Origin: a virus
Length of the DNA: 26,963 nucleotides
Direction: 5' to 3' (one strand)
IMG/VR virus record: IMGVR_UViG_3300030329_005118
Span: 1-26,963 of that record
This document shows, in pieces, positions 1-26,963 of this stretch. Numbering within the stretch: position 1 is the stretch's first letter; the number at the start of each line of letters is the position of its first letter. Position numbers and translations under genes: made by a program. Under the pieces are notes generated by a model. The model saw only the letters and a list, made by a program, of their open reading frames with translations. It had not been told where the DNA came from and searched no databases.

Positions 1-158
1 TTGTACGTTCTGGCCACTAAGGACCCCCAATCTGCTTAAAAAGGTGTCAAATCCTCGTCATCATCCGCCTTTTTCTTGGTGGATTTCTTCGAGGATTTAG
101 GTTTAATAGGTTTAGCCCGAATCCTAACGGGCTTACCACCAACCATCTCCCACTGACC
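1..158. repeat. Left copy of terminal direct repeat (map joint)
   Basis: The first 158 bases are repeated at 26806-26963. The copies differ at position 55 (T here, C at 26860) and at positions 155-156, next to the contig end. The repeat spans the junction between the head-tail adaptor gene, whose first codons lie at 1-17, and the C-terminus of the next gene. This is the signature of a circularly permuted or closed genome assembled from a mixed population. A true packaged terminal repeat is less likely because the copies are not identical. Confidence 0.9.
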
Positions 159-506
159 CTCCTGCAATACGTAGTGGTCTACTGGACCTGCCTCCCCATT
201 AACTGTGCCTTGAGGCCAATTATGAGGGTCAGCTGCGTAATGTCGTTTAGGGCCATCTCCAGGGATAGCGCGATGCTGTTGAGACTCAGCGTGATACACG
301 ACGTCCAGTTCGGACTCTAGCACCCAAGTACTTGGGCCCTCCTGTAACGCGCTTACGCCGTCCTTGACGGCTTCGTAGCGTGGGTTAGGGACAACTGCGC
401 GCTGAGTTATCACCTCGCCGTTAATAACGCGCTCGGTGTTACCCATCACGAACCTAGTGATGTGCTCTAGCGGCATGTTCCCAGTCGTATCCTTAATGGT
501 TGGCAT
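36..506 (-). CDS. Unknown head-region protein between coat and head-tail adaptor
   Basis: A 156-residue protein of unrecognised family. It sits directly downstream of the major coat gene and upstream of the head-tail adaptor gene across the map joint, a slot often used by head decoration or connector-accessory proteins. The start is ATG at 506 with an AGGTGAGG ribosome site just upstream. The last 30 residues are low complexity: a Pro/Lys/Ser-rich basic stretch followed by an acidic DDDED run, probably disordered. The acidic run is where the two terminal copies differ, Glu here and Gly in the right copy. A decoration role is inferred from position only. Confidence 0.75.
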   Translation of the reverse strand: MPTIKDTTGNMPLEHITRFVMGNTERVINGEVITQRAVVPNPRYEAVKDGVSALQEGPSTWVLESELDVVYHAESQQHRAIPGDGPKRHYAADPHNWPQGTVNGEAGPVDHYVLQEGQWEMVGGKPVRIRAKPIKPKSSKKSTKKKADDDEDLTPF

Positions 507-535
507 AAAACCTCACCTTTCTATTAATTAAATCC

Positions 536-1366
536 TTAAGACTCGTCGGCGGTAATTTCGCCAAAAGCGGTAGGCTGAGTGGCAGCCACACCGTAAACAA
601 CCCTGGCTCTAACGCCAGTTTCGAACGCTGCGTCACGGCGGACTAGTTCAATGGTTGGCGCTTGCTGAACCGCAAGGCTGATTCCCATGCTGTGCCCATA
701 CATGTACGCGTAGTTATTCGAGCTGATGTTAACGAGGTTGTTCGAGATGTAGACGTCGAAACCAGCTGCACGACCAACAATGCCGTTAGCAATTGCGTTG
801 TCGCCCATTTCAGTTGCTCTCTGGAAGTCTGCTGACTCGAGTAATGCAGTCATGCCTTTCGGGCGGACCACTAGCCATCTGCCTTGCTGGGGCACGTTAG
901 CAGCGTTTAATTGCTCCGCCGCTGTTGTAAGCACTCCATCCCACGGGTCGGTAGTACCAACATCCCAAGCTATATCGGTTAACGTGCTGGACGTATAAAG
1001 TCCCGCCACGCCCTGGTCAATTTGGTCAGCCAAACCGTAAGCGATACGGTCTGCGAAACCATTAATTTGGTCAACACCAGTTTGCCCCTGAAGGACGTTC
1101 TTGTCATCTAAGGACACGGCGCCGTAGTAATCCTGGTTAAGGGAGATACTAACGGTGCTGGAGCTCTCAGCCGCGTAGGTAACGCTACCGCTGTAAGCGC
1201 CAGCTGTGACGTTGCCGAACTTCTGAGCGTGGATGGTGTCGCCTTGTCCTTGTACGGCGCTCTCGTAATCCCGGTTGGCCAACTGACCAAGCACCAGGCT
1301 TTTATCGAGCGTGTCTAGAAGACGTGCGGACCATACCTCTGGAATGAAATCATTAGGGTAAGCCAT
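536..1366 (-). CDS. Major capsid protein, P22 coat-like
   Basis: A 276-residue major capsid protein that would form the icosahedral shell with the HK97 fold. The N-terminus (NDFIPEVWSARLLDTLDKS) followed by a GDTIHAQKFGNV segment and Gly/Ala-rich strands resembles the P22 gp5-like coat family (family knowledge, no search run). It is shorter than P22 gp5 itself and similar to the compact coats of small siphoviruses. The start is ATG at 1366 with AGAGG about 8 bases upstream. It follows the scaffold gene and is expected to be strongly expressed. No cleavable N-terminal delta domain is seen; scaffolding is supplied by the separate upstream gene. Confidence 0.9.
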   Translation of the reverse strand: MAYPNDFIPEVWSARLLDTLDKSLVLGQLANRDYESAVQGQGDTIHAQKFGNVTAGAYSGSVTYAAESSSTVSISLNQDYYGAVSLDDKNVLQGQTGVDQINGFADRIAYGLADQIDQGVAGLYTSSTLTDIAWDVGTTDPWDGVLTTAAEQLNAANVPQQGRWLVVRPKGMTALLESADFQRATEMGDNAIANGIVGRAAGFDVYISNNLVNISSNNYAYMYGHSMGISLAVQQAPTIELVRRDAAFETGVRARVVYGVAATQPTAFGEITADES

Positions 1367-1386
1367 TTACTTGCCTCTTTCTCCGA

Positions 1387-2001
1387 CTAATCTTGTAGTC
1401 GGTGTGAATTGCGCCTCACCCAAGCAACGCGAGCAGCTGAACCCTCGGGACCAACGGCCTCGAGTGCCTTCCGGAAAGACTCCCTGTTCAATGGGCTTTG
1501 TCCATCGTCAGCAACGGAGCCACCCGGATTAGTCACGTTAATTGGTGCGGGCTTAGTGTCTGTAGGCTTTAAGAAAGGCCACTTTTCAACAACTTTGACC
1601 GGGTCAATGACGCCCTCTTCGTTCATGAAGTCAGCGCCGCTATCACCAATGAGCCTAACGGCAGCGTCAGCGTCCGCCACTTCCCCCGTCAAACGGGCTA
1701 CAGCGTTAGCCTTAACGGTCTCGGCTCTACTAGCACTAAGCTCAGCTTCGAGGCCCGTTATTTTTGCCGTGAGGCGTTCCTGCTCGGTCATTTGTTGTAG
1801 TCGTAACTCTTCCTGTGCCGCTTTTTGGTCTGATTCCAACTGCTCAGCGCGGAGCCTATGTTGTTTAGCTTCCTCGCGTAGTCGTTTAACGTAATCCAAC
1901 GGAAACGACTGCTGTTGGTCCTGGCCTTCAGTTGGAACCTGTCCAACTTCAGGCGGTGGCGCTTCGGCTGCATCCACAACCTTCGCTTTGTCTTCGCTCA
2001 T
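1387..2001 (-). CDS. Capsid scaffolding protein
   Basis: A 204-residue scaffold that would fill the procapsid and direct coat assembly. Residues from about 30 to 110 form a long charged coiled coil (LDYVKRLREEAKQHRLRAEQ, then repeated Glu/Gln/Leu heptads), flanked by Pro- and Gln-rich disordered ends, as is typical of DUF4355-type scaffolds. The chosen start is ATG at 2001, preceded by GAGAGGG with 8-base spacing. The frame is open to 2034, but that extension has no ribosome site and overlaps the upstream terminator-like hairpin. The basic C-terminal tail is the usual coat-binding end of scaffolds. Confidence 0.88.
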   Translation of the reverse strand: MSEDKAKVVDAAEAPPPEVGQVPTEGQDQQQSFPLDYVKRLREEAKQHRLRAEQLESDQKAAQEELRLQQMTEQERLTAKITGLEAELSASRAETVKANAVARLTGEVADADAAVRLIGDSGADFMNEEGVIDPVKVVEKWPFLKPTDTKPAPINVTNPGGSVADDGQSPLNRESFRKALEAVGPEGSAARVAWVRRNSHRLQD

Positions 2002-2032
2002 TGTGCACACCCTCTCGGTGCCCTCAAGCACC

Positions 2033-2061
2033 AAAATAAAAGGGGCAAAATATTAACCCCT
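2033..2061 (-). terminator. Weak intrinsic terminator-like hairpin upstream of scaffold
   Basis: On the minus strand an AGGGG/CCCCT stem with an 11-base AT-rich loop is followed by TTTATTTT. It lies between the head-morphogenesis gene and the scaffold gene inside the late operon, so it would be a partial terminator or an RNA-processing point rather than an operon end. The stem is only 5 bp. Confidence 0.4.
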
Positions 2062-2065
2062 CACC

Positions 2066-2095
2066 AGTCACGCTATTGATAGATTTAACGTGACT
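2066..2095. repeat. 7-bp perfect inverted repeat in late-operon gap
   Basis: AGTCACG (2066-2072) and CGTGACT (2089-2095) are perfect inverted copies separated by 16 bases. They sit just after the stop codon of the head-morphogenesis gene and before the terminator-like hairpin at 2033-2061. The pair could form an mRNA hairpin that protects the scaffold/coat message or tunes readthrough. Confidence 0.4.
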
Positions 2096-2101
2096 CCCTA
2101 C

Positions 2102-2740
2102 CTAATTACGTTGAAACCTCTTGAACTCAAAGTCATTAGCGGAAACCTGCCTCAAGTACTGGAGAGCGTGGCCACAATTAGCCCACTCGCCCGCCTGAGC
2201 AATACGGTCCCAGTCCCTCGGGCCGTAGCAGGCCGCGCCAGCGTTCGGACCACCAGGCAAGACGAACAACTCGTCCTCTGGCAGCGTCTGACCCTCTAGG
2301 GCGTCATGCCAATCCCTCTTCAATTTCCTCGGGAACACTCTAACCCAACGCTTCCAAGGTGTTCCTGCTTCCTCCGCCGCGTCACTCGCCGCGTCATCCT
2401 GACCGTGCCAGACGCCCAACCTGGCGCTTACGCCGCTTATGTTTTGCGCCTGTATTCGACTAACCTTCCCAGCCTTAATGCTCGTAGTGAGTTGACTACT
2501 GAAAGCCAGCGCATGCTCTCGCGCCCTAATTCTAATACTCCTCAATTGCGCACGATTAACCTCCTTAGGAAGGCCCAAGGAATGAGCATGGAACAAACGC
2601 CCTGCTCTTTGGCCCTCCAAATAAGACCGACTGAGTAACTCCTCCACCTGCCTCGTTGTTGGGTCATCCAGGGCTCTCGCCCTCGGTAGAATGCGGTTGA
2701 ACGCCCTCCGTAATAGACGCGCTAGCCTACTGAGCAGCAT
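2102..2740 (-). CDS. Minor head protein, Mu F-like head morphogenesis
   Basis: A 212-residue protein of the phage head-morphogenesis (Mu gpF/SPP1 gp7-like) group, present in a few copies at the portal and needed to assemble infectious heads. The C-terminal half carries the family-like pattern WVRVFPRKLKRDWHDALEGQ, then an FVLPGGPNAG segment, GPRDWD and NCGHALQYLR. The N-terminal 30 residues are very Arg-rich. The start overlaps the portal stop as TAATG (ATG at 2740), giving translational coupling. The protein is at the short end of the family and lacks the long N-terminal helical part of Mu F. Confidence 0.8.
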   Translation of the reverse strand: MLLSRLARLLRRAFNRILPRARALDDPTTRQVEELLSRSYLEGQRAGRLFHAHSLGLPKEVNRAQLRSIRIRAREHALAFSSQLTTSIKAGKVSRIQAQNISGVSARLGVWHGQDDAASDAAEEAGTPWKRWVRVFPRKLKRDWHDALEGQTLPEDELFVLPGGPNAGAACYGPRDWDRIAQAGEWANCGHALQYLRQVSANDFEFKRFQRN

Positions 2741-4119
2741 TATCCGCTAGTTAGGAACGTATCAGGGTCAATAATTTGACTTTGGCTACTTATCCACTCC
2801 GTAACGTCATCATCGCTCCATGTTGGGTACAAGTCCTTGACCTTGTTCACCGTGACGCTCAGAGGCACAATCCCCTCCTGAAAAAGCTTAATGGCGGTAT
2901 CAACCTCACCCAAGTAGTCCTTCTGTTTAAACGGAGTAACACTGACAGCGCCAATTTCTGTACCCGCTAGGTTAGCTAAGTCCGTAGTGACCTCGGTCAA
3001 TAACTCCGATAAGTCACGAGCGTAAGCCTGATTAGAAAGCTGGGCGCTTAAATTCGCTTCTTTCAGCGCCTCTCCGCTTGGTGTGGCCGTACCAAGAAAA
3101 CCACCGGGTAGGTTAACGTCCATCCGGACGCGCTCCGCCCTCATGGCCCTCTCTTCCCTCAATTCCTTCAGGTTGCCGGGCTCTAACCAGTCCACGGTTG
3201 CGTCCTTAGTGCCTGTCCAAACTTCCCCAGGACCAACAACCGCCCTTGATTTTGATTCACCGTCAACATCGACGCCACCCAACGCCAACAGCATTGGATA
3301 CCCAGCAAGCTCCTCAGCCAGGATGAGCCTTGCGTCCGTAGCCCAAAGAGCTTTAATGGTGGGCAGGGCTCTCTCTATCTCCCCGATAGCCAAGCCGTCT
3401 GTAGTCCAACTCCTGACCCTAAAACGAGGCCTGGAGGTGTTCTCATCAATACTGACTGGGTTTTTTTGAAGGTCAGTAGGGTCATCCAAGCCCCTCCACA
3501 GAGTCCGTTTAGAAAAACCACCCGTGGTGTCATCAGACCAGTCCCATACCTCCACAGCCCAAGAACCAGCGTCATCCATGATGATGTTGCGGCTGTCACC
3601 ATCATCAAAATCACTCCGGCTGTCTGGATTTGACGGAATGAACGAATGGGGGACCTCCTGCCAAGTGCGATAAAGCCCAATTACGTTATCCTTATTATCG
3701 TCCTGCGTGATGGGCTCGATAACGCCGCCTAATCGAGTGATGGTCTGAGTGCCTTCCTCTGTATCGTGAGCCACGCAAGCCATGATGCCGATTGAGAGGT
3801 ACGTTTCGAGTAACCTTCTGGATAAACTCCGCAAATCAATAGTGTCGAGCATCTCTCGACTGTCTTCAGTATCAACCGCGATGGTTCCTATGATACTGGG
3901 TACTTTCTTCTCCAAAATTTGGGGACCGACTGACTGGCACTGATTCAAAGCCCGATTCCAAGCCTCAGCCCTAGTGGCGTTACGAGCCGCAGGCATTAAC
4001 TCCCCACTGTTAGGCCGCCAAACACCAGCCGCAATGTCTAGCGCCTCGTCCGCCGTGTCAATACGACCACGAGCCGCCCTGAGTTGTAACTCTCGTAATT
4101 GTTCAAGTGCTATACCCAT
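2740..4119 (-). CDS. Portal protein
   Basis: A 459-residue portal that would form the dodecameric ring at the capsid vertex through which DNA is packaged and ejected. Identification rests on order (small terminase, large terminase, this gene, minor head protein, scaffold, coat), on size, and on content: an N-terminal helical region, a central segment (GYPMLLALGGVDVDG) followed by VGPGEVWTG, and a C-terminal helical region with GGFLGTATPSGEALKEANL, a stretch typical of portals. The start is ATG at 4119 with GGGGAG about 8 bases upstream. It is coupled to the next gene by a TAATG overlap. Confidence 0.88.
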   Translation of the reverse strand: MGIALEQLRELQLRAARGRIDTADEALDIAAGVWRPNSGELMPAARNATRAEAWNRALNQCQSVGPQILEKKVPSIIGTIAVDTEDSREMLDTIDLRSLSRRLLETYLSIGIMACVAHDTEEGTQTITRLGGVIEPITQDDNKDNVIGLYRTWQEVPHSFIPSNPDSRSDFDDGDSRNIIMDDAGSWAVEVWDWSDDTTGGFSKRTLWRGLDDPTDLQKNPVSIDENTSRPRFRVRSWTTDGLAIGEIERALPTIKALWATDARLILAEELAGYPMLLALGGVDVDGESKSRAVVGPGEVWTGTKDATVDWLEPGNLKELREERAMRAERVRMDVNLPGGFLGTATPSGEALKEANLSAQLSNQAYARDLSELLTEVTTDLANLAGTEIGAVSVTPFKQKDYLGEVDTAIKLFQEGIVPLSVTVNKVKDLYPTWSDDDVTEWISSQSQIIDPDTFLTSG

Positions 4120-4131
4120 AAAATAACTCCC

Positions 4132-5331
4132 CTAAAGCCCCATCGCTTGTTGTAAGGCTTGTCGACTAGTGCTCACGTTACCCTTAAGGCTGTAATGAAG
4201 TGACGCGAGAGCGTCTACGTCATCATCAGCCTCCTGCATACCTGGCTCACCTACAAAATGGCTCAAATTCTCCGCAAGCTTACCGCTCCAGGGTAGGCCA
4301 GAGGGAATTTGTACCATGCCACTATTCCAATCCGCAGCGGCCGGCTGAGAAGCGTAGAACTTACCCGTAAAATTCTTATCCCCTGACGATTTAAGGCAAT
4401 CGCTAATCTGTACTCCCACACTATTCTCTATATAAGCTTTCGTAGCAGCCTCAGTGCCTCCCAAACGCCCATACACAGGCCTTGGGAACGTAGTCAATAC
4501 TGGACTCCACTGCTCAATCTTTTGCTTCGCTGAGTAATACTTCGTAACATAAACAACTCCATTAGAACCAAGAACGCCACCTATAAAAACCGTACTATCT
4601 CCACCGTTCTCAGTGTACGCAAAATCAACGCCCGTTCCCATTTTGCGAACCCCATTTTGCTCCTCCCCTGGACTGTAAAACGTCGGAGGGCCAAACACCT
4701 GCCCTCCACTGTCAATAAAGCGTCCGTAAAGCTCTTGCTCCTTAAAGGCGCCACTGTAAGCCTGATTTAGGCTATCGATGTACTCCTTCGGTAAATGAGG
4801 ATTATCGAACGTTGAAGCCCTGAAGGTTTCGACGTCGTCCCCTTCCACTAACTCCCGAAGCCATTGCGACCGTTTGGGCGTTGTAGTAATCCACAACTGT
4901 CCGGGCGCGAGCCGTAAACGACCTAATGTAACCCGGTAAGCGTCCTCATTCATCAACCCCGCTTCGTCCAATCCCGCCCAGTTCACGTTCACTCCGCGCA
5001 GTCTCTCGGGGTTATCCGCGGACCTTAACCAAATTCTGGTGTCGTTAACTAAACGTAGGACCATCTCGCTTTTATTGAAATCCGCTATGAAGGGCCTAAA
5101 GTGCTTAGTCAAAGTCTCCACTAAAATATCGCGAACCATTGGATAAGTCGGCTCCACCAGTAACCCCAGGCTTCCCCTGGGTTGACTGAATGCCTTGATA
5201 ATTGATGCAAACGTCTTCCCACTACCCAGCCCGCCGATATAAGCACTAATCCTAGATTGAGAGTTGATAAACCCTTTTTGGGCGGGCAGTGGCTGGAATT
5301 TGAGTTCCGCCGTTCGCGTCTCTAGCGTCAT
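4132..5331 (-). CDS. terL: Terminase large subunit
   Basis: The DNA-packaging motor, with an ATPase that pumps DNA into the procapsid and a nuclease that cuts concatemers. In its 399 residues the Walker A motif GGLGSGKT is at 33-40, Walker B GLDEAG ends with Asp122-Glu123, and the coupling motif TTTP is at about 149-152. The RNase H-like nuclease has Asp236 (GVDFAYT) and a DDDVDALA cluster at 369-375. All key residues of both domains are present. The start ATG at 5331 overlaps the small-subunit stop as ATGA. The packaging mode (cos, pac or direct repeats) cannot be decided from this sequence alone. Confidence 0.95.
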   Translation of the reverse strand: MTLETRTAELKFQPLPAQKGFINSQSRISAYIGGLGSGKTFASIIKAFSQPRGSLGLLVEPTYPMVRDILVETLTKHFRPFIADFNKSEMVLRLVNDTRIWLRSADNPERLRGVNVNWAGLDEAGLMNEDAYRVTLGRLRLAPGQLWITTTPKRSQWLRELVEGDDVETFRASTFDNPHLPKEYIDSLNQAYSGAFKEQELYGRFIDSGGQVFGPPTFYSPGEEQNGVRKMGTGVDFAYTENGGDSTVFIGGVLGSNGVVYVTKYYSAKQKIEQWSPVLTTFPRPVYGRLGGTEAATKAYIENSVGVQISDCLKSSGDKNFTGKFYASQPAAADWNSGMVQIPSGLPWSGKLAENLSHFVGEPGMQEADDDVDALASLHYSLKGNVSTSRQALQQAMGL

Positions 5332-5681
5332 TCAACCATGTTGATATGAATATCAGTCCGAACGTCGCCTTGTATGGCGTGCTCTTGCCTCTCTACAAAA
5401 CCTCGACCTCTTCCTAAAGTGCGTAATGTCAGCTGTATCGCCCACGGTTGACCTTCCTCAACGGCCTCACGAAGTTTGTTCTGGGCCACGTCCAAACCGT
5501 AGTCGGCTGCCTCCTCGCGTGCCTCCCGCACTTTCGGGTGTTCTTCTAAATACCTATAAATGACCTTGCGGTCGCAGCCAAGCTGTCTAGCTGCCGCTGC
5601 TACCATGCCATTACTATTACGCAATGCATCCGCTACTTTCTTTGGCGTCATGGGCCTTGCTCTTCTTTTCTTCTCAGACAT
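5328..5681 (-). CDS. terS: Terminase small subunit
   Basis: A 117-residue DNA-recognition subunit that would bind the packaging start site and load the large subunit. Residues 10-50 form a helix-turn-helix (TPKKVADALR, then AAAARQLGCDRKVIYRYLEE), followed by a helical oligomerisation region. It is the first gene after the late promoter at 5863-5891 and is followed by the large subunit with a 4-base overlap. GGAG lies upstream of the ATG at 5681. The untranslated stretch upstream contains several inverted repeats and might hold the packaging site. Confidence 0.88.
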   Translation of the reverse strand: MSEKKRRARPMTPKKVADALRNSNGMVAAAARQLGCDRKVIYRYLEEHPKVREAREEAADYGLDVAQNKLREAVEEGQPWAIQLTLRTLGRGRGFVERQEHAIQGDVRTDIHINMVE

Positions 5682-5706
5682 CAGTCCGAACTCCTATCAT
5701 AAGAGT

Positions 5707-5738
5707 AGCCCCGCGCCTCTGCCAAGATACACGGGGCT
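5707..5738. repeat. GC-rich inverted repeat in terminase leader
   Basis: AGCCCCG (5707-5713) and CGGGGCT (5732-5738) form a perfect 7-bp stem with an 18-base loop, about 25 bases upstream of the small terminase start. On the plus strand the stem is followed by TTTT, but no plus-strand gene lies upstream. On the minus strand it would be a 5' leader hairpin. A terminase-binding site or a translation-modulating element is possible. Confidence 0.4.
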
Positions 5739-5862
5739 TTTCCAACCAGCTCACAGGGCGCAGAGGCCAGCGCTTACTTTTGAGACTCGGGCAGCGCTGA
5801 GCCTTTGGATTAACGCCCTTATACATCATAACAAAATGAGTGAATAACGTCCAACCTAAAGC

Positions 5863-5891
5863 TTAATAACACAAATCACTCGAAATGTCAA
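5863..5891 (-). promoter_or_regulatory. Sigma70-type promoter for the late (terminase-head-tail) operon
   Basis: Reading the minus strand, the -35 box TTGACA (5891-5886) is a perfect consensus, the spacer is 17 bases, and the -10 box is TATTAA (5868-5863, four of six). It fires toward the small terminase gene, 182 bases downstream. The -35 directly abuts a 13-bp perfect hairpin at 5892-5930. This is the best candidate for the start of late transcription. Confidence 0.65.
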
Positions 5892-5930
5892 TAGTGGTCC
5901 TGGGGAAAGGAAGGAAACCCAGGACCACTA
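5892..5930 (-). terminator. 13-bp perfect hairpin abutting the late promoter
   Basis: TAGTGGTCCTGGG (5892-5904) and CCCAGGACCACTA (5918-5930) are perfect inverted arms around a 13-base purine-rich loop. On the minus strand the hairpin follows the gene ending at 5956 and directly precedes the late -35 box. There is no long U tract, so it may be a terminator closing the left early transcript, an operator, or both. A smaller AATGTT/AACATT hairpin lies beside it at 5933-5950. Confidence 0.55.
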
Positions 5931-5955
5931 CTAATGTTACTACAAACATTATTCG

Positions 5956-6396
5956 TCACAAAACAACAGTTAGGGCCATCACCTTCTTAACGACACCTAA
6001 GAATAAACGAGTGGGGCGCTTGTTAAGGTTAAGCTGGTAACCAGCCTTCCCCTTTTTCTGCCATATTGGGTACGGACGCCTCAACACGCGAGGGTCCATC
6101 GTCTGGCTCTCCAAAAAGTAAGCACTCAATTCTCGACGTTCGGGCTGCGACAATTTTTCAACAACACGAATATAGTCCTGCCGAGAAAAGCGTAAAGTAT
6201 GGGCCTTTATGCCCAAAGCAACGTCCTCAGGAACGTCAACATCTATTGTTGCTGGGCTCTCGTCACTACCCTTCCCTATGCTCGTTCTAGTAGGCCTGAG
6301 CGGGTGATAGCGTTCCCATCTTGCGGCGCCGTTTGCTATGTACCACAGTTGGCTGAGCAACAACTCGGAGCGTAACCGGCGAGTGTTATTGTTCAT
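5956..6396 (-). CDS. Unknown protein, last gene of left early arm
   Basis: A 146-residue protein of unrecognised family. It is basic and mostly helical in appearance, with an N-terminal LRSELLLSQLWYIANGAARW segment, a central SRQDYIRVVEKLSQPERREL helix and a Lys/Arg-rich C-terminus. No catalytic motif is evident. It ends just before the late promoter region, where several phages keep a late-transcription activator or antiterminator. That role is a positional guess. The ribosome site before ATG 6396 is poor (AAGG one base from the start), so expression may be low or the start may differ. Confidence 0.65.
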   Translation of the reverse strand: MNNNTRRLRSELLLSQLWYIANGAARWERYHPLRPTRTSIGKGSDESPATIDVDVPEDVALGIKAHTLRFSRQDYIRVVEKLSQPERRELSAYFLESQTMDPRVLRRPYPIWQKKGKAGYQLNLNKRPTRLFLGVVKKVMALTVVL

Positions 6397-6420
6397 GCCT
6401 TGTACAACGTCTGTCCAACG

Positions 6421-6747
6421 TCATTCCCTTTTGCACAACTCCCTTAAATCCGCCTCTAGTGCTCCGTTCAGTATCTGGTCAGGGGTATATCTCAGCACCC
6501 TATAGCCATAATGAACCACAGCGGCATTATACTTCTCAATATCTGCCCTGAAGCCCTTCCCCGTTGTGTGACGGCTCTTGTGCCACGTCCCCCCTTCGAT
6601 TTCAATACCAATTTTTTCGTTGGGGATACAGTAGTCAAAGCGCCAACGTCTCTTCAGTGATTTTGCAAACATTAATTCGGCTACCCAGGCAAAATGCATG
6701 GATGATAACAATTCCTCTACATATAAACTGGCTTCGCTCTTGTTCAC
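6421..6747 (-). CDS. Vsr/DUF559-like PD-(D/E)XK endonuclease
   Basis: A 108-residue single-domain nuclease. Residues 34-58 read RRWRFDYCIPNEKIGIEIEG then GTWHK, matching the Vsr/DUF559-like core in which Asp38 and the Glu49-Ile-Glu51 pair coordinate metal. It continues with GKGFRADIEKYNAAV and GYRVLRYTPDQI, the usual C-terminal strand-helix of the fold. Phages carry such proteins next to replication genes for nicking or resolving DNA. The start is GTG at 6747 overlapping the stop of the previous gene (TAGTG), so the two are coupled. The biochemical substrate cannot be read from the sequence. Confidence 0.8.
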   Translation of the reverse strand: MNKSEASLYVEELLSSMHFAWVAELMFAKSLKRRWRFDYCIPNEKIGIEIEGGTWHKSRHTTGKGFRADIEKYNAAVVHYGYRVLRYTPDQILNGALEADLRELCKRE

Positions 6748-6956
6748 TAAACTTTATTATAACCAGGTGGCCTATCGTGAAACCCATGAAGCTCTTCCCC
6801 TGAATCAGACCGAATACTTATAGAGAAGCCCTCTCCATCAAGTATCATCGTCTGACTACTCAGCTCTATCGCCTTTGGGAAATAAGGGTGTTGGTCAACG
6901 ACGCTTTTTAGAATTTTTCTCAACTCCCTTTGTTGTTTAGTTAATTTCTTACCCAC
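6747..6956 (-). CDS. Small unknown protein between initiator and nuclease
   Basis: A 69-residue protein. The first 20 residues are a basic helix (KKLTKQQRELRKILKSVV); the rest is likely beta with a Gly/Asp-rich loop. Family not recognised. It overlaps the initiator gene by 8 bases upstream and the nuclease gene downstream at TAGTG, so all three are almost certainly translated from one message. A replication accessory role is suggested only by position. Confidence 0.7.
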   Translation of the reverse strand: MGKKLTKQQRELRKILKSVVDQHPYFPKAIELSSQTMILDGEGFSISIRSDSGEELHGFHDRPPGYNKV

Positions 6957-7854
6957 TATTCACCGAGAGTCGTTGCATCAACTCCCTAGCCCTCGCTTCC
7001 AATTCGTTGCGTTTCATATTTAATTGCTCCTCTTGCTTCCTTTGTTTGAATTCTACGTTTTGACCTCTAACTGGCCTCCAATCCGGGTGATTCCGGTTAG
7101 CCCTGTCTCCCCCCTCCAGCTCCTGAGACGAACGAGAAGACGGTGAGTGTAACCACCTCACATCCAAACCAATCCAGCCATTCTCTATTGCTTTAGAAAG
7201 CAACTCATTAGCTCGCTCGCCGGCCGCGGAAAGCTTAGCCACAAGTCGCTTGCATGATTGCTTCGTAACCCCTTTACGGAGCTCCCGCCTATGAGAAAGG
7301 AAGGAAATCCAGAGCTCCCTAGAGACACCTGAAGGTAAGTCAATGTCTTCAAATCGTTCTTTGCTGCTTGTGTTCTTGGGTTTTGCTCTCATGTTCTTCT
7401 CATTCTTGGGGCTTTTGCTTTTTGGTTTTGGTTGTGTTTTCTCTGAATTCCCTATATGTTTTTTATTTAAGCTTTTATTTTCTTTAAGAGTGGCAACTGT
7501 GGTTGACACTGATTCGCGTCCCGTGGCAACTGTGGTTGACACCCCCCCTTCTTCCGTGTCGTCTCCAGTTGCCACGATGTTTAGTGTGTACGTTGGTGCT
7601 TTTTGGGGGTTGGTGCTGGGTTTTTTGGTTATCCATCCTTTTGCTTCTAAGCTTTTGAGTTGGGTGCTTATGTGTTGGTGTGTCATGCCGACCGCTTGGG
7701 CTATGGTTCTGGTCCCTACTCTTATTGTTTGCTTGTGCCAGCCTAGCGTGACTCTTGCTAGGTACATGAGGCAGCAGAACTCGGCGGGTGTAAAGTCTCG
7801 TATGTTGTCTAGGATGCGATTGGGACATTGTGTATAGTTTGGTTGTGTTAACAT
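6949..7854 (-). CDS. Lambda O-like replication initiator
   Basis: A 301-residue protein. Residues 1-80 (YTQCPNRILDNIRDFTPAEF, then TLGWHKQTIRVGTRTIAQAV) match the winged-helix DNA-binding domain of phage replication protein O, which binds origin iterons. Residues 95-165 are a Ser/Thr- then Lys/Pro-rich linker. The C-terminal part is charged and helical and could contact host replication proteins. The linker DNA carries repeated sites and an AT-rich tract (7453-7575), the lambda arrangement of an origin inside the initiator gene. The start is ATG at 7854 with AGGAG 8 bases upstream. No helicase or helicase-loader gene is visible, so replication probably relies on host enzymes. Confidence 0.8.
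   Translation of the reverse strand: MLTQPNYTQCPNRILDNIRDFTPAEFCCLMYLARVTLGWHKQTIRVGTRTIAQAVGMTHQHISTQLKSLEAKGWITKKPSTNPQKAPTYTLNIVATGDDTEEGGVSTTVATGRESVSTTVATLKENKSLNKKHIGNSEKTQPKPKSKSPKNEKNMRAKPKNTSSKERFEDIDLPSGVSRELWISFLSHRRELRKGVTKQSCKRLVAKLSAAGERANELLSKAIENGWIGLDVRWLHSPSSRSSQELEGGDRANRNHPDWRPVRGQNVEFKQRKQEEQLNMKRNELEARARELMQRLSVNSG
7453..7575. other. Candidate replication origin: iterons plus AT-rich tract
   Basis: Two exact 20-bp direct repeats, GTGGCAACTGTGGTTGACAC, lie at 7490-7509 and 7523-7542 (33 bp apart). A third, inverted copy of the core, CAGTTGCCAC, is at 7566-7575. Immediately beside them, 7453-7489 is strongly AT-rich and would serve as a DNA-unwinding element. The array sits inside the gene for the O-like initiator, as in lambda. 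The repeats encode the repeated peptide VSTTVAT in the initiator's linker, which alone could explain two copies, but not the inverted third. Confidence 0.6.
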
Positions 7855-7874
7855 GTTCTCGACTCCTGATTATT

Positions 7875-7918
7875 GGGGTGGTACCCCCGGACCTGGTCAT
7901 CGTAGTAATGGCCAGGTC
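7875..7918 (-). promoter_or_regulatory. Paired hairpins in initiator-gene leader
   Basis: Two inverted repeats lie in the leader of the left-arm transcript: GGGGT/ACCCC with a 3-base loop (7875-7887), and GACCTGG (7890-7896) with CCAGGTC (7912-7918). They lie between the candidate -10 box and the initiator start, so they could be an attenuator or operator. Further small hairpins are at 7959-7972 (GCTTC/GAAGC) and 7985-8001 (GCCCGT/ACGGGC). The plus strand could also encode a structured RNA here; no dedicated promoter for one was found. Confidence 0.35.
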
Positions 7919-7922
7919 TTTG

Positions 7923-7948
7923 TTTATACCATAATTTAATTTGTGGTA
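7923..7948 (-). promoter_or_regulatory. Candidate left promoter with overlapping operator-like dyad
   Basis: On the minus strand TATAAA (7928-7923) is preceded by TGG, giving an extended -10 (TGnTATAAA). The -35 region is poor, so the promoter probably depends on the extended -10 or an activator. It overlaps a 22-bp imperfect dyad at 7927-7948, with arms TACCA and TGGTA and 18 of 22 bases symmetric, of the size expected for a dimeric repressor or activator site. It would control the initiator arm. Confidence 0.45.
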
Positions 7949-8073
7949 TTGTGAGTGTGCTTCTTTTGAAGCCTCCTTGATTGGGCCCGTTGACTACGGG
8001 CGTGCAGAAGCGGCTCTCTCTTGGTAAGGATGGGCCGTTTTTGCTTTGGTTCACTTGCATTGCATGGGAACTG

Positions 8074-8102
8074 TTGACAAGTCGTGGGCAGTATGCTATA
8101 TT
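8074..8102 (+). promoter_or_regulatory. Strong sigma70-type early right promoter
   Basis: TTGACA (8074-8079), a 17-base spacer ending in TGC, and TATATT (8097-8102) make a near-consensus promoter with an extended -10. It is 25 bases upstream of the first right-arm start codon. It is the strongest promoter seen in the window and should be recognised by host RNA polymerase at once after infection. Confidence 0.8.
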
Positions 8103-8127
8103 ACTAATAAGAAAAAGGAGGCAACAA

Positions 8128-8388
8128 ATGTTCTACGAGAAGAAAGCAGCCGAGAAACTCAGTTTCGAACAAGCAACAAAGAACCTTAGGGAAGACGCAG
8201 AAACCAGCCGGGTGTTAGATGAAGCAATTTTGAATAAAGATGCTGATAGAGTAGCTCAAATACTTTTCCATTCAGCGTGGTACACGCAAGCTGGCAGCAT
8301 GACTCGGGGAGTTCCTCGCTCGAAGACTGCTACGGCAGCGTTGGCCCTTCGTTACCATCATAGTGTCGGCCGCACGTTAATCAGCTGA
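8128..8388 (+). CDS. First early gene, small unknown protein
   Basis: An 86-residue protein starting at ATG 8128 behind a perfect AAGGAGG site (8115-8121, 6-base spacing) and a near-consensus promoter, so probably the most strongly expressed early product. The N-terminal two thirds is a charged helical region (FYEKKAAEKLSFEQATKNLR, then DAETSRVLDEAILNKDADRV). The C-terminus is Thr/Ala/His-rich. No motif recognised. Its position, size and expression signals are those of host-takeover or regulatory early proteins; binding the nearby dyad at 7927-7948 is a possibility, not shown. Confidence 0.75.
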   Translation: MFYEKKAAEKLSFEQATKNLREDAETSRVLDEAILNKDADRVAQILFHSAWYTQAGSMTRGVPRSKTATAALALRYHHSVGRTLIS

Positions 8389-8400
8389 GGGCTTCGGTAT

Positions 8401-9306
8401 ATGGATGACATGATTCCCCTTTTTCCGTTAGAAGCCGAACCAACGCCATTGAAAATTAAAATTTTGAGGAAATACATTACGAAGAGAACAACAGGACCAA
8501 AACCTGGCCAATGGGAAGCGAGATTGCATGTCCTGTTAGATGGTGAAAACAGGTATAAAGTAGAAAAAGGGCATCCCACTAAGGAGAAGGCCGAAGCTGT
8601 CTTGAGGGAGTGGGATGCCAAGGTGGAAAGCGGCGAGATAGAGGCTGAACTCCGAAGCAAAGCCAAGCGGCAGCAGGACGGTTTGGCTGGCATTTATTGC
8701 GATTCGCGAACAGGGAGTTGGCGCGCGGAGAGGTATATAAAGGACCCAGCTAGCCCTACCGGGCGCCGGAAGGCTCAAAGGTACTTCAAGACTAAGGGAG
8801 AAGCTGAGCGCGCTCTTAAATTCGGGTTGTTAAACTACGAATTAAACTTGCTTAAGACTGAAGGTAGTTTGCCATCGGCTAGGAAGTATGAAAGAGCAGC
8901 GCATCAAAAGTTTGAAGAATGCCGGCTTCCTTGTAGTCACACCAAAAATCCGAAAAGCATCTCACACCTTGGGTTTAAAGAGTGGTTTAAGCTTAGCGCA
9001 CAGAAAGCACAGGACTTTTTAGCCGAGTACTTTACTGAAGATAGGTTGTTGTACAAAAATGGTGAGGAACTGAAGGAATGGGCGGGTAATAAGAAAACTG
9101 AGGTGGTTTACGTGATGCGTCCCCAACATAAGCATATTGAGTATGGTGATACTTGCAAGATAGGAATTACGAGGGCGTACCGCTTACAAGAGCGCATCCG
9201 TCAACTTTCCTACGAATCTAATACTGACGTCTTTTGCCATTTCGTTGCTGTTGTGGGTGAGCTGGAGCCAGGCAGTTTTCGAACTCCTGGCATTCGAGGA
9301 GTATAA
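8401..9306 (+). CDS. AP2-like DNA-binding protein with GIY-YIG-type (T5orf172/MUG113) C-terminus, frame disrupted
   Basis: A 301-residue protein. Residues 36-72 and 94-140 look like two AP2/arm-type DNA-binding repeats (PGQWEARLHVLLDG; GIYCDSRTGSWRAERYI). Residues 234-286 resemble a T5orf172/MUG113 GIY-YIG variant: VVYVM, CKIGIT, then RLQERIRQL. The expected last part, with the catalytic-site Glu and an ExxxxxFxEYxVxG-like helix, is missing. This frame ends in PGSFRTPGIRGV, while the +1 frame from about 9260 continues with FELLAFEEYNVWTRG, which fits the family. So the gene is frameshifted, mis-sequenced or recoded near 9265-9300. The class suggests a homing or DNA-modifying nuclease. The ribosome site before ATG 8401 is weak (GAGGG). 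Confidence 0.7.
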   Translation: MDDMIPLFPLEAEPTPLKIKILRKYITKRTTGPKPGQWEARLHVLLDGENRYKVEKGHPTKEKAEAVLREWDAKVESGEIEAELRSKAKRQQDGLAGIYCDSRTGSWRAERYIKDPASPTGRRKAQRYFKTKGEAERALKFGLLNYELNLLKTEGSLPSARKYERAAHQKFEECRLPCSHTKNPKSISHLGFKEWFKLSAQKAQDFLAEYFTEDRLLYKNGEELKEWAGNKKTEVVYVMRPQHKHIEYGDTCKIGITRAYRLQERIRQLSYESNTDVFCHFVAVVGELEPGSFRTPGIRGV

Positions 9307-9307
9307 T

Positions 9308-9556
9308 GTGTGGACGCGGGGGATGATTAGGGCAATAGAGGAGGCCTCACGATACTGTAGGTTAACCTATGAGCCCCACCCCCTTACCGTGCATGACAGA
9401 AAAGTACTAGAGGACCTAGGAGTGAAAAGCATGGACGATAAAAGCTCTATCTATGACGTTGATATCTATTGTGCCGAAGGACCATGCCTTTGTAGAGCTG
9501 AGGATGAGGGCGTTCAATGCAAATGCACTGAGGAGGATGATGATGATGGTTCATGA
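9308..9556 (+). CDS. Cys-rich acidic protein, or out-of-frame C-terminus of the preceding gene
   Basis: The frame is open from before 9245. If it is an independent gene, the best start is GTG at 9308, with GAGGAG (9297-9302) 5 bases upstream and next to the preceding TAA, giving 82 residues. Otherwise it is the downstream part of the AP2/GIY-YIG-like gene. The C-terminal half carries YCAEGPCLCRAEDEGVQCKC, a C-x4-C-x-C-x8-C-x-C pattern suited to metal binding, then an acidic EEDDDDGS tail. Family not recognised. It overlaps the next gene. Confidence 0.55.
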   Translation: MWTRGMIRAIEEASRYCRLTYEPHPLTVHDRKVLEDLGVKSMDDKSSIYDVDIYCAEGPCLCRAEDEGVQCKCTEEDDDDGS

Positions 9557-9878
9557 TGATTACAGTTTGGAGCAAATACTTGCCGCCGATTCTGAGGTGG
9601 TTGAGGCCGTGGACGCATTAAATTACGTATACAGCGCTAATAAGCTGTGTTATACGTCAATAGAACCTTTTGAAGAGGGCGCCTGTTGGGGCGAGCAAGA
9701 ACGTAGTAACTACATAGAGTGTAATTGCGTAAGCAGACATCTCCCTTGGGACCCCAATGAGGATAGCCGAGCTAGAGCCCTAATGGTTGGAGCCCAAAGA
9801 CGATTACAGGGTCTACCGGTGAGGGAGCTGCCTGGTCCCCATGAACTTGAGATACCCGAGGGCCAGGAGGTCAGCTGA
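9537..9878 (+). CDS. Small unknown protein with tandem ATG start
   Basis: A protein of up to 113 residues. AGGAGG (9531-9536) is followed directly by four in-frame ATG codons (9537, 9540, 9543, 9546). Spacing favours 9543 or 9546, giving 111 or 110 residues starting M(M)VHDDYSLEQ. The start region overlaps the end of the previous frame. Several cysteines (CYTSIEPFEEGACW, ECNCV) and an acidic composition are visible, but no known domain. The stop overlaps the next start as TGATG. Confidence 0.65.
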   Translation: MMMMVHDDYSLEQILAADSEVVEAVDALNYVYSANKLCYTSIEPFEEGACWGEQERSNYIECNCVSRHLPWDPNEDSRARALMVGAQRRLQGLPVRELPGPHELEIPEGQEVS

Positions 9879-10012
9879 TGGGTTTATGGTTCGTAATATT
9901 CGGCCTGACTACCCTTGGTTTGGCGTTGGCCTCTATCGCCTGTTGTCTCGTAAAATGCCCAAATATCTCGGTCTCCCCCACTGGCGCGTCTAAAGACACG
10001 GAATTGACTTAA
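9878..10012 (+). CDS. 44-residue single-span membrane peptide
   Basis: A short gene of 44 residues starting at ATG 9878, coupled to the previous gene (TGATG), with a strong AGGAGG site (9865-9870, 7-base spacing). Residues 2-25 form one hydrophobic span (GLWFVIFGLTTLGLALASIA then CCLV); the tail is polar and Ser/Thr-rich. It could be a small inner-membrane protein, for example in superinfection exclusion or membrane takeover. The function is not recognised. Confidence 0.65.
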   Translation: MGLWFVIFGLTTLGLALASIACCLVKCPNISVSPTGASKDTELT

Positions 10013-10038
10013 TAAGTCGCGGGCGTAGTGCCCAGGGG

Positions 10039-10067
10039 TTGACACGACCTGTCGGCAGTAGTAAAGT
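10039..10067 (+). promoter_or_regulatory. Second early right promoter
   Basis: TTGACA (10039-10044), a 17-base spacer, and TAAAGT (10062-10067, four of six) precede the HTH gene by 55 bases. The spacer shares a GGCAGTA stretch with the promoter at 8074-8102. Small hairpins at 10005-10017 (GACTT/AAGTC) and 10021-10033 (GGGC/GCCC) lie just upstream and may separate the two transcription units. Confidence 0.55.
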
Positions 10068-10122
10068 AAGTGGGGGCATTTTAAAAAGATGCTCTAATTT
10101 AAAACGAGAAAGGAAAACAACA

Positions 10123-10308
10123 ATGAATATATCAGAATCAAATAGCAAATTCTTGTCCATAAAGCACGCTGCTGAATGGTTGGGTGTAAGTTATAAGACC
10201 ATTCGCCGTGAAATGATGGACGGCCATTTGAAAAGCCTGAAGAGTCGAAACAAGGTATTGATTCCCGTATCAAGCCTTGAGGCCTATGTAAAGACTCGGT
10301 TGCGATAA
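10123..10308 (+). CDS. Excisionase-family HTH DNA-binding protein
   Basis: A 61-residue protein with a MerR/excisionase-type winged helix: FLSIKHAAEWLGVSYKTIRR at residues 13-32, then HLKSLKSRNKVLIPVSSLEA, the classic HTH_17 pattern ending in the wing and a short helix. Such proteins are excisionases or small regulators that bend DNA. With no integrase in the window, a regulator or origin/packaging accessory role is more likely than prophage excision. The start is ATG 10123 with AAAGGA upstream; the frame is open further upstream without a ribosome site. Confidence 0.8.
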   Translation: MNISESNSKFLSIKHAAEWLGVSYKTIRREMMDGHLKSLKSRNKVLIPVSSLEAYVKTRLR

Positions 10309-10309
10309 A

Positions 10310-10528
10310 ATGGCGGAAAAATTAACTCAAGTCCAGGTGTATCTTCCCGAGCGCCGCATAGCCGCACTCAAAATCTTAGCCGAGGACCGGGGCGTGTCTT
10401 TATCTGGCATCTGCAAACTCGCTATCGGTGAATATTTGGAATTCGCAGCTGCATTCTTGGACGGAAAGAGCAAGGTGCTCCAGGACCCCGATACCTACAT
10501 AATTAACAGGGGCTTAAGAGAGGCCTAA
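10310..10528 (+). CDS. Ribbon-helix-helix-type regulator
   Basis: A 72-residue protein. Residues 4-40 (LTQVQVYLPERRIAALKILA then EDRGVSLSGICKLAIGEYLE) have the strand-helix-helix spacing of CopG/Arc-type DNA-binding proteins; the C-terminus is a helical extension. It starts one base after the HTH gene stop, so the two are co-translated. RHH proteins act as dimers on operators, often to autoregulate. The target here is unknown. Confidence 0.7.
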   Translation: MAEKLTQVQVYLPERRIAALKILAEDRGVSLSGICKLAIGEYLEFAAAFLDGKSKVLQDPDTYIINRGLREA

Positions 10529-10534
10529 ACAATA

Positions 10535-10590
10535 GGGGAGTGGCCCCCAATTCTCAAAGTCACCCTAGTTAGATTTTTTTGAGGGCCACT
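10535..10590 (+). promoter_or_regulatory. Leader with two competing hairpins (attenuator-like)
   Basis: Between the RHH gene and the next start the RNA can fold two ways. GGGG (10535-10538) can pair with CCCC just after AGTGG. Alternatively AGTGGCC (10539-10545) pairs with GGCCACT (10584-10590), and CTCAAA (10553-10558) with TTTGAG (10578-10583). A run of seven T lies at 10574-10580. The folds are mutually exclusive, as in attenuators. No known riboswitch class is recognised. Confidence 0.4.
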
Positions 10591-10610
10591 ATAGACGAAA
10601 GGAAACGATT

Positions 10611-10955
10611 ATGCTACGAAACACAACCATCTCGACGTCAATAATACCAGACACACCCTCAGTTGCGTATAAGGAGTTGCGGCAAAGCATTAAGAATCAT
10701 GGGGACCGCAGGTGGGAGAGCCGCTTCCGCTTGTTCAGAGCCTCACTAGAGGCGTTCGAGCGTGAGTCCGGGCCTGGTACCTTCATCAAAATAAAGCGGG
10801 GCGTTAAATCCAAGGTGATTGACGAGACTGATATGGGGATAGGCGAAGACATGACGCGGTATGGCTGGCGGTTAGTTGGAAGCCGAAGCAAAAGCGATAC
10901 TGACCCCGTTTGGATTGGGTACATGAGGAAAGGAGGAGTCCAAAATGACCTTTAA
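10611..10955 (+). CDS. Unknown early protein
   Basis: A 114-residue basic protein starting at ATG 10611 with AAAGGA 8 bases upstream. The N-terminal half is helical (SVAYKELRQSIKNHGDRRWE, then RFRLFRASLEAFERE); the C-terminal half is probably beta (TFIKIKRGVKSKVI, then WRLVGSRSK, VWIGYMRKGG). No known family is recognised. The last 11 bases overlap the start of the next small gene. Its long structured leader suggests regulated expression. Confidence 0.7.
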   Translation: MLRNTTISTSIIPDTPSVAYKELRQSIKNHGDRRWESRFRLFRASLEAFERESGPGTFIKIKRGVKSKVIDETDMGIGEDMTRYGWRLVGSRSKSDTDPVWIGYMRKGGVQNDL

Positions 10956-11043
10956 ATTAACGTTCGCAGCTGTAGTATTAGCATTGCTTGTATTAACGTT
11001 CCATGCTACTGGTTTTGAAATAGTAGTGAGGACAGGTTGTTAA
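10945..11043 (+). CDS. 32-residue single-span membrane peptide
   Basis: A very short gene: ATG 10945 behind AGGAGG (10931-10936), ending in TAATG that overlaps the next start. It encodes a short basic lead, a hydrophobic span (FAAVVLALLVLTFHATGF) and a short tail ending in Cys. The strong ribosome site and coupling at both ends argue for real translation. The function is unknown; small phage membrane peptides often act in exclusion or membrane modulation. Confidence 0.6.
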   Translation: MTFKLTFAAVVLALLVLTFHATGFEIVVRTGC

Positions 11044-11276
11044 TGGGCTATAGAAGGAATAGGGTCGAGCTTCTTCTCCCGCCAGAAACCATTAAGCAAC
11101 TTCGGCTGCTGGCGGAAGAGAGCGGAGACACAATTAGCAGTTTGGTTGCGGACCACATTTCTACATTTACTGTTTTGGAAAAGTCGAGACGCCTGAGAGC
11201 CTCATCGCATCCATTATGGGGCGAAGGCGTTCAATGCCGGATACTAAGTCATCTAGAAGAACAGCGAAAGGATTAA
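11043..11276 (+). CDS. Second ribbon-helix-helix-type protein
   Basis: A 77-residue protein starting at ATG 11043, overlapping the previous stop. Residues 5-45 (NRVELLLPPETIKQLRLLAE then ESGDTISSLVADHISTF) have RHH strand-helix-helix spacing and resemble the protein at 10310-10528 (VQVYLPERRIAALKILAEDR). The pair may be diverged paralogues. The C-terminus is basic. It is probably a DNA-binding regulator of the early region; the target is unknown. Confidence 0.65.
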   Translation: MGYRRNRVELLLPPETIKQLRLLAEESGDTISSLVADHISTFTVLEKSRRLRASSHPLWGEGVQCRILSHLEEQRKD

Positions 11277-11350
11277 AAAAATTGAACGACATTAACGAGT
11301 GGATACGTCAGGGCGGTAAGACCACAAAATCCCTAAAGGAGGGGAATTAA
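11234..11350 (+). CDS. Small basic peptide gene, overlapping
   Basis: A 38-residue frame starting at ATG 11234, with AAGG 6 bases upstream, overlapping the end of the RHH gene by 43 bases. It encodes a strongly basic peptide (MPDTKSSRRTAKGLKKLNDI then NEWIRQGGKTTKSLKEGN). It fills the gap between the RHH gene and the next small gene and ends one base before that start. No family is recognised. It might be a real small nucleic-acid-binding peptide or chance coding. Confidence 0.45.
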   Translation: MPDTKSSRRTAKGLKKLNDINEWIRQGGKTTKSLKEGN

Positions 11351-11431
11351 ATGGGAAGAATTGCGACAGGTAACGTGTTCCAGAATTACACCGTGTTTTC
11401 AGGGAAAGGGGGGTTATCATCATGGCTATAA
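11351..11431 (+). CDS. 26-residue peptide, possible leader of the following gene
   Basis: ATG 11351 is preceded by AAAGGAGGGG, a very strong ribosome site, and the frame of 26 residues ends at 11431, overlapping the start of the next gene at 11422. The peptide (MGRIATGNVFQNYTVFSGKG then GLSSWL) has no recognised motif. The strong site and overlap suggest a translated leader that couples translation into the next gene. Confidence 0.5.
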   Translation: MGRIATGNVFQNYTVFSGKGGLSSWL

Positions 11432-11898
11432 CTAAACTGACGGGCAGCTGGGAGAGCCAAGAGCACGCGCCAGGCAGTAGAGCTATCAGATGGGAGGACC
11501 TGCCGCCGAACGGTGAGCTACATATACTTGATGAGCTTTTTCATCTTTCGGGCGAAGACGGTAAATTTGTCCCTAAAGCTAACGACAAAATGGAAAGCTG
11601 GGAGCTCACGTTTAAAGACACTGAAGCTAGGGCCTATCTAGGGAAAACGGCGTACGCTCAGCTCGCTAAGTGCTACCCCGGTAAAATAGAAGATTTCAAC
11701 GGTAAGCCAGTTGTTTTGATAGCAGGCCCTCAGATTAATAATGATAAGAGAAAATGCTTAAATATCGTTTTGCCTACACGTACTAGGTGGGAGGAATGGA
11801 AACGCAATAGCGATTATGGGCTTCAGCACTACGGCAAGGCCAACAAAAAACCCGCCCCACCAGTGACAGACGCTGAGGCGCAGAAAATACTAGGGTGA
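11422..11898 (+). CDS. Unknown protein paired with nuclease, possible ssDNA-binding/recombination factor
   Basis: A 158-residue protein starting at ATG 11422 with a GGGGGG site about 8 bases upstream. It looks like an alpha/beta domain (GSRAIRWEDLPPNGELHILD, then ESWELTFKDTEARAYLGKTA, GKPVVLIAGPQ) with a disordered Lys/Pro-rich tail (KANKKPAPPVTDAEAQKILG). That tail arrangement and the coupled nuclease gene resemble phage SSB or annealase-exonuclease pairs. I do not recognise the family, so this role is inferred from context. Its stop overlaps the GTG start of the next gene. Confidence 0.7.
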   Translation: MAITKLTGSWESQEHAPGSRAIRWEDLPPNGELHILDELFHLSGEDGKFVPKANDKMESWELTFKDTEARAYLGKTAYAQLAKCYPGKIEDFNGKPVVLIAGPQINNDKRKCLNIVLPTRTRWEEWKRNSDYGLQHYGKANKKPAPPVTDAEAQKILG

Positions 11899-12656
11899 GC
11901 CCCATTACCAACGACCTTAGTTACAACCAATCCGCAAGCGTTTGGCAGGACTGTGTAAATAAAGCCCTCCTGAGCGCTTACGGGTTCGAAACTAGCGACG
12001 TTGATGCATTCGCGTCAACGGACGAGGATGGTTATATCCTCGGTCGGTCCAGGAGTGCCATTGATGTGTTCGGGGCGTTCCTTTTCTTTGAATGGAAGTC
12101 GTACGGCGACATGGATTTAAAAACCGGACAATCCATATTTCTGTCCAATTTAATGCAACTCTTGTGGACGCACCCGACAAGCAGGGGTATGGTTGTTTTC
12201 CTAAAGATTAGGGACGCCCTGGGGGCTGATAACAGGCCAGTGATGGTAACCCGGGAGGCGCCGCGCGACTCTACGGCCGCGATGAATAACGACAGGCCTT
12301 ATTTGGCGATGCGTTACAAGAAGCAGGAAGTAGAACGCGTAGGGGTTTTCATCCCGCATCGTGGCCTCCATAATAGGTATTACGCTAGGCGTTACTGGTT
12401 ATACCAATCCGGCAAAAACCCACACGATACGCTGGTGGATTTTTTGGTCGGCTGGAAGAACTACAACTCAACAAATCGAAAGGCCGATAGTGCAAAGGGG
12501 CCACTGCACAACCTTGTTTTCGGTGGTTACGACACAACGGCCAGTGGTGAACTCGGTAATTACGAAACCACGGTAGAAGAGTTGTTCCGTGTAAGCCACA
12601 AGGAAGAGCCAAGGCCTCCCAACATGTTCGAGCAAAATAATGAAGCTTACAATTAA
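11895..12656 (+). CDS. PD-(D/E)XK-type nuclease
   Basis: A 253-residue protein with a probable PD-(D/E)XK core near residue 57-79: AIDVFGAFLFFEWKSYGD places Asp57 before Glu66-Trp-Lys68, with Gln79 on the following helix (LKTGQSI), the layout of RecB-like and resolvase-like nucleases. The rest has no known motif. The start is GTG 11895 overlapping the TGA of the previous gene, so the two proteins are made together. The likely role is in phage DNA recombination, repair or host DNA degradation. The assignment rests on the motif and not on a full-length match. Confidence 0.65.
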   Translation: MSPITNDLSYNQSASVWQDCVNKALLSAYGFETSDVDAFASTDEDGYILGRSRSAIDVFGAFLFFEWKSYGDMDLKTGQSIFLSNLMQLLWTHPTSRGMVVFLKIRDALGADNRPVMVTREAPRDSTAAMNNDRPYLAMRYKKQEVERVGVFIPHRGLHNRYYARRYWLYQSGKNPHDTLVDFLVGWKNYNSTNRKADSAKGPLHNLVFGGYDTTASGELGNYETTVEELFRVSHKEEPRPPNMFEQNNEAYN

Positions 12657-12891
12657 AGCCAAGGATAAGAAAACGTTCAGGAGTAGGGTTTTCGACCCGA
12701 AAGAAGTAAGGTTCGTTGATTTACTCAGTAAACGCCAGGTAGCAGCGCATTTCGACATTGATTTGAAGGTTGTGGAGCGAGCTATGGAGGCGCGACGTAT
12801 TCAAACACTATCGGTAGACAATAACGGTCCGCGTTACGCAGTGTATGAGTCTGCTAGGATTTGGGCTGATTGGTATCAAGCTCAATCGTAA
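12640..12891 (+). CDS. Small HTH-like protein at the end of the right arm
   Basis: An 83-residue protein starting at ATG 12640, inside the nuclease gene end (17-base overlap). Residues 28-53 (DLLSKRQVAAHFDIDLKVVE then RAMEARRI) look like a helix-turn-helix, followed by a wing-like YAVYESARIW segment. It ends one base before the parS-containing gap. It is a candidate for a regulator or for a factor acting at that gap. It is not a ParB: it is too short and has no GERR/CTP-binding box. Confidence 0.7.
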   Translation: MKLTIKAKDKKTFRSRVFDPKEVRFVDLLSKRQVAAHFDIDLKVVERAMEARRIQTLSVDNNGPRYAVYESARIWADWYQAQS

Positions 12892-12892
12892 T

Positions 12893-12908
12893 TGTTTCAC
12901 GTGAAACA
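12893..12908. other. parS: Perfect chromosomal parS (ParB-binding centromere) site
   Basis: TGTTTCACGTGAAACA is a perfect 16-bp palindrome and matches exactly the parS consensus bound by chromosomal ParB (Spo0J) in many bacterial phyla. It lies in the convergent gap between the two transcription arms, where ParB spreading would not block a promoter. Reading the window shows no second copy and no parA or parB gene, so the ParB must come from the host. A chance match to a fixed 16-mer in 27 kb is of the order of one in 10^5. Confidence 0.85.
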
Positions 12909-12915
12909 TTCTTGT

Positions 12916-12954
12916 GGCTCCGCAGTCAGTGGGTGAGGACACCGCTGCGGAGCC
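12916..12954. terminator. Strong hairpin between convergent arms, probable bidirectional terminator
   Basis: GGCTCCGCAG (12916-12925) and CTGCGGAGCC (12945-12954) form a perfect 10-bp stem, with an inner GGTG/CACC stem (12932-12935 and 12940-12943) around an AGGA loop. It ends both converging transcripts by position, but neither side has a clear U tract, so termination may need Rho or the structure may serve another role with the neighbouring parS. Confidence 0.6.
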
Positions 12955-12977
12955 CATTAACTCTCTAGGCTTAAGCA

Positions 12978-13181
12978 TTACGCTCGAGCGGAATTCTTGT
13001 ATATACTCTCCCCACCAGTATCAATCAAAATGACGAGCGCTCTGAACATTTCTGGGCTACCATGGACCCAGATATCGTGAAGCTTGTCTACAACATCGCT
13101 AAATTCGTCCGCCTGCCTGTCAGTCTTACGGCCAGGAAGACCCAGTTCGATAGTGAGTATTCTCGTGTATTCCTCATTCAT
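12978..13181 (-). CDS. Small unknown protein, last gene of the late arm
   Basis: A 67-residue protein whose start overlaps the phosphoesterase stop as ATGA (start 13181). It is acidic in the middle (RQADEFSDVVDKLHDIWVHG) and helical; no motif recognised. It depends on translational coupling, since no separate ribosome site is seen. It is the most distal late gene and faces the convergent parS/terminator gap. Confidence 0.6.
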   Translation of the reverse strand: MNEEYTRILTIELGLPGRKTDRQADEFSDVVDKLHDIWVHGSPEMFRALVILIDTGGESIYKNSARA

Positions 13182-14128
13182 AATGGTTTAGCCCACGAAA
13201 CTTCATAACTTAATTCCTTCTTGAACCGCTTTCGCACGCCTTTGTCCGCCGAATTCCCCAGGAACAACCTAATCCAGAGTCCGCCCGTGGGTGTGGGTGG
13301 AAACCCCTTCTCAATAGCCCATCCGTGGCGTGGTGACCCTGATAAGGGGAACTCTTGTTTAAACCCCGGAATGGTGATGTCGTGCCGTTCTTCTATTTTC
13401 TCTGTGTAGACTGGAGGGCGGCTCCTTATGGCGGTGCGCGTCACCATTAGTTCCTGATGGATGTGCCCACTGATGTACAATCGTGCGTCTGGAGCGTACT
13501 GCATCCGCCTAGAGGACTGAATGGTTCCCATCGTGACGGGACTGTTTCCTCCAGTGCCATGGGTTAACCATAGCGTGAGGCTGCTGCCTGGCTTTTTTTC
13601 GTTCTTTGTTCGTAGTCTTACAGAGAAATGGGCGTACCCCGTATAGCTCCCGAGGTGGCACTGTGTGCTTCCGGCCCTCTTTGCTATTCCGGAGAGCTCT
13701 TGGGTCAGATTAATGTCGCTCCACCGCAGGCAAGAAGTCTCGTGGTTTCCAAGCCCGGCAAAAATTAGGCGATTAGCGTAAGGTTTAAGCTTTTCCTCTG
13801 CATCACTTACGATGCGTTGCCATAACCCCATTCTTTTGTTTTCTTCTGACGGATAAAGGTATTCAGGCCTAAGTCCGTCCAGCTCTCGCCGTTTATCCGA
13901 CTTCCCCTGCATCAAATCGAACCAGTCACCAAGGTCCAGCCATAGGGCGTCTCTCTCGACAGCTTGGTTTAACACGTTAAATAAGGCATCGCGGTCACAG
14001 TGCTGAGAATCGAAATGGACGTCTGACGTTACTAGTATCCATTGCTCCCAGTGTGGCGATACGTCAAAAATAAAGCGTGGGGCTCCCGATGGCGTTAATT
14101 TTAATTCGTATTCAGGAGCTTTTGACAT
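13178..14128 (-). CDS. Calcineurin-like metallophosphoesterase
   Basis: A 316-residue enzyme with the full metallophosphoesterase signature: DVH at 36-38, GDWFD at 67-71, GNHE at 127-130, THG near His190, and GHIH at 221-224. These bind two metal ions and cleave phosphomono- or diesters. The fold is used by SbcD/Mre11-type nucleases and nucleotide phosphatases; the substrate here is unknown. The start is ATG 14128 with GGAGG 5 bases upstream, 2 bases after the previous stop. Its position after the lysis genes is unusual for a DNA-metabolism enzyme. Confidence 0.85.
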   Translation of the reverse strand: MSKAPEYELKLTPSGAPRFIFDVSPHWEQWILVTSDVHFDSQHCDRDALFNVLNQAVERDALWLDLGDWFDLMQGKSDKRRELDGLRPEYLYPSEENKRMGLWQRIVSDAEEKLKPYANRLIFAGLGNHETSCLRWSDINLTQELSGIAKRAGSTQCHLGSYTGYAHFSVRLRTKNEKKPGSSLTLWLTHGTGGNSPVTMGTIQSSRRMQYAPDARLYISGHIHQELMVTRTAIRSRPPVYTEKIEERHDITIPGFKQEFPLSGSPRHGWAIEKGFPPTPTGGLWIRLFLGNSADKGVRKRFKKELSYEVSWAKPL

Positions 14129-14129
14129 G

Positions 14130-14462
14130 CTAACCTCCAGATAATAACTGAATGATTTCGCGCAATTGTCCGCTCAATTGACCCAAAAGCAATCCAGCGA
14201 GGACGGCTATCACACCCAAGCTAATGGAAAACCCAGCTATGTACGCCCGTCGTTTCTTATCTAGTTCTTCTAAGCTGGTTAATCTTTCCTCTAGGCTTTT
14301 TACTCTTTGCGTGAGGGACGTTAACCCTTGGCCTGAATCCCCAGAGTGCACGGTGATATCTAGCCTGTCTATAGCATCTTGGAGCCGTTCTAGGCGAGAC
14401 ACTAGGGGCTTTAGATGTGTTGACAAAACTTCATTCAGTTGCGCGGGGTTCACAAGGGTCAT
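14130..14462 (-). CDS. Coiled-coil protein with one C-terminal membrane span
   Basis: A 110-residue protein. Residues 15-70 form a coiled coil (HLKPLVSRLERLQDAIDRLD, later TQRVKSLEERLTSLEELDKK), residues 74-96 a single hydrophobic span (YIAGFSISLGVIAVLAGLLL), then a short amphipathic end. The layout resembles XhlA-like holin partners and other phage membrane proteins. It lies just after the lysis cassette but behind a strong terminator-like hairpin, so it may be expressed separately. TAGGAG lies upstream of ATG 14462. Confidence 0.7.
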   Translation of the reverse strand: MTLVNPAQLNEVLSTHLKPLVSRLERLQDAIDRLDITVHSGDSGQGLTSLTQRVKSLEERLTSLEELDKKRRAYIAGFSISLGVIAVLAGLLLGQLSGQLREIIQLLSGG

Positions 14463-14472
14463 GGAGGCTCCT

Positions 14473-14510
14473 AAAAGAAAGGGCGCCGAGTCAAAAAGAC
14501 CGGCGCCCTT
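14473..14510 (-). terminator. Intrinsic terminator after the lysis cassette
   Basis: On the minus strand AAGGGCGCCG and CGGCGCCCTT form a perfect 10-bp stem (14510-14501 with 14488-14479), with an inner GTC/GAC pair in the loop, followed by TCTTTT (forward AAAAGA 14474-14479). This is the strongest terminator in the late arm. Genes further downstream (14462 to 12978) would need readthrough or their own promoter. Confidence 0.75.
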
Positions 14511-14540
14511 AGTGCTTGGTATTTATCTAGCTTTTTATTA

Positions 14541-14915
14541 CTACCACTGGATGGACATGATTATGTCTGATTGTATCCGGACATATGTTGCCCCCTGTTG
14601 TTCTCCTACGGCTACCCCCGGCCACATCGCTAATGAAATGTCTCCCAGTTGCACGCTCAGCGGTCTGTACAGGAGTATCTCGTAGTTATCTAAAGGCGCC
14701 CCATATTTAGGGCTTATCTGGAGAAACACACCGTAACTCTCGCTCTTCTCAAAGTAAGCGTTCACCGAGCAGATACCACTCGCCTCCAGTGGAGACTGGT
14801 CGAGACCTAGATGTATGCAGGGAGATACACGCATAGCGGCCGTGAATTGTTGGCCCTGAGCCGCTGAGAGCCACAGGAAGACCCCCGCAAGGACCAGCAG
14901 GCGTAATACCTTCAC
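14541..14915 (-). CDS. Exported unknown protein in the lysis cassette
   Basis: A 124-residue protein with a clear signal peptide: MKVLRLLVLAGVFLWLSAAQ, with a cut likely after the Ala-Gln-Gly region near residues 19-22. The mature part is beta-rich and contains two cysteines (SPCIHLG, SGICSVN) that could form a disulfide in the periplasm. The start is GTG 14915, overlapping the holin stop (GTGA). An exported protein in a lysis cassette may be a spanin substitute or exclusion factor, but there is no lipobox and the family is not recognised. Confidence 0.7.
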   Translation of the reverse strand: MKVLRLLVLAGVFLWLSAAQGQQFTAAMRVSPCIHLGLDQSPLEASGICSVNAYFEKSESYGVFLQISPKYGAPLDNYEILLYRPLSVQLGDISLAMWPGVAVGEQQGATYVRIQSDIIMSIQW

Positions 14916-15133
14916 CTGGGTAAACTGCCGCCAGATATGGGGGTATTGGCTTTGACCCTTCCGTTAACAACTGAGAACCCTAGAAGGGACCCAGCTATTA
15001 CGAGGGCTATTGGCGGGATTTCAGGTAATCCTAACCCAAGTTGCCCGAGAGAAAACCAGGCGGTCAAGAGTGCCTGGGCTACACCGCTCAGGATGGTTTT
15101 ACTTGCCCAGAATGGTTTGCTGTTTGCTGCCAT
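14912..15133 (-). CDS. Putative holin
   Basis: A 73-residue membrane protein starting at ATG 15133, with CCTCCT-complement (AGGAGG) 7 bases upstream; the longer open frame to 15226 has no ribosome site. It begins with a polar NSKPFWASKTILSG segment, followed by two hydrophobic spans (VAQALLTAWFSLGQLGL; IPPIALVIAGSLLGFSVVNG) and a basic polar tail, as in small class II holins of Gram-negative phages. It lies two genes after the endolysin, so it probably forms the membrane lesion that lets the endolysin out. Confidence 0.75.
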   Translation of the reverse strand: MAANSKPFWASKTILSGVAQALLTAWFSLGQLGLGLPEIPPIALVIAGSLLGFSVVNGRVKANTPISGGSLPR

Positions 15134-15144
15134 GTTTTTTCCTC

Positions 15145-15552
15145 CTAAATTCCTAAATACAGACAATACACACTGTTGTTTTTTGACGTGAATAGCGCCA
15201 TTAGAGCCGACTTGTTGCGTAGCCACAGGTCAAATACGCCAATCTGGCCTAAGCCTAGTGGAGAGGTAATTAGAGGCTCTAGTCCGGCCGCAGTAGCGGC
15301 GTTCTGCCTTAATTCCTGACCGTTATTCTGCGGGCCAGACGCTTCCAGAGTAAAATCTAGCTCTAAAATGAAGCTAATCCACTCCCCGATGATTTCGCAG
15401 TACTCTAATTCCGTCTCTTTTAGTGGTGGGCCGTACTTATACACCATTTCGGCCGGGCTTAAGGCCTCTAGCTCGTGAAGCTCCTCCAATTCTTCCGCCT
15501 GAACGAACGACGCTAGCAATAGTATGACTAATGAATAAAAGAACGTTTTCAA
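15145..15552 (-). CDS. Exported acidic protein in the lysis cassette
   Basis: A 135-residue protein with a signal peptide, MKTFFYSLVILLLASFVQA followed by EELEELHELE; a cut after VQA fits signal peptidase I. The mature part is acidic and helical with a few cysteines. I favour the TTG start at 15552, with GGGAG 8 bases upstream and overlapping the endolysin stop, over the TTG at 15558, which is only 2 bases from GGGAG. The role may be spanin-like or regulatory; the family is not recognised. Confidence 0.65.
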   Translation of the reverse strand: MKTFFYSLVILLLASFVQAEELEELHELEALSPAEMVYKYGPPLKETELEYCEIIGEWISFILELDFTLEASGPQNNGQELRQNAATAAGLEPLITSPLGLGQIGVFDLWLRNKSALMALFTSKNNSVYCLYLGI

Positions 15553-16172
15553 GTCCAATACTCCCTGCGTATGTCGAATTTAGAGGCCCCGGATTCCGTT
15601 GGCCTCGGTCCCGTCACCCTGATTTTACCCCTAGTGACTCCTGAGATGGCCGTTAACACCCTATCAAGGGGAGAACGGTGGTCTATTACCATCTCCGTCC
15701 TCCAACTGCCCCCAGGGTGGTCTAGTTCAGGTTCTAACTTGTAATCCTCCACTATAGAAACGACTTTATGAAAGGCCTTGGGGTCAGTGGCGTATTTTAG
15801 GGGTCCAGTCAAAAATAGGCCGCTGCAAAACCCAACGGCTGACCGCCTGCCAGACACTGCGTACGGGTACAATCGTTCAACTAGCCGCGCGTAATCGGCG
15901 ATACTTTCGGACCACGAAAGGTATTTCCTGAACTTAGCGTGCACCACGGTGATTCCGTATGGCGTAACCTCTTCCGTGGGTAACTCATAAACGGCACCAC
16001 TCCATCTGCTTCCCGCCTTTAAGCCAAACAAGTTATTACCTTGGGCGGTGAGCGCACTTTCAGCCCAGCCAGATTCGTTAGCCGCATGTGCGGCGCACGC
16101 AGCCGGATTAATCAAGTCCGAGTACTGTTGTGCTTCCTCCATGACTCTGGTTAGAAAGGCTCTCGGGTGCAT
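15549..16172 (-). CDS. Endolysin, glucosaminidase (FlgJ-like) domain
   Basis: A 207-residue peptidoglycan hydrolase of the mannosyl-glycoprotein endo-beta-N-acetylglucosaminidase family. Residues 19-150 carry the family pattern: INPAACAAHAANESGWAESA with the catalytic Glu (Glu34 in NESGW), NNLFGLKAG, then FRKYLSWSESIADYARLVER and YATDPKAFHKVV. It has no signal peptide and so needs the holin. The domain is typical of phages of Gram-negative hosts. The C-terminal 50 residues are basic. The ribosome site before ATG 16172 is weak, and the gene follows the last tail-fibre gene closely. Confidence 0.88.
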   Translation of the reverse strand: MHPRAFLTRVMEEAQQYSDLINPAACAAHAANESGWAESALTAQGNNLFGLKAGSRWSGAVYELPTEEVTPYGITVVHAKFRKYLSWSESIADYARLVERLYPYAVSGRRSAVGFCSGLFLTGPLKYATDPKAFHKVVSIVEDYKLEPELDHPGGSWRTEMVIDHRSPLDRVLTAISGVTRGKIRVTGPRPTESGASKFDIRREYWT

Positions 16173-16180
16173 GCCTAATT

Positions 16181-16771
16181 TTACCGTACTCGCCGAACAA
16201 AAAACCTCACGGCCCCGTACTTCCTGGAGGTAGTGGTGTTATAGGCCCAGGCTTTCACGGTGTCATTTAGGGCAAGCTCAACCATGCCGCTACAGGAAAG
16301 CTCAACATCGACAGTGCCGTGAGCCTTCACTGATATTTTGCCAAACGTAGTATGGTCAGATTTAGCTCCGGATGAAGTTGTGCCCTTAGTTATCTCTAAA
16401 AGCCTGCTCCCGGTCGCATTGGCTGGGTCGCCTATCGTTATTCGACAATTCACATAATAGGTCCCGGCTAAACTTGCGTCCTCAATGCGCACGAGTTCTT
16501 CTCCACCAACCCCACTGCCCCTAAGAGCATTACTGCCTGAAGAGGGACGCTGTGACTCAGTTGCTATGGCTCCGCCAGTACCTACGGCGGTCCAACTTCC
16601 AGAGCCAATGGTAGTCATTGCCGTGCGTGTGCCGATACAGTACGCATGATGAGTCATGATGGCGTCCGGAGTGGCCTTTTTAGTGGTTCCGGATGACAGG
16701 GTTACGAATAAATCAGCATCGTTGTCATAAGTCGCTAGGTGCAGCCCGTTCGTTTGTTTGATTATAGCCAC
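16181..16771 (-). CDS. Tail-tip protein 3, C1q/jelly-roll-like receptor-binding candidate
   Basis: A 196-residue protein. GTG at 16771 with GAGGAGGGAA upstream is the better start; the open frame to 16819 overlaps the previous gene without a ribosome site. The C-terminal 100 residues look like a C1q/TNF-type beta sandwich: GTYYVNCRITIG, SRLLEITKG, VELALNDTVKAWAYNTTTSR, ending in AVRFFVRRVR. The N-terminal half is Gly/Ser/Thr-rich. It is the third of three consecutive jelly-roll candidates at the tail tip and probably contributes to host recognition. Confidence 0.65.
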   Translation of the reverse strand: MAIIKQTNGLHLATYDNDADLFVTLSSGTTKKATPDAIMTHHAYCIGTRTAMTTIGSGSWTAVGTGGAIATESQRPSSGSNALRGSGVGGEELVRIEDASLAGTYYVNCRITIGDPANATGSRLLEITKGTTSSGAKSDHTTFGKISVKAHGTVDVELSCSGMVELALNDTVKAWAYNTTTSRKYGAVRFFVRRVR

Positions 16772-16784
16772 TTGAATTCCCTCC

Positions 16785-17333
16785 TCACAGTGCCATCCTA
16801 TGGGCGTAGAAGAAACCATTTGATATATCTAGGTCGGCTCCGCTTTCTTGGTTACCTTCAACGGTAATATAGTCGTGAGGCTCGAGTTTCACGATGGCCT
16901 GACCTGCTAAGTCCGTCACGACAGATGCACTCGTTGCCCGTTGATAAATGCCTGATAGTAAATCAGTCCCGTTTTTAAGTATTCGCACGCGCCTGGGGGT
17001 GGTATTGGCCGAAGAATACGCAAATTCTAGGGAGCTATACACGAGCCAGTATCCAGCGGTAGTTTCATCCACTCTCAACGCTAGGCCAGGGGCTAGGGAT
17101 AAATCAGTGGTGTAAAAGTCATCCAGGGCTTCGGTTCGCCACTCAATTTGGGTCCAAGTGTTATTAGTTAGCGTCTGAGTGCCGTCGTCGCTCACGCCCG
17201 ACAGGGATACCCTCAAGTTAATGGCTTCAGTTAACGCCGACACAGTAACGTAGCGAGTGTTGCCACCCTGTTCTATTACTAACTGGTCATCCTTACCGGG
17301 CGCGGTGTTAGCTGCAAACCCTGAGAAGCCCAT
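16785..17333 (-). CDS. Tail-tip protein 2, C1q-like receptor-binding candidate
   Basis: A 182-residue protein. Residues 1-38 form a short docking segment (APGKDDQLVIEQGGNTRYVT) that resembles that of the preceding gene. The rest is a C1q-like beta sandwich: YWLVYSSLEFAYSS, RRVRILKNGTDLL, AIVKLEPHDYITVEGNQESG, and a terminal FFYAHRMAL strand. It starts at ATG 17333, overlapping the previous stop (TGATG). By layout it is a paralogue of its neighbour, with a receptor-binding or capsule-touching role inferred. Confidence 0.7.
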   Translation of the reverse strand: MGFSGFAANTAPGKDDQLVIEQGGNTRYVTVSALTEAINLRVSLSGVSDDGTQTLTNNTWTQIEWRTEALDDFYTTDLSLAPGLALRVDETTAGYWLVYSSLEFAYSSANTTPRRVRILKNGTDLLSGIYQRATSASVVTDLAGQAIVKLEPHDYITVEGNQESGADLDISNGFFYAHRMAL

Positions 17334-17893
17334 CAGGCTGGTCCCATCTTATAGGCGTACACAGTGCCGCCTTCTAAAGTTCCGGCACTCCCACTATATT
17401 GTTTTACTCTAACTTGAACGTAATCGCCATTAGTTAGCTCTAGGAACGATACAGCACTTGTCCGCGTTGGTCCCCCGTCGATGGTCGGGTAGGCTGTCTC
17501 TGCGCCACCAGTTGCGGAACCATTGATTCTCAGCTGAACTTCAACTCTTTTACTTGAAGAGCCCGCGTCACTGAACTGTATTTCCGAATAGAACTGGTAC
17601 ATTCCATCCTGGTTATCGTCAGATAACAGAATGAATTTAGTGTTATCAGAGCTAATGCCGGATATGGAGCCCGTATCGACACTCGGGGCGTCAAACTTCA
17701 CGTCCTGGTACACATTATGAGCTGTAGCCTGCGCCTCAGGCGTGGAGGCGGTGAAGCCCCCTATCAAAATACTATGGTAGGCGCTGAAATCCTTCAAAGT
17801 CGAATACTTAGTCTTGCTCGCGCTCGTATCTTCGATTAACAGCAAATCCCTCGCGTTAACTGGCGCAATGCTCGATGTTGTTGGCCAAGCCAT
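17333..17893 (-). CDS. Tail-tip protein 1, C1q-like receptor-binding candidate
   Basis: A 186-residue protein with an N-terminal docking segment (APVNARDLLLIEDTSASKTK then YSTLKDF) and a C-terminal C1q-like beta sandwich: MYQFYSEIQFSD, RVEVQLRINGSATGG, SFLELTNGDYVQVRVKQYSG, and a terminal VYAYKMGPA strand. It starts at ATG 17893, just after the upstream tail gene. C1q-like heads trimerise and are used by phage fibres for receptor contact. The host receptor cannot be inferred. Confidence 0.7.
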   Translation of the reverse strand: MAWPTTSSIAPVNARDLLLIEDTSASKTKYSTLKDFSAYHSILIGGFTASTPEAQATAHNVYQDVKFDAPSVDTGSISGISSDNTKFILLSDDNQDGMYQFYSEIQFSDAGSSSKRVEVQLRINGSATGGAETAYPTIDGGPTRTSAVSFLELTNGDYVQVRVKQYSGSAGTLEGGTVYAYKMGPA

Positions 17894-17898
17894 CTAAT

Positions 17899-18441
17899 TC
17901 ACCCCGTCTCCTGGAAGTTATCGTAAGCCCAACTACTGTCAGCCGAGCCCTCGATGGGTGCCCCAAACTTACTCAGGAACTCAGCAGAATAAAAACGGTT
18001 AATTTCACTAAATCCGTCTCCCGCCTCGCTATTAGAAAAATTGGTAAGACCATGGAGCTCTATGCTATGTCCGACACTCTCAAAAAGCGTATCGCCATCA
18101 GCATCAGTAATAGCACTCCCGCTACTATCGAGGATGGTCGAAGTGTTCGCACATTTCACAAGCCTCGTAGCTGATGTCACTGAAGCATTAAGAGTGTCGC
18201 TATCGCCCCACGCGTCAAGGTTATCGTCAGAGGAGTTCAACCACCTCAGAGCCACGAGGAACGGCTCCTTCATTCCATCGCCTAGGACATAACTACTCTT
18301 TCCGCCGGGACCCCTTACAGCCCGCCTCCTGACCTCCTGACGCCTTTCTACGGTGAACCTAGAAGCAGGCAAGGCAGTTGCTGAATCACCCCCGCTGTTT
18401 ATCAGGTACCAATACACTTCACTGCTTGTTTCTGCCGGCAT
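17899..18441 (-). CDS. Tail-tip structural protein, unknown
   Basis: A 180-residue protein between the tail hub and the C1q-like proteins, starting at ATG 18441 behind AGGAGG. The first 70 residues contain an Arg-rich patch (FTVERRQEVRRRAVRGPGGK) and the rest is polar Ser/Asp/Asn-rich with a probable acidic loop (AITDADGDTLFESVG). Family not recognised. Its position suggests a distal tail or fibre-adaptor protein linking hub and receptor-binding proteins. Confidence 0.7.
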   Translation of the reverse strand: MPAETSSEVYWYLINSGGDSATALPASRFTVERRQEVRRRAVRGPGGKSSYVLGDGMKEPFLVALRWLNSSDDNLDAWGDSDTLNASVTSATRLVKCANTSTILDSSGSAITDADGDTLFESVGHSIELHGLTNFSNSEAGDGFSEINRFYSAEFLSKFGAPIEGSADSSWAYDNFQETG

Positions 18442-18443
18442 TA

Positions 18444-20885
18444 CTAATTACCTCCTAATGAAAGGTCAGCTGCACTTGGATTAACTCTAGTTAACGCGAC
18501 TTCTCTGGAGGCCTGCTCGAGGGCGGGGGGGTTACTAGCTAATCGTGGACCAACATGTATCACCGTGCTGGTGTCCTCGCCAGATAAAGAGTAAGTTATG
18601 GCCTCCACGCTCAAGTCTTCCTTTACGGTGCCTGAAGTTAGTTGGATAGTTATTGACGCACCTGGAGCGAGGTCAGTTGAGTACGACGTGATAGTAGCGC
18701 TATCAACGTTCGGTGTCTTGTACTCCTGTTCGGCAAGGTTATCTAGAACTGTGGTGTCTAGTTTCCATACTCGCCAGTCCCTAATTCTAGTAATTACGCT
18801 ATGAGACCCCATCGCTTCGCCGTCACTCCTGAGGCTCGCGCCGAACCAAGAGAGGGATACATCAACATTATCATAAGCTGCAGTAGCGCCATCGGCTCCA
18901 GGGGTATGGTCGCGGGCAGCTCTATCGCCTACCCACACCCACTTATCCTTCACGTTAAAGGCCATTGTGGACTGAAGGATGTTAGCCGGTCCATTCGTGC
19001 CGGCTCTTACCTTCGGTATTGCAACGGCGCCATTTACGGCATTAGGCGAGTCCGCACCTCCAACATTACTAGCGTTGCCCTGCTCATTGTACAGTGGCTT
19101 CTGACTCCAACTTCCTACTAACCACTCAGTGCTAGCTAAACCGTCGCCAGTGAGTCCCTGACGGCCTACCGTGACACCTAGAGCAGAGCCCGCCATGCTC
19201 CTAGCTTCGCCGCTCACGCCAGATTGAGCCCTTATGTCTGCACTCACGCTCATGGCCGCAAAATCATTAGCCGGAATGGTTGTTCTACCAGCCTTTAGCA
19301 ACCGATAGTTTATGAATTGAGGGAAGCCCCCCTGTTTACGATTTTGAGTGTTGTCTGAGCCCGACATAGCCTGCTTGAAGGCACAGTAGCTGCTAGGATT
19401 CCCATCCCAAATTCTGTCAAGTCTGACTCCAACGGCATTAGCTTGTACTGCGTGTTGTACGTACCCAGTTAAGGCACTCCAAGGGTCAGACGAACTTGCT
19501 TTTGCAGCAGCTGCCGCCGTCACTATGAAGATACCAGCACCCCGGTTGCTCGTTGCAGTTGCTGAGTCGTTAAATACCAACACGGCCCCAGCCGGTAGAG
19601 CTGTATGAGGCGATTTGATAACGAACTGAGTGCCCCCCGTATGAGTTCCGCCAGGTACGTATAAGCTCTCGCTAGCGGCTACGGTTGAGTTCGTCTTTAA
19701 AAAAATACCATCGTCATCCCAGCTTCCATCGGTTTGCACGCCCTCACTATTGTGCGGCTCGGATTCGCCACCGGAGCGCCTCGACGTGTTCATAACCAGA
19801 GTGCCCTCGGCAGAGTAGTCACTGCCGACGATACCTGATTTCTGCGTATTAGCGTCAAACAGCGGGTTAATCACAACCTGCTGGTCAGGAACAGCCAGGG
19901 TAACAGTCCGCCCGCCGTAGGTGGTGCTTCCACTAGAACTCGTATGGCTTTTCACGTCTGGGGTCCTGAGGTCAGTAAAGGTCGGGTCCGCAGAAGTGCC
20001 GACAGGGACGGGAAGAATAAAGGGAATCCACCCATAGTTGCCATCAGCTATAGCCCATCTCACGTTCTCGACGATATCAGAGGATGAGACTGGCTCAAAC
20101 TGGACCGTGACGGGACTACTGTCAGTGCTGGCGTCACCGGAGTTCGTTTCAATCAATGGCGTCATCTTGGTTGTTGATTTAGCCTCAATCCTCAACGTCT
20201 TAGACCCATCAACACCAACAACGATGGGAGTTGTACTAGTAGAACCAGCCTTCCTTAACACGTCGAGTAAGGCAAACAGTGAGCCAGAGCCCGGATTGAT
20301 TGGGCCGCTACTACTCACACCAGAATCATCAGCCTGAACGGAAATGCCATAAAAGAGCTCTCCGCCGTTTAGGGTGTTATTGGAGATAGCATTATTCACT
20401 ATTGTTCGAAAGTCGATACCGGCATCAACTAGCTGGTTCTGGCCCAGGTCAAAATACCTCAACCCATCAAGCAAAGATAAAACCCTGATTTCCTGTTCTT
20501 CTCCCGTGTACTCGTTCGTGTTTTGCGTGACAGACGCAATGCCAGCCCACCTAGCGTATAACTTAGTCGTATCTTCACCAACCCGGGTGCCAGCTCTATA
20601 TAGGCTCAGGACGTCACAAGGTCCAATGTCCAACGCGGCCTTAAGGTTTCCAGGTGCAACGGCCAACTGCCCGGCAATGATGCTGCCATCGAGCAGGAAT
20701 TCATTGACATCAACCGAATACTGTATAGACGAGATTGGGGCGTCCCGAACAATTGCACCGCCAAGCTTAACTGCTGAATCGGCGAATGTGAATGACTCAG
20801 TCGCCGGGATATTCGTATAAGCGACCTTGTCTGAAGCGTCAGACGGTGACTGCACTCGCAGCAGATACGCACTAGTGTTATTCAC
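18444..20885 (-). CDS. Large tail hub / minor tail protein
   Basis: An 813-residue tail protein directly after the tape measure, the slot of distal tail/hub (Dit-Tal-like) proteins. The first 300 residues (SIQYSVDVNEFLLDGSIIAG, RYFDLGQNQLVDAGIDFRTI, FALLDVLRKAG) resemble gp27/hub-type minor tail proteins; the middle is Ser/Gly/Thr-rich and could include a carbohydrate-binding beta sandwich (WSALTGYVQHAV onward). The start is GTG 20885 with a GGGGGTGA stretch upstream. It probably combines distal-tail and baseplate-hub functions in this compact genome. Confidence 0.8.
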   Translation of the reverse strand: MNNTSAYLLRVQSPSDASDKVAYTNIPATESFTFADSAVKLGGAIVRDAPISSIQYSVDVNEFLLDGSIIAGQLAVAPGNLKAALDIGPCDVLSLYRAGTRVGEDTTKLYARWAGIASVTQNTNEYTGEEQEIRVLSLLDGLRYFDLGQNQLVDAGIDFRTIVNNAISNNTLNGGELFYGISVQADDSGVSSSGPINPGSGSLFALLDVLRKAGSTSTTPIVVGVDGSKTLRIEAKSTTKMTPLIETNSGDASTDSSPVTVQFEPVSSSDIVENVRWAIADGNYGWIPFILPVPVGTSADPTFTDLRTPDVKSHTSSSGSTTYGGRTVTLAVPDQQVVINPLFDANTQKSGIVGSDYSAEGTLVMNTSRRSGGESEPHNSEGVQTDGSWDDDGIFLKTNSTVAASESLYVPGGTHTGGTQFVIKSPHTALPAGAVLVFNDSATATSNRGAGIFIVTAAAAAKASSSDPWSALTGYVQHAVQANAVGVRLDRIWDGNPSSYCAFKQAMSGSDNTQNRKQGGFPQFINYRLLKAGRTTIPANDFAAMSVSADIRAQSGVSGEARSMAGSALGVTVGRQGLTGDGLASTEWLVGSWSQKPLYNEQGNASNVGGADSPNAVNGAVAIPKVRAGTNGPANILQSTMAFNVKDKWVWVGDRAARDHTPGADGATAAYDNVDVSLSWFGASLRSDGEAMGSHSVITRIRDWRVWKLDTTVLDNLAEQEYKTPNVDSATITSYSTDLAPGASITIQLTSGTVKEDLSVEAITYSLSGEDTSTVIHVGPRLASNPPALEQASREVALTRVNPSAADLSLGGN

Positions 20886-20907
20886 TTACCATCACCCCCA
20901 AAGGCCC

Positions 20908-23862
20908 TTATGACGCCCGTAGCGCGTTGCTGGCCGAGAAATTGCGATGAGTTACGGCCTCGAGTAACGTGTCAGCCGCCAACTGAAGGCTTTGAGACGC
21001 TATCAGCAGGTTTTGGCCTGCTTGGATTTGCACAGTCGATAATACGGGTTGCGATGCAGCCCTACCTACAGTCTGAGCGGAAAGTATCTGCATTTCATCA
21101 GGCGTAGGGTCTTCCGCCCAAGGAGTAACAATTCTGCGGCGCCTTGGGGCCTGGCGTCGCCTGCGTCCACCAAAAATCCTTCCGAAAATTGCTTTAATCG
21201 CGTTCCAAATCCCGCCAGCTACCGCGCCAACCGCTGGGTGAATCAGGTTTCCAACGTGTTGCAGGACAGTCACGACGTGCTTTTCGAGCCTACCGGCAGC
21301 ATGCTTAAAGGCGCCGGCTACAAGGTTCCCGCCGTTTGTTATGTCGTTCGCTAAGTTATTCAACAAGCCCATGAATTCCACATCTTGGTCTATTTTTATC
21401 TTCGCACCAAAGACGTTGAATTCATGCACCGGGCCTTCTCTTGCCCCCTCTCCGAATTCCTCGTTAAGCGCTTTAAGTGCTTTCGTTGCTTGCTGAACCG
21501 TGCTCTCAAAACCAGCCATAGCCATCGTGTAACCCATTTGGGATATGTTGCTTCGTTCCAGCTCCAGGGCAAGCGCCTGACGCTGCTCTCGCTCCTTACG
21601 CAAAACTTTTTCATGCGCCTTAGCAGCAGCAATTTCCACCCGCGTGTTAGCCGCAGCCTCTTCCTCCTCCGTCATTTTCGAGCCCATCGTTTCCCACTGG
21701 CGCATCGAGTCTTCGAACGCTATTGCGGCCGCTTTCTGCGCGGTAAGGGCTTCCTCCGCGAGTTTGGCGACGTGCTCTTCGGCTGCCGCTACGCCAACCA
21801 TGCTCGACGGCGTGGCCGCCCCTAAAAGCTGTTCCCGAGCTTTCACGTATTCTGGTGTTCCGGCCTTGATATCCCCCAACAATTGAACGCGCAAAAGCAT
21901 CGGGGCTCGAGCCGCGGCCGCGGCTCGGCGTGCTTCGGCGTCAATGCGGGCCTGTTCTTGTAGCTCGCTCCATGCGGGCCCCATGTCCTGACTACCACCC
22001 GTTAGGGCCCATGGGCCTGTTCGTTCGATAGCGGCCAGCCGTGACCTTCGTTGTTGCCTGAGCCTTTCGTCGGCAGCCGAAGCAACAACATCGGCTGCAT
22101 CAGCAAATTCCTCAGCTAGGCGGTCTGCACCCATTGCAAGTTTCACTCCAGCCGTGCCTTCCGCAATTTGCGCCGAGCTCCTTATTGTGCGCCCAAACTT
22201 CCTCCTTGGTTCGCCTTGCTCTACCTCTAATTGGCTAGAGCCTCGCCCTAGCTGGCGCTCCCACTCTGCTAGCTCTCGTTCTGCCAGGAGTCGCATTAAT
22301 GTCGTTCGTTCGCCTATATTCGCTGTTACGTTAGGCATAGGGATGTTAACGGGCTCGCCTCCCGTTTCCCCTAGTACGGTGGTCAGTTTTGACGTTTCAA
22401 GAGCGTTAAGCTCCATGACAGTTATGTTGGTTTTTACTTGTCGCTCTAGGTCATCAAGCGCATCTATTAACTTTTGCGCTTCCTCAACTTGCTTAGCAAA
22501 CCTGCCTTCTTCCTTAGGGTTAAGGTCGTCCTCCACTCTGGTTATGGTGTCCTGCATGCCTTTAGCCTGGACATCCCTAATTACGTTTAGTAGGTCGAGA
22601 ATTGCCCGCTGCGACCCGGCGGTCTTGTTCCTCGGGTCAGTGGACGCTTCGTATGCGAGCATTAGTTCGTTCCCTAGATTTTGCCTGCTCCTGGCTAGCT
22701 CCATGCTCCCCGTGGCTCGAACATTAGAGCCAAAGGAGAAGGGCCCAAAGTCAATTTCGTTTGAAAACGCCCGTGCTTCTCGAGCGGGGGCGTTTTGCGC
22801 CGCTTCGATGGCGTTGCGGTGGCTTTTCTCGAAGGCATCCCAGCCCGCCAACCCAAGAAGCTTACCTATTGCGTTGCCTACGTTAGCGAGCATAGTGAAC
22901 AAAGGCTGAGCCCAACTCAACCAAGGGCTATCTAGTAAATCTTGAAAAGCGGTTTTAATGTCGCCCACCGCGTCAGCAACTTGCGTCACTTTCTCGACTA
23001 TTCTGGTAGCAAAATTAATCATGTCGGTCATGACGCCTTCTAGGCTAGCGCCAACCGAAATCTTCATTTGGGTGAACGCTTCGGCTAACCGCGTGCTGGC
23101 TCCACCGTAACCCTCCATCAATACCGGCACCGCTTCTATCTCCCCAGCTGACTCAGTCATGGTCATAGTCATCGCTGCGGTCGCTTTCTGGGCGTTAGTT
23201 AACTGGTCTACCGTCGTGCCCAGCGCTTCAGCTTTGTCGCGATAAGCTTTGCTTAGGTTCCCGGCGATGCCTATCGAATTCAGCATTTGAGACTGTTCTG
23301 ACATAACGGCCTGAGCGACGTTAGAAAAGCCTGCAGCCACGTCGCGGCCGAACGCAAGGCTTGACGCCCCGGCAGCTGTGAGTAAGCCCTCTACGGCGTT
23401 TATGTCCGCTCCGTACCGCAGCAATTGAGTCGCAGCATCCTCGACAACACTGGAGTGAACGTTAAATTTATCGGATAGTCGTTGTACCAGGTCCTGGCCC
23501 GCTTTGAGGCCATGGCCACCTACCTCTAACTCCCTGTTAAAGAGCTTAGTGGCGTTAGTAGCGGCAAAAGAACTATTGACCAACGAATCCATAGCCTTCA
23601 CGGCCTGAGTAGTGACAGCCACAGCCATTCTCGCTAATTGAACTCTTGCGAGGAGCGTAACGCTTTTCAAGTTCCCTAGGCTCTTGCTGGCCCTATCCAC
23701 TTGTATTTTCATGGAGTTAAAGCTTTTGCCTGCGCCAGCCAACCTAGTATTAAGCGTTTTCGTTTGGTCACCAACCCGCTGGATGGCCTTGTTCGAGGCG
23801 TCCATCTTGCGGTTAAAGTCCTGAGTCAATGCCTCTAGTTTTACGCTTATTTTTTCAGCCAT
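20908..23862 (-). CDS. Tape measure protein
   Basis: A 984-residue tape measure that sets tail length and is ejected with the DNA. It is long, helical and Ala/Glu/Arg-rich, with an N-terminal coiled coil (KISVKLEALTQDFNRKMDAS), a conserved-looking domain (LMSEQSQMLNS-type region near 190-230), hydrophobic patches near 310-340 and 905-930 (VGAVAGGIWNAIKAIFGRIF), and a basic GGRRRRQAPRRRR run near the end. By the usual rule of about 0.15 nm per residue the tail would be near 150 nm. The start overlaps the previous stop (TAATG). Confidence 0.92.
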   Translation of the reverse strand: MAEKISVKLEALTQDFNRKMDASNKAIQRVGDQTKTLNTRLAGAGKSFNSMKIQVDRASKSLGNLKSVTLLARVQLARMAVAVTTQAVKAMDSLVNSSFAATNATKLFNRELEVGGHGLKAGQDLVQRLSDKFNVHSSVVEDAATQLLRYGADINAVEGLLTAAGASSLAFGRDVAAGFSNVAQAVMSEQSQMLNSIGIAGNLSKAYRDKAEALGTTVDQLTNAQKATAAMTMTMTESAGEIEAVPVLMEGYGGASTRLAEAFTQMKISVGASLEGVMTDMINFATRIVEKVTQVADAVGDIKTAFQDLLDSPWLSWAQPLFTMLANVGNAIGKLLGLAGWDAFEKSHRNAIEAAQNAPAREARAFSNEIDFGPFSFGSNVRATGSMELARSRQNLGNELMLAYEASTDPRNKTAGSQRAILDLLNVIRDVQAKGMQDTITRVEDDLNPKEEGRFAKQVEEAQKLIDALDDLERQVKTNITVMELNALETSKLTTVLGETGGEPVNIPMPNVTANIGERTTLMRLLAERELAEWERQLGRGSSQLEVEQGEPRRKFGRTIRSSAQIAEGTAGVKLAMGADRLAEEFADAADVVASAADERLRQQRRSRLAAIERTGPWALTGGSQDMGPAWSELQEQARIDAEARRAAAAARAPMLLRVQLLGDIKAGTPEYVKAREQLLGAATPSSMVGVAAAEEHVAKLAEEALTAQKAAAIAFEDSMRQWETMGSKMTEEEEAAANTRVEIAAAKAHEKVLRKEREQRQALALELERSNISQMGYTMAMAGFESTVQQATKALKALNEEFGEGAREGPVHEFNVFGAKIKIDQDVEFMGLLNNLANDITNGGNLVAGAFKHAAGRLEKHVVTVLQHVGNLIHPAVGAVAGGIWNAIKAIFGRIFGGRRRRQAPRRRRIVTPWAEDPTPDEMQILSAQTVGRAASQPVLSTVQIQAGQNLLIASQSLQLAADTLLEAVTHRNFSASNALRAS

Positions 23863-24523
23863 TAGCTAGACTCCTCTCTCGCCGCAGCAATACCCCGCAG
23901 CTTAGCAGCTAAAGCACTAGTAGACTTCGCCGCCTTAAGCTTCTTCTTATCTTCAAGAAACGGAAATATGTCCTTAGCTTGCAACTGTTTGCTACCTCGT
24001 TTTGAATTTACGTTATATAAAGCACTAATCAAGCTACCCGAAAAGAAGAAATCTCGCTTATACCGCTCGGTCCAGGCCGTATATATCGCCTGGAATTCAC
24101 TCACGTCGGCCAGCCAAAACGAGGCGGGTGATTGCCCAAACTCAGCGACCCACATTCCGAACATTTCCTCTAGGGTTAAGGGGTCTCCCGCTCCTTCTTG
24201 GTCTTCTTCTTGGGCTCCTCCTCTTGGGAGGCCTCCGAGTTTCCCAATGTTATGTCCGTAACTGTGTCAAGAATTTTTTCATAGTTAGTAAAGTCAATAT
24301 TTTGCGCCCACCACGCGACAGGCGGATTTTCCCCATTTTTCTCCGCCTTTGCCCCGCCGGCCATGTGCCACAACAAAAGCGGGAGGTGCTCAACGTCCGT
24401 CAGTACCTCCTGCAGCCTCTCCATGCTACCAATTCCCGTGGCTCTCTTAAATTGAGTCATGACCCAGAAGTTGAAAACCAGCTCTATGTCTCGCCCGTTA
24501 AGTTTGATGTTGCCTTCAGCCAT
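23862..24523 (-). CDS. Tail assembly chaperone, -1 frameshift product (GT-like)
   Basis: The upstream frame (24523-24176) and downstream frame (24164-23862) should be fused by a -1 shift at GGGAAAC, in frame as G GGA AAC (24245-24239). Past the slip the frame stays open: LGN, then LGGLPRGGAQEEDQEGAGDP, then LTLEEMFGMWVAEFG, running to 23862 for about 220 residues. Nearly all siphoviruses make such a G/GT pair before the tape measure to chaperone it. The downstream ATG at 24164 touches its GAGGA with only two bases of spacing, so independent initiation is unlikely. Confidence 0.8.
24176..24523 (-). CDS. Tail assembly chaperone, short product (G-like)
   Basis: A 115-residue unshifted product ending in a Glu/Lys-rich tail (EASQEEEPKKKTKKERETP). 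The N-terminal part (NIKLNGRDIELVFNFWVMTQ) is typical of tail-chaperone G proteins. It starts at ATG 24523 with GAGG upstream and lies between the tail tube and tape measure genes. A terminator-like hairpin precedes it, which would lower its level relative to the tail tube protein. The -1 slip site lies inside its 3' part. Confidence 0.85.
   Translation of the reverse strand: MAEGNIKLNGRDIELVFNFWVMTQFKRATGIGSMERLQEVLTDVEHLPLLLWHMAGGAKAEKNGENPPVAWWAQNIDFTNYEKILDTVTDITLGNSEASQEEEPKKKTKKERETP
24239..24245 (-). promoter_or_regulatory. Programmed -1 ribosomal frameshift site GGGAAAC
   Basis: On the minus strand the heptamer GGGAAAC sits in the required phase (TTG GGA AAC) and matches the X XXY YYZ rule, close to lambda's GGGAAAG. 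It is the only canonical in-phase slip site seen in the overlap. Downstream RNA structure was not modelled. Confidence 0.8.
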
Positions 24524-24540
24524 AATTCCTCACCCTCTCT

Positions 24541-24574
24541 AAAAAATAGGTGCGCCAGCCTAAGCCAACGCACC
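24541..24574 (-). terminator. Intrinsic terminator after the tail tube gene
   Basis: On the minus strand GGTGCG and CGCACC (24574-24569 with 24554-24549) form a stem with a 14-base loop followed by TATTTTTT (24548-24541). It would cut most late transcripts after the abundant tail tube gene, leaving a lower level for the chaperone and tape measure genes. Confidence 0.75.
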
Positions 24575-24585
24575 AAAGCAACTAC

Positions 24586-25026
24586 TTAAGCCTCATCCGT
24601 TATGGTGAAGCCTCCGCTTACCTTCACGCTCAACGTCATGTCCAACAAACCATCAAACGGTCCAGACATAGAGCTGCCAGTAGTCACACCATCCCACTCA
24701 ATAGCGAACTTAGTGGTTGATGCACTCTGGAAGGGCAACTGTATTCTCCACGCGTGAATCTTCCTAAGGTTAGTTATCTTCCAGAAGTTCAGTTGTGTGT
24801 CATCGTCCGCTTCCATACGGCAGGTGAAAGTAACGTCCCCGCCGTCATACATGCCCGGTAGGTAAGTCCTGCTGGTAGTGCCGTGCGCGGTGCTCTCTAG
24901 CGTGTCAATAACCGGATTCGGTCCAGACACGTCAGTGAGCTCCCCCAAAGTGACGTAGGTGGGGGTGGCTCCTACAAGTTTACTGAAGTCATAGCCGACA
25001 GTAATTCCATTGGCGAATTGTCCCAT
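24586..25026 (-). CDS. Major tail tube protein
   Basis: A 146-residue tail tube protein that would stack in hexameric rings around the tape measure. Features seen: an N-terminal GITVGYDFSKLVGATPTYVT segment, ELTDVSGPNPVIDTLESTAH with a YLPGMYDGGDVTFTCRM strand pair, and a C-terminal beta sheet, all typical of siphovirus tube proteins. It starts at ATG 25026 behind AGGAGG, as expected for a highly expressed product. It is short for the family and lacks an Ig-like C-terminal domain. Confidence 0.88.
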   Translation of the reverse strand: MGQFANGITVGYDFSKLVGATPTYVTLGELTDVSGPNPVIDTLESTAHGTTSRTYLPGMYDGGDVTFTCRMEADDDTQLNFWKITNLRKIHAWRIQLPFQSASTTKFAIEWDGVTTGSSMSGPFDGLLDMTLSVKVSGGFTITDEA

Positions 25027-25039
25027 TAATTATTTCCTC

Positions 25040-25474
25040 CTAATCTTCCATAAGTATTAAGTTGTAGCGAGTAATGGCGCGATGAAGCACGTTGCCCTCG
25101 GGACTTTCATCCCTAAGGGTCCTGCTCTCCAAACGCCTGAGTATCACGGTTTTGTAACCACTGACGGTAAAACTCGGCGGGTCTCCCACCCTATCGATTA
25201 GGACGTCAACCGCCCGAGCAATGCCCTTGCAGTCCTTCCGTCCTTCCGACTTTGTCCACACGTCAATAGTGAGGTCAGTGCTGGTGCCCGGCGTTGAATG
25301 ACTATCAAAAGGAACATCGATATCATCCCCGATGAGCACATACGGATAAGCGGTACCAGGTTGCGGCAGGTCATACACGGGGACGTTCGCGCTGTCCCAC
25401 GTGACGTTCCCATTTAGAGCCGTAAAAATTGCGGCTTGGACGCTGTTCAGGCTGTTTTCTGAGCGTACAGCCAT
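25040..25474 (-). CDS. Tail terminator (DUF3168-like)
   Basis: A 144-residue protein that caps the tail tube and joins it to the head. The N-terminal pattern SVQAAIFTALNGN, VPVYDLPQPGTAYPYVLIGD and TIDVWTKSEGRKDCKGIARA matches the DUF3168/tail-terminator group. It starts at ATG 25474 with AAGGAGG upstream and lies between the gp10-like connector and the tube gene, the standard position for this protein. Confidence 0.82.
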   Translation of the reverse strand: MAVRSENSLNSVQAAIFTALNGNVTWDSANVPVYDLPQPGTAYPYVLIGDDIDVPFDSHSTPGTSTDLTIDVWTKSEGRKDCKGIARAVDVLIDRVGDPPSFTVSGYKTVILRRLESRTLRDESPEGNVLHRAITRYNLILMED

Positions 25475-25475
25475 A

Positions 25476-26018
25476 TTACCTCCTTAATGCTCGGCGTAAA
25501 GCCTTAATACCTTCGGGCTTAAGGTCTCTCCGAGCGCTCGCAATGTGTGGAAAAAAGAAATCATTAGCAGCGATACCTACGCGGCTTATCTGGAGCGCTA
25601 TGGGAAACACTGCCGCCTCGGGGATGCCCTTAGCTCGGCACCAAGCAGCTATCGAGTCCAAAGGCGGAAGCCTACCAGGACCTGGTTTATGAACGTAACC
25701 AGTTTCCCGCATGTAATCCCGAGCAAGCGGGTGGTGAGGCGAAGATAACCCCCTTGATTTCGTACCAAAAAGGACGAAAGGAGCGTAATCAGCTCCAATC
25801 CGTATTTCGCCCTCGTAGCCCAACCGCTGGGGCTTCCCCCTATACGTGATGCTGCCCGCTAGTTCGCGAGTTGCTCCACGCGGGGCCGCGCTCCTAGCTC
25901 TGACCGTCGCGCGTTCCCCCAGCATATCCACGGTCCGCTCTAAAACCTCGGCCGTAGTGCGCTTAACATCAACGAGGAAACGAAAATTACCGGTAGTCGT
26001 TGCCTTTATTGAGGCCAC
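25476..26018 (-). CDS. HK97 gp10-like tail completion protein
   Basis: A 180-residue protein of the HK97 gp10-like group, which acts in tail completion at the head-tail joint. The pattern VRARSAAPRGATRELAGSIT, IGADYAPFVLFGTKSR and SPHHPLARDYMRE followed by RDLKPEGIKALRRALRR fits. I take GTG 26018, coupled to the preceding stop (TAACGTG), as the start; an upstream TTG at 26054 in the same frame has no ribosome site and would create a 35-base overlap. Confidence 0.78.
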   Translation of the reverse strand: MASIKATTTGNFRFLVDVKRTTAEVLERTVDMLGERATVRARSAAPRGATRELAGSITYRGKPQRLGYEGEIRIGADYAPFVLFGTKSRGLSSPHHPLARDYMRETGYVHKPGPGRLPPLDSIAAWCRAKGIPEAAVFPIALQISRVGIAANDFFFPHIASARRDLKPEGIKALRRALRR

Positions 26019-26019
26019 G

Positions 26020-26391
26020 TTATTCCGTCGGCACTCGAGCTTCTGTGCAGTCAACCTCCAGCAGCACGTTCATTTCGCCCGGGTTACCAACGCCCGTAAT
26101 GCTGAACGTCCTATCCTGACCGCCGGGGTCAATCACTAGGACCGCGTCAGCGAGCCCAGAAGACAGTTTGGATTGGACTAGGGTGTCGTACTCCGTAACG
26201 AAAGTATGAGTAGCCCTAGCTTGTTCTTGTCCAGCTACCAGACCCTGCCATGCTCTACGTGAATTGAGTAGCCCCGTGATGGTTTTCACGGTCGACATGG
26301 TGTACGTCCAACCTCCTTGACCGTCCGTAGTGCGGCTCTTAGTCCGAACGGCAGCGACAGTGCGCCGTTGACCCGGAGGGATGGGCATCAT
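26020..26391 (-). CDS. Head closure protein
   Basis: A 123-residue protein of the SPP1 gp16-like head-closure type by position and beta content (TTDGQGGWTYTMSTVKTITG, LVIDPGGQDRTFSITGVG). It would plug the portal-adaptor channel and bind the tail. The double ATG at its start overlaps the stop of the adaptor gene. The sequence match is weak, so the name rests on gene order. Confidence 0.7.
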   Translation of the reverse strand: MMPIPPGQRRTVAAVRTKSRTTDGQGGWTYTMSTVKTITGLLNSRRAWQGLVAGQEQARATHTFVTEYDTLVQSKLSSGLADAVLVIDPGGQDRTFSITGVGNPGEMNVLLEVDCTEARVPTE

Positions 26392-26822
26392 AGGGCAACC
26401 TCGAGGCTCTGCGAACCAACCCGGCCATTAGTAGTGCTCCGGATTTTCTCGTCAATCCAACGATTAGCCGACACAATAGCGTTCGCATTTTCGGAAGCGT
26501 TCCTGTTCGTCTGACGGTAGCCACTAAAGCTGTAACTATCGGCGAACGAAGGGCGTGACCGAATAATGTCCGCTACAGCTCGGTGGGGAAAATAATAGTA
26601 CGTGCCATCCCCGCCTTCGCTGGCCTTATCCTGCACCCGTGTTCCCTCCAGGTACATGTTTATTTCTTCGTCCTGGAGGGAACCAGCCGGATAATTAGAT
26701 GCTGCGTCTGGCTTGTCTTCCAACAGAAACCGCGCGTAAGCGAGGGCCCAGAGAGGCCGATGGGCAGCATTGCTCGTGTTCGGGTTATAAGCAAGGTGCG
26801 TAATGTTGTACGTTCTGGCCAC
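26388..26822 (-). CDS. Head-tail adaptor (gp15/gp6-like)
   Basis: A 144-residue helical protein that would form the ring below the portal. Helices such as LWALAYARFLLEDKP and ANAIVSANRWIDEKIRS and the slot between the coat region and head-closure gene fit SPP1 gp15-type adaptors. The start is GTG 26822, with GGGGG 5-10 bases upstream. Its first codons are repeated at 1-17 because the map joint falls here. Confidence 0.72.
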   Translation of the reverse strand: MARTYNITHLAYNPNTSNAAHRPLWALAYARFLLEDKPDAASNYPAGSLQDEEINMYLEGTRVQDKASEGGDGTYYYFPHRAVADIIRSRPSFADSYSFSGYRQTNRNASENANAIVSANRWIDEKIRSTTNGRVGSQSLEVAL

Positions 26823-26963
26823 TAAGGACCCCCAATCTGCTTAAAAAGGTGTCAAATCCCCGTCATCATCCGCCTTTTTCTTGGTGGATTTCTTCGAGGA
26901 TTTAGGTTTAATAGGTTTAGCCCGAATCCTAACGGGCTTACCACCAACCATCTCCCACTTGCC
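26806..26963. repeat. Right copy of terminal direct repeat (map joint)
   Basis: A copy of bases 1-158 with three differences (26860, 26960, 26961). Joining the ends at this repeat restores an unbroken coat-to-connector gene order. Confidence 0.9.
26841..26963 (-). CDS. Partial second copy of the 36-506 gene (C-terminal 40 codons)
   Basis: The C-terminal end of the unknown head-region gene, cut by the contig edge. It carries GGG (Gly) where the left copy has GAG (Glu) in the acidic run, and the edge codons differ (Lys for Gln). This is the same locus read from a different strain or read set and not a second gene. Confidence 0.85.
   Translation of the reverse strand, partial: GKWEMVGGKPVRIRAKPIKPKSSKKSTKKKADDDGDLTPF

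Follow-up and report, generated by a model that had tools for sequence, protein, structure and literature searches.

An exact chromosomal-type parS site on a ParB-less tailed phage as a putative docking site for host ParB

Can a phage join the partition machinery of its host with a DNA site and no partition protein? This question is raised by virus record IMGVR_UViG_3300030329_005118 (26,963 bases, analyzed at full length and called the window below), which contains a palindrome with the letters of the chromosomal parS site. ParB recognizes parS and forms a closed CTP clamp that slides, and it connects to ParA and SMC. The parS consensus is TGTTNCACGTGAAACA in Bacillus subtilis and TGTTTCACGTGAAACA in H. 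neptunium (PMC7022226). Phages such as P1, N15, and mycobacteriophage RedRock bring their own ParA and ParB and use different sites; RedRock has two parS loci, each with eight direct repeats of an 8-bp motif (PMC7157519).

An exact parS palindrome lies in the only convergent gap of the genome

The record begins and ends with an overlapping stretch of 154 bp (99.4% identity), and we therefore regard the genome as circular as assembled and essentially complete. Profile matches identified recognizable tailed-phage genes (terminase, capsid, tape measure, endolysin, and a lambda-O-like initiator). According to the ORF map, the plus strand carries a single operon whose last base is 12891, and the minus strand carries a single transcription unit that runs from 8060 down through the joined ends and stops at 12978. 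The interval between them is the sole convergent junction of the genome and holds both parS and a hairpin, which agrees with the placement of the site in the preliminary description. The features are as follows.

4132-5331, minus strand: terminase large subunit (PHROG 2, E = 3e-35), which marks the genome as that of a tailed phage
12640-12891, plus strand: final gene of the plus-strand operon, 83 amino acids, without a Pfam or PHROG match, 98% identical in a relative
12892-12977, no strand: convergent intergenic gap (ORF map)
12893-12908, no strand: exact chromosomal-type parS palindrome TGTTTCACGTGAAACA, 0 mismatches, proposed loading site for host ParB
12978-13181, minus strand: final gene of the minus-strand unit, 67 amino acids, no assigned function, convergent to the gap (ORF map)

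The 16-mer lies one base past the stop codon of the plus-strand gene and faces the minus-strand gene. It had been described as a perfect palindrome identical to the parS consensus, and we confirmed this: the match to TGTTNCACGTGAAACA is exact, the copy is single, and nothing else in the whole window comes within three mismatches of it. Given the dinucleotide composition of the window, 5.6e-6 exact copies would be expected. Besides the parS 16-mer, the window has one other perfect palindrome of 16 bp or longer, a GC-rich 20-mer at 21908. Chance alone would give about 0.4 perfect palindromes of 16 bp. Thus, what is improbable is the identity to the parS consensus and not the palindromy. Taken together with its occurrence in other phages (described below), the 16-mer at 12893-12908 is very probably a real loading site for host ParB.

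The phage carries no recognizable partition genes

We searched the window for partition proteins. The ParB_N profile (PF02195), run over all six frames, found nothing at E <= 1, and neither did the AAA_31 profile (PF13614) for a ParA-type ATPase; the earlier statement that the phage has no ParA or ParB therefore stands. A self-sufficient ParABS partition phage would have its own ParB and its own ParA-type ATPase, and this phage has neither. What it does have, a parS-like site without cognate ParAB, is the mark of an SGI1-type hijacker.

The preliminary description had also suggested, as one possibility, that the phage is segregated as an extrachromosomal element. The Phage_integrase profile for a tyrosine integrase found nothing in the window at E <= 1, which would suit such a life cycle, yet we recognized no repressor or plasmid maintenance gene in this phage either, and so an episomal stage is not established. 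Moreover, parS is also carried by B103 and P100plus, which are generally regarded as virulent, and this argues against partition as the sole purpose of the site. An episomal prophage stage is thus possible but unproven.

The phage resembles and differs from three kinds of known systems. The chromosomal parABS systems (Spo0J/ParB-parS of Bacillus subtilis, Caulobacter, and Hyphomonas) have a 16-bp site identical to that of the phage; unlike them, the phage has a single site on a 27-kb genome and no ParA or ParB gene. With P1, N15, and RedRock it shares a centromere site on a phage genome, but those phages have their own par proteins. The closest case with experimental proof is that of SGI1: the ParB of the IncC helper plasmid binds parS-like sites on SGI1, which stabilizes SGI1 and displaces or destabilizes the plasmid (PMC10954446). 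Like SGI1, the phage would be a mobile element that exploits the ParB of another replicon through parS-like DNA. However, SGI1 is an integrative mobilizable element acting on a plasmid system, whereas the phage would act on a chromosomal one, and the function of its site is putative. Our literature search covered open-access papers, none of which described chromosomal parS on phages that lack ParB; we do not claim priority.

The one relative that covers the gap has the same site

Relatives were sought with the capsid protein.

536-1366, minus strand: major capsid protein (PHROG 267, E = 1e-39)

This search gave four close contigs, with capsids identical in three and 92% identical in one. Only one of the four, IMGVR_UViG_3300032006_000068 (L206), covers the gap, and it has an exact parS in the same place (L206:6263-6278). 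The preliminary description had pointed to the same 16-mer at the same gap of relatives as a check, with absence of the palindrome despite conserved flanks as the outcome that would speak against it; in the sole covering relative the flanks are conserved and the palindrome is present. The 130 bases around the site are nearly identical between the two phages, and therefore purifying selection on the site in this phage family cannot be claimed. A second search, based on the metallophosphoesterase, gave 75 loci at 30 to 60% identity, with no parS within two mismatches in any of them; these are different phages, and we rejected them as relatives.

parS greatly outnumbers a control palindrome in viral collections

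As a control we used TTTGTCACGTGACAAA, a scrambled palindrome that preserves the dinucleotides of parS and its CACGTG core. In IMG/VR, the exact parS 16-mer occurred in at least 120 stretches, while a complete scan found the control in 11, 8 of them from one phage family. Of the 50,697 annotated phage records in INPHARED, 315 matched parS and none matched the control. The 315 count related phages repeatedly, and bacterial DNA may be present among them, for example as the unannotated "Listeria phage LM" contigs. Even so, genomes that clearly belong to phages, from many lineages, are among the matches: Gordonia Woesvirus and Orchidvirus, Microbacterium Gillianvirus, Arthrobacter Korravirus, Glutamicibacter phage Voltaire, Lactobacillus Harbinvirus, Listeria Pecentumvirus, Bacillus phages B103 and vB_BcoS-136, Ruegeria phage DSS3P8, and Butyrivibrio phage Arian, as well as inoviruses and microviruses. 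The site is therefore not unique to this phage: many unrelated phages share it, some in two to six copies.

These counts bear on whether the 16-mer is a chance match or a functionless capture of host DNA. The roughly three unrelated occurrences of the control in IMG/VR indicate that a collection of this size does yield a few exact matches by chance. However, parS exceeds the control at least tenfold there and by 315 to 0 in the annotated records, and in both this genome and its relative the site is flanked by ordinary phage genes. We consider chance or capture the least probable of the explanations weighed here.

Among 50 long parS-bearing IMG/VR records, 36 had a terminase (union of two PHROG profiles), 4 had ParB_N, and 1 had a ParA-type ATPase. 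Such fragments may hide par genes, but the named phage genomes, most of them labeled complete, agree with this result. About 39% of the parS sites in viral contigs were intergenic, compared with about 7% of random positions, a difference that comes from a crude ORF caller and on which we do not rely. Likewise, the 100% identity of the parS columns among exact-site loci is by construction, because the loci were picked for the exact site. In most phages the palindrome stops at 16 bp (the exception being Gordonia phages, where some sites have 7 to 10 extra paired bases), a limit that favors a ParB site over a hairpin.

The adjoining hairpin is a separate element

The preliminary description had placed parS beside a strong hairpin.

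12916-12954, no strand: GC-rich hairpin with a 10-bp outer stem (arms 12916-12925 and 12945-12954), -27.5 kcal/mol, z = -4.7

The hairpin is real, and in L206 one of its C-G pairs is replaced by T-A, with both arms changed; this compensated pair is a sign of selection on the hairpin. It has no U-tract and so is not a canonical intrinsic terminator; it is probably a two-way transcript end or a 3'-end stabilizer. The parS palindrome, in contrast, folds weakly as RNA (-4.7 kcal/mol, z = -0.98). Thus, the two are different elements, and the hairpin does not belong to the parS feature.

We asked whether the 16-mer might nevertheless be a transcription termination palindrome of the convergent operons that equals parS by accident. 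Its location in a convergent gap with an adjoining hairpin would suit this function, and the control palindrome, where found, also lies mostly in convergent gaps, although mainly in one phage family. However, an intrinsic terminator has a stable GC-rich stem followed by a T-run; the palindrome has neither the stable fold nor a U-tract, a terminator scan gave no match, and the stronger, compensated hairpin stands beside it. In addition, its exact letters are common to unrelated phages while the control is rare. We therefore rejected termination as the main reading and consider it very improbable; with its weak fold and its end at 16 bp, the palindrome is probably not a terminator.

A marine phage family carries parS upstream of the terminase gene

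Sequence similarity linked 47 of the 120 listed IMG/VR parS loci, many of which share the phrog_38 terminase. For a fair test of site conservation, made on phages other than the family of the window, 80 loci (446 kb) were fetched by this terminase alone, regardless of parS; the search patterns were loosened by one wrong-strand alignment row (L007, 25% identity), and comparison with the first sequence confirmed the loci. In this sample parS was exact at 20 sites, differed by one base at 2, and differed by two bases at 5; the control palindrome did not occur within two mismatches. In 18 of the 80 loci an exact site lies 34 to 173 bp ahead of the point where the terL match begins, which accounts for all but two of the exact sites; the phages form a diverse marine family (including L120, L093, L119, and L027). 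Of the seven inexact sites, five read TGTTCCACGTGAAACA or TGTTCCACGTGGAACA (TGTTCC variants), which comes near to what the B. subtilis consensus permits. Sites that are mostly either exact or absent are as expected for a protein-binding site that is kept. Two members of the family have TGTTCCACGTGGAACA and TGTTTCACGTGAAACA in tandem.

The position just upstream of terL suggests another explanation, in which ParB bound to the site serves as a roadblock or silencer for neighboring phage genes. Sites in Gordonia phages would also fit local gene control, since they lie between tandem genes and three of four copies are within longer palindromes. In the phage studied here, however, parS is in a convergent gap past the ends of both operons, where a roadblock would be least effective, and we regard gene control as quite unlikely. 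The longer Gordonia palindromes, which are perfect, are found near the right genome end of phages Woes and PatrickStar; the 16-bp core is constant, and the outer arms differ between copies.

Named phages carry one to six sites and no ParB

We searched 13 named phages whole. The site was present in 12 (11 exact; HTVC027P with one mismatch), at one to six copies per site-bearing phage, and ParB_N was found in none of the 13. The presence of parS without par proteins in many unrelated phages suggests that phages widely borrow host ParB. Inovirus bajarodino virus 3 (PQ006097.1, 6183 bp) has six exact parS sites and no ParB, and bajarodino viruses 6 and 7 apparently have six and five.

Multiple copies raise the question of whether parS is mainly a decoy that titrates ParB (and SMC) from the host chromosome and so disturbs segregation and division. 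A decoy would work for virulent phages, and it would account for six sites in a 6.2-kb inovirus and four in one Bacillus phage. However, an inovirus with a chronic infection gains little by harming segregation, and with the single copy present here titration would require a high genome copy number. A single site suits recruitment better than a sponge; thus, we favor positioning or spreading, with titration next, and consider a decoy as the main function unlikely.

Host range of parS-bearing phages

Searched with the capsid protein, 84,980 bacterial and archaeal genomes yielded no close relative. A broader search gave capsids of 22 to 37% identity, mostly from Actinobacteria, but its pattern was biased, and we claim no host from it. 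We assume that the host has a ParB of matching specificity. Host range also offers a control at the level of the collection, because Enterobacteriaceae lack chromosomal par genes (PMC7022226). No enterobacterial phage was among all 22 organism names of the 198 INPHARED records with 17- to 18-mer parS matches, although INPHARED has no fewer than 338 records for Escherichia, 448 for Klebsiella, and 365 for Salmonella. Mycobacteriophages also did not appear among the parS matches, and their host has ParB. Host range cannot be separated from lineage here, and with mycobacteriophages missing as well, the enterobacterial absence is supportive but not decisive. That many phages of ParB-positive hosts, such as mycobacteriophages, do not appear among the matches further indicates that the site is not a general need.

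Proposed role of the site

The preliminary description had proposed that the phage recruits host ParB for segregation, positioning, or titration. Recruitment itself is probably correct, supported by the sequence of the site, the palindrome controls in two collections, the ParB-less phages with parS, and the enterobacterial absence; the purpose (partition, positioning, or titration) we infer. On balance, we favor the reading that the 16-mer is a genuine chromosomal-type parS kept as a docking site for host ParB, which would be bound by the ParB of this phage's host and would benefit the phage.

In this model, host ParB dimers would load at parS once the phage DNA has circularized in the cell, close as CTP clamps, and slide outward on the phage DNA. 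The phage genome would thereby join the partition complex in cis, with no phage par gene needed. The complex would couple the genome to host ParA on the nucleoid, and probably also to SMC. This coupling would position phage genomes and aid their spread to daughter cells when infection is slow or of the carrier type. With many phage copies in the cell, ParB would also be drawn off the chromosome.

Whether tailed, filamentous, and microvirus lineages all use the host ParB-CTP clamp, in a widespread protein-free segregation parasitism of which this phage is a single-site case, we regard as evenly balanced. Because ParB is conserved in most bacteria and parS is nearly invariant, 16 bp could open the host segregation machinery to any mobile DNA. 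If routine, this would be a cheap and portable phage-host interface, for which the B103 phage group of Bacillus subtilis is one cultured system, and it would affect the use of parS as a replication origin marker in metagenomes.

Other elements of the genome and its relatives

Three further observations concern regions outside the gap. The GC-rich 20-bp perfect palindrome, CGAGCCGCGGCCGCGGCTCG, is in the interior of the tape measure gene (21908-21927). The relatives have an insert of about 1 kb (L206:783-1778) in the divergent control region, which is absent here between 8077 and 8088; we considered whether it encodes a repressor or partition protein and rejected this, as its sequence, read by eye, is apparently that of a C5 DNA methyltransferase gene. 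The remaining element is within the initiator gene.

6949-7854, minus strand: lambda-O-like replication initiator (PHROG 678, E = 2e-35; Pfam Phage_rep_O)

Its interior has two 20-bp direct repeats together with inverted copies at 7490-7575, which are probably a lambda-type phage origin.
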